Source of the DNA: Epibacterium ulvae
Lineage (GTDB): Bacteria; Pseudomonadota; Alphaproteobacteria; Rhodobacterales; Rhodobacteraceae
NCBI RefSeq assembly: GCF_018678075.1
Contig: NZ_JAHHIR010000036.1
Coordinates: forward strand, 1 to 40,303
Direction: 5' to 3'
Length of the DNA: 40,303 bases
How positions within the stretch are numbered: position 1 is the stretch's first letter; every line of letters begins with the position of its first letter. Both the position numbers and the translations under genes were made by a program. Shown here piece after piece: positions 1 to 40,303 of this stretch. Under the pieces are notes generated by a model, which ran no database searches, was not told the origin of the DNA, and saw only the letters and a program-made list of their open reading frames with translations.

Positions 1-33
1 AAGCGATACATCCAATCCAACAAACAGCTTCAT
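1..33 (-). CDS. IS110-family transposase, first 11 codons only (runs off the window)
   Basis: Reading the minus strand from 33 gives MKLFVGLDVSL, the typical opening of IS110-group DEDD transposases, whose first catalytic aspartate lies in the GLDVS motif. A good ribosome binding site, GGAGGA, sits at 41-46 on the same strand, seven bases before the ATG. The rest of the gene lies outside the window, so intactness cannot be judged. The IS5-type element that follows starts only about 80 bases upstream of this start codon. Confidence 0.6.
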   Translation of the reverse strand, partial: MKLFVGLDVSL

Positions 34-135
34 CCTGTCATCCTCCATATGGGTTCAATGCGGGAATGGCGGCAGCCCAACGCTGATCTGGCAAGAAGTA
101 ACGGCGGTGCGTGACGCAGGTCCCGTTACAGCATC

Positions 136-543
136 TCATAGCCAGCAAATGACGGTTGCTGCGAGAGCTATTGCGGAGAGAAAGACGGTTGGGGATCTGT
201 CGTAGCGGGTTGCCACACGCCGCCAATCCTTGAGCCTGCCGAACATCCTCTCGATACGGTTGCGCCGTTTGTATCGGCGCTTGTCATACTTGACGGTCTT
301 CTTGCGCGACTTGCGGCCAGGAATGCAGGGCTTTGCGCCCTTGTCTACAAGGGGTTCTCGGAACCAATCAGCGTCGTATCCTCGGTCTCCGAGAAGCCAT
401 TCCATCTTTGGCAAATTGCTCACCAAAGCGCGAGCACCGATGTAATCGCTGATTTGCCCTGCCGTGATAAAGAGGCGGATAGGGCGAGCGCTGGTGTCAG
501 TGATCGCATGCAGTTTGGTATTCATGCCGCCCTTAGTCAGCAC
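136..543 (-). CDS. IS5-family transposase, OrfB (downstream frame, made by -1 frameshift)
   Basis: This frame is the DDE transposase C-terminal half. The KGGMNTKLHAITD segment, the LLGDRGYDADWFRE motif with the second catalytic aspartate and the RRNRIERMFGRLKDWRR segment with the catalytic glutamate are all present, ending in ALAATVICWL. The internal ATG is probably not the true start. The frame stays open upstream and reads GKGRLIVLTKGGMNT, which joins OrfA through a -1 slip. The full product would therefore run from 896 to 136. Confidence 0.8.
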   Translation of the reverse strand: MLTKGGMNTKLHAITDTSARPIRLFITAGQISDYIGARALVSNLPKMEWLLGDRGYDADWFREPLVDKGAKPCIPGRKSRKKTVKYDKRRYKRRNRIERMFGRLKDWRRVATRYDRSPTVFLSAIALAATVICWL

Positions 544-545
544 GA

Positions 546-896
546 TTAGGCGTCCTTTCCCCCCTTTTTCAACCGTAGGCTGGAGGCCGTGCGATGTGCT
601 TTGAGGTAGGTGGCATCAATCGAGATGATCTTGTTGTCGGGAGCCTGCTCAGCCAGCCCCATCATGATCCGAGCGAAGACGCCCTTGTCGCTCCAACGTT
701 TCCAGCGATTGTACAACGTCTTATGCGGGCCATAGGCCGCAGGCGGATCACGCCATCGTAAACCATTGCGATTGATGAAGATAATCCCGCTCAACACACG
801 CCGATCATCCACACGCGCTCGGCCCCGGCTCTTCGGAAAGAAAGGCCTGAGACGCTGCATCTGCGCCTCAGGCAGCCAATACAAATTGCTCATCAT
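546..896 (-). CDS. IS5-family transposase, OrfA (upstream frame)
   Basis: This 116-residue frame carries the DUF4096-like N-terminal part of IS427-group transposases: a WLPEAQMQRL opening, the NGLRWRDPPAAYGPHKTLYNRW segment (split here only by description), and an IDATYLKAHR stretch holding the first catalytic aspartate (SIDATYLKAH). The ATG at 894-896 follows GGGGGA. The frame ends a few codons after a poly-A/poly-G run at which ribosomes are expected to shift back one base into OrfB. Read alone it would lack the remaining catalytic residues. All parts look intact, so the element may be active. Confidence 0.8.
   Translation of the reverse strand: MMSNLYWLPEAQMQRLRPFFPKSRGRARVDDRRVLSGIIFINRNGLRWRDPPAAYGPHKTLYNRWKRWSDKGVFARIMMGLAEQAPDNKIISIDATYLKAHRTASSLRLKKGGKDA
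558..564 (-). other. Candidate -1 ribosomal slippery heptamer in the IS5 transposase
   Basis: On the minus strand the OrfA codons read AAG GGG GGA AAG. G GGG GGA fits the X XXY YYZ slippery pattern, and a one-base backward slip puts the ribosome exactly in the OrfB frame. An A run directly upstream (AAAAA) may help. The geometry is seen in the sequence; frameshifting itself is inferred from known IS427-type elements. Confidence 0.55.
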
Positions 897-966
897 GTCC
901 CCCTACAACAAGGGGTCGTGAATCATAACAACCCGACAGGCTCAATCAGTTAATGGGTCCTGACCC

Positions 967-1375
967 TAGGATTTCTCATAGCGATTCGCGATTGCCGTGC
1001 CAGATTTGGTAATTCTCTGCATCCGGGCCAGAAAACCCCATCAATAACAAGGCAGTGACCCGTCTATTTGCGTCTATTCGTGGCGCGGACAGATCGGGTG
1101 AAACGCTCAAAAAATACCCATTTCTCGCCCGAGATCGGGTTGCATGCCAAGCTGGTCTCAATTGCAGATACCAGCCTGCAGCACACCTGACGCTGGATGT
1201 GATTCCCTTTTGTCAATAAAGCCAAGCACCCCGCTCTTCGCCGACACGCCACTAGTGCGTTAAAACGCAACTGCGCCGCGCCTATGGCGCGGCGCTTGGC
1301 CTAACGGGTCGCCTGCGATCTTGATCGCTGCGCAGACCGGGCGGGAGCCTCCCCCGCCTGCCTCCGCGCGATTGA
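967..1375. other. Gene-free stretch between the IS element and the aldo/keto reductase
   Basis: No convincing gene is visible on either strand; the open frames here have no recognisable protein and no good ribosome binding site. A short palindrome, TGCGTT-AA-AACGCA, lies at 1256-1269, followed by three tandem hairpins described separately (1273-1358). Confidence 0.5.
1273..1358. repeat. Three tandem hairpins downstream of the aldo/keto reductase gene
   Basis: Three inverted repeats lie close together. The first has a perfect 10-bp stem (GCGCCGCGCC, loop TAT, 1273-1295), the second reads GCGATC-TT-GATCGC (1315-1328) and the third is GGCGGG paired with CCCGCC (1340-1358). They sit 18 to 103 bases beyond the stop of the reverse-strand reductase gene and have no T-tract on that side. 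A role in transcript ending or mRNA 3' protection is possible. The arrangement resembles the hairpin array at 10526-10619. Confidence 0.5.
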
Positions 1376-2425
1376 TCAATAGGGCATGGGATAGGTTTTA
1401 TGCGCCGCGTCGATCTCTTCAATGACATCCACGCCCAGTTCCAGATCTTTGCCATCCAAAATATGTTTCAGCTGGGTCTGGCCCGTCGCACCAAAGATGA
1501 CCGACGCCATAAAGGGACGCGTCTTACACCAGGCCAAGGCCATGTTCACCGGATCCAGCCCGTGTTTGCGGGCAATTGCCAGATAGGCCTCGACCGCCTC
1601 GAACACACGCTCTGACACCCGACCGCCCAGGTTGCCATTGATCGACATCCGCGACTTGTCCGGCACCGCACCGCCTTGGTATTTGCCGGTCAACAGCCCC
1701 GCCGCCAGCGGAGAATAGGACAAGAGCCCCACATCCTCATAGGTGCTCAGCTCTGCAAGATCGGTGTCAAACAGGCGGCACAGCAGCGAATATTCGTTTT
1801 GCAGCGTAGCCACCCGCGGACCTTTGCCCGCCTCTGCCAGGTCCAGCCATTGTGCGGTGCCCCATGCGCTGTCGTTGCTGAGGCCGAAGGCGCGGATATT
1901 GCCCTTGTCGACCTGCTCTTGCAGCGCCTCCAAGCAGTTTTCGATATCCGCGCGAATGTCTGCGCGGGTCTGCCCGGATGTCCAGGGTTTAAAGCCCCAG
2001 TTCTTGCGGAACATATAGCTGCCGCGGTTTGGCCAGTGGAATTGGTACAGATCGATGTAGTCAGTTTTCAACCGCTTCAGCGAGTCCTCGATGGTGGTTG
2101 CGATGCTCTCTTTGCTGATCGGTGCGCCGTCGCGCACGGCCTTCAACCCTTGGCCGGAATGTTTGGTCGCCAGGACATAGTCGCTGCGGCGTCCGGTCTT
2201 TTCGTTCCACCGCCCGATGATCGCTTCGCTGTGGCCAATCGTCTCTGCACGCACCGGGTTCACCGGATACATCTCGGCGGTGTCCAGAAAGTTAATCCCC
2301 GCCGCAAGCGCCATATCAATTTGCGTGTGCGCGTCAGCCTCATCGGTCTGCGAGCCAAAGGTCATCGTGCCCAGGCAATACTCGGTGACCATAATATCTG
2401 TGCGGCCCAGTCGGTTCTGTTTCAT
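1376..2425 (-). CDS. tas: Aldo/keto reductase, Tas-like
   Basis: A 349-residue NAD(P)H-dependent aldo/keto reductase of the Tas type, close to the family length (about 346). The catalytic tetrad is complete: Asp48 and Tyr53 in FLDTAEMY, Lys88 in LATKHSG and His130 in FHWPNRG. The SEADAH-like N-terminal segment (TDEADAHTQID) and FLDTAEMYPV match E. coli Tas. The physiological substrate is unknown; the family reduces carbonyl compounds in the cytoplasm. The ATG at 2423-2425 has an AAGGGA ribosome site nearby. It is transcribed alone, divergently from the SOS-boxed gene at 2539, and its start lies about 80 bases from that operator. Confidence 0.9.
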   Translation of the reverse strand: MKQNRLGRTDIMVTEYCLGTMTFGSQTDEADAHTQIDMALAAGINFLDTAEMYPVNPVRAETIGHSEAIIGRWNEKTGRRSDYVLATKHSGQGLKAVRDGAPISKESIATTIEDSLKRLKTDYIDLYQFHWPNRGSYMFRKNWGFKPWTSGQTRADIRADIENCLEALQEQVDKGNIRAFGLSNDSAWGTAQWLDLAEAGKGPRVATLQNEYSLLCRLFDTDLAELSTYEDVGLLSYSPLAAGLLTGKYQGGAVPDKSRMSINGNLGGRVSERVFEAVEAYLAIARKHGLDPVNMALAWCKTRPFMASVIFGATGQTQLKHILDGKDLELGVDVIEEIDAAHKTYPMPY

Positions 2426-2508
2426 TGCGCGTCCCTTCGCTGTCCGGCATTTTGTTACCGCAACCTAAGCCTCAGCTGGTGTGATGCAACCCCTTCGGAA
2501 AAATTTGC

Positions 2509-2523
2509 GAACAAAAGGGGAAC
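2509..2523 (+). promoter_or_regulatory. LexA (SOS) box, alphaproteobacterial type
   Basis: The sequence GAACAAAAGGGGAAC is a perfect GAAC-N7-GAAC direct repeat, the known LexA operator of Alphaproteobacteria (equivalently GTTC-N7-GTTC). It ends 15 bases before the ATG of the ImuA-like gene, where LexA binding would block transcription or translation initiation. Confidence 0.8.
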
Positions 2524-2538
2524 GTGCGAGAATAACGC

Positions 2539-3144
2539 ATGGCGACTCACCTTCTGACCCGCAAGACACACCGCCCCAAAGACGGCTTACGTCTGAGCGA
2601 TGATATCTCCCTGGCCCGCGCCCGCGCGCATGAGGCCTGCGGCCCGGCCCGCTGGGGGTTTGCTCTGTGGCTGGCCTCGGCGGTGCCCGGTCCGATCCTC
2701 TGGATCACACCCCAATGGAACAAGGCGCAGCTCAACCCCGATGGCATCGCCCCCTTCACCGATCCGGGCAGGTTTCTCTTTGTCCGCCCCCCTCGGGCAG
2801 AGGATCTTTTGTGGTGCACCGAAGAGATCCTGCGCAGCGGCGCCACGAGGCTTGTTGTCTGTGAACTTCCCGAACCGCCTTTGATGACACCAGTCCGCCG
2901 CCTGCATCTTGCGGCCGAAGAAGGCGGCACCTTGGGGGCTGCCCCCCTCGCGCTCCTGCTGACCCCCGATCACGGCGGTGCCCCCGGCATTGAGACACGC
3001 TGGCATATGGCGCAGGCCTATAGCGCCACCCACAACCACTGGACTCTCAAACGCCTGCGCGCCCGCACCGCACCGCCTAAGGAATGGACCCTCAAACGCA
3101 ACGCGGGGCCCATGCCCTTTGCAGAGGTCACCGAAGCGGGCTGA
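2539..3144 (+). CDS. imuA: ImuA-like SOS mutagenesis protein, stand-alone
   Basis: A 201-residue protein that I match, with moderate confidence, to the ImuA family of RecA/SulA-related proteins that work with ImuB and DnaE2 in damage-induced mutagenesis. Visible signs are a hydrophobic core strand (ALWLASAVPGPILWITPQW), a second strand ending in LVVCELPEP, VRRLHLAAE, and a C-terminal ETRWHM ... WTLKRLRARTAPPKEWTL segment typical of ImuA tails. There is no Walker A motif, as in ImuA. The perfect SOS box just upstream supports the call. No imuB or dnaE2 follows; metG is next after 195 bases. The alternative is an uncharacterised SOS-regulated protein. Confidence 0.55.
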   Translation: MATHLLTRKTHRPKDGLRLSDDISLARARAHEACGPARWGFALWLASAVPGPILWITPQWNKAQLNPDGIAPFTDPGRFLFVRPPRAEDLLWCTEEILRSGATRLVVCELPEPPLMTPVRRLHLAAEEGGTLGAAPLALLLTPDHGGAPGIETRWHMAQAYSATHNHWTLKRLRARTAPPKEWTLKRNAGPMPFAEVTEAG

Positions 3145-3245
3145 ATCAGCCCAGCGCTGCATCCATGCGACGGTCCACACGCCCACTGCAGCGCAGCCCC
3201 CCTGTCGTGGGGCGCATGGGCGCGAACCGTTCAGAGGTACAAATC

Positions 3246-3273
3246 CGACAGCTCTCCCGCAGAATGGCTGTCG
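3246..3273 (+). other. Hairpin in the imuA-metG intergenic region
   Basis: CGACAGC at 3246-3252 pairs perfectly with GCTGTCG at 3267-3273 across a 14-base loop. It lies 67 bases before the preferred metG start. No T-tract follows, so it is not a standard terminator and could be a leader structure. The function is not evident. Confidence 0.3.
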
Positions 3274-3339
3274 CCGGGCTTCCCCCCTCCGCACGCTTCC
3301 TGTAGAGGGATCACCAACTTTGTATTCTGGATGGATCGC

Positions 3340-5058
3340 ATGGCACGTATTCTTATCACCTCGGCACTGCCCTACATCAACGGGATCAAGCACTTGGGCA
3401 ATCTGGTTGGCAGCCAGCTGCCGGCCGATCTGTTTGCGCGGTTCCAGCGCGGCATCGGCAATGAAGTTCTGTTCCTCTGTGCCACCGACGAACATGGCAC
3501 CCCGGCTGAGCTGGCGGCCTCAAAGGCTGACAAACCGGTCGCTGAGTATTGCGCCGAGATGCACGAGGTTCAGGCCAAAATCGCCAAGGGCTTTGGCCTG
3601 TCGTTTGACCACTTTGGCCGCTCGTCCAGCCCTGCCAACCACACGCTGACCCAGCATTTCGCGGGCAAACTGGCCGAGGCCGGGTTGATTTCCGAAGTCG
3701 CCGACCGCCAGGTCTATTCCAACGCCGATGGCCGCTTCCTGCCAGACCGCTATGTCGAAGGCACCTGCCCCAACTGCTTCTATGAACGCGCGCGCGGTGA
3801 CCAATGTGAAGAATGCACCAAACAGCTGGATCCCACAGATCTGATAACTCCACGCTCTGCCATCTCTGGCTCAACCGATCTGGAAGTGCGCGAGACCAAG
3901 CACCTGTTCCTGCGCCAATCCGAATTGCGCGACCAGCTGGATGCCTGGATCGACAGCAAGGCCGACTGGCCCGTGCTGACTACCTCGATCGCCAAGAAAT
4001 GGTTGCACGATGGTGACGGGCTGCAGGACCGCGGCATTACCCGAGATCTGGACTGGGGTGTCTCTGTACAAAAGGGTGACGAGGCCTGGGACGGAATGGA
4101 AGGTAAGGTCTTCTATGTATGGTTCGACGCCCCCATCGAATATATCGCCTGCGCCAAGGAATGGGCCGAAGCCAACGGCAAGGATGACGCCGAGTGGGAG
4201 CGCTGGTGGCGCACCGACAAAGGCGCGGATGATGTGCGGTATGTCCAGTTCATGGGCAAGGACAACGTCCCCTTCCACACGCTGTCGTTCCCGGCAACAA
4301 TCCTGGGCTCCGGTGAACCCTGGAAAATGGTCGACCACCTGAAGTCCTTTAACTACCTGAACTATGACGGTGGTCAGTTCTCCACCAGCCAGGGCCGTGG
4401 CGTGTTCATGGATCAGGCGCTGGAGTTGTTGCCGTCCGATTACTGGCGCTGGTGGCTACTGTCTCATGCGCCCGAAAGCTCGGATTCGGAATTCACCTGG
4501 GAGAATTTCCAGCAATCCGTGAACAAGGATCTGGCCGATGTTCTGGGCAACTTTGTCAGCCGCATCACCAAATTCTGTCGCTCCAAATTTGGCGAAGAAG
4601 TGCCCGCGGGCGGCGCCTTTGGCGAACAGGAAACCGCGCTGATTGCGGATCTCACCAAACGTGTGCACGCTTACGAAGGCCACATGGAAGCCATGGACGT
4701 GCGCAAATCAGCACAAGAGCTGCGCGCGATCTGGGTGGCAGGCAACGAATATCTGCAAAGCGCGGCCCCCTGGTCGACCTTCAAAACCAATCCCGAACAA
4801 GCCGCGGCCCAAGTGCGCCTTGGTCTGAACCTGATCCGTCTCTATGCGGTGCTCAGCGCGCCCTTCATTCCGGACGCCACCGACAAGATGATGGCGGCCC
4901 TCAAATCCGAAGATCGTGACTGGCCTTCGGATGTGGCAGCCTTCCTGAATGGTCTACCTGAAGGCCACGCCTTTGCTGTTCCAGACGTTCTCTTTGCCAA
5001 GATCGCAGATGAAGAGCGTGAAGAGTGGCAGGCTAAATTTTCCGGCACCCGCGACTAA
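3340..5058 (+). CDS. metG: Methionyl-tRNA synthetase
   Basis: Class Ia aminoacyl-tRNA synthetase that charges tRNA-Met, 572 residues from ATG 3340. That start is preferred over ATG 3331 because GGATGGA lies seven bases before it and [16 protein letters not shown] is the usual opening. The HIGH-equivalent is HLGN (residues 18-21). A zinc knuckle is formed by Cys143, Cys146, Cys156 and Cys159. The KMSKS-equivalent loop reads QFSTS (346-350), so both lysines of the classical motif are absent. WFDAPIEYI and the anticodon-binding helical domain (from about 400) are normal. There is no C-terminal EMAP-like domain. A strong terminator follows. Confidence 0.95.
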
Positions 5059-5079
5059 ACATCAGATTACATTGCATTT

Positions 5080-5107
5080 AAAACGCGCTCCTCGGGGCGC
5101 GTTTTTT
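5080..5107 (+). terminator. Rho-independent terminator after metG
   Basis: AAAACGCGC at 5080-5088 pairs with GCGCGTTTT at 5097-5105 around an eight-base loop, with a run of T directly after the GC part. It starts 22 bases beyond the metG stop. Confidence 0.85.
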
Positions 5108-5127
5108 GTTTTCGCGATAAAATTATA

Positions 5128-5173
5128 TCTGATTAAAAAACTCGGATTGACGTATCCGACTAAATAAGTCAGA
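5128..5173. promoter_or_regulatory. Two tandem 19-bp operator-like palindromes upstream of hemP
   Basis: TCCGACTAAATAAGTCAGA (5155-5173) is a near-perfect palindrome, GACT-N5-AGTC with matching TCY/RGA flanks. TCTGATTAAAAAACTCGGA (5128-5146) is a weaker version with the same outer TCNGA / TCNGA edges. Their starts are 27 bases apart in an AT-rich strip that also holds a TTGACG hexamer (5147-5152). Since hemP-imelysin operons are iron-controlled in this group, an iron regulator such as a RirA/IscR-like or Fur-family protein is the likely ligand. The protein is not identified by sequence alone. Confidence 0.5.
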
Positions 5174-5227
5174 AAACACATGTCCAGCCAACTTGCCGAG
5201 TCAGGTCAGCCCGATGTCAGGAGATAG

Positions 5228-5434
5228 ATGAGGGTCCGCAGGACCTCGAAACAGCGCTGGGTAGATGACATGAAACAGATCGATACGAACGAATTGACAA
5301 CCGCAACTGAAGTTTTCCCCACTTTTTATGCCGAAGATCTGACCAAGGGCGGGAACCAGGCACGCATTTTGCTGAACGGCCAAGTTTACTCCCTGCGGAT
5401 CACCCGCGCTGGAAAACTGATCCTGACGAAATAG
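5228..5434 (+). CDS. hemP: Hemin uptake protein HemP
   Basis: A 68-residue protein whose C-terminal half (ARILLNGQVYSLRITRAGKL, then ILTK) is the HemP family signature. HemP proteins are small factors linked to haem uptake, and in several Proteobacteria they activate haem-receptor expression. The start at 5228 is chosen because AGGAG lies five bases before it; an internal ATG at 5270 has no comparable site. It is the first gene behind the two palindromes and ahead of the imelysin operon, which points to iron or haem control. A terminator-like hairpin begins eight bases after its stop. Confidence 0.85.
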   Translation: MRVRRTSKQRWVDDMKQIDTNELTTATEVFPTFYAEDLTKGGNQARILLNGQVYSLRITRAGKLILTK

Positions 5435-5441
5435 CACACCA

Positions 5442-5475
5442 GCCCGGCAACGCTTTGGCGTACGGGCTTCCCTTT
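5442..5475 (+). terminator. Attenuator or partial terminator after hemP
   Basis: GCCCG (5442-5446) pairs with CGGGC (5463-5467), and inside it ACGC (5450-5453) pairs with GCGT (5458-5461) around TTTG. The pyrimidine-rich TTCCCTTTCT follows. It lies between hemP and the imelysin gene, so it could lower downstream expression or protect the short hemP mRNA. Confidence 0.55.
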
Positions 5476-5527
5476 CTGGCGACTGCTCCTGCGGTGCCGG
5501 GTATTCACAACTAGCGATGAGCACACA

Positions 5528-6796
5528 ATGATCACTAAGATTCTTCGCGGCACTGCAGTGTCTGCAACGATCCTCTCCGCCACTGCAGCCTTTGCTGTTG
5601 AAAAAGAAGCGGTACTGACCACCTACGCCGATATTGCTCTGGCCACATATGAAGACAGCCTGATCACGGCGAAAACCCTGCAAACCGCGGTAAACGCACT
5701 TCTGGAAGCCCCATCGGCTGAAAACCTGCAAGCCGCACGCGCCGCGTGGTTGGCCTCCCGCGTGCCCTACCAGCAGTCCGAAGTCTTCCGCTTTGGCAAT
5801 GCCATCGTTGATGATTGGGAAGGCAAAGTGAACGCTTGGCCCCTGGACGAAGGTCTGATCGATTATGTGGACGCATCCTACGGCGGTCCAAGCGACGAAA
5901 ACGGTCTGGCGGCCTTGAACATCGTGGCCAACCCGTCCTTTGATCTGTCCGGCAAAACCATCGACGCGACACATATCACCCCCACCCTGCTGGAAGAGAC
6001 CCTGCACGAGGCCGACGGCGTCGAAGCAAACGTTGCTACCGGCTACCACGCGATTGAATTCCTGCTGTGGGGTCAAGACCTTAAAGGCACCGATCACGGC
6101 GCTGGCGACCGCTCCTGGACTGATTTTGCAGCGGGCAGCGACTGCACCAACGGCAACTGTGACCGTCGCGGCGAATACCTGTCAGCGGCAACTGATCTGC
6201 TGGTCTCGGACCTGGAATGGATGGTTGCACAATGGACAGCTGAAGGCGAAGGCCGCACCACATTGTTCTCTGATCTGGACGCAGGCGTTTCGGCTATCCT
6301 GACCGGCATGGGTTCGCTGTCTTACGGGGAAACCGCTGGTGAGCGTATGCGCCTGGGCGTCATGCTGAACGATCCCGAAGAAGAGCATGACTGTTTCTCG
6401 GACAACACCCACAACAGCCACTACTATGATGGCCTGGGCGTTCAAAACGTCTATCTGGGCGAATACATCCGCGTGAACGGCGATCTGGTGTCTGGCACCT
6501 CTCTGTCTGAGCTGGTTGCCGAAACCGACGCCGCGCTGGATGGTGAGATCCTGACCAAACTGTCCGCCACAATGCGCGCTCTGGGCAGCATCAAACTGGC
6601 CGCCGAGGCGGGCTTCTCCTACGATCAGATGCTGGAAGCAGGCAACGCCAAAGGCGAGGCTCTGGTGATGGGCGGCATCAACGGTCTGATCGACCAGACC
6701 CGTTCGTTTGAACGCGCGGTCACCGCACTAAAGCTGGACGGCATCGCCTTTGAAGGCTCCGACTCGCTGGATAACCCCACAGCGGTCTTCCAATAA
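5528..6796 (+). CDS. Imelysin (peptidase M75-like) iron-regulated periplasmic protein
   Basis: A 422-residue exported protein with a clear signal peptide (MITKILRGTAVSATILSATA, cleaved after AFA near residue 23). The imelysin GxHxxE motif is intact as GYHAIE, with His174 and Glu177, followed by FLLWGQD. Imelysins (also ICMP or IrpA) are two-helical-bundle proteins of the periplasm or outer envelope, tied to iron uptake; the proposed peptidase activity is uncertain and metal or haem binding is more likely. An internal Cys pair (SDCTNGNC) and a DCFSDNTHNSHYYD stretch are also seen. It sits between hemP and the di-haem oxidoreductase gene. No strong ribosome site is visible. Confidence 0.9.
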   Translation: MITKILRGTAVSATILSATAAFAVEKEAVLTTYADIALATYEDSLITAKTLQTAVNALLEAPSAENLQAARAAWLASRVPYQQSEVFRFGNAIVDDWEGKVNAWPLDEGLIDYVDASYGGPSDENGLAALNIVANPSFDLSGKTIDATHITPTLLEETLHEADGVEANVATGYHAIEFLLWGQDLKGTDHGAGDRSWTDFAAGSDCTNGNCDRRGEYLSAATDLLVSDLEWMVAQWTAEGEGRTTLFSDLDAGVSAILTGMGSLSYGETAGERMRLGVMLNDPEEEHDCFSDNTHNSHYYDGLGVQNVYLGEYIRVNGDLVSGTSLSELVAETDAALDGEILTKLSATMRALGSIKLAAEAGFSYDQMLEAGNAKGEALVMGGINGLIDQTRSFERAVTALKLDGIAFEGSDSLDNPTAVFQ

Positions 6797-6808
6797 GCAT
6801 ATGAGTTT

Positions 6809-6837
6809 CCTGGGCAAGGGTTTCACCTTTGCCCAGG
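6809..6837 (+). terminator. Strong hairpin between imelysin and DUF1111 genes
   Basis: A 13-bp stem with one G-U pair (CCTGGGCAAGGGT, loop TTC, ACCTTTGCCCAGG) starts 12 bases after the imelysin stop. T-rich DNA (GGCTTTGGTTTCATTT) follows. It may act as a partial terminator or an mRNA processing and stability element inside the operon. Confidence 0.6.
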
Positions 6838-6891
6838 GCTTTGGTTTCATTTACACCTTGTTTCAAACACCCTCACGTCCCCGGTTCAGGC

Positions 6892-8436
6892 ATGTTCACC
6901 CAAACCACTCGCGCTTTGGCGCTCCTCTCGACTGCCGTTTTCTGCGCAACCAGCCTGACTGCGGCTGACTGGCCGGAAAGCGTCTTTAGCGATCCACATC
7001 TCAACACGGTGCCGCGCAACGATCAGGACGCCGAACGCGTCCATATGGTCACCCGCGCAACTGGCGATTTTTCCAAACCCGAAGCTTTTGAAGCACACCC
7101 CGCAGGCGCCGCAACAACCCGAGCCCGCACCGATGCCAACGCGTTCTCCCAACACAGCGGCAATCTGTCGTTTGAAGAAGAGCTGGAGTTCAAACTCGGC
7201 AACGCCCTGTTTGAAAAGATCTGGGTCTTCGCCCCGGCCTCCACCAAAGCATCCGATGGTTTGGGCCCCTTGTACAACGCACGCTCTTGCCAGCGCTGCC
7301 ACCTAAAAGACGGACGGGGCCATGCGCCACAGGATCTGGCGGATGCGGCCGTTTCCATGTTCCTACGCGTCTCAGTTCCGGGTCCGGTGCCGAACCACCT
7401 GCAAGAGATCACCGACTATATCGGTGATGCGGCGGAGCCCACCTATGGTCGCCAGCTCCAGGATTTTTCACCGCCGGGCATCGCCCCCGAATACCGGCTT
7501 GCCGTCACCTATGAAGACATGCCGATCACCCTTGCGGATGGTAACGTCGTGACCCTGCGCGCGCCCAGCTATCAGGCGCTTGATCTGGGCTATGGACCGA
7601 TGCAGCCGGATGTGATGATGTCGCCTCGTGTTGCACCGCCAATGATCGGACTTGGCCTGTTGGAGGCCATTCCGGCAGCGGATATTCTGGCGAACACCGA
7701 CGAAAACGACGCCGATGGTGACGGTATCTCTGGACGCGCTAATCTGGTCCGGTCAGAAGAATATCAACAGATCCTTTTGGGTCGTTTCGGCCTGAAGGCA
7801 GGTAGTGCAACGGTGCACGAACAATCCGCCGCAGCCTTTTCCGGCGATATCGGCATCTCGACACCGCTGTTTCCCGCCCATTGGGGCGAATGTACCGAGG
7901 CACAAGCACATTGCCGCGCAGCCCAACACGGTGATGACGTTGAGCGTGGGACCGAGATCAACCAGCCCAATATGGATCTGGTGACGTTTTACAGCCGCAA
8001 TCTGGCTGTTCCCGCGCGGCGCGATTTGGACAACCCGGCCGTCTTGCGCGGGAAAGAGCTGTTTTATGACGCAGGCTGCACCAGCTGCCACACCCCGAAA
8101 TTCGTAACGCACCGCCTGACGGATCGTGACGAGCAGAGCTTCCAGCTGATCTGGCCCTACAGCGATATGTTGCTGCATGACATGGGCGACGGGCTTGCCG
8201 ACAATCGCCCCGAAGCGCGGGCAACCGGTCGGGAATGGCGCACCCCGCCGCTTTGGGGTATCGGGCTGACCAAACAGGTGTCACCGCTGGCGGGCTACCT
8301 GCATGACGCGCGCGCGCGCACCCTGCTCGAGGCGATCCTGTGGCACGGTGGTGAAGCCGCAGCCGCCCAGTCCCGCGTGGTGCAAATGTCCGCCGAAGAC
8401 CGCGCCGATCTTTTGACGTTTTTGGAGAGCCTCTGA
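6892..8436 (+). CDS. Di-haem oxidoreductase, DUF1111 (thiol oxidoreductase-like) family
   Basis: A c-type cytochrome of 514 residues from ATG 6892, chosen because it places a signal peptide (MFTQTTRALALLSTAVFCAT) at the start; the reading frame is open further upstream without one. Two haem-binding CxxCH motifs are visible: CQRCH (133-137) and CTSCH (396-400). The DENDADGDGISGRAN calcium-loop-like segment and the WRTPPLWGIGL and FLHDGRA-like (YLHDARARTLLEAILWHGGEA) C-terminal stretches are hallmarks of the DHOR family. It acts in the periplasm; the substrate is unknown. In this locus it sits between two imelysin-type genes, a conserved arrangement associated with iron acquisition. Its stop is three bases from the next start. 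Confidence 0.88.
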   Translation: MFTQTTRALALLSTAVFCATSLTAADWPESVFSDPHLNTVPRNDQDAERVHMVTRATGDFSKPEAFEAHPAGAATTRARTDANAFSQHSGNLSFEEELEFKLGNALFEKIWVFAPASTKASDGLGPLYNARSCQRCHLKDGRGHAPQDLADAAVSMFLRVSVPGPVPNHLQEITDYIGDAAEPTYGRQLQDFSPPGIAPEYRLAVTYEDMPITLADGNVVTLRAPSYQALDLGYGPMQPDVMMSPRVAPPMIGLGLLEAIPAADILANTDENDADGDGISGRANLVRSEEYQQILLGRFGLKAGSATVHEQSAAAFSGDIGISTPLFPAHWGECTEAQAHCRAAQHGDDVERGTEINQPNMDLVTFYSRNLAVPARRDLDNPAVLRGKELFYDAGCTSCHTPKFVTHRLTDRDEQSFQLIWPYSDMLLHDMGDGLADNRPEARATGREWRTPPLWGIGLTKQVSPLAGYLHDARARTLLEAILWHGGEAAAAQSRVVQMSAEDRADLLTFLESL

Positions 8437-8439
8437 CCC

Positions 8440-9441
8440 ATGCGCTACCTTTCTATTCCGCTGATCTGCGCGTCTTTTGCATCGCCCCTTCATGCGGACG
8501 AGCTGACCCAATCCATTGTCGACACCCAAATCCTGCCTGCCTTTGACGCGCTGGCACAGCACACCCAGACCTTGGCACAGAGCACGGCCGACAGCTGCCT
8601 GACCGCCCCTGCCGAGATGGAAGAAGCCTTTGCGACCAGTTTCGATGCCTGGGTCACCGCCAGCATCTGGCGCTTTGGCCCGAGTGAGACCGATTCCCGC
8701 GCCTTCTCCCTTGCGTTTTGGCCAGACAACCGGGGCAAGATCGGCAAGGCGGTGCGCACATTCCTCAGCCCTGAAGATCGCGAGGTTCTGCCGCCCGAGG
8801 TTTTCGCCCAGCAGTCTATTGCGGGTAAAGGCTTTTATGCGCTCGAGTTTTTGATGTTTGACGCAGATGCAAAGGACCTCGGCAGCGCGGCCTATCGCTG
8901 TGATCTGGCGCAGGCCATGACCACAGATATTGCCTCCACGGCCCAGGCCATCCAGGCGGATTGGACGGGTGACTTCCGTCACATGATGCAAGCCCCATCC
9001 GAGCGCTACCAAAGCAACGCCGAAGTGCGCCAGGAACTGTTCAAGGCGCTGACCACCGGCTTGCAAATTGTCGATGATTTGCGCCTTGGCCGTCCGCTTG
9101 GAACCTTTGACAAACCACGCCCGCGCCGCGCCGAAGCTTGGCGGTCCGACCGCTCGCTGCGCCATGTGGTGCTGTCCTTGCAAGCCTTGGAGCCATTGGC
9201 CCTTGCCCTGGCCCAAGACGCCCCGGCGCTGCAGGCTGAACTGGCCCAGGACTTTACCCACGCGACAGAACGCGCAACCGCGTTGGATGATCCACGGTTT
9301 TCTGGTGTTGCAGATCCCGGCACCCGGTTTCGCATCGAAGCGGTGAAGCAGGAAGTTGTCGATCTGCGCGCGCTGGTTGCCGCAGAGCTGGGCCCCTTGT
9401 TGGGGGTCGCGGCGGGCTTTAACTCATTGGACGGGGACTGA
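8440..9441 (+). CDS. Second imelysin-like protein, motif histidine replaced
   Basis: A 333-residue exported protein (signal peptide MRYLSIPLICASFASPLHA) with the helical pattern of the imelysin family: FDAWVTASIWRFGP, FWPDNRGKIGKAV, and a C-terminal RFRIEAVKQEVVDLRALVAAELGPLLG helix. The position of the GxHxxE motif reads GFYALE (131-136), so the histidine is Tyr133 while Glu136 is kept. It starts three bases after the DUF1111 gene and ends one base before the DUF1513 gene, indicating translational coupling. I infer a partner or regulator of the first imelysin rather than an enzyme. Confidence 0.8.
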   Translation: MRYLSIPLICASFASPLHADELTQSIVDTQILPAFDALAQHTQTLAQSTADSCLTAPAEMEEAFATSFDAWVTASIWRFGPSETDSRAFSLAFWPDNRGKIGKAVRTFLSPEDREVLPPEVFAQQSIAGKGFYALEFLMFDADAKDLGSAAYRCDLAQAMTTDIASTAQAIQADWTGDFRHMMQAPSERYQSNAEVRQELFKALTTGLQIVDDLRLGRPLGTFDKPRPRRAEAWRSDRSLRHVVLSLQALEPLALALAQDAPALQAELAQDFTHATERATALDDPRFSGVADPGTRFRIEAVKQEVVDLRALVAAELGPLLGVAAGFNSLDGD

Positions 9442-9442
9442 T

Positions 9443-10516
9443 ATGGCCACACGTCGCGGGTTCCTCACCGGGCTTTTGGCAGCAAGTGTCGCGCCACAGG
9501 CCAGCTGGGCTGATGTCGGCTATCCCGATTTTGTCACAGCCGGGTTGGAGCCGAACGGCCAATACATCCTTGCCGGGATGACCGCGGCCGGAGGCGTTCT
9601 GTTCCGCCACCCCCTGCCCGGCCGAGGCCATGCAGCCAGCGCCCACCCGCATCGCCCCGAAGTGATCGCCTTTGCCCGCCGCCCGGGACGATTTGCCGAT
9701 GTGCTGGATTGCCGGACGGGGGCGCAGATCATCCGCCTCACCCCGCCGCAGGGGCATCACTTTTATGGCCACGGCTGTTTTTCACCCGATGGGCAGCAGC
9801 TTTTCACGACCGAGAATGACTATGAAAACGCACGCGGTGTGATAGGGGTCTGGGACAGTCAGACCTATCGGCGCATCGGCAGCTTTTCCTCTGGCGGCAT
9901 CGGCCCCCACGACATCCTGCGCCACCCCGACGGCTATCTGGTGGTTGCCAACGGCGGGGTCGAGACGCACCCCGACAGCGGTCGCGCAAAGTTGAACCTG
10001 CCCACAATGGAGCCGCGCCTCACCTACCTCAGTTTTAACGGAGACGTGTTGGAGCAGATGGTATTAAGCCGGGATCAGCACCTGAACTCCATCCGCCACC
10101 TATCCCTCGCGCCAGACGGAACCGTTGGGTTTGCAATGCAATGGCAAGGGGATCTGGGCGAACTCGCCCCAATTGTGGGCCTGCATCGGCACGGCGCCGT
10201 TCCGGTCCTGCTGGCGGATGGCGACCCTCGCCTGCGTAATCTGAACGGATATGGCGGGTCTATTGCCTTTGCACCAGATGGCCTGACAGTGGCTGTGTCC
10301 TCTCCTCGTGGCGGGCGTGTTCAGATTATGGAGACCAAGACAGGCGATATGGTGAGGGAATATGCAATCGCCGATGTCTGCGGCCTGTCGACGACCCCCA
10401 AGGGCTGGGTAGCTACAACAGGGAAAGGCAGAGTTTTGTCGCTGACGCTTGAACACAAACGCCAAAGCGCAAGTGATGCCACAGCCTGGGACAATCATTT
10501 GATCCCCGTCGGTTGA
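9443..10516 (+). CDS. DUF1513 protein, Tat-exported beta-propeller-like
   Basis: A 357-residue protein beginning MATRRGFLTGLLAASVAPQA, with the twin arginines at 4-5 and a hydrophobic stretch giving a Tat signal. The body carries repeated blades with FSPDGQQLFTTEND, HPDGYLVVANGG and FAPDGLTVAVSSPRGG, and the GHGCFSPDG and GIGPHDI motifs typical of DUF1513. It closes the hemP-imelysin-DUF1111-imelysin operon. Tat export implies that it folds, possibly around a metal cofactor, before reaching the periplasm. The exact function is unknown. Three perfect hairpins follow. Confidence 0.85.
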   Translation: MATRRGFLTGLLAASVAPQASWADVGYPDFVTAGLEPNGQYILAGMTAAGGVLFRHPLPGRGHAASAHPHRPEVIAFARRPGRFADVLDCRTGAQIIRLTPPQGHHFYGHGCFSPDGQQLFTTENDYENARGVIGVWDSQTYRRIGSFSSGGIGPHDILRHPDGYLVVANGGVETHPDSGRAKLNLPTMEPRLTYLSFNGDVLEQMVLSRDQHLNSIRHLSLAPDGTVGFAMQWQGDLGELAPIVGLHRHGAVPVLLADGDPRLRNLNGYGGSIAFAPDGLTVAVSSPRGGRVQIMETKTGDMVREYAIADVCGLSTTPKGWVATTGKGRVLSLTLEHKRQSASDATAWDNHLIPVG

Positions 10517-10525
10517 AACGGGGGC

Positions 10526-10619
10526 GCCGCGCGCCAGGGGGCTGGAGCCTTTGGTTCCAGCCCCCTGGCGCGCGGCTTGGCCGGACCTTACAGGTCCGGC
10601 CAGCAGGGCAAAGCCCTGC
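10526..10619. terminator. Array of three perfect hairpins between convergent genes
   Basis: Hairpin 1 (10526-10576) has a perfect 21-bp stem, extended to 24 bp with one G-U pair around a TTT loop. Hairpin 2 (10579-10601) is GGCCGGACC-TTACA-GGTCCGGCC. Hairpin 3 (10603-10619) is GCAGGGC-AAA-GCCCTGC. They fill the 112 bases between the converging DUF1513 and cobO genes, so a bidirectional terminator is likely. Similar GC hairpins lie at 1273-1358. Confidence 0.7.
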
Positions 10620-10628
10620 CACCATTGC

Positions 10629-11264
10629 TTAAAATTCAACGCCTTTCTGCGCTTTCACACCTGACCGGAATGGGTGTTTGACCTGCCCCATCTCTGTCAC
10701 CAGATCTGCGATTTCAATAAGCTCTTCCTTGGCATTCCGCCCCGTTAGAACCACATGGGTCATCGGCGGTTTCTGTTCGACCAGGAACTCCAGAACCTCT
10801 TCCAGATCCAGGTATTCATACCGCAGCGCGATGTTGATCTCATCCAAGAGCACCATCGTGTTGCGCTCGTCCAGGATCATCTCCTTGGCTTTCTCCCAGC
10901 CTTTGCGCGCTGCGGCAATATCGCGCGCTTTGTCCTGAGTCTCCCAGGTGAACCCCTCGCCCATGGCATAAAACTGGCACAGATCGGCGAAATTCTCTTC
11001 GATCAACGTACGCTCCCCGGTGGCCCAGGCGCCTTTGATGAATTGAACAACCGCACTCGGCATTTTGTGGGCGATACAGCGCATGATCATGCCAAAGCCA
11101 GAGCTGGATTTTCCTTTTCCAGGACCGGTGTGAACGATGATCAGCCCCTTTTCACCGTCCTTCGTCTTCATCATTTTATCGCGCGCGGCTTTCTTTTTGG
11201 CCATCTTGGACGCATGGCGTGCCGCTTCTTCTTCTGAGATGACGCTTTCAGACTTATCGCTCAT
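10629..11264 (-). CDS. cobO: Cob(I)yrinic acid a,c-diamide adenosyltransferase
   Basis: A 211-residue CobO/CobA-type ATP:corrinoid adenosyltransferase that adds the upper adenosyl ligand to cob(I)yrinic acid a,c-diamide. The P-loop GPGKGKSSSGFG, the FIKGAWATGER segment, the VLLDEINIALRYEYL Walker B-like region and the VVLTGRNA motif are all present. The start at 11264 is supported by GGAGGG upstream; an upstream-extended reading has no family similarity and would run into the riboswitch. It is divergent from the riboswitch-controlled operon and has no visible riboswitch of its own. Confidence 0.93.
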   Translation of the reverse strand: MSDKSESVISEEEAARHASKMAKKKAARDKMMKTKDGEKGLIIVHTGPGKGKSSSGFGMIMRCIAHKMPSAVVQFIKGAWATGERTLIEENFADLCQFYAMGEGFTWETQDKARDIAAARKGWEKAKEMILDERNTMVLLDEINIALRYEYLDLEEVLEFLVEQKPPMTHVVLTGRNAKEELIEIADLVTEMGQVKHPFRSGVKAQKGVEF

Positions 11265-11293
11265 GGGGAACCCTCCTGCGGTTTCGCCATGTC

Positions 11294-11515
11294 TTGACAA
11301 GGAAGGGCGCAATAGCGCAAGGGGTTTTATGTTGGTTCCCAGGTTTCGACCTGGGCGAAGAGGGAATGTGACAGCAGGCACCACCTGCCAAGCACAGCCG
11401 CCCCCGCGACCGTGACCGGATGAGGGCTCCAAATACCACTGGGATAAAACCCGGGAAGGACGGAGCTCCACCACCCCTACCGGGTGACATCCGCAAGCCG
11501 GGAGACCTGCCAGCA
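11294..11515 (+). promoter_or_regulatory. Cobalamin riboswitch in front of the main cob operon
   Basis: The plus strand carries the conserved cobalamin riboswitch blocks in order: a leading stem CCCAGG-TTTCG-ACCTGGG, GAAGAGGGAATGTG, CACAGCCGCCCCCGCGACCGT, CCACTG, CCCGGGAAGG and the B12 box AGCCGGGAGACCTGCC (about 11496-11511). The aptamer proper is about 11327-11515; a TTGACA hexamer at 11294-11299 may be the promoter -35 element, though no good -10 is seen. Bound adenosylcobalamin should switch off the DUF1636-cobW-cobN operon downstream. GGGCGT at 11557-11562 pairs with ACGCCC at 11572-11577 and may belong to the expression platform. Confidence 0.9.
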
Positions 11516-11628
11516 CACGAAACAACGGGCGGACGGGGTGTTCTGCGACCGGATGTGGGCGTGTTTGACTGACGCCCCGCTGGCTGCTTTCTCTGTTCCT
11601 CCCACAACACCTGAAGGAGCGGCACGAT

Positions 11629-12024
11629 ATGGCCGAAACACGTGAACCTGCTGAGGTCATGCTGACCGTTTGCACCACCTGCCGTCGCGCGGATGTGGAC
11701 CCCGAAGGACCGCGCCCCGGCGCCATCATGCTGGACGCTCTGAGCGAGGGTACGTTGCCCGAAGGTGTCACCATCCGAGGAACCGAATGCCTGTCGGCTT
11801 GTACCCGCGGCTGTTCCATGGTTCTCAGCGGCGGCGCGGATCGCTGGACCTATGTCTACGGCGACATGGATCCCAACACGCACGTAGAAGAGATCCTGCA
11901 AGGTGTCGCAGCCTACGCCAAGACCACGGATGGTCTGGTGCCCTGGCGCGAACGCCCGCAAAGCTTTCGCAAGCAAACCGTTGCGCGCATCCCCCCGCTC
12001 AAACTGCCCGAAGAAACCAACTGA
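11629..12024 (+). CDS. DUF1636 cysteine-rich, ferredoxin-like protein
   Basis: A 131-residue protein of the DUF1636 family, which recurs in cobalamin operons of Rhodobacterales and related groups. Five cysteines stand out: CTTC (15, 18) and CLSACTRGC (54, 58, 62). The spacing resembles thioredoxin-like [2Fe-2S] ferredoxins, so binding of a metal or iron-sulphur cluster is likely. It is the first gene after the riboswitch, with GAAGGAG before its ATG, and lies 12 bases before cobW. I infer a role in cobalt handling or redox support of corrin synthesis; this is not proven. Confidence 0.75.
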   Translation: MAETREPAEVMLTVCTTCRRADVDPEGPRPGAIMLDALSEGTLPEGVTIRGTECLSACTRGCSMVLSGGADRWTYVYGDMDPNTHVEEILQGVAAYAKTTDGLVPWRERPQSFRKQTVARIPPLKLPEETN

Positions 12025-12036
12025 GGCCGACACAGC

Positions 12037-13071
12037 ATGACCGCTTTGAACAAAATCCCCGTCACCGTGATCACCGGTTTCCTTGGCGCAGGCAAAACCA
12101 CATTGATCCGCCACCTGATGCAAAACCCACAGGGCAAGCGTCTGGCGGTTGTGGTCAATGAATTTGGTACTGCCGGTGTGGACGGCGACATTCTGAAATC
12201 CTGCGCAGATGACAATTGTCCGGCCGAAAACATCATGGAGCTGGCCAATGGTTGCATCTGTTGCACCGTGGCCGATGACTTTATCCCGACCATCGAACAG
12301 CTGATGGCCCTGCCCGAAGCACCCGAACATATCGTGATTGAAACATCCGGTCTGGCCCTGCCCAAACCCTTGCTCAAAGCGTTCGACTGGCCCGCGATCC
12401 GCTCCCGTATCACCGTGGACGGTGTGATTGCGCTGGCCGATGCCGAAGCCGTTGCCAAGGGGCAGTTTGCGCCAAATCTGGACGCGGTTCAGGCGCAGCG
12501 TGAGGCGGACGATAGCATCGACCACGAAACTCCCCTGTCCGAAGTGTTCGAGGATCAGATTTCCTGCGCAGATATCGTCTTGTTGTCCAAGGCCGACCTT
12601 GCAGGCGAAGCAGGCGTCGAAAAAGCCCGCACCGTGATCGAGGCCGAAGCCCCGCGCAAACTCCCGATCCTGCCCATGACCGAAGGTGTGATCGACCCGC
12701 GCGTGATCCTCGGGCTTGAGGCCGCTGCCGAAGACGATCTGGACGCCCGCCCCAGCCATCACGATGGGCATCACGACCATGAACATGACGATTTTGAATC
12801 CATCGTGGTCGAAATGGGCGAGGTCTCGGACCCTCAGGATCTACAGGATCGCATCGTCAAAATGGCCCGCGAGCGCAAAATTCTGCGTGTCAAAGGCTAT
12901 GTCGCGGTCCAAGGCAAACCTATGCGGATGTTGGTGCAGGCCGTGGGCGAACGTCTGCGCGCGCAATATGACCAACCCTGGGGCGCACAGCCGCGCAAGA
13001 CTCAGCTGGTGGTGATCGCCGAGCATCACGACATCGACACCGCCGGCATTCACGCCGATCTGGGAGCCTAA
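12037..13071 (+). CDS. cobW: CobW, G3E-family GTPase (cobalt chaperone)
   Basis: A 344-residue G3E P-loop GTPase thought to deliver cobalt to the aerobic cobaltochelatase. The Walker A GFLGAGKTT (14-22), the metal-site CxCC motif CICC (73-76), an ETSGLALP segment and the SKADL guanine-recognition motif are present. A His/Asp-rich linker (SHHDGHHDHEHDDFES, near 230-246) could bind metal. The C-terminal CobW_C domain follows (VKGYVAVQGKPMRMLVQAVG). It lies six bases before cobN, the chelatase subunit, which fits its job. Confidence 0.95.
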   Translation: MTALNKIPVTVITGFLGAGKTTLIRHLMQNPQGKRLAVVVNEFGTAGVDGDILKSCADDNCPAENIMELANGCICCTVADDFIPTIEQLMALPEAPEHIVIETSGLALPKPLLKAFDWPAIRSRITVDGVIALADAEAVAKGQFAPNLDAVQAQREADDSIDHETPLSEVFEDQISCADIVLLSKADLAGEAGVEKARTVIEAEAPRKLPILPMTEGVIDPRVILGLEAAAEDDLDARPSHHDGHHDHEHDDFESIVVEMGEVSDPQDLQDRIVKMARERKILRVKGYVAVQGKPMRMLVQAVGERLRAQYDQPWGAQPRKTQLVVIAEHHDIDTAGIHADLGA

Positions 13072-13077
13072 CGCCGC

Positions 13078-16000
13078 ATGCACGTCGTCTTCCGCGAAAG
13101 CCACGGGTTAGAGGAAAGTGACACGCCGCAGGATCTGGGGCAGTCGCCCGCAGACCTGATTGTGCTGTCCTTTTCCGACAGTGACCTTGGCGCTTTTGCG
13201 GCGGGATGGCACAGGGCCGAGGGCCGCCTGCCCACACTGCGGTTAGCCAATCTGGTGGCGCTGAAACACCCGCTCTCGGTGGATGTATACGCGGAACAAA
13301 CCCTGGAAGGGGCCAAGGGCATTCTAGTGCGTCTGATTGGTGGCGAAAGCTATTGGTCCTATGGTCTGGCCACGTTGCAAGACCTGGCGCGCCGCAACGG
13401 GATCGCGCTGGCGATCCTGTCGGCCGACGGGCGCGAAGACGCCCGTCTCGATGAGCTGTCAACGCTCCCCGTCTCCACCCTGCGTCGGCTGCAACACCTC
13501 TGTGACGCAGGTGGAGCCGTCGCCGCACAGGCCGCCTTGGCACAGTTTGCCCTAGCTGCGGGGCTTTATGCGGGACCGGTGCGCGGCGTAAAAACCATGC
13601 CGGACCATGGCTTTTATGATCCGGACCGCGGCGTCATCGACACACTCCCCAAAACAGACCAGCCGCTGGTGCTGGTGACTTTTTATCGCTCCTATCTGAC
13701 TGCGGCGGACACTGCGCCTGTTGACGCCATGATCCATGAGCTGCGCGCGCGCGGCTATGCGGCCTTTGGCGCCTTTGCCTCAAGCCTCAAGGCTCCAGCG
13801 GCAACCGCGTGGCTGCAACAGTGTCTGCCCACCCTTGCGCCAGCCGCTATCATCAACGCCACCGCATTTTCGGCGCAAGGTCGCGACGGCAGCCCTTCGC
13901 CGCTGTCCACCACTGGCTGCCCGGTGTTTCAGGTGTCGCTCTCGACCGCGCGGCGCAAAGACTGGGCTGAGGCCGACCGTGGACTGTCCCCCGCTGATCT
14001 CGCCATGCATGTGGTCCTGCCCGAAGTGGACGGGCGCATCTTTGCCGGTGTTGTCAGCTTTAAGGCGCCGGGGAAGAAGGACCCCGATCTGGAATACTCC
14101 CGCTTTGCCCACCGCGCACATCCGGACCGCATCCGCGCCGTGATTGACCGCGTCACCGGTCATCTGGACTTGGCGCAGAAATCCAACGGGGACAAACGCT
14201 TGGCGCTTGTGGTGTCGACCTATCCGGGGCGTGATCACAATCTGGCCCATGCGGTAGGACTTGATGCGCTGGCCTCATGTGACACGATCCTTACGGAGCT
14301 CGCCGCCCAAGGTTACGCCGTCGAAGGTCTCACAAACGCAGGCCTGCGCCTGATGGACGAGACGATCGACCTGCCGCTTGGCGACTATCTCACGGCGCTG
14401 GAAACGCTGCCCGCCCCCTTGCGCGCGGATCTGTTTGCCGCCTGGGGCACGCCACAAGATGACCCGGATTGTGACGGCACGGCCTTCCGTTTTCGCGCAC
14501 TTCGGGCCGGATCAGCCCTTTTGGCGCTGCAGCCGGAACGCGGCGACGTCAAGACTCGAACGGATGAGTATCACGACCTCGAGCGCACGCCCCGTCACGC
14601 CTATGTGGCCTTCTACCTTTGGCTGCAGTCACAGGTCGACGCGCTAGTGCATATCGGCGCGCATGGAACCCTGGAATGGCTGCCGGGCAAGGCCGTGGCC
14701 CTGTCCGAGACTTGCTGGCCCGAAGCGCTGATTGGCCGCCTGCCCGTCGTCTATCCCTTCATCGTCAATGACCCGGGCGAGGCTGCGCAGGCGAAACGCC
14801 GCATCGCAGGCGTCACCATTGGTCACCTGCCGCCGCCGCTTGCGCAAACCAATCTGCCCGAAGGCATGGGACGGCTCGAAAGCCTGCTGGATGAATACTC
14901 CACCGCTGATGGCTTGGATCCCTCGCGCCGTGATCGCCTGATCGAAGACATTCGAGCGGAGGCCCAAGGAACCGGCGTTGAAACCGACCTCGGCCTCACC
15001 CTCGACAGCTCCGCCGCCGAGGCGATCACCCGCATCGACAGCTTTGTCTGCGACATCAAAGAAAGCCAATACGGCGAAGGGCTGCACATCTTTGGCACAG
15101 GCACCTGTGGCGCGGAAGAACGTGCAGGCCTTGTGCGCGCCTTGAACGGGCAACTGGTGGCACCGGGGCCATCCGGCTCTCCTTATCGCGGACGCACAGA
15201 TGTGCTGCCGACCGGGCGCAACCTCTTTACCACCGACCCACGCGCGGTGCCTTCACGATCGGCGCAGGCGCAAGGCGTCAAACTGGCAGAAGAGCTGCTG
15301 CGCCGCCATCTTCAGGATCATGGCGACTGGCCTCAGGGGTTGGTGATCGATCTCTGGGGCTCAGCCACCATGCGCACCGCCGGTGAAGAATTTGCCATGG
15401 CCCTGCATCTCGCCGGTCTCGCGCCCAAATGGGACGACGGGTCCGAGCGTGTCTCCGGGTTCGAGGTCATCCCCTTGGCCCTGCTTGGGCGTCCCCGCAT
15501 CGACATCACTCTGCGTGTCTCGGGCTTGTTTCGCGACGTCTTTCCGGGCCTCGCCCAGATATTCGAAACCGCCGCCGCCGCATTGAGCGCACGCGATGAA
15601 AGCCGGGCTGACAATCCATACCTGGCCAAAACACCGCGGGTGTTTGGCCCCCGTCCCGGCCAATATGGCCTGTCGATGGGGCCGCATCTGGATGACTATT
15701 CCGACGCCGCCCGCGCCGCTGCGGGTGAGGCATGGCTGGCCGCCTCCTCCCATGCAATCGACGCCAAAGGCGACATCCGCGATGCGCGCGACGCATTGGA
15801 ACGTCGTCTGGAATCCGCCGATAGTTTTGTCCACTTGCAAGATCTGGCGGAAACCGATGTTCTGGTGGCCTCTGATTATGCCGCCCACGAAGCCGGATTT
15901 GCCGCCGCCATGGCGCGCCTTGGCCAAAAGGCCCCGGCGCTCTACCACATGGACGCCACAAAATTCGACCGCCCCCAGGCGCGCGCATTGACCGAAGAAA

Positions 16001-16323
16001 TCGCCCGCGTCACCCGCGCCCGTGCGGCCAATCCGGACTGGGCAACCTCGATGATGGAACACGGCTTCCGCGGGGCCGCAGAAATTGCGGCAACCCTGGA
16101 TCACATGGCCGCATTCGCCCATCTTGCCCGCGCGGTCCCCGCCCATTTGATTGACCTCTACTTTGATGCAACTTTGGGACGCGAAGATCTGGTGACCTTC
16201 ATGGAAGGCGCGAACCCAGCCGCCCTGACAGCCATGCGTGACCGGTTCCGCGCGTTGGCCGAGGCCGGCTTGTGGCAAAGCCGACGCAACTCAATCGTCG
16301 CAGAGCTGGAGTGCCTGCCATGA
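13078..16323 (+). CDS. cobN: Cobaltochelatase large subunit
   Basis: A 1081-residue CobN/magnesium-chelatase BchH-like protein that, with CobS and CobT, inserts cobalt into hydrogenobyrinic acid a,c-diamide using ATP. Family blocks seen include FYRSYL near 200, the HIGAHGTLEWLPGKAVALS segment (from about 525), YPFIVNDPGEAAQAKRR, and VIDLWGSATMRTAGEEFA with a YGLSMG block toward the end. It is shorter than the Pseudomonas denitrificans protein (about 1275) but in line with other Rhodobacteraceae. cobS and cobT are not in the window. The stop overlaps the cobG start as ATGA. Confidence 0.95.
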   Translation: MHVVFRESHGLEESDTPQDLGQSPADLIVLSFSDSDLGAFAAGWHRAEGRLPTLRLANLVALKHPLSVDVYAEQTLEGAKGILVRLIGGESYWSYGLATLQDLARRNGIALAILSADGREDARLDELSTLPVSTLRRLQHLCDAGGAVAAQAALAQFALAAGLYAGPVRGVKTMPDHGFYDPDRGVIDTLPKTDQPLVLVTFYRSYLTAADTAPVDAMIHELRARGYAAFGAFASSLKAPAATAWLQQCLPTLAPAAIINATAFSAQGRDGSPSPLSTTGCPVFQVSLSTARRKDWAEADRGLSPADLAMHVVLPEVDGRIFAGVVSFKAPGKKDPDLEYSRFAHRAHPDRIRAVIDRVTGHLDLAQKSNGDKRLALVVSTYPGRDHNLAHAVGLDALASCDTILTELAAQGYAVEGLTNAGLRLMDETIDLPLGDYLTALETLPAPLRADLFAAWGTPQDDPDCDGTAFRFRALRAGSALLALQPERGDVKTRTDEYHDLERTPRHAYVAFYLWLQSQVDALVHIGAHGTLEWLPGKAVALSETCWPEALIGRLPVVYPFIVNDPGEAAQAKRRIAGVTIGHLPPPLAQTNLPEGMGRLESLLDEYSTADGLDPSRRDRLIEDIRAEAQGTGVETDLGLTLDSSAAEAITRIDSFVCDIKESQYGEGLHIFGTGTCGAEERAGLVRALNGQLVAPGPSGSPYRGRTDVLPTGRNLFTTDPRAVPSRSAQAQGVKLAEELLRRHLQDHGDWPQGLVIDLWGSATMRTAGEEFAMALHLAGLAPKWDDGSERVSGFEVIPLALLGRPRIDITLRVSGLFRDVFPGLAQIFETAAAALSARDESRADNPYLAKTPRVFGPRPGQYGLSMGPHLDDYSDAARAAAGEAWLAASSHAIDAKGDIRDARDALERRLESADSFVHLQDLAETDVLVASDYAAHEAGFAAAMARLGQKAPALYHMDATKFDRPQARALTEEIARVTRARAANPDWATSMMEHGFRGAAEIAATLDHMAAFAHLARAVPAHLIDLYFDATLGREDLVTFMEGANPAALTAMRDRFRALAEAGLWQSRRNSIVAELECLP

Positions 16324-17498
16324 GCGCAACACCACAAACCCCGCCCAATCCCAAGGTCTATGGCTGGTGCCCCGGCGCCCTGCGCCCCATGCAGTCCGGC
16401 GATGGGCTTGTGGTGCGGATCCGCACACCTCTGGGGCGGCTCAGCCAAGAGCAGGCCACCCGCGTAGCCGAGCTGTCGCAAGAGTTCGGCAATGGGCTTC
16501 TGGATCTCTCCGCCCGAGCGAACCTGCAACTGCGCGGCGTATCTCGAGACAATCACGCGGCCCTGATCGCGGCTCTTCAGGAGATCGGATTGGTCGACGA
16601 CACGGCCAAATCCGAAGCGCTGCGCAATATCGTGGTCACGCCCTTTTGGCAGACCGACGACCTCAATACACAGCTCGCTCGGGCTCTGGCGCATCAACTT
16701 GCACAGACCGTAGACCTGGCCCTGCCGGGAAAATTCGGCTTTGCCATCGACACCGCGCAGGCCCCAGTGCTCCAGTCCACAGCCGCCGATATTCGCATTG
16801 AGGTCGGCACGGACGGCCATCTTCTGCTCTGCGCCGATGGCAGTGACCTTGGTAAACCAGTGACCGAGGCAACAGCCGCGCAAGAGGCCATCACCCTTGC
16901 ACGGTGGTTTCTAGACCAAGGCGGCGCGCCGGACGGGCGGGGCAGGATGCAGCGCCTTCTTGCGCGCCGCGCAATCCCCTCAGTCTTTACCGCCCCCCGA
17001 CGCGCCTGCGCACAACAGCCAACTCCCGGAACAGTTGAAACCTGTCCAAAGGGGCACTTGGTCGCCCTGGAGTTCGGCCAAATTGCCGCCGACCAGTTAC
17101 GCGAGCTCGCGGATCTTGGCGCCATCCGCCTTACCCCATGGCGGATGCTCCTGTTGGAGGGGAACGCCGCAATCCCCGACCTGCCCGGCCTGATCCTGGA
17201 CGCCACAGATCCCCGCCTGCAGGTGGTCGCGTGCACCGGCGCGCCCGGTTGCTTGCAGGCGCATGCGCAAACCCGTGCCTTGGCGCGCCAACTGGCCCCT
17301 CGGATCCCCCAGGGCAAGACGCTCCATATCTCGGGCTGCGCCAAGGGCTGTGCCCACCCAAAGCCCGCCGACCTCACCCTGACGGCGCGCAGCCCAACCA
17401 CATTTGATCTGATCCGCAACGCCACCGCCGCGGACCATCCCGACCTGAGCGAGCTTGACGTAGATGATCTGCCCAATCTCCTGACATCTGAATTCTAA
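16320..17498 (+). CDS. cobG: Precorrin-3B synthase
   Basis: A 392-residue enzyme of the sulphite/nitrite reductase fold that makes precorrin-3B from precorrin-3A with O2, the oxygen-dependent step that marks the aerobic route. The four [4Fe-4S] cysteines are Cys305 and Cys311 (CTGAPGC) and Cys340 and Cys344 (CAKGC). The N-terminal WCPGALRPMQSGDGLVVRIR and SARANLQLRG segments are typical. The ATG overlaps the cobN stop, showing translational coupling; GGAG lies upstream inside cobN. Confidence 0.93.
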   Translation: MSATPQTPPNPKVYGWCPGALRPMQSGDGLVVRIRTPLGRLSQEQATRVAELSQEFGNGLLDLSARANLQLRGVSRDNHAALIAALQEIGLVDDTAKSEALRNIVVTPFWQTDDLNTQLARALAHQLAQTVDLALPGKFGFAIDTAQAPVLQSTAADIRIEVGTDGHLLLCADGSDLGKPVTEATAAQEAITLARWFLDQGGAPDGRGRMQRLLARRAIPSVFTAPRRACAQQPTPGTVETCPKGHLVALEFGQIAADQLRELADLGAIRLTPWRMLLLEGNAAIPDLPGLILDATDPRLQVVACTGAPGCLQAHAQTRALARQLAPRIPQGKTLHISGCAKGCAHPKPADLTLTARSPTTFDLIRNATAADHPDLSELDVDDLPNLLTSEF

Positions 17499-17515
17499 AA
17501 GAGGGCAGCAAAAAC

Positions 17516-18145
17516 ATGCTCCATACTTATGAGACCAACGGCGCCGCGATTTACGCCGAAAGCTTTGCCACCATCCGGGCTGAGGCCGATCTCGCCCGGT
17601 TTTCCAAAGATGAGGAAAGCGTCGCGGTCCGCATGATCCACGCGGCCGGCATGGTTGGCCTTGAGACGCATATTCGCTTCTCACCGGATATGGCCAAAAC
17701 CGCACGCGCCGCATTGGCCAATGGCGCGCCGATCCTGTGTGACGCCTATATGGTTAGCGAAGGCATCACCCGCCCCCGCTTGCCTGCCAACAACGAGGTG
17801 ATCTGCACCTTGCGTGATTCACGTGTGCCAGACATGGCCAAGGAGATGGGCAACACCCGCTCCGCTGCAGCTCTTGAACTGTGGCGGCCAAAACTGGACG
17901 GCGCCGTTGTCGCCATTGGCAATGCACCCACCGCTTTGTTCCACGTACTGAACATGCTCAAAGACCCCGATTGCCCGCGCCCGGCCGCTATCATTGGCTG
18001 CCCCGTAGGCTTTGTCGGCGCAATGGAATCCAAAGACGCCCTGATGGAGGACTTGCCGGTCCCATCGATGATTGTAAAAGGCCGTCTTGGCGGATCGGCC
18101 ATCACTGTGGCCGCCGTCAACGCATTGGCCAGTTGGAAAGAGTAA
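17516..18145 (+). CDS. cobH: Precorrin-8X methylmutase
   Basis: A 209-residue CobH/CbiC enzyme that moves the C11 methyl group to C12, giving hydrogenobyrinic acid. The catalytic histidine is His42 in RMIHAAGM; the GAPILCDAYMVSEGI and IGNAPTALFHVL ... GCPVGFVGA segments are hallmark regions. A GAGGG ribosome site precedes the ATG. It lies 17 bases after cobG and one base before cobI. Length and motifs are complete. Confidence 0.95.
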   Translation: MLHTYETNGAAIYAESFATIRAEADLARFSKDEESVAVRMIHAAGMVGLETHIRFSPDMAKTARAALANGAPILCDAYMVSEGITRPRLPANNEVICTLRDSRVPDMAKEMGNTRSAAALELWRPKLDGAVVAIGNAPTALFHVLNMLKDPDCPRPAAIIGCPVGFVGAMESKDALMEDLPVPSMIVKGRLGGSAITVAAVNALASWKE

Positions 18146-18146
18146 C

Positions 18147-18863
18147 ATGGGTAAAGTCATCTGCGCGGGCCTCGGCCCCGGTGATCCGGATCTGATGAGC
18201 GTCCGCTCCTGGCGTGCCATCGAAGGCGCGCGTCATGTGGCCTATTTCCGAAAGGCCGGCCGCAAAGGGCAAGCGCGCACCTTGGTCGACGGGCTTCTGC
18301 CTGCAAATGCTACAGAACATGCAATGGAATATCCGGTCACCACCGAAATCCATTTCAGCGACCCTGAATACAATCGCCTGCTCGCCGCGTTCTACGATAA
18401 ATGGGCCGAGACATTGGCCGAGATCGCGACCCGCGAAGATGTTGTGGTCCTTTGCGAAGGCGACCCGTTCCTTTATGGATCTTTCATGCATCTCTACACC
18501 CGCCTTGAAGGCCGTACCGAGATGGAGGTGATCCCTGGCATCACCGGCATGTCCGGCTGTTGGACCGCCACGGGTCAGCCGATCACCTGGGGCGATGATG
18601 TGCTGACTGTCGCCATGGCCACCTTGGACGAAGATGAACTCGCAGCCCGCGCGGAAAACACCGACGCGCTGGTGGTGATGAAAATCGGCCGAAACCTGCC
18701 CAAACTGCGCCGGGCCTTGGAGCGTGCTGGCCGCGCTGATGACGCCTGGCTGGTGCAACACGGGACCATGCCGCAGCAAAAGGTGCGCAAACTGTCTGAG
18801 GTGGACGGGCCGGTGCCCTATTTCTCCATCGTCTTGATCCACGGACAGGGGCGCCGCCCATGA
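18147..18863 (+). CDS. cobI: Precorrin-2 C20-methyltransferase
   Basis: A 238-residue S-adenosylmethionine-dependent tetrapyrrole methylase that methylates precorrin-2 at C20. Class III methylase motifs are intact: GLGPGDPDLMSVRSW at the N-terminus, LCEGDPFLYGSF and VIPGITGMSG. The start at 18147 follows cobH by one base and places the GLGPGDP motif right at the N-terminus; longer readings do not match the family. The stop overlaps the cobJ ATG by four bases. Confidence 0.93.
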   Translation: MGKVICAGLGPGDPDLMSVRSWRAIEGARHVAYFRKAGRKGQARTLVDGLLPANATEHAMEYPVTTEIHFSDPEYNRLLAAFYDKWAETLAEIATREDVVVLCEGDPFLYGSFMHLYTRLEGRTEMEVIPGITGMSGCWTATGQPITWGDDVLTVAMATLDEDELAARAENTDALVVMKIGRNLPKLRRALERAGRADDAWLVQHGTMPQQKVRKLSEVDGPVPYFSIVLIHGQGRRP

Positions 18864-19609
18864 CCCGGGAACAGACAGGATCCGTTGTGATCGCAGGCCT
18901 CGGCCCCGGAGACGACACCCTGATCACCAAAGAGGTCCGTATCGCTCTGGACCGCGCCACCGATGTGGTCGGCTATATCCCTTATGTCAAACGTATCGCG
19001 CCGCGCGACGGGCTGACGCTTCATGCTAGCGACAACCGGGTCGAGGTTGACCGCGCAAGCCACGCGTTACAAATGGCGGCGGCGGGCAAACAGGTTGTTG
19101 TTGTCTCTTCCGGCGATCCCGGTGTCTTTGCTATGGCCTCAGCCGTGTTTGAAGCGCTGGAGAAGGGGCCGAAAGACTGGCTGGATCTCGAAATTCGCGT
19201 CCTGCCCGGCATCACCGCGATGCTGGCGGCAGCCGCACAGCTTGGCGCACCTTTGGGGCATGATTTTGCCGCGATCAACCTCAGCGACAATCTGAAACCC
19301 TGGGATCTGATCGAGAAACGCCTGCAACTTGCGGGGGAGGCTGGCTTTGCGATGGCCTTCTACAACCCACGCTCCAAGTCACGCCCGCATCAGTTTGCCC
19401 GCGCCCTGGAAATTCTGCGCGCCGCCTGCGGGCCACAAACTCTGATCAGCTTTGCTCGCGATGTGACCAAACCCACGCAATCGATCACCACCGTAACGCT
19501 GGCAGAGGCCACGCCCGAGATGGCCGATATGCGCACCATGGTTATCGTCGGCAACCGCGACACGCGCCGCATCGGACGCCACGTCTACACGCCGCGTTAC
19601 GCCGAATGA
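18860..19609 (+). CDS. cobJ: Precorrin-3B C17-methyltransferase
   Basis: A 249-residue tetrapyrrole methylase that contracts the macrocycle ring while methylating C17 of precorrin-3B. Motifs: GLGPGDDTLIT, VSSGDPGVFAMASAVFE, LPGITAMLAAAAQLGAPLGH, MAFYNPRSKSRP and the C-terminal IVGNRDTRRIG. It begins inside the cobI stop (ATGA). Its last 13 bases overlap the end of cobK, which is read from the other strand. Confidence 0.95.
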   Translation: MTREQTGSVVIAGLGPGDDTLITKEVRIALDRATDVVGYIPYVKRIAPRDGLTLHASDNRVEVDRASHALQMAAAGKQVVVVSSGDPGVFAMASAVFEALEKGPKDWLDLEIRVLPGITAMLAAAAQLGAPLGHDFAAINLSDNLKPWDLIEKRLQLAGEAGFAMAFYNPRSKSRPHQFARALEILRAACGPQTLISFARDVTKPTQSITTVTLAEATPEMADMRTMVIVGNRDTRRIGRHVYTPRYAE

Positions 19610-20349
19610 GCTGTAAGCCAGGTCATCACCTCAGCCACGCTGGCGCACATCGGGCGTTCGCGAAACTGCGGGCGGTCGATCATGATGACCGGCAGCCCCA
19701 AGGCGCGCGCGGCCGCCAATTTGGCAGCAGCCCCCGTCCCGCCTGCGTTTTTGGCCACCACATGGGTGATGCCATGTGCGGCCAGCAAGGCCTGATCGCC
19801 TGCCGTCTCAAACGGGCCTCGCGCGACAATCACTGTGGTGTTCGGCAACGGCAATTGGCCTTCGGGCGGATCGATCAGACGCAACAGGTAATGATTGGCG
19901 GGTTTTATGGCAAAGGGGGCCAGGGTCTGCTTGCCAATCGCCAGAAACACCCGCGCGCCTTGGTGCGGAAGGGCGTCCACCGCCGCCGCAATATCCCCGA
20001 CGTGATGCCAGTTGTCACCGTCTCCAGCCACCCAGGCAGGGCGCTGCAAGGCGACAAGCGGCACGCCCACATTGGCGCAGGCCGCAACCGCGTTGTTGCT
20101 CATCTGCGCGGCAAATGGGTGCGTGACGTCGATCACATGGGTGATCCCTTCAGCTCGGATGTAGTCCACCAAGCCCGCAACGCCGCCAAACCCGCCCAGC
20201 CGCAGGGGCAAAGGTTGCGACGCCGGGCGCGCGGTACGACCGGCATAGGAAAACACGGCCCGACGCCCGGCCCCCACCCAACCCTCAGCCAAGGCCCGCG
20301 CCAATTGCGAGGCTTCGGTGGTTCCACCCAAGAGGAGTACCTGCGTCAT
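19597..20349 (-). CDS. cobK: Precorrin-6A reductase, on the opposite strand
   Basis: A 250-residue NADPH-dependent CobK/CbiJ enzyme reducing precorrin-6A. Motifs: LLLGGTTEASQLA at the N-terminus, VIDVTHPFAAQMS, FLAIGKQTLAPF and VVAKNAGGTGAAAKLAAA near the C-terminus. It is the only gene in the cobW-to-cobA run on the minus strand. Its ATG (20349-20347) overlaps the cobL ATG (20348-20350) on the other strand, and its end overlaps cobJ by 13 bases. The ribosome site, AAGGGAT, lies within cobL coding sequence. Longer upstream readings would enter cobL and lack family similarity. Confidence 0.93.
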   Translation of the reverse strand: MTQVLLLGGTTEASQLARALAEGWVGAGRRAVFSYAGRTARPASQPLPLRLGGFGGVAGLVDYIRAEGITHVIDVTHPFAAQMSNNAVAACANVGVPLVALQRPAWVAGDGDNWHHVGDIAAAVDALPHQGARVFLAIGKQTLAPFAIKPANHYLLRLIDPPEGQLPLPNTTVIVARGPFETAGDQALLAAHGITHVVAKNAGGTGAAAKLAAARALGLPVIMIDRPQFRERPMCASVAEVMTWLTAHSA

Positions 20350-21547
20350 GTCTGATCCCTTTGTCGCGCCCTGGCTGACCTTAATCGGGCTGGGCGAAGA
20401 TGGACCAGCGGGCCTTTCGGATGCAAGCCGCAAAGCACTGGCTGAGGCCGATGTCATCTTTGGGGGTCCACGTCATCTGGACCTGATCGAGGCCGGTGCT
20501 AAAGGGCGTGCCTGGCCGATCCCTTTCTCCATTGACCCCGTGCTGGCTGAACGTGGGCGGCGTGTGGTTGTCCTCGCCTCTGGTGATCCGTTCTGGCACG
20601 GCGCGGGCGGCTCCCTGATGCGCGCAGTGCAGCCGCAAGACTGGACATCCCACCCTGCGTCGTCTGTCTTTTCGCTGCTGGCCAACCGCATGGGCTGGAA
20701 ACTGGAGGAGACCCTGACCCAGGGCCTACACGCAGCGCCTTTTGAACGCCTGCGCCCACTTTTGGCGCAGAATACCCAGATCCTATGCACCCTGCGCGAT
20801 GGCGCTGCCCCGGCTGAACTTGCAACATGGCTGACCCAACAGGGCTTTGGCGCCTCCCGCCTCACCATCGCCCAAGCCCTAGGCGGCCCCCGCGAGCGCC
20901 TGTTTGAAACATCCGCGCAAGGTTTTGATGCGCAGGACATCGCTGCGCCGGTGGCCGCCGCAATCCACTGTCGCGGCGACAATGGCCTGTCTCAGGCGTC
21001 AGGTCTTGCCGACGATCTGTTCCAAAGTGACGGGCAAATCACCAAACGTCCGATCCGCGCGCTTACGCTATCGACCCTTGCGCCCCGCGCAGGCGAAGTG
21101 CTGTGGGATATTGGCGGCGGTTCAGGCTCGATCTCGGTGGAATGGGGCCTGGCTGCGCGCGGTGCCTGCGCCCTGACGTTTGAGGCCCGCGTCGACCGGT
21201 TGGGCAACATCAACGCCAATGCCGCGCGATTTGGCCTTTCTCACCGGATAACCGCCCAGCTTGGCAAAGCCCCCGATTGTCTGGCAGGCCAGCCCCTGCC
21301 GGATTGCGTCTTTATTGGCGGCGGCGGCTCGCAAGCGCTGCTGGACCACTTGTGGCAGATCTTGCCGCCCGGCACCCGGATCGTGGCCAATGGGGTCACC
21401 CTGGAGACTGAGACCCTGTTGATGCAGGCCCAGGCCCAATACGGCGGGCATCTGATGAAGGTAGAAATTGCCGAGGTCGCCCCCTTGGGCACCATGCGTG
21501 GCTGGGATCGTGCACGCCCCGTCATCCAGTGGAGCGTCACCCGATGA
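20348..21547 (+). CDS. cobL: Precorrin-6Y C5,15-methyltransferase (decarboxylating), CbiE-CbiT fusion
   Basis: A 399-residue bifunctional enzyme that methylates precorrin-6B at C5 and C15 and removes the C12 acetate carboxyl. The N-terminal CbiE methylase domain (about 1-210) shows LIGLGEDGPAGLS and VVVLASGDPFWHG. The C-terminal CbiT domain (about 225-399) has the SAM-binding loop DIGGGSGSISVEW. The start MSDPFVAPW has GAGGAG upstream, which lies inside cobK on the other strand. The ATG overlaps the cobK ATG head to head, and the stop overlaps the cobE start. Confidence 0.94.
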   Translation: MSDPFVAPWLTLIGLGEDGPAGLSDASRKALAEADVIFGGPRHLDLIEAGAKGRAWPIPFSIDPVLAERGRRVVVLASGDPFWHGAGGSLMRAVQPQDWTSHPASSVFSLLANRMGWKLEETLTQGLHAAPFERLRPLLAQNTQILCTLRDGAAPAELATWLTQQGFGASRLTIAQALGGPRERLFETSAQGFDAQDIAAPVAAAIHCRGDNGLSQASGLADDLFQSDGQITKRPIRALTLSTLAPRAGEVLWDIGGGSGSISVEWGLAARGACALTFEARVDRLGNINANAARFGLSHRITAQLGKAPDCLAGQPLPDCVFIGGGGSQALLDHLWQILPPGTRIVANGVTLETETLLMQAQAQYGGHLMKVEIAEVAPLGTMRGWDRARPVIQWSVTR

Positions 21548-21912
21548 AAATCGCAGGCCTCGGCTTTCGCAGCACTGTTACGCCATCAGCGTTGCAACAC
21601 GCATTGACCCAAATCGAAACAGACATCGACGCGCTCGCCGTGTTGGAGACCAAGGCGACAACAGCCGGGTTTCATAGTTTTGCCGAGACCTCGGACATGG
21701 CTCTGCTGTTTGTCCCCGAGGATGAGATCCGCGATATCAAAACCCCAACCCAATCGCCCCGTATCCAGTCCCGGTTTGGCACCGGCTCAGTGGCCGAGGC
21801 TCTGGCCTTGGCGGCGGCATATCGTTATGGATCAGCCCGGCTGATCAGCCCAAGACTTGCAACCGCGGATGGCCTCGCCACCGTGGCCCTAGCGGAGGTT
21901 CAAACCCCATGA
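21544..21912 (+). CDS. cobE: CobE / CbiG C-terminal-like protein
   Basis: A 122-residue protein equal to the CbiG C-terminal domain, called CobE in aerobic cob clusters. It opens with [18 protein letters not shown] and has [14 protein letters not shown] and a C-terminal CSPRLAT-like segment ([19 protein letters not shown]) where the usual catalytic region lies. The biochemical role of CobE is not settled; the gene is found within cob operons. It overlaps both neighbours by four bases (ATGA), so it is translated together with cobL and cobM. Confidence 0.85.
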
Positions 21913-22694
21913 CCGTTCATTTTATTGGCGCAGGCCCCGGAGCCGCCGACCTGATCACCCTGCGTGGCCGCGACCTGATCGCCGCCTGCCCCGTGTGCCT
22001 TTATGCGGGTTCTCTGGTGCCTGAAGCGCTGTTGCAGCATTGTCCCACAGGGGCCCGGATCATCAATACTGCGCCACTGTCTCTGGATGACATCATCGCC
22101 GAGATCAAAGCAGCCGATGCCGCCGGCCACGATATCGCGCGCTTGCATTCTGGTGATCTGTCGGTCTGGTCCGCCATGGGCGAACAGCTGCGCCGTCTAC
22201 GCGCCGAAGGCATCGCGTATGATGTCACTCCCGGCGTGCCCTCCTTTGCCGCCGCCGCTGCCGCCCTTGGGTCCGAACTGACCCTGCCTGGCGTCGCGCA
22301 ATCCTTGGTGCTGACCCGTACATCCGGACGGGCGTCTTCCATGCCCGACGGCGAAACGCTTGAGAATTTTGGCAAAACCGGCGCGACCCTTGCTATTCAC
22401 CTCAGCGTGCATGTGCTCGAAGACGTGATTGCCCGCCTGACGCCACATTACGGAGCTGATTGTCCGGTCGCCGTGATCTGGCGCGCCACCTGGCCCGATC
22501 AACGCATCGTCAAAGCAACGCTTGAAACCCTGGAAGACGCCACCGAGGGCGAACGCGGCCGCACCGCCTTGATCCTGGTGGGCCGTGCCATTGGCGCCGA
22601 AGAGTTCGACGAAAGCTGTCTTTATGCGGGCGATTACGACCGCCGCTATCGCCCTGTTGGCACCGATCCCCGTTTCCCGGAAGGAACTGAATAA
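21909..22694 (+). CDS. cobM: Precorrin-4 C11-methyltransferase
   Basis: A 261-residue tetrapyrrole methylase adding the C11 methyl group to precorrin-4. Motifs: [65 protein letters not shown] and [12 protein letters not shown], all typical of CobM/CbiF. It overlaps cobE by four bases and its stop codon shares one base with the cobB start (TAATG). Confidence 0.95.
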
Positions 22695-24001
22695 TGGCCA
22701 AGGGCATCCTGATTTCCGCCCCCTCATCCGGCACCGGCAAAACCACCGTCATGCTGGGCCTTTTGCGCGCCTTGGCCGAGGACGGGCTGGCGGTTCAGCC
22801 GTTCAAAAGTGGACCCGACTATATCGATCCGGCCTTTCACCTGGCGGCCGCGAAACGCGCGTCTTTTAACCTCGACACCTGGGCGATGGACAACGGGCTG
22901 TTGAACGCCATTTCCGCACAAGCCGCAGGCGCCGACATCTGCATCGCCGAAGGCTCCATGGGTCTGTTTGACGGTGTCGCGACCCAGGGGCAGACCGGTT
23001 TTGGATCCTCCGCAGAGACCGCCAAACGCATGGGCTGGCCCGTGGTTTTGGTCATCGATGTGGGCGGGCAGGCACAATCCGCCGCCGCCACCGCATTGGG
23101 GTTCAAGGCCTATGACCCGGATCTGCCCTTTGCCGGTGTGATCCTGAACCGGGTGGCAAGCCCGCGTCACGAGCGTCTGACCCGATTGGGGATGGAACGT
23201 GCGGGCGTCAAGGTTCTGGGGTCTCTGCCCCGGCGCGGTGATCTGGCGCTTCCGGAACGCCACCTTGGTCTGATCCAAGCGGTAGAACACCCCGATCTGG
23301 AAACCGCGATTGCGGGCTATGCCACGTTCCTGCGCGATCATGTGGATCTGGAGGCGATCAAATCGGTAGCCCTGAACGGCCCCGACGCACCTGCCGCGCC
23401 GCTGCCAACACCGCCTGCGCAACGGATCGCACTGGCCCGGGATGCCGCGTTTTCCTTTACCTATCCGCATCTTTTGGAAGGCTGGCGGCAAGCCGGAGCT
23501 GAGATCCTGCCGTTCTCGCCCTTGGCGAATGAAGCCCCCGCGCCAGACGCCGATCTGGTCTGGCTGCCTGGGGGATATCCCGAGCTTCACGGCGGCACCT
23601 TGGCCGCAGCCGATACTTTCCGCAAAGGGCTGCAAGAACACGCGGCGACGAAACCAGTGCACGGCGAATGCGGCGGCTACATGGCCTTGGGCGAAGCGCT
23701 GATCGACAAGCAGGGCAACCGCCACCAGATGGCCGGGCTCTTGGGGCTTGTGACCTCTTACGAGAAACGCAAATTCCACCTCGGCTATCGCCGTGCCGTG
23801 TTGCAAAACGCAATGCCCGGCTTTGATAGCGGCGAAGCGCTGCGTGGCCATGAATTCCACTATTCCACCATTCTGGACGAACCTGATGCACCCCTGGCCA
23901 ATGTCTTTGACGCCGATGGCAATCCGGTGCCCGAAACCGGATCGATCAAGGGTCACGTCACCGGCACGTTCTTCCATCTGATCACCGGAGAACAGGCATG
24001 A
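22694..24001 (+). CDS. cobB: Hydrogenobyrinic acid a,c-diamide synthase
   Basis: A 435-residue glutamine-dependent amidase that amidates the a and c side chains before cobalt insertion. The N-terminal dethiobiotin-synthetase-like domain has the P-loop APSSGTGKTTVMLG and PFKSGPDYIDP. The C-terminal class I glutaminase domain has VWLPGGYPELH and the nucleophile cysteine in HGECGGYMALG, with HEFHYS near the end. It is coupled to cobM (TAATG) and to cobA (four-base overlap). Confidence 0.95.
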   Translation: MAKGILISAPSSGTGKTTVMLGLLRALAEDGLAVQPFKSGPDYIDPAFHLAAAKRASFNLDTWAMDNGLLNAISAQAAGADICIAEGSMGLFDGVATQGQTGFGSSAETAKRMGWPVVLVIDVGGQAQSAAATALGFKAYDPDLPFAGVILNRVASPRHERLTRLGMERAGVKVLGSLPRRGDLALPERHLGLIQAVEHPDLETAIAGYATFLRDHVDLEAIKSVALNGPDAPAAPLPTPPAQRIALARDAAFSFTYPHLLEGWRQAGAEILPFSPLANEAPAPDADLVWLPGGYPELHGGTLAAADTFRKGLQEHAATKPVHGECGGYMALGEALIDKQGNRHQMAGLLGLVTSYEKRKFHLGYRRAVLQNAMPGFDSGEALRGHEFHYSTILDEPDAPLANVFDADGNPVPETGSIKGHVTGTFFHLITGEQA

Positions 24002-24720
24002 GCGGTTTTGTCTCCTTTGTCTCCTCCGGCCCCGGTGATCCGGAACTGTTGACGGTCAAGGCCGTCAAACGGCTGGAGGCCGCAGATGCGATCTTGTTTG
24101 ATGATCTATCCGCAGGCCCGATCCTCGACCACGCAGGCAAGGACGTAGATCTGGTCGGTGTCGGAAAACGTGCCGGTCGCCCTTCGCCAAAACAAAACCA
24201 CGTCAGCCGCCTCTTGGTGGATTACGCCAAGACCGGCGCCCATGTGGTACGCCTCAAATCCGGTGATGCAGGAATCTTTGGCCGTCTCGAGGAGGAGATC
24301 ACCGCCCTGCGCGAAGCTGGCATCCCGTTTGAGATCATTCCCGGTGTCACCGCTGCCTCGGCTGCGGCCGCCGCCGCCAGCATTCCACTGACCCGGCGCA
24401 TGACTGCGCGCCGTCTGCAATACATCACCGGTCACAGCGCAACCGGCGCTCTGCCGGAAGAGCTGAACATGGAAGCCCTCGCCGATCCTGAGGCAACAAC
24501 CGTGGTCTATATGGGCAAACGCACCTTTGCCAAATTGGCAGAGAAGCTGTTGGCGCATGGCCTGCCTGCGGACACGCCGACCCTTTTGGCTACGGGTGTA
24601 TCAACGCCAGACCAAGACATCCGCCGCGAATCCCTTGGCACCCTGCCCGATCTTCTGCCCAAGTTAGAAACCAAGGCCCCGGTGCTGATCCTTTATGGCG
24701 CGCTGGCCGATGAGGCATAG
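23998..24720 (+). CDS. cobA: Uroporphyrinogen-III C-methyltransferase
   Basis: A 240-residue SUMT that methylates uroporphyrinogen III at C2 and C7 to give precorrin-2, the entry to corrin synthesis. Motifs: SSGPGDPELLTVKAVKRL, LFDDLSAGPIL, GKRAGRPSPKQ, VRLKSGDAGIFGR and IIPGVTAASAAAAAASIPLTRR. It is a methylase-only form without the CysG dehydrogenase part. It ends the cobL-to-cobA run, about 110 bases before the second riboswitch. Confidence 0.93.
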   Translation: MSGFVSFVSSGPGDPELLTVKAVKRLEAADAILFDDLSAGPILDHAGKDVDLVGVGKRAGRPSPKQNHVSRLLVDYAKTGAHVVRLKSGDAGIFGRLEEEITALREAGIPFEIIPGVTAASAAAAAASIPLTRRMTARRLQYITGHSATGALPEELNMEALADPEATTVVYMGKRTFAKLAEKLLAHGLPADTPTLLATGVSTPDQDIRRESLGTLPDLLPKLETKAPVLILYGALADEA

Positions 24721-24833
24721 CGCGAGCACCCAAATGATGCGGCACAGGTCGCGCCTTTAGGTCGTATTCTTGCGCGGGCTTGACGGTTTCAAACTTGACC
24801 CGAGGCCGCGCAGGATGACAGATAGACCCAGAC

Positions 24834-25026
24834 TATGGTGCCCAATTCCAACGCCAAGCGTTGTGGGCTGAAACGGGAATGAGGACGGGTGGACCCAATC
24901 GCGGCACCCAAAGCCTCAACCGCCCCCGCGACTGTGCGTGGCAAGCGGGTCTGCATCACCACTGAAGGCGTTTCTTCGGGAAGGGCAGACCACAGCGTTT
25001 GAGCCACAAGTCAGGAGACCGGCCAT
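24834..25026 (+). promoter_or_regulatory. Second cobalamin riboswitch, before the CbiM-like permease gene
   Basis: Conserved blocks occur in order: TATGGTGCCC, GAAACGGGAATGAGG, CAACCGCCCCCGCGACTGTG, CCACTGAAGGCG, TCGGGAAGG and a B12 box AAGTCAGGAGACCGGCC (about 25008-25024). A hairpin CCGCC-GGGTGT-GGCGG (25048-25063) lies between the aptamer and the permease ribosome site GGAG, and could be the switching element. TTGACG (24789) and TTGACC (24795) hexamers precede it, but no confident promoter was found. It should repress cobalt uptake when cobalamin is plentiful. Confidence 0.85.
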
Positions 25027-25078
25027 GTCCTGTGAACATAACTCAATCCGCCGGGTGTGGCGGGACTGGAGAATTGAA

Positions 25079-25756
25079 ATGCATATCGAACCCGGCATCG
25101 TTGACGGTGCCAAAATTGCTTTGTCTTACGCCACGGCTGCAGGTGCTGTGACCTATGCGGTCAAAGAGACCTTTGCCGACCTGCGCGCGTCAAACTTTGC
25201 CTCCTACGCGGCGCGTGCGCTGATCGCTACCTTTGGCGTCTTGGTCTTTTTTGAAGTGCTGCCGCATTTCCCGGTTGGCGTGTCCGAGGTCCACTTTATC
25301 CTCGGCTCGACCCTGTTTCTGGTGCTGGGCGCGGCCCCGGCTGCCTTTGGTCTGGCGGCAGGCCTGTTGATCCAGGGTGCGTTTTTTGCCCCGATCGACC
25401 TGCCGCAATATGCGATCAACCTGACAACCCTGCTGGTGCCGCTGTTTGCGCTGCACGCACTGGCAAACCGCATCATCGCGCCCAAAACCGCCTATATCGA
25501 CCTGAAGTATTCGCAGGTGCTGGCGCTGTCGGCGGCCTATCAGGGCGGTGTTGTTGCATGGGTGGCCTTCTGGGCGTTTTATGGTCAGGGCTTTGGTGCG
25601 GCCAATGTCGCCTCGGTCTTCTCCTTTGGCGCGGCCTATATGCTGGTGGTGCTGATCGAACCCATCGCCGATCTGGCCGTTCTATATGCGGCCAAGTCCC
25701 TGCGCGGGTTTGAACGTGCGGGTCTGTTCACCGCACGCCTGTTCAACGCGGCCTGA
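25079..25756 (+). CDS. cbiM: CbiM-like permease (energy-coupling-factor cobalt transporter component)
   Basis: A 225-residue membrane protein starting MHIEPGIVDGAKIALSY. The N-terminal Met-His is the metal-binding start known from CbiM/NikM. About six hydrophobic segments are visible, including YAARALIATFGVLVFFEVL, FILGSTLFLVLGAAPAAFGL and VASVFSFGAAYMLVVLIEPI. The preceding riboswitch makes cobalt the likely substrate. No cbiN, cbiQ or cbiO gene is adjacent, so it either pairs with distant subunits or acts as a solitary variant. GGAG lies eight bases before the ATG. Confidence 0.8.
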   Translation: MHIEPGIVDGAKIALSYATAAGAVTYAVKETFADLRASNFASYAARALIATFGVLVFFEVLPHFPVGVSEVHFILGSTLFLVLGAAPAAFGLAAGLLIQGAFFAPIDLPQYAINLTTLLVPLFALHALANRIIAPKTAYIDLKYSQVLALSAAYQGGVVAWVAFWAFYGQGFGAANVASVFSFGAAYMLVVLIEPIADLAVLYAAKSLRGFERAGLFTARLFNAA

Positions 25757-25784
25757 CTGCCACGCAACAGTTGACCTTTTCCTC

Positions 25785-25816
25785 ACGCGGCCCCATCACC
25801 GGGGCCGTGTTTGTTT
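25785..25816 (+). terminator. Terminator-like hairpin between cbiM and cobF
   Basis: ACGCGGCCCC (25785-25794) pairs with GGGGCCGTGT (25801-25810), with one G-U, around ATCACC. TTGTTTTT follows. It lies 28 bases after the cbiM stop and ends just before the cobF ribosome site, so cobF should depend on readthrough or on a promoter that I cannot place. Confidence 0.7.
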
Positions 25817-25828
25817 TTGGAGCCTCTC

Positions 25829-26599
25829 ATGACCACGCCCCAGTTCGCGCTCTCCCTTGTTGGTATCGGCACCGGCAATCCCAAGCATCTGACGCTACAA
25901 GCGGTTGAGGCGCTGAACACGGTCGATCTGATCCTGATCCCCAACAAAGGCGCGGGCAAAGATGATCTGGCATCCCTCCGTCAGGCCATCTGCACCAAAG
26001 TCATCCGCACCCCCGGCCACCGGATTGTTGAATTTGACCTGCCCACGCGGGATGAAGCCACGCAGGATTACCGCCAGCGCGTCGAGGACTGGCACGACGC
26101 GATTGTTGAGATCTGGTGGCAGAATATGGTCGACGCCCTTCCGGACGGCGGCACCGTCGGGTTTCTGGTCTGGGGGGATCCGTCCCTGTATGACAGCACG
26201 ATGCGGATTGCCGATCGCCTTCACCCCAAGGGTGAGATCACGGTACATGTGATCCCCGGCATCACCTCGATCCAGGCGCTGACGGCGGCTCATGCGGAGC
26301 CTTTGAACCAGATCAATGAGGCGGTGACGATCACCACCGGACGCCAGCTGCGCGATCACGGTTGGCCCGCCTCAGCCGAGACGCTGATCATCATGCTGGA
26401 TGGGCAATGCTCATTCACTAGCCTGCCCCCCAAAGGGGTCGAGATCTGGTGGACTGCTTATGCCGGGATGGACAACGAACTCTCGATATCCGGCCCACTT
26501 GCGGATGTCGGCGAGCAGATCCAACAGACGCGCGCCAAAGCGCGCGCTGAACATGGCTGGTTGATGGATATCTACATGCTGCGCCGCACCGCGCGTTAG
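25829..26599 (+). CDS. cobF: Precorrin-6A synthase (deacetylating)
   Basis: A 256-residue tetrapyrrole methylase that methylates precorrin-5 at C1 and releases acetate, an enzyme found only in the aerobic route. Motifs: LVGIGTGNPKHLTLQAVEAL, LIPNKGAGKDDLASLR, FLVWGDPSLYDSTM and VIPGITSIQAL. The start at 25829 is supported by GGAG eight bases upstream (TTTTTGGAGCC). It is separated from the other cob genes by cbiM and a terminator. Its final four bases overlap the end of the converging CYTH gene. Confidence 0.93.
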   Translation: MTTPQFALSLVGIGTGNPKHLTLQAVEALNTVDLILIPNKGAGKDDLASLRQAICTKVIRTPGHRIVEFDLPTRDEATQDYRQRVEDWHDAIVEIWWQNMVDALPDGGTVGFLVWGDPSLYDSTMRIADRLHPKGEITVHVIPGITSIQALTAAHAEPLNQINEAVTITTGRQLRDHGWPASAETLIIMLDGQCSFTSLPPKGVEIWWTAYAGMDNELSISGPLADVGEQIQQTRAKARAEHGWLMDIYMLRRTAR

Positions 26600-27060
26600 G
26601 CTGGCAGGCCGTTCACCGCCATGTTCTTGTTCTTATAACGTTTGTCGTCGGTAACATCGGTGCCAAACCAACGGGGTGGTTCAAAAGCTTGCGCCGCAGC
26701 GAGCGTATCAAATTCGACCTCGACCAGAACCAACCCGTCGAGCGCCCCTTCAAAGATGTCGAGCTCATAGATCAGCCCACCCGGCAACTGGGCGCTCCAG
26801 CGGATCTTCTCCACCCGGCGCCCGTCGGTTTCCGGCCAAAAGACATCAAACTGCGCTTGGGTGATCGCCGCCTCCCGTTCGGTGCGCACGGTGCCTTCGC
26901 CGGATTTGAAGGTCAGCACATAGTCGTCGTTCTTCTGCCGCAAGCGCATCTCAACCGCATCCGTGGGATGGGTGATATAGCCCTGCCGCACCTCGGTCCG
27001 CTTGGTATTTGCCAAATCCGGCAGTGCTGCGACCAGAAATTTCCGCTCGATCTCTTGCAT
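26596..27060 (-). CDS. CYTH-domain protein (triphosphate / inorganic polyphosphate-type phosphatase)
   Basis: A 154-residue single-domain CYTH protein. The signature EIERKFLV (residues 3-10) is followed by the charged strands lining the tunnel: VEMRLRQK, YVLTFKSGEGTVRTERE, YELDIFEG, LVLVEVEF and DKRYKNKNMA. Bacterial members cleave inorganic tripolyphosphate or related substrates with divalent metal. It is the last gene of the RHH-CHAD-ParA operon, nine bases after parA, with a GGGGGG ribosome site. CYTH and CHAD often occur together and are linked to polyphosphate; here ParA lies between them. Confidence 0.88.
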   Translation of the reverse strand: MQEIERKFLVAALPDLANTKRTEVRQGYITHPTDAVEMRLRQKNDDYVLTFKSGEGTVRTEREAAITQAQFDVFWPETDGRRVEKIRWSAQLPGGLIYELDIFEGALDGLVLVEVEFDTLAAAQAFEPPRWFGTDVTDDKRYKNKNMAVNGLPA

Positions 27061-27069
27061 ATCCCCCCC

Positions 27070-27813
27070 TCAAGTCCGCTTTTCCAGCTCGTGCCACAAG
27101 GCGCGATAGGCTTTGCCAGCCGGGCGGTTGCCCGCGAATGCCATGGTCGGTTCCCGGTGGACGCCCATCCGTTCGACATCGGTGGAAAACGGCAGCTGCG
27201 TCTCAAGGAACTTTCCCTTGTAGGACTTGCGCATCCGCTCCATCGTCTCACCATGTAAGCTCTTGCGGGACTGCACCATTGAAAAGAAGGGTTTCAGCTT
27301 TTTGGCTTGCAACCCCTGCTCCTCAAAGAAACTCACCAATTGCGCAAAGGTCCGTTCGGTCAGGGTCGAAGGGATCACCGGCACCACAACATGGTCGGCC
27401 GCCTTGAACACCGCCTCGGACAGGGACGACAGGTTGGGTGGGCAATCCAATAGGATCACATCATAATCCCCGTCCACCGCCTTGAGCGCCTTTTTCAGAC
27501 GAGAGCGGCTGTTCTTCATCCGCGACAGGAAAATATCAAAATCGCGAAACGTCAGGTTGGCGGGCAACACATCAAGGTATTCATAGTCGCTGCCGCGGAT
27601 CGCCTTGGTGAACCGTTCGACGTCTTCAAAAAACTTGGCCTCCTTCAGTTTCTTCGAAGGTTTCACCCGAAAGTAAAACCCTGACGCCCCCTGCGGGTCC
27701 AGATCACACAACAAGGTACGCGCGCCCGACTGTGCATAGGCATATGCAAGATTCACCGCCGAGGCGGTCTTACCCACGCCGCCTTTGTTGCTGTAACAGG
27801 CGATAATCTTCAT
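27070..27813 (-). CDS. parA: ParA/MinD-family partition ATPase
   Basis: A 247-residue ParA ATPase with the deviant Walker A SNKGGVGKTA (signature Lys10, Lys15), the LCDLDPQGASG switch region (Walker A') and DVILLDCPPNLSSLSEAV as Walker B. There is no N-terminal helix-turn-helix, so it is of the small type (plasmid Ib, McdA-like or MipZ-like). Such ATPases move DNA, carboxysomes or other cargo over the nucleoid. The ATG overlaps the CHAD stop (ATGA), tying production of the two together. The cargo is not known from sequence; the neighbours suggest polyphosphate. Confidence 0.9.
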   Translation of the reverse strand: MKIIACYSNKGGVGKTASAVNLAYAYAQSGARTLLCDLDPQGASGFYFRVKPSKKLKEAKFFEDVERFTKAIRGSDYEYLDVLPANLTFRDFDIFLSRMKNSRSRLKKALKAVDGDYDVILLDCPPNLSSLSEAVFKAADHVVVPVIPSTLTERTFAQLVSFFEEQGLQAKKLKPFFSMVQSRKSLHGETMERMRKSYKGKFLETQLPFSTDVERMGVHREPTMAFAGNRPAGKAYRALWHELEKRT

Positions 27814-29324
27814 AGTTGCGGCCCTTTCTCGTGAAACATTTGTCGAAACCTCTCGCGGGTCTCTGGGCTGTCAAACCGGGCAAAGCTCTGCACCACCCGC
27901 GCCCGTTCTTCTAATTGGCGGCCATGGAGTATGGAGATCAGCGCGCCAATGCTTTGCGCGGCCATGAGCGCAGTTTTCCCTTTCAGTCGTCCCGATGAAA
28001 TCAGCGCCTGCAAGCTCTCTTGTTGGACGGAATAGTCGTTGAACAACCCCAGGTTATCCTGCAGCCGTTTCAAGGGCTTCAACAGCGCCTTGATCTCAGC
28101 CGCATCAAACTGCAACGCAAAGAATTCAATAAGATACCGCAGTTTCTTGCAGGAAATGCGCAGCTCGTGCACCTCTTCATCCGGTGTCTGATCATCGATT
28201 TTGGCGGCGATTTTGGAGACTTTGCGATACCGTTTCCAGATCAGTTTCTGCGCGTAATCCCCAACACTCAAACCGCCCAAGGCGCCGTGAATGCATTCAC
28301 CGGGCGGTACAAATGTCGCCTCCAGATCCGCCATCTCGCGCTTGTATGCGGCGCTTTTCAACCGCTTGGTTAGATCGGCCAGAACGGCACTGCGATCGGC
28401 TTCAAAGGTGGCAAACATCAAGCGCAGACCTTCGTGCAGATTTGCAGGCAACATGTCGAAGTAATAGTCACGCTCCAGCAGGTACACATCCAGATCCCGC
28501 AACGGGCCGGTTGGTGCCATCAAATCTGAGAACCGCTGTTTCAAATCCTGCGTCGCCGCCGCGCCATAGACCCCTTTGAACAGGCTCAAGACCGAGCGAA
28601 TTTTGCGCAGGGCAACCCGGTAGTCATGCAAAAACTCGGTATCGAAATCCGCAAGCGTGCCCGCCTCGTTTTGACGCGCAACGCTCAGATAGGCCGATAT
28701 GATCCGATTTGCCGCGCAATAGGCGGTGGTCTCTTGCGAATACTCCAGCTTTGGCTTGGCGACATAGGCGTGTAATTCAGGAAACAACACATCCATGATC
28801 TGGCGCGGCGCGGCCTCAGTGGCGCCACGCTCCGCCAGTTTTTTGCGCACCAGTTTCAGGGATTTGCCATAGCCGCGCACCGGATCCAGCGATATCAGAC
28901 TTGTGGCGCGGTCAACGGTCGAAAACGTCAGAACCTGCACCCGCAGATGGGTTTTTTCCTCATCATCCACCAGTTTGACCTGCTGCTGATCGATCTCACC
29001 TTCGCCGAGGTTCAACAGACAGCGCAGCGGATCAACATCCGCCAACCGGGCCTTCACCGGACCATCAGCCAGATCCGCAACAAAATTCCCGGACCGCTCA
29101 GCCGTTTGCGAGACCGGCACGCCATCGGGCTGCACCAACGTCAACTGCCCGCCGCTTTCGAACAGCAGGCGACCAGACTGGCGGATGGATTGATCGAAAC
29201 AATCCAACAGCACAAATTTCGCGGTCTCTTGATCCGCATCGACATGGGCCACCAGCCCTTTGGACAGGTTCGGCCAATCGGTTGGGAGCAGCGGTTCAGA
29301 ACAGGATAACAATGAGTTTGACAT
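27810..29324 (-). CDS. CHAD-domain protein (polyphosphate-binding family)
   Basis: A 504-residue protein. The C-terminal part (from about 195) is a CHAD domain with two alpha-helical repeats, each with its basic motif: HDYRVALRKIRS (His233) and VHELRISCKKLRY (His386). CHAD domains bind inorganic polyphosphate and target proteins to polyphosphate granules. The N-terminal part (about 1-190) is beta-rich with acidic strands and may be a degenerate CYTH-like region, but lacks ExExK. No membrane segment or signal peptide is seen, so it should be cytoplasmic. It starts eight bases after the RHH gene and overlaps parA. Confidence 0.88.
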   Translation of the reverse strand: MSNSLLSCSEPLLPTDWPNLSKGLVAHVDADQETAKFVLLDCFDQSIRQSGRLLFESGGQLTLVQPDGVPVSQTAERSGNFVADLADGPVKARLADVDPLRCLLNLGEGEIDQQQVKLVDDEEKTHLRVQVLTFSTVDRATSLISLDPVRGYGKSLKLVRKKLAERGATEAAPRQIMDVLFPELHAYVAKPKLEYSQETTAYCAANRIISAYLSVARQNEAGTLADFDTEFLHDYRVALRKIRSVLSLFKGVYGAAATQDLKQRFSDLMAPTGPLRDLDVYLLERDYYFDMLPANLHEGLRLMFATFEADRSAVLADLTKRLKSAAYKREMADLEATFVPPGECIHGALGGLSVGDYAQKLIWKRYRKVSKIAAKIDDQTPDEEVHELRISCKKLRYLIEFFALQFDAAEIKALLKPLKRLQDNLGLFNDYSVQQESLQALISSGRLKGKTALMAAQSIGALISILHGRQLEERARVVQSFARFDSPETRERFRQMFHEKGPQL

Positions 29325-29332
29325 TTCCTCAG

Positions 29333-29512
29333 TCAGTTTTTCTTTTTGCTGTCAGACAGATAGTCTTCGACGAGGCGTTCAATGATTTTTTGAACGCTAG
29401 TATCTTCCTCTATCGCGCGGATTTTCAGCGCCTTTAAGGTTTTTCGATCCAATCGCAGAGAGGTGTTTTTCTTGTCACCGTCAGCGGATTTGGTTGGTTT
29501 GTCTTTAGCCAT
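29333..29512 (-). CDS. Small ribbon-helix-helix protein (ParG/CopG-like) leading the CHAD-ParA operon
   Basis: A 59-residue frame. A lysine-rich flexible tail (MAKDKPTKSADGDKKN) is followed by a beta strand TSLRLDRKT and two helices LKALKIRAIEED and SVQKIIERLVEDYL, ending in a Lys-rich tail. This is the ribbon-helix-helix layout of ParG, omega and CopG proteins, which partner ParA ATPases and repress their own operons. A GGAG-like site (GAGGGAGCTCG) lies just upstream of the ATG. It lies eight bases before the CHAD gene. A cluster of TGACG repeats lies directly upstream, a plausible binding site. Confidence 0.75.
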   Translation of the reverse strand: MAKDKPTKSADGDKKNTSLRLDRKTLKALKIRAIEEDTSVQKIIERLVEDYLSDSKKKN

Positions 29513-29524
29513 ACGCGAGCTCCC

Positions 29525-29563
29525 TCATGACGTCATGATGACGCTGACGTCCGGTGAAGTCAA
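29525..29563 (-). promoter_or_regulatory. TGACG-repeat operator overlapping a candidate promoter of the RHH-CHAD-ParA-CYTH operon
   Basis: A perfect 14-bp palindrome TCATGACGTCATGA (29525-29538) is followed by TGACG at 29539-29543 and 29545-29549 and TGAAGTCA at 29555-29562. On the minus strand TTGACT (29563-29558) and CATCAT (29540-29535) are 17 bases apart and could be -35 and -10 boxes. The repeats then cover the core promoter, as expected for self-repression by the RHH protein, and could double as a partition site. Confidence 0.5.
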
Positions 29564-29650
29564 ACAGACAAATCCAAGCGTGACACGCCCTAGTGGAATA
29601 TGAAATACGATTGAAATTCGACTAATGTAGCAATGCGCAATGCACCCTGG

Positions 29651-30219
29651 CTACCAGTTCGCAGCCGCTACGCGATAGGTGAACGCGCTTTGCTCCTCAG
29701 CCTTGGCCTCCGCCAGCAGCGCATCAACCTGCGCCCGCCCCGGAGCGTGGGAACATACCGGATCCGTTGTACTTGCATCCCCGCCAAAGCCAGCGCCTGA
29801 CAGCGGCACCCGCCAAAGTTGATCTCTTTACGCTCGCAGCTTTTGCAAGGATCCGGCAACCAGTCGGTTCCGCGATAGGCATGAAAGGCAGCGCTTTTGT
29901 ACCAGATCTCGGCCAAAGGGCGCTCTGCAACCGTTTCAAACTGCAAATGCGGGATGGTCTCGGCCGCATGGCACGGCAGAACCTTGCCCTCCGGTGTGAC
30001 ATTCATCCCCGCGCTGCCCCATCCGCCCAAACAGGCCTTGGGGTATTCCGCAAAATAATCGGGGGGAACGAAGTCGATGGCGAGAATACCGCGCAGCCGC
30101 TGCGCAGCTTCTGCAACCTTGTGCTTCGTCTCGGCTGTTTGAGCGCGAGTGGGTAAGAGCATGCCTCGGTTTTTGGTGGCCCAACCGTGAAACTGCACAC
30201 AGGCGACCTCAAGCCTGTG
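29651..30219 (-). pseudogene. pqqE: pqqE remnant: C-terminal part, truncated and frameshifted
   Basis: From about 30219 down, the minus strand reads [39 protein letters not shown]-like sequence ([20 protein letters not shown]), [19 protein letters not shown] and [20 protein letters not shown]. This is the C-terminal third of PqqE, the radical-SAM enzyme that links Glu and Tyr in PqqA, including the SPASM-domain cysteines. One base seems lost in the G run at 29779-29782. In the next frame the tail continues as [19 protein letters not shown] and ends at a TAG at 29651-29653. The radical-SAM N-terminal part is absent. No other pqq gene is nearby, so it is dead. Confidence 0.85.
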
Positions 30220-30362
30220 TGCATGGGGAACATGTTGTCGCGCGCCCTTCGTGACGAGCAAGTACAGGAAATGACCGACTCTGAGCGATTGGCGGAGGTA
30301 GCAAAGGGACACTTCTAAGCCCCGCGCGTCGCCGTGCCTGCATCGATCGTGTTCCAAGTGAG

Positions 30363-30914
30363 CTGAACGTCTCGGAACACCGCGCAGGCCGGGTTCTGAG
30401 ACAACGCCGGTCTACGCAACGCAAAATGCCCGTGGGACGCGCTGATGAAGAACGATTGGTGGCCGACATGATCGAGCTGACCCGACAATATGGCCGTTAC
30501 GGTTATCGTCGGATCGCAGCACTACTGAGAGACGCTGGCTGGCATGTGAATAACAAGCGCCTGGAATGGTTGTGGCGACGAGAGGGGCTGAAAGTGCCAA
30601 TGAAACAACCAAAGAAGGGGCGGCTCCGGCTGAATGTTGGATCATGTGTCCGGCTTCGCCCTGAGTATCGTAATCACGTTTGGTCGTATGATTTCGTGCA
30701 CCACAGAACCGACGATGGCAGAGCCTTTAGGACGCTCAACATCTTGGATGAACGCAGCCGAGAATGTTTGGCGATCCTGTTGAAACGGAAGCTGAACTCG
30801 ACTGAGGTCATCGATGCTCTCACAGACTTGTTCATCCTGCGTGGCGTGCCAGCCACGTCCGTTCGCCAATCCAGGCCAGGTTTTCATCCTTCCCGCAACA
30901 GTCGAAAGGACTGA
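30363..30914 (+). pseudogene. IS3-family (IS407-like) transposase OrfB remnant
   Basis: An open frame reads [20 protein letters not shown], then DEERLVADMIELTRQYGRYG, RRIAALLRDAGW, and the integrase-core opening WSYDFVHHRTDDGRAFRTL, with DERSRECLAI and TDLFILRGVP. It then departs from the family just where the second catalytic aspartate region (normally RSDNGPEF) should come. The third acidic residue is missing. Both ends are lost, so it cannot be active. It marks the left side of the polysaccharide island; an OrfA stub of the same type lies at 37385-37522. Confidence 0.85.
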
Positions 30915-31301
30915 GCCCAAACCCACTAGGTAGAAATCATAAGTATGTACTGAATCGGTTGACTAGTATTGCGGTCGAGAGTGCACCTTCGCATGATAAA
31001 CATCCCGCTGACCAGATGTTTCCACGGTCATTTTGGAACGACTGCTGTGGCTGAACCAAAGCGGAAATGTCACTCAACAATCGAAACCCATTACTTGGAA
31101 GATCGCGCCGACATTTATCGCAAACTGATAGGCAGATTTATGTGACCAGAGAGCAAGTTACGCTCTTCACTGGAATTGCGACGTCTGAGATGAAACTATA
31201 TGCGCCTGTCATTTATGTAAATGATCACATGGTTCCGCCGTTTTGGTCAGGGCGGCATGACTGCAGGCAGTGCCACCTGCAGAGCAGTTTCTTCAGATCC
31301 G
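30915..31301. other. Gene-free stretch between IS3 remnant and gtrA-like gene
   Basis: No supported gene was found; the DNA is less GC-rich than the core region. Near its right end, CCGCC/GGCGG (31235-31255) and CTGCAGG/CCTGCAG (31261-31282) form two hairpins just beyond the gtrA-like stop. They may help end that transcript, although no T-tract follows. Confidence 0.4.
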
Positions 31302-31694
31302 TCAATCTCGGAATGACCAGACCCTGTTCAGGCCAAATGTGACGACGATCAACGCAGCCGTTGTAAGCACTTGAGCCACCGGGTAGGGCAGCCCGGCTGA
31401 TAGGGTCAGAACACCCATCAGTGCCGTATTCAGCACCACCGCCAGCCCTGCGATCAAAAAGAACTTTGGCGCGGTCTTGCGGTGCTGGGAAGTGGATTGA
31501 AACGTGTAGGTGCGGTTCAGGGCATAGCTGACAATGGCGCCAACCAATCCACCACACAGTGAAGCCTTTACTGGCAGGACCTCGGCGCCCTCGACCAGTG
31601 CGAACAGCACTACATAGTGACACGCTGTGGCAATCGCACCGACCCCGAAGAAGGTGATGAACTGGCGCAGCAATGAGGAGGGTTTACGGGGCAT
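31302..31694 (-). CDS. GtrA-family membrane protein
   Basis: A 130-residue protein with four hydrophobic segments and the GtrA family features: FITFFGVGAIATACHYVVLF, LCGGLVGAIVSYALNRTYTF and the C-terminal TFGLNRVWSF. GtrA proteins are proposed flippases or anchors for lipid-linked sugars such as undecaprenyl-phosphate-glucose. The start at 31694 is preferred because it gives the usual short cytoplasmic N-terminus (MPRKPSSLLRQF). It lies seven bases after the YfhO-like gene. With the GtrB-like enzyme at 33945 it forms a Gtr-type glycosylation set. Confidence 0.88.
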   Translation of the reverse strand: MPRKPSSLLRQFITFFGVGAIATACHYVVLFALVEGAEVLPVKASLCGGLVGAIVSYALNRTYTFQSTSQHRKTAPKFFLIAGLAVVLNTALMGVLTLSAGLPYPVAQVLTTAALIVVTFGLNRVWSFRD

Positions 31695-31701
31695 CGCTGG
31701 T

Positions 31702-33930
31702 TCAAGGGGCAAAGGCCAGCGCCTGAAGTGCGCCAAGCAGGTTTTCACGTGTCAGCAGGTCAAACTGGAACTCGACACGGCTAGGCCCGGCGGGCACAGG
31801 AACCGCTCGGAACAGATCATCGTGTTTGTTCACCTGTACCGGCTGGCCATTCACCGTAGCGCTCCAACCGAAATAATGGAAGTCGCGCAGCACCAGGGTT
31901 CCGGCGGCCCCGGCCTCGACCTGCAACGCAATGTGTGTGTTTTCATAGGCCAGCACCGAGATCTCGCGATCCAGCGAAGCGCCCGCCTCGCTCAGGACAG
32001 CCACGCGGGGCAGCGCTCGGGTGTTTTCATAGAAATGAGCCGTGCGCCATTTATGTTTAGCGGTGCCAATCAGGGTGAAATGATCGCTGCCATATGCCGG
32101 GTCGATCTGATCCAGCGGTGCGCCACTGATCACGTAGCGCAGGCCCAGCTGGTCGGCCAATGGGCTGTCATAACTCGTCATCTGGTCGCCGAAATTGCGT
32201 CGCGAACTGGCATTGTTCTGCATTTCGGGCGCGATGTGCTGTTCAAACCCGGACAGGCGCAGCGGATTGTACCCCAACAGTCCCTGCGAGCGGATGACTT
32301 GCGGCAGGTTTTGAACCACAGGACCCAGCCCGATGATCTCGGTCCGCCACGGCACCCCGAGCGGGTCGGTCTGATCCAGCAAGGGCAGCATTTGCGCAAA
32401 GATCGGATGGTCCTCGGCCTGCTCCAGTACCTGATAGGCCTCGGGCGGACGGGCGTTGATGCGTGTGTTGGACGAATGATAGACCAAATCCGCAGCCACG
32501 ATCCCCACCAAGGCGACCAAGGCCAACTGCCCCTGTCGCCCGGCGCGCTGCGCCAGGATCATCGCCAGAATGCTGCCCGCAACCACCGCGGTGGGAACGA
32601 TCAGGCTGTTGGCGAAATCTGCCAGCCGGTCAAGGCTGAGCGCCAAGCCGAACATGGCCGCAAATAGCGCCACCAACGCCAGCACCACCGCGCTGATCAG
32701 CCACAGGCTTGGACGGGTCGCGCGCAAGGGCAGGCCCTGTTGGACCAACGCTCCGGTCAACAATGCCAGCGCAAAGCCAAAGATGAACAGCGCATCCGCC
32801 GGGCGGCGGAACAGATCAACGCCGGGAATAGCGTCGTAGAGCACCCGGAACACCGGAGTATAGCGACCAAGAGCATAGAACACGCAGAGGATGCAGGCGA
32901 TGGTGAAAAACCGCGCCTCGCCCCGAAGCATCTGGCGCTTGAGGATGCCGAGCCACATGACCACCACCAAAGGCACCATGCCGCAATACATGTGCAGCAT
33001 CCCGCGATGGACCTGCAGTCCCTTTTCACCCCAAATGTTGCTGGGTGGGCCCCAGTGCTTGCCCCCGTCTACACGCAAGGATCCGAAATACTCGGGCAGG
33101 ACAAAGGAAAACAGCGCCGCCGGATGCAGCGATTGCCAACTGGCTTGCAGATAGGAAAACTCGGGCCGGTTGCTGTCATGGGCCAGTTGCAGCAGCAAAA
33201 TCACCGGCACCGCAATCAGCACCAGCGCCAAGATGCCGCCGATGACAATGGGCAGGTGAACCCGTCGCAAGGCCTGCGCCCGTGGGTGTCTGAGATCGCT
33301 GACCACGGCGGCCAGCCAATAAATAAACAGCAGCCACGCCCCCAGATAGGCCACATGGTTGCGGTCAACCAGCAGCAGCGCCAATGCCACGCCAAAACCC
33401 AGGCCGCGCCACATTCCGCCATGGACCAGCACCGCCTTGAGCTGCCACAGAGCGACCGCCAGCCACATATAGCTGACTGTCATCAGCATATGTTCGAGCC
33501 GCAAGCTTGACGGGCCTGCCATCATGTAGGCCAGAGCGGCGATCAGAGAGGCTTCCCACCGCCAGTCGCTGACTTTACCAAAGGCGAAAATTGCAAAGGC
33601 ACCAACCAGCAGGTGCAGCAGATGCACCGCATCCACCAGATGCATGCTGGGCGCTGCACTGATCAGGGAAGGGATCCAAAAACTCGGGGTCCAGATCGCC
33701 GATTGCGGGTCCGCGATCATCGGGAAGCCGCCATAGTGATGCGGGCTCCAGCTGAAATCCTCGCCCGCGTGCCACGCCTCGGCAACGAAACGGATCATCG
33801 GATAGAAATGGTTCTTGGCATCATATGGGATGATCCGACCATCCAGAAACCAAGGCCAGCAGAATATCACCCAGACAGCGGTGATGGCCAGCAGACAACA
33901 GGCCGTAATACGTCGGTCGTTAGATAACAT
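31702..33930 (-). CDS. YfhO-like polytopic membrane protein, probable glycosyltransferase
   Basis: A 742-residue membrane protein with about a dozen hydrophobic segments in the first 490 residues and a soluble C-terminal domain. The N-terminal loop after the first helix carries GRIIPYDAKNHFYPMIRF, an acidic pattern seen in GT-C enzymes and YfhO proteins, then HHYGGFPMIADPQSAIW. C-terminal segments such as LRDFHYFGWSATVNGQPVQV match the YfhO tail. I infer transfer of a sugar from a polyprenyl-phosphate donor to an envelope glycan, the role of the third, variable gene in gtr cassettes. It is sandwiched between GtrB-like and GtrA-like genes. Confidence 0.75.
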   Translation of the reverse strand: MLSNDRRITACCLLAITAVWVIFCWPWFLDGRIIPYDAKNHFYPMIRFVAEAWHAGEDFSWSPHHYGGFPMIADPQSAIWTPSFWIPSLISAAPSMHLVDAVHLLHLLVGAFAIFAFGKVSDWRWEASLIAALAYMMAGPSSLRLEHMLMTVSYMWLAVALWQLKAVLVHGGMWRGLGFGVALALLLVDRNHVAYLGAWLLFIYWLAAVVSDLRHPRAQALRRVHLPIVIGGILALVLIAVPVILLLQLAHDSNRPEFSYLQASWQSLHPAALFSFVLPEYFGSLRVDGGKHWGPPSNIWGEKGLQVHRGMLHMYCGMVPLVVVMWLGILKRQMLRGEARFFTIACILCVFYALGRYTPVFRVLYDAIPGVDLFRRPADALFIFGFALALLTGALVQQGLPLRATRPSLWLISAVVLALVALFAAMFGLALSLDRLADFANSLIVPTAVVAGSILAMILAQRAGRQGQLALVALVGIVAADLVYHSSNTRINARPPEAYQVLEQAEDHPIFAQMLPLLDQTDPLGVPWRTEIIGLGPVVQNLPQVIRSQGLLGYNPLRLSGFEQHIAPEMQNNASSRRNFGDQMTSYDSPLADQLGLRYVISGAPLDQIDPAYGSDHFTLIGTAKHKWRTAHFYENTRALPRVAVLSEAGASLDREISVLAYENTHIALQVEAGAAGTLVLRDFHYFGWSATVNGQPVQVNKHDDLFRAVPVPAGPSRVEFQFDLLTRENLLGALQALAFAP

Positions 33931-33944
33931 GAAAGTTCTCAGAA

Positions 33945-34970
33945 TCAGGAGCGTAGGTGCTTGATATCAGCAATCTCAAGGTTTTGAGAACGGGTCTGAT
34001 CAAAGCCGTGTTTTGTGCTGATCAAATACAAGGGGCGTTGTTTGACCTCTTGCAAAACGCGGCCCATGTAGTCGCCGATGATGCCAAGCCCAAGCAGTTG
34101 AATGCCGGAAAAAAAGCACACGGCGACCATCAGCGAGGCATAGCCCGGCACATCAACCCCAAAGATCGCCGTTTTGGCAAGGATGAACCCGCCATAAGCA
34201 AAGGAAGGCACCGCAAGGGATAGCCCGATATAGGTCCAGATTTTCAGAGGCACTGTTGAGAACGACGTGATAGCCCCAAGCGCGAACATGTATAGGCGCA
34301 GAATGCTCCAGGCGGATTGGCCGTGCGCGCGCGGGGCGACTTCAAACGGGACAGCGACGCGTTTGAACCCAACCCAGGCATAGAGCCCTTTGGTGAACCG
34401 CTCGCGTTCAGGCAAAGACAACAGCGCGTCGACCACTTTGCGGTCCATCAGCAAAAAGTCCCCGAGGCCTTTCATCAGCTTCACATCGGAAACCGCGGCA
34501 AACAGTTTGTAAAAGCTGCGGGTCATAAAGCTGCGGGCGGCGCCTTCGCCGTCTCGGGATGTGCGCTGACCGTAAACAAGTTCGGCCCCGTTTTTCCATT
34601 CGGTATAAAAGGTGCGAATGATTTCGGGGGGATGCTGCAGGTCCGCATCAATCTGGATCACCGCCTGCCCCGAGGCATGGGCCAGCCCTGCGTTCAGGGC
34701 CGCCTCTTTGCCAAAGTTCCGGCTTAGAACAAGACATTTGATCCGGTCGTTTTGCTCTGCGGCTTCGATGATACGCATGGCCGTGGCGTCGCGACTGCCG
34801 TCGTCGATCAGAATGATCTCGTATTGGGGTTCGATCCCGCTGACCACTTGCACAAGCCTGTTCAACAGCTCATCCACGTTGTCCGCTTCGTTATACATTG
34901 GGACAATGATCGACAGAACCGGGGGGGTGACCGACGGGCCGAACCGGGAAGTATCAGAACTGAAAGACAT
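33945..34970 (-). CDS. GtrB-like family 2 glycosyltransferase
   Basis: A 341-residue GT2 enzyme of the dolichol-phosphate-mannose-synthase / GtrB type. The GT-A domain shows LSIIVPMYNEADNVDELL, IILIDDGSRDAT, CLVLSRNFGKEAALNAGLAH and the metal-binding IQIDADLQHPPE. Two hydrophobic segments follow near residues 232-290 (TYIGLSLAVPSFAYGGFIL and YASLMVAVCFFSGIQLLGLG). It is expected to load a sugar onto undecaprenyl phosphate at the inner membrane. It is the first gene of the set, 14 bases before the YfhO-like gene, and is divergent from the deacetylase gene. Confidence 0.9.
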   Translation of the reverse strand: MSFSSDTSRFGPSVTPPVLSIIVPMYNEADNVDELLNRLVQVVSGIEPQYEIILIDDGSRDATAMRIIEAAEQNDRIKCLVLSRNFGKEAALNAGLAHASGQAVIQIDADLQHPPEIIRTFYTEWKNGAELVYGQRTSRDGEGAARSFMTRSFYKLFAAVSDVKLMKGLGDFLLMDRKVVDALLSLPERERFTKGLYAWVGFKRVAVPFEVAPRAHGQSAWSILRLYMFALGAITSFSTVPLKIWTYIGLSLAVPSFAYGGFILAKTAIFGVDVPGYASLMVAVCFFSGIQLLGLGIIGDYMGRVLQEVKQRPLYLISTKHGFDQTRSQNLEIADIKHLRS

Positions 34971-35109
34971 TGGTATCCCCGGTTAAACGCAAATGATGGC
35001 ATCTTGGAATGCCTGTGCTTTGCGAATAAAGGATGGCACTTACAAAGTCGAACGGCGGGCGCTCAAGCTCTCTGAACATCACGTGACAATAACCGGGGAA
35101 AACGTAACA

Positions 35110-35982
35110 ATGATGCATTTCACGCTGTGTGCGGATGATTTCGGACTGCATCAGGGCACGGATGACGGGATTATCGAACTTATTCAGGCCGGACGCTTGA
35201 ATGCCGTCAGTTGTATGAGCGTCGGCAGCACGCTGAATCAAAACGCTGGTAGATTGCTGCAGGCTGCGACCGATGGCCGGGTAAAGATTGGGCTACATCT
35301 GACATTTACGGAATACGCTCCCGTGGGCCTTATGCCGCATCTGGCACCCGACGGGGTTTTGCCCTCGATCGGCACATTGATCCAACAGGCCCATATGCGC
35401 AAGCTGCGCAAGCTGCGCAAGGAAGAGATATCCGAGCAGATCGCACGGCAGTTGCGGGTCTTTACGGAAACCTTCGGCAGGTTTCCCGATTTTATTGATG
35501 GTCATCAACATGCGCATATATTGCCCGTCATTCGCGACGCGGTGATCGCTACCGTGTTGTCCATGCCGCGCGGTGTTTGGGTTCGCTCTTGTGACCTGCC
35601 CTTACCCCAGGTTCTAAGCTTGGGGGTTGCGACGCGACGTGCTGTCGTCATTTCAACCCTTGCTCGGCAGCTAAAGCGGGCGCTGTTGCGCCACCGCGTG
35701 CCCACCAACGCGGTGTTTTACGGCGTGAACGACTTTGATCCGGATCAGGATTTTGGCGATATGATGCGGATCTGGCTGGATGCGGCGCGCACATCAAGAA
35801 AACCGGCGCTGATCATGTGCCATCCAGGGTATCCGAAGACCACAGATGTTTGGGACCCGATTGCCGCTCGTAGACCAGATGAGCTGTCGTATCTTGCTTC
35901 AGAACAGTTTGGACAGGACATGGTCGCGCGCGATTTGACCTTGGTGGCGCAGTCCGATGCGACAGACGCTCAAAAGGCGTAA
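35110..35982 (+). CDS. ChbG/YdjC-like carbohydrate deacetylase
   Basis: A 290-residue protein of the YdjC/ChbG/HpnK family, which removes N-acetyl groups from amino sugars. Metal and catalytic motifs are present: TLCADDFGLH, KIGLHLTFTE, DFIDGHQHAHILP and LIMCHPGYP. ATG 35110 or 35113 fits because the ADDFG motif then lies close to the N-terminus; longer readings have no family similarity. In this setting it probably modifies a surface glycan or a lipid-linked sugar. Its last 13 bases overlap the end of the converging glycoamylase-like gene. Confidence 0.85.
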   Translation: MMHFTLCADDFGLHQGTDDGIIELIQAGRLNAVSCMSVGSTLNQNAGRLLQAATDGRVKIGLHLTFTEYAPVGLMPHLAPDGVLPSIGTLIQQAHMRKLRKLRKEEISEQIARQLRVFTETFGRFPDFIDGHQHAHILPVIRDAVIATVLSMPRGVWVRSCDLPLPQVLSLGVATRRAVVISTLARQLKRALLRHRVPTNAVFYGVNDFDPDQDFGDMMRIWLDAARTSRKPALIMCHPGYPKTTDVWDPIAARRPDELSYLASEQFGQDMVARDLTLVAQSDATDAQKA

Positions 35983-37283
35983 TCCTGAAAAAACGCAAGT
36001 CCGACATCCGGGTGGGCGGTCGCAAGCCCCAACATCCAGGTCGAAAAATCGATCGCCTCAAGCCGTTTGACTTGCAGACTGGGATCCTTGACGGAACATC
36101 TCCACATGAATTCAAAATCGTCATGTTCGTAACGACAAGCACCGGTATCCCACAGCGCCTTCAGCTCGGCCAGAATAGTCTGTGTACCGTCGGTCATGTC
36201 CACAGGTAGAAACCCTGCCATGATCGCGGGCGATGCCGTTTCATTGGGGTTCTCTCCCAGTCGCGCCACCCCGTAGCTGTATTTTTCAATGCGGTCATGT
36301 TGATCAAAGACAATCTCGGATCCGGCACCCAGCCCCCACAAGCCTGCCGGTGTTCCATTGCTTTCAAACCAGTGGCGGTCGGCCTTTTTAAGCTCGCGCA
36401 GTTCTTCCAGAAAGGCTGGATCGCGCGCGTAATCGCCACACAGGTAGAACGCGAATTGATGGGTGAAATGGGACGGCACATTGCCGCTGGGCTTTCCCAG
36501 AAGGGTGAAGTTTTCGTGTTTTGGCATTGGGAGGTTTTCGACATCGTCGAAGTGGCTGTGCCAGAACACTGTTGCATCGCCTTCATTGCGTGTCAGGTTT
36601 TCGTACCGGGCCGCCATACAGGGCAAAAGGGCGTATTCATCAAATGCGATAGTCGCCACGTTCTCGGTTGGGCGCTCGTCATCCGCGCCATAAAACACAA
36701 GGTGGATCGAGCCCCGTTGCGGGTCCCGGATTGCAGTTGTCCAATCGATCGACATCACCAATTGTTGCGCCAGAAGGGCCGCCTGTGGCGTTGGGGTATT
36801 GTCGCGTTCGGCTCGGTCGATCAGATAATTCCCAAGGATCGCCGCGCCTGCGCTGAGGATCGCTGTATCAATGGTCGAATACTTTTCTTTACTGCCCTTT
36901 GGCACAGCGCCTGTATTGACGTTGAACCAATGGCGGTACCAGCCATTGACAGATCGTCTGACCGCAAAATCGGTATCAGTGTTCAGACCCAGCAGATGCT
37001 GCAGCGTGATCTCAGCCTTGGCTTCGGCGTCCTGTATCAGCCCAGTCGCATCCCCGATAGCCAGGCTGATCAGCCCCATGCCACTGGCCGCAATAGACGA
37101 TAAAGATGATCCGCTCCTGCCGTCCAATCGGATCGAATCCAAATACTGCCCGGTTTCGTCATTGCGAAACTCCTGATCGAACAGCAAGACAGCGTCTTTC
37201 AAACGTTCAGCGGCAAAAGCATCAAGCTCATCCGCCCGAACCGGAGCCGCCACAATCAGCGCACAGAAAAGAAAGCGAAGCAT
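35970..37283 (-). CDS. Exported glycoamylase-like (GH144-type) protein
   Basis: A 437-residue protein with a signal peptide (MLRFLFCALIVAAPVRA). The alpha/alpha-barrel signature of glycoamylase-domain proteins is visible: SSLSSIAASGMGLISLAIGD, YRHWFNVNTG, STIDTAILSAGAAILGNYL and HQFAFYLCGDYARDPAFL. Related enzymes cleave beta-glucans such as beta-1,2-glucan in the periplasm or outside the cell. Its position next to deacetylase and Gtr-type genes suggests trimming of an envelope polysaccharide. Substrate and exact family membership were assigned by eye only. Confidence 0.6.
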   Translation of the reverse strand: MLRFLFCALIVAAPVRADELDAFAAERLKDAVLLFDQEFRNDETGQYLDSIRLDGRSGSSLSSIAASGMGLISLAIGDATGLIQDAEAKAEITLQHLLGLNTDTDFAVRRSVNGWYRHWFNVNTGAVPKGSKEKYSTIDTAILSAGAAILGNYLIDRAERDNTPTPQAALLAQQLVMSIDWTTAIRDPQRGSIHLVFYGADDERPTENVATIAFDEYALLPCMAARYENLTRNEGDATVFWHSHFDDVENLPMPKHENFTLLGKPSGNVPSHFTHQFAFYLCGDYARDPAFLEELRELKKADRHWFESNGTPAGLWGLGAGSEIVFDQHDRIEKYSYGVARLGENPNETASPAIMAGFLPVDMTDGTQTILAELKALWDTGACRYEHDDFEFMWRCSVKDPSLQVKRLEAIDFSTWMLGLATAHPDVGLAFFQDYAF

Positions 37284-37384
37284 GGGGACCTCTTATCAAC
37301 AGATTGAAAATTTTGGTATTCGCAGGGCGTCAGATTGGCACCACACAAACTGGTGTGCACATGTAAATGTGAGAATTGCGTGAA

Positions 37385-37522
37385 CTACCGTGTGCGCGTC
37401 GCTACCTGTCTGGAAGCGATCTTATGCTTGGTCGCAATCTCTTGCTCCGTCTTGTCGCCATGAAGCGCCTCAAGCGCTACCGTGGCCTTAGACTTGTCCG
37501 AAAAACGGCGTTTCTTCGTCAT
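37385..37522 (-). pseudogene. IS3-family transposase OrfA stub
   Basis: From ATG 37522 the minus strand reads MTKKRRFSDKSKATVALEAL, then HGDKTEQEIATKHKIASRQV, the N-terminal helix-turn-helix of IS3/IS407-type OrfA. Similarity stops after about 45 codons. DNA upstream carries a GTCCAG-TTTTG-CTGGAC hairpin (37565-37581), possibly part of an element end. It marks the right side of the polysaccharide island, opposite the OrfB remnant at 30363-30914. Confidence 0.8.
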
Positions 37523-37696
37523 TTGTGTATCCTGTCGTCATTGTCGGATACATCTTGGCGGCCTGTCCAGTTTTGCTGGACCACGCCTTCGTTGCACAAA
37601 TCGGGTGAGTGGCAGCCTGCGCTAATGGTATGAACTGCCTTCCTGCCAAACCGCAGCTATTGTTGCGGGCATCGGTGGAGAGATAGGAGCATTCTG

Positions 37697-38761
37697 ATGG
37701 ATGTCGAAGTATTGGGCATTGATCTGGGTAAGACCGTTTGCAGCCTTGAGGGATTGGACGCAACAGGCGCGGTCGTGTACCGCAAGCGCCTTCAACGGCA
37801 CCGGTTGCTGGACTTTCTGGAAGGTTTGGATCCCTGCATTGTTGCGATGGAGGCTTGCGGCGGCGCGCATCACATTGGTCGTTTTTGCCTTCAACACGGT
37901 CATGAGTCTCGACTGATGTCGCCGCTTTATGTCCGGCCCTATGGTAATAAGAACCCTTTGAACTTCACACTGTCGGAATGGCAGCAAGCCAAACGCCACG
38001 GATACGATCCGCGTGAAATCAAACAATTCTTCCGCGACGCTTGGGAACGCAGCGATGGCCTGAAAGGATTTCGCACAGCCTTGGAAGATCGCGGCTTTCA
38101 TCTGGCCCAAGGTGACAGACGCGGATTTGTTGCACTGGATTTGCAAGGAAAACCCTATTCCATCAGCAAATGGACAGGTGTTCGGGTCAAAGACTTGAAA
38201 GCCAAATTAGGCGACCCCACTGCCCTTCCCGCTGTATCAAAGGTTGAACAAAACATACGTCAGCGCATGGCGGATCAGGTGAAGACCTATATTCGTGAAG
38301 TTAAATCCCGTCATCACGAGGAAATGTCGCCGTTTGTTGAAGCCCGCGCGGCCATGATTGCTGCACAACGTGCTGAACGCAAACATCTGAAGGATAAACA
38401 AGACGAGCGATGGACACAGGAATTAAAGACCCGTTCAGATCGCCTAAACAAAGGCTTGAGGGGGATTTTTGATCGACTGACTGGCAAATCTGCCAAGATC
38501 AAACAGCAAAATGAACGCGAAGCTGTTGCCTGCGCCAAACGCGATCAGGCACAACGCGACGACCTGATCACAGCGCAGATCAATGACCGCCGAGACCTGC
38601 AAAAAAGCGTACGATCCGTGAAGGCTAAACATAGGCAAGATCGCAAGCTTCTTGCCAAAACAATTGCGGATTATCTGCGACGAACACCTATCGATGCGGA
38701 GCGCGAAAAGACCGCTTCGCGATCACGCAAGCGATCTCGTGGGATGGATCTATCGCCCTGA
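37697..38761 (+). CDS. Chimeric frame: IS110 transposase N-terminus fused to relaxase C-terminus
   Basis: A 354-residue frame from two families. Residues 1-82 are the start of an IS110/IS1111 DEDD transposase (GIDLGK with Asp9, VAMEACGG with Glu52, SRLMSPLYVRPY). From about residue 83, near base 37943, it changes to the C-terminal region of a VirD2/MobA-type relaxase: LNFTLSEWQQAKRHGYDPRE, FRDAW, RGFHLAQGDRRGFVALDLQG and GVRVKDLKAKLGDP, then a long Lys/Arg/Glu/Gln-rich helical tail (about 195-350). The relaxase catalytic tyrosine and histidine domain is absent. AGGAG precedes the ATG, so it may be expressed. An element-end insertion or deletion joining the two in frame is the likely origin. 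Confidence 0.75.
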   Translation: MDVEVLGIDLGKTVCSLEGLDATGAVVYRKRLQRHRLLDFLEGLDPCIVAMEACGGAHHIGRFCLQHGHESRLMSPLYVRPYGNKNPLNFTLSEWQQAKRHGYDPREIKQFFRDAWERSDGLKGFRTALEDRGFHLAQGDRRGFVALDLQGKPYSISKWTGVRVKDLKAKLGDPTALPAVSKVEQNIRQRMADQVKTYIREVKSRHHEEMSPFVEARAAMIAAQRAERKHLKDKQDERWTQELKTRSDRLNKGLRGIFDRLTGKSAKIKQQNEREAVACAKRDQAQRDDLITAQINDRRDLQKSVRSVKAKHRQDRKLLAKTIADYLRRTPIDAEREKTASRSRKRSRGMDLSP

Positions 38762-38849
38762 TCACACAGGAGTTTACCCGGAATTACCGCGCTATTACCC
38801 ACGAGAATCATGCGCGTAATGTTTGATGTGAGAGACACTTTCAACTCTG

Positions 38850-39680
38850 ATGAGGAGAAGTGTCTTGAAACACTCACCTATCTATTCACCGCAGTGCATC
38901 GCCATCGTGCTTTTGGCCACACTGCTTTGTATCTGGCTTCCAGATGCCGCACTGGCGGATCTGGTTTGGCACAATGGTCGCTGGATCGATGAACGCTCCT
39001 TGCGCAATGCCAATGGGTTTTCCTTGGAAACGATTATGTCGCTCTCTCGCATTGCGGTCATGGGCGGCGCTACCCTACTCGGCTTTGTGATTGGCTGGTT
39101 CTTCTCACCCGAAGCAAAAGAGCTTCGCCGCGCCATCCTAGGCCTTCTCGCCGTTTTGGCCGGGCTTTACATTCTGATGGTCGATGATGCCGTGAGCTGG
39201 AGCATGGCCTTTTTGATTGGCCTGTGCGGCTTTTGTTGGGGCATCGGGTATTGGCTTGGGCGTGGTCTGCAAGGGCTGATGAAACCGCCCTCAACGTTCG
39301 GCTCCGCCAAATGGGCGAATGGCGATCATCTGAATGAGAAAAACCTCTTTGATGGCGAAGGCATCTTCTTGGGCAAGTTTCGCGTTGGTGAAACCTTGTG
39401 GGATGTCATCTACAAAGGGGATCGACATCTCTTCACCTATGCTCCTACACGTGGCGGCAAAGGTGTCTCACAGATCATTCCAAACCTGCTGCGTTATCTG
39501 GGATCTGTTTTGGCAATCGATCCCAAAAGCGAAAACCTGCAAGTGACCGCAAAGGCGCGCATCGAAATGGGGCAAGAGGTTTACGCGATTGATCCATGGA
39601 ATATTGGCGCGGCCAAAGTTGGTGTAATCGGCGGAGCAATACTCGGCCACGGTAGCGGCGGCGTTGTGCACTCCCCCTGA
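38850..39680 (+). pseudogene. VirD4/TraG-type coupling protein, N-terminal fragment
   Basis: The first about 250 residues of a type IV secretion coupling ATPase: membrane segments near 12-30, 65-85, 97-112 and 117-135, then FGSAKWANGDHL, the P-loop region YAPTRGGKGVSQIIPNLL, VLAIDPKSENL and EVYAIDPWNI. It breaks off soon after, near base 39600-39660, and the DNA then belongs to something else, so Walker B and the all-alpha domain are missing. The start could be ATG 38850 or TTG 38865; GAGGAG at 38852-38857 favours the latter. It directly follows the relaxase-derived frame, as in conjugative transfer regions. Confidence 0.8.
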
Positions 39681-40168
39681 TAGAATTGATATGCGAGGGC
39701 ATAGCCGGACTGCACCGCATCCTGCTCAAAATAGAAGCCTTGCTCTGGCCTGATATGGATGACGTCATCAGGTCTGTTTACCTTTCGTTTCACCAACTCG
39801 AGGGCCTGATCTTCCAATATGACGCGTAGACGCTCTTTGTGGGCGCTCTTCTCAATATATGCCCCTACATCCCTGATCAGGCGTCTGGGGAATAGCGCGG
39901 CATCATGCATCTGGGCGTGGTGGTAATGATGCTCTGCAAAATATTTATAAAGCCTCTGGCACTTGTCACGCGCCAGTTTGCCATTACGAATATTGGCAAA
40001 ATCTCCCCATTCAGGATCGCCAGTGATTCCCAAGGCTTTGTTCAAAAACCGCTCAATCGTCAGAGGCGTTGTTGTGGCAACGGATTTCGCAACCTTGAAG
40101 AGGGCTTTGCGCTGCTCCGTTGTTGCGTATGACCAATCGATGAACATAGTGAATTCGTCCCTATTCAA
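39581..40168 (-). CDS. Unrecognised protein, probably a fragment truncated at both ends
   Basis: The frame reads TMFIDWSYATTEQRKALFKV, LTIERFLNKALGITGDPEWG, KCQRLYKYFAEHHYHHAQMH and IHIRPEQGFYFEQDAVQSGY. I do not recognise a family. The first codon of the listed span is TTG; the frame stays open upstream to about 40243 with a cysteine-rich stretch (DDGHCAENTYACDCEAY) but no ATG or GTG. The last 30 or so codons run back into the coupling-protein fragment on the other strand, so the C-terminus has been replaced. Probably a relic of a rearranged mobile region. Confidence 0.35.
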   Translation of the reverse strand: MNRDEFTMFIDWSYATTEQRKALFKVAKSVATTTPLTIERFLNKALGITGDPEWGDFANIRNGKLARDKCQRLYKYFAEHHYHHAQMHDAALFPRRLIRDVGAYIEKSAHKERLRVILEDQALELVKRKVNRPDDVIHIRPEQGFYFEQDAVQSGYALAYQFYQGECTTPPLPWPSIAPPITPTLAAPIFHGSIA

Positions 40169-40303
40169 ATACGCTTCGCAGTCACATGCATAGGTATTTT
40201 CTGCACAGTGTCCGTCGTCAGGGTTTTTGGAACCAATGGCAGCTTAAACTAAGAGAGTATCTGGCTCATCTGGTTGGTTGCATTATGCGGCACGCTGGCG
40301 GTG

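Follow-up and report, generated by a model that had tools for sequence, protein, structure and literature searches.

In the McdAB system, as it is set out in the accessible part of a 2025 review, McdA is the component that binds the nucleoid as a scaffold and McdB the component that binds the organelle (PMC13052382). For the positioning of polyphosphate (polyP) granules, the table of the same review gives AlgP only, lists ATP dependence as unknown and states that energy use "remains to be seen". AlgP is a histone-like protein that organises polyP granules on the nucleoid in Pseudomonas aeruginosa, and the available part of that report mentions no ParA (PMC9239181). A gene order of folD-ppk-parA-CHAD has been reported to be highly conserved in Acidithiobacillus, where, in the sections at hand, ParA was given a role in plasmid partition only (PMC10892726). 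The statement in an earlier note on this DNA that no system of such make-up had been described therefore requires restriction: CHAD and parA genes had been published together, and what stands is that in open-licence PMC full text, which includes no preprints and few subscription papers, no ParA assigned to polyP granule positioning was found. For the mechanism by which bacteria position polyP granules and pass them on, the module described here is a small and testable candidate.

In the window, which is the whole stretch of 40,303 nucleotides of Epibacterium ulvae DNA that was analysed, the genes for RHH, CHAD, ParA and CYTH proteins are separated by 8, -4 and 9 bases, and the stop codon of CHAD is overlapped in 4 bases by the start codon of ParA (Table 1). 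The tight cluster of four minus-strand genes claimed earlier was thus confirmed in its coordinates and spacing, and the domains assigned to the proteins were borne out by Pfam matches and by motifs read from the sequence. When the operon was compared with the PADLOC anti-phage models nothing convincing was found, the sole match being a 37-residue ParA P-loop at 26.6 bits.

Table 1. Features of the RHH-CHAD-ParA-CYTH operon, in window coordinates
Feature	Position	Strand	Description
RHH	29333..29512	(-)	59 aa ribbon-helix-helix protein, probable autorepressor; Pfam RHH_1 E 1e-4; homologue of at least 40 bits in 43/80 loci
CHAD	27810..29324	(-)	504 aa; degenerate CYTH/TTM-like N-terminus and long CHAD domain; Pfam CHAD E 4e-58
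ParA	27070..27813	(-)	247 aa deviant Walker A ATPase; Pfam AAA_31 E 8e-38
CYTH	26596..27060	(-)	154 aa single-domain triphosphate tunnel enzyme; Pfam CYTH E 2e-7; probable tripolyphosphatase
Promoter-like element TTGACT-17-CATCAT	29535..29563	(-)	consensus scan, 9/12 matches
Palindromic site CATCATGACGTCATGA, core TGACGTCA	29525..29540	(-)	over predicted -10 box; probable RHH operator

When 84,980 species, each represented by one genome, were searched in a pattern scan, 372 ParA relatives were obtained, which passed tblastn at E<=1e-3 alone and may not all belong to the ParA subfamily of the operon. Among the best 80 of the 372, picked by ParA similarity, CHAD was located immediately upstream of ParA in 80/80 loci, separated from it by -26 to +10 bases in 79 of them and by 176 in one. 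The four-gene order, whose loss in relatives had been named in the earlier note as a refutation, was found in 6 of the 10 relatives with an orthologous CHAD protein (45-73% identity), and on this point the proposal was not refuted. Because of this order and of the constant position of CHAD, which also upholds the proposed tie between ParA and CHAD, the operon is a real module rather than a product of chance. Its core is CHAD and ParA, since RHH was intact in 43 of the 80 loci, counting homologues at 40 bits or more, and CYTH in 66, being missing or broken in the other 14. The surroundings varied, with 49 distinct nearest ORF clusters upstream in 77 loci and 53 downstream in 78, as counted on raw ORFs of at least 120 aa, some of which are spurious.

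In the 295 genomes of the host family, 19 of 19 ParA matches at E<=1e-40 adjoined CHAD, and thus ParA without CHAD was not seen in this family. In the other direction, 2 of the 21 CHAD carriers showed no intact ParA in genome searches which, like those for the wider clade below, scored only 5 to 9 candidates in each genome, so that absences are soft. ParA was absent or degraded in three CHAD-keeping relatives (L004, L011 and L038), so ParA is dispensable; relatives of this kind offer a comparison for a role in granules. In a wider ParA clade, delimited at a visible gap (E<=1e-46), CHAD co-occurred in 57/68 genomes versus 137/330 others (p=8e-11, uncorrected for kinship), and CHAD was adjacent in only 7/68 genomes among the matches listed. 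Of the 25 loci L157-L181, only L161 and L167 gave a CHAD match by profile in the fetched flanks of up to 1.5 kb. Three of the other 23 (L169, L177 and L180) adjoin a PHO4 phosphate transporter.

The module was also found on Paracoccus plasmids and in marine strains of Tritonibacter and Ruegeria that are in culture. Other plasmid matches were set aside: the ParA matches at 35-43% identity lay in Marinobacter and Pontibacter stretches without an annotated CHAD, the Pontibacter record ending close to ParA, and a CHAD match in Thiodictyon lay in a stretch without an annotated parA. A further ParA match in this range fell in Halomonas, the stretch with a ParA match in Novosphingobium carries no annotation, and the Photobacterium record is unannotated at its CHAD match.

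The link of the operon to polyP is supported by the CHAD protein. Both histidine motifs are present (EFLHDYR with H233 and EVHELRI with H386), the degenerate CYTH/TTM-like domain extends over residues ~1-190, with no ExExK seen, and the CHAD domain over ~200-500. The fold of the CHAD polyP-binding proteins (phosins) was found in the Pfam match and in the AlphaFold2 model (mean pLDDT 85), which was matched by the polyP-bound Chlorobium CHAD (PDB 6qva) with a TMt of 0.94 and 35% identity. In the available part of the CtCHAD study, mutations in H253, R256, R260, R296, R418 and Y419 reduced polyP binding (PMC6537752). By hand mapping, these residues correspond to H233, R236, R240, R276, R396 and Y397 of the operon protein, which were invariant in 9/9 aligned proteins, and the back-side residue R385 of CtCHAD corresponds to W363. 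The match to 6qva and the retention of the central polyP-binding residues support the earlier suggestion that CHAD would serve as a polyP-binding adaptor.

The CYTH protein is probably a tripolyphosphatase of the type of Nitrosomonas europaea NE1496 (NeuTTM), judging from its sequence. It carries EIERK, an ExExK motif, its profile matched NE1496 (2fbl, 3typ) with E 8e-63, and Tyr28 and Lys52, proposed as the catalytic dyad of NeuTTM in the accessible part of PMC3440374, were invariant in 10/10 sequences. This relationship supports the idea that CYTH acts on tripolyphosphate, a product of polyP breakdown.

The ParA protein has the deviant Walker A (KGGVGKT, residues 10-16; KGGxxKT), Walker A' (DLDPQG, 37-42) and Walker B (LLDCPP, 121-126) motifs of the ParA/MinD family and no extra N-terminal domain, and K10, G11, G12, K15, T16, D37, D39 and D123 were invariant in 8/8 sequences. 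A predicted structure model of ParA was discarded as unusable (mean pLDDT 45). It is possible, though rather unlikely, that this ParA is a BcsQ-like regulator, which would localise or switch a polyP enzyme (PPK2 or CYTH) or the CHAD protein without granules being moved. The profile of ParA overlaps with the BcsQ models (Pfam CBP_BcsQ E 3e-10, NCBIfam cellulose_yhjQ 1.5e-18), some loci place ParA near polyP enzymes, and the loss or degradation of ParA in some relatives would also fit. However, the top NCBIfam scores were for partition models (ParA_partition 3e-27 and partition_RepA 4e-23), none of the NCBIfam models shown reaching its curated cut-off, and the best solved matches were 8ray (ParA family), followed by 4pfs/5if9, which were deposited under the name cobyrinic acid synthase, and by Soj. 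Furthermore, the constant partner of ParA across the 80 loci is a polyP-binding protein and not an enzyme, and CYTH is not constant.

We favour, with a probability of roughly 0.57, the reading that the operon is a self-contained polyP-granule module, in which CHAD would act as the adaptor on the granule and ParA as the motor on the nucleoid, similar to McdAB without McdB. The CHAD protein would coat polyP granules via its CHAD domain, while ParA in its ATP form would bind the nucleoid. CHAD on the granule, as the partner of ParA, would capture ParA and switch it off, and granules would thereby be set at intervals or apportioned across the nucleoid, as carboxysomes are by McdAB. Tripolyphosphate, an end product of polyP breakdown, would be hydrolysed by CYTH, and RHH, which is optional, would repress the operon by binding at the TGACGTCA site.

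The role given to RHH in the earlier note, that of the DNA-binding partner of ParA in positioning, was not supported. RHH was missing or weak in 37 of the 80 loci that keep CHAD-ParA (in 2 of the 37 the contig stops inside CHAD). The core TGACGTCA was found in 38/43 loci with intact RHH, 3/6 with weak RHH and 1/29 without detected RHH, against a background of 0.55%, and at the Epibacterium locus the CATCATGACGTCATGA site, a tandem TGACRTCA-like site over the predicted -10 box, stops 12 bases short of the start of RHH. Because RHH is so often missing or weak where CHAD-ParA is kept, and because the site that travels with it overlaps the predicted promoter, the comparison suggests that RHH is an autorepressor rather than the partner of ParA. 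The promoter itself is weak evidence alone (2 -35/-10-like elements found in the region versus 1.4 expected from shuffles), and RHH, with 22.5 bits for Pfam RHH_1 (cut-off 20.5), gave only two matches to PDB profiles, both at chance level. A second exact ATGACGTCAT in the window (39759-39768), near a conjugation gene, was rejected as probable chance (3 matches with at most 1 mismatch versus 1.15 expected).

Type Ib plasmid partition systems (ParF-ParG, delta-omega) combine a small ParA, an RHH protein and a palindromic site with tandem units, a layout which the operon resembles. RHH and ParA could thus form a DNA partition cassette of this type, with the TGACGTCA site as centromere and CHAD and CYTH as passengers or as a DNA-polyP tether. 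We consider this quite improbable. The presence of the module on Paracoccus plasmids and the single exact place of the 16-base CATCATGACGTCATGA form in the genome (7 further places differ by 2 mismatches and all lack an intact core) would be in favour of such a cassette, but RHH, paired with ParA at the Epibacterium locus, is intact in only 43/80 loci that have this ParA, CHAD sits between the two genes, and the site, which runs into the predicted -10 box, is rare where RHH was not found though ParA stays.

Phosphate-linked genes are found near the module in several lineages. PPK1 was located within 6 kb in 5/80 loci, as the next gene in L090, L107 and L137 and a few genes off in L122 and L136, and the fetched flanks of the latter two also contain PPX. 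A Paracoccus marcusii plasmid has pstA-pstB-phoU-phoB upstream of the module, pstB-phoU lies near it in L064, and SixA-NUDIX and GAK genes are further neighbours. Such neighbours, together with the coming and going of CYTH and RHH, would be expected if the operon were a polyP or phosphate stress operon whose four proteins act separately, the role of ParA being incidental. This is a very doubtful explanation, because ParA has a higher median identity across loci than CHAD (0.68 versus 0.44, the ParA value having a floor from the choice of loci by ParA similarity) and because the parA gene overlaps the CHAD gene or borders on it in almost every locus, which points towards joint function.

Several results count against the granule reading. 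ParA is lost in some relatives, CHAD adjoins it in few genomes of the wider clade, and ParA, with scores below the curated cut-off of every NCBIfam model shown, could regulate an enzyme instead. In addition, PPK1 was rarer in CHAD carriers (11/21) than in other genomes of the host family (247/274, p=4e-5), counting as PPK1-negative three carriers missing from the match table (G254, G256 and G261, the last 75% complete). This is not predicted by a simple link to polyP made by PPK1, and it is the reverse of our prior expectation that PPK1 would be commoner in carriers. The scarcity may stem from the clade to which the carriers belong, PPK2 then supplying the polyP; in the Epibacterium ulvae genome three PPK2 genes and no PPK1 were found, PPK2 being the only type of polyP kinase found there. 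The broader proposal, that this is a dedicated, horizontally mobile, ATP-driven system for positioning and inheritance of polyP granules in several phyla, in which CHAD links the cargo to a ParA subfamily of its own and a tripolyphosphatase gene frequently accompanies the two, we regard as evenly balanced.

Compared with known systems, the operon shares with type Ib partition the elements described above and differs in that RHH is optional, CHAD is invariant and the site lies over the predicted promoter. The CHAD protein has the long fold and polyP-binding residues of the phosins (CtCHAD, YgiF and Ralstonia CHAD proteins), whereas its linkage to ParA and its degenerate N-terminal domain set it apart; CYTH is single-domain and keeps the dyad as in NeuTTM, but is embedded with CHAD-ParA and has a predicted activity. 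The Acidithiobacillus locus, compared by its description in the accessible text only, likewise combines CHAD and parA with a gene for a polyP kinase, and differs in that no RHH, separate CYTH gene or polyP role for ParA is mentioned. AlgP is likewise concerned with how polyP granules are arranged on the nucleoid, but is histone-like. With McdAB, the operon shares a ParA-type ATPase and an adaptor that would bind cargo. In contrast to McdAB, the candidate adaptor is CHAD, which is paired with ParA (no McdB was named among the four proteins in the Pfam and NCBIfam scans), the cargo would be polyP, and there is an additional CYTH and an optional RHH. By analogy, the operon would work like McdAB, and we do not claim membership; if this is true, a storage polymer joins the cargoes of ParA ATPases.

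The CHAD and ParA genes form the core of a module that occurs in Rhodobacteraceae and beyond. The place, strand and gaps that an earlier note gave for the four genes were borne out in the window, which is contig C15 of a draft genome of 4.1 Mb. A pattern scan with a ParA alignment over 84,980 species, each represented by a single genome, gave 372 ParA relatives at E<=1e-3, and in the best 80 of these, which were 66-92% identical to the ParA of the window, CHAD lies directly upstream of ParA in every locus, the pair being invariant. The other genes are optional: CYTH reached at least 150 bits in 66 of the 80 loci (as two pieces in L099), RHH reached at least 40 bits in 43 and was weak in 6, and no RHH was found in the remaining 31, two of which (L071, L072) lie on contigs that break off within CHAD. 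The module is followed by a stand-alone NUDIX-like gene in 13 loci, as it is in all five of the plasmid loci opened from Paracoccus. ParA was the best conserved, with a median pairwise identity of 0.68 versus 0.44 for CHAD, in loci that were selected by ParA similarity. A loose stress operon would fit the optional partners, the strong conservation of ParA speaks against it, and we regard it as improbable.

Features of the operon in the window
Feature	Positions	Strand	Remark
RHH	29333-29512	minus	first gene of operon
CHAD	27810-29324	minus	gap RHH-CHAD = 8
ParA	27070-27813	minus	gap CHAD-ParA = -4
CYTH	26596-27060	minus	gap ParA-CYTH = 9
Promoter-like element	29535-29563		precedes RHH
Palindromic site CATCATGACGTCATGA	29525-29540		precedes RHH

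Within the family, the CHAD profile matched 43 of 295 genomes (21 at E<=1e-100), and ParA was found at E<=1e-40 in 19 of the 295, adjoining CHAD in all 19, counting one genome (G261) in which a small contig holds ParA and a fragment of CHAD next to each other. A CHAD search gave any match in 26 of 61 genomes and the orthologous type (E<=1e-60) in 11, including the window's own; all four genes stand in the same order in six of the 10 others (L003, L005-L009). RHH-CHAD-ParA is kept in L010, in whose short locus no CYTH was found. The module is a conserved unit. ParA is missing from L004, where about 170 bases with no ParA match lie between CHAD and CYTH, only a remnant is left in L011, and parA is degraded in L038; CHAD stays in all three, which is evidence against the granule reading. 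In L012 CHAD is truncated and ParA is absent. Of the 21 family genomes with CHAD at E<=1e-100, two have no intact ParA: it is degraded in G084, and none was found within 1.5 kb after CHAD in G143. The genes upstream of the module vary among relatives (radical-SAM by Pfam; kynureninase-like and PrpF-like by our own reading of the sequence). In the window, all that remains upstream of the operon, at 29671-30911, is a radical-SAM/SPASM gene fragment with a recognizable SPASM domain, adjoining an HTH_21/rve transposase piece; at the equivalent place in L003 stands a radical-SAM/SPASM gene of 362 aa.

Hosts among the best 80 of the 372 relatives, as named in their records, include Rhodobacteraceae, other Alphaproteobacteria, Gammaproteobacteria (Neiella, Colwellia), Desulforhopalus and Pontiella, the last two of which we take to belong to other phyla. 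Because the ParA of Neiella (73-75% identical) is closer to that of the window than are many from Ruegeria, Paracoccus and Salipiger (67-73%), the comparison suggests spread by horizontal transfer. The module is also carried on plasmids of Paracoccus, which accounts for six of the 10 plasmid records that matched ParA, five of them opened. The host names of L105 (Enemella evansiae) and L129 (Nitrosomonas europaea) look doubtful and were given no weight; the gene layout of L129 is like that of Paracoccus L140. Toward the end of the window's contig, at 37697-39677, a conjugation coupling-protein piece (T4SS-DNA_transf match) is preceded by an ORF whose start, read by eye and without a Pfam match, resembles an IS110-type transposase, together hinting at a mobile region.

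The sequence TGACGTCA was present in 33 of 44 stretches of 136 bases upstream of RHH (43 loci and the window), and in 200 shuffled runs no palindromic 8-mer occurred in more than 3 of the 44. Over a wider stretch, the exact core was found in 38 of 43 loci with intact RHH, three of six with weak RHH and one of 29 in which RHH was not found, after two loci whose upstream sequence was too short had been left out; the background was 0.55% of 1628 random windows. The aligned consensus, TGAcaTcATGACGTCAT, consists of TGACRTCA-like units in tandem. In the window's genome the 16-base form is matched exactly only once, upstream of the operon, and with two mismatches at seven other places, none with an intact core; the 10-base palindrome alone occurs again at 39759 of the window and is not unique. 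Its overlap with the predicted -10, and its rarity where RHH was not found, make a candidate operator for RHH autorepression the simplest reading of the site. Type Ib DNA partition, in which the palindromic tandem would be the centromere, has to reckon with the same overlap and is improbable.

The AlphaFold2 model of CHAD (mean pLDDT 85) had as its best Foldseek match the polyP-bound Chlorobium CHAD (CtCHAD; 6qva, TMt 0.94, 35% identity), with weaker matches to full-length YgiF and TTM enzymes, which fit a TTM-like N-terminal domain. No ExExK was seen there by eye, and this domain is therefore probably not catalytic. On the basis of the CtCHAD polyP-binding mutants (PMC6537752), alignment equates H253, R256, R260, R296, R418 and Y419 with H233, R236, R240, R276, R396 and Y397, all invariant in 9/9; front residues R438/K441 correspond to K416/K419, back residues K386, K389 and K390 to basic residues, and R385 to W363. 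Among solved proteins, CYTH matched at E<=1e-5 only two structures of N. europaea NE1496 (E 8e-63 and 2e-62), described as a specific tripolyphosphatase with the proposed catalytic dyad Tyr28 and Lys52 (PMC3440374); both residues are invariant in CYTH relatives of the module. ParA has intact Walker motifs, and among solved sequences it comes nearest to 8ray (ParA family), to 4pfs/5if9, whose deposited name is cobyrinic acid synthase, and to chains of Soj; in NCBIfam, partition ATPase models score best and BcsQ next, none of them reaching its cut-off. We infer nucleoid binding from the family only. That ParA instead regulates an enzyme seems unlikely.

Gene neighborhoods bear on the link to polyP. 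PPK1 lies inside five of the 80 loci, adjoining the module in L090, L107 and L137 and a few genes off in L122 and L136, which also hold PPX. The chance of at least five such loci is p ~5e-6, and of at least four (Colwellia counted once) 1e-4, taking ~12 kb seen per 4-Mb genome and assuming independence, a single PPK1 in each genome and complete flanks. In addition, on a plasmid of Paracoccus marcusii (one of the five opened) pstA-pstB-phoU-phoB precede the module, pstB-phoU lie inside L064, and at least one GAK-system or associated gene (HprK-related kinase, ATP-grasp, a protein joining PhoU and APH domains, SixA-NUDIX) is near the module in each of L067, L068, L072, L102, L104 and L105, which represent several lineages. 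The order folD-ppk-parA-CHAD has been reported in Acidithiobacillus (PMC10892726). A wider ParA clade (E<=1e-46, cut at a visible gap) was found in 68 of 398 genomes of the phylum; CHAD is present anywhere in the genome in 57 of these 68 and in 137 of the remaining 330 (p=8e-11, uncorrected for kinship); adjacency was seen in only seven of the 68. Wider-clade ParA loci L157-L181, except L161 and L167, have no CHAD gene in the fetched flanks, and a PHO4 phosphate transporter adjoins ParA in L169, L177 and L180. No PPK1 was found in the window's genome (97% complete), which has three PPK2 genes, and PPK1 is rarer in family CHAD carriers (11/21 versus 247/274 others, p=4e-5, uncorrected for kinship). 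This deficit weakens a simple polyP story; it may reflect clustering of carriers in lineages, with PPK2 as polymer maker.

We favor, at a probability of roughly 0.57, a module in which CHAD would mark the granule, ParA would act as a nucleoid-based motor, CYTH would clear tripolyphosphate and RHH would set expression. None of the papers listed by full-text literature searches links a ParA with polyP granules, and a 2025 review leaves open whether polyP positioning uses energy (PMC13052382). In its proposed mode of working the module would be like McdAB, the carboxysome positioning system; it differs in its adaptor and is not classed as McdAB, because the candidate adaptor is a CHAD protein.
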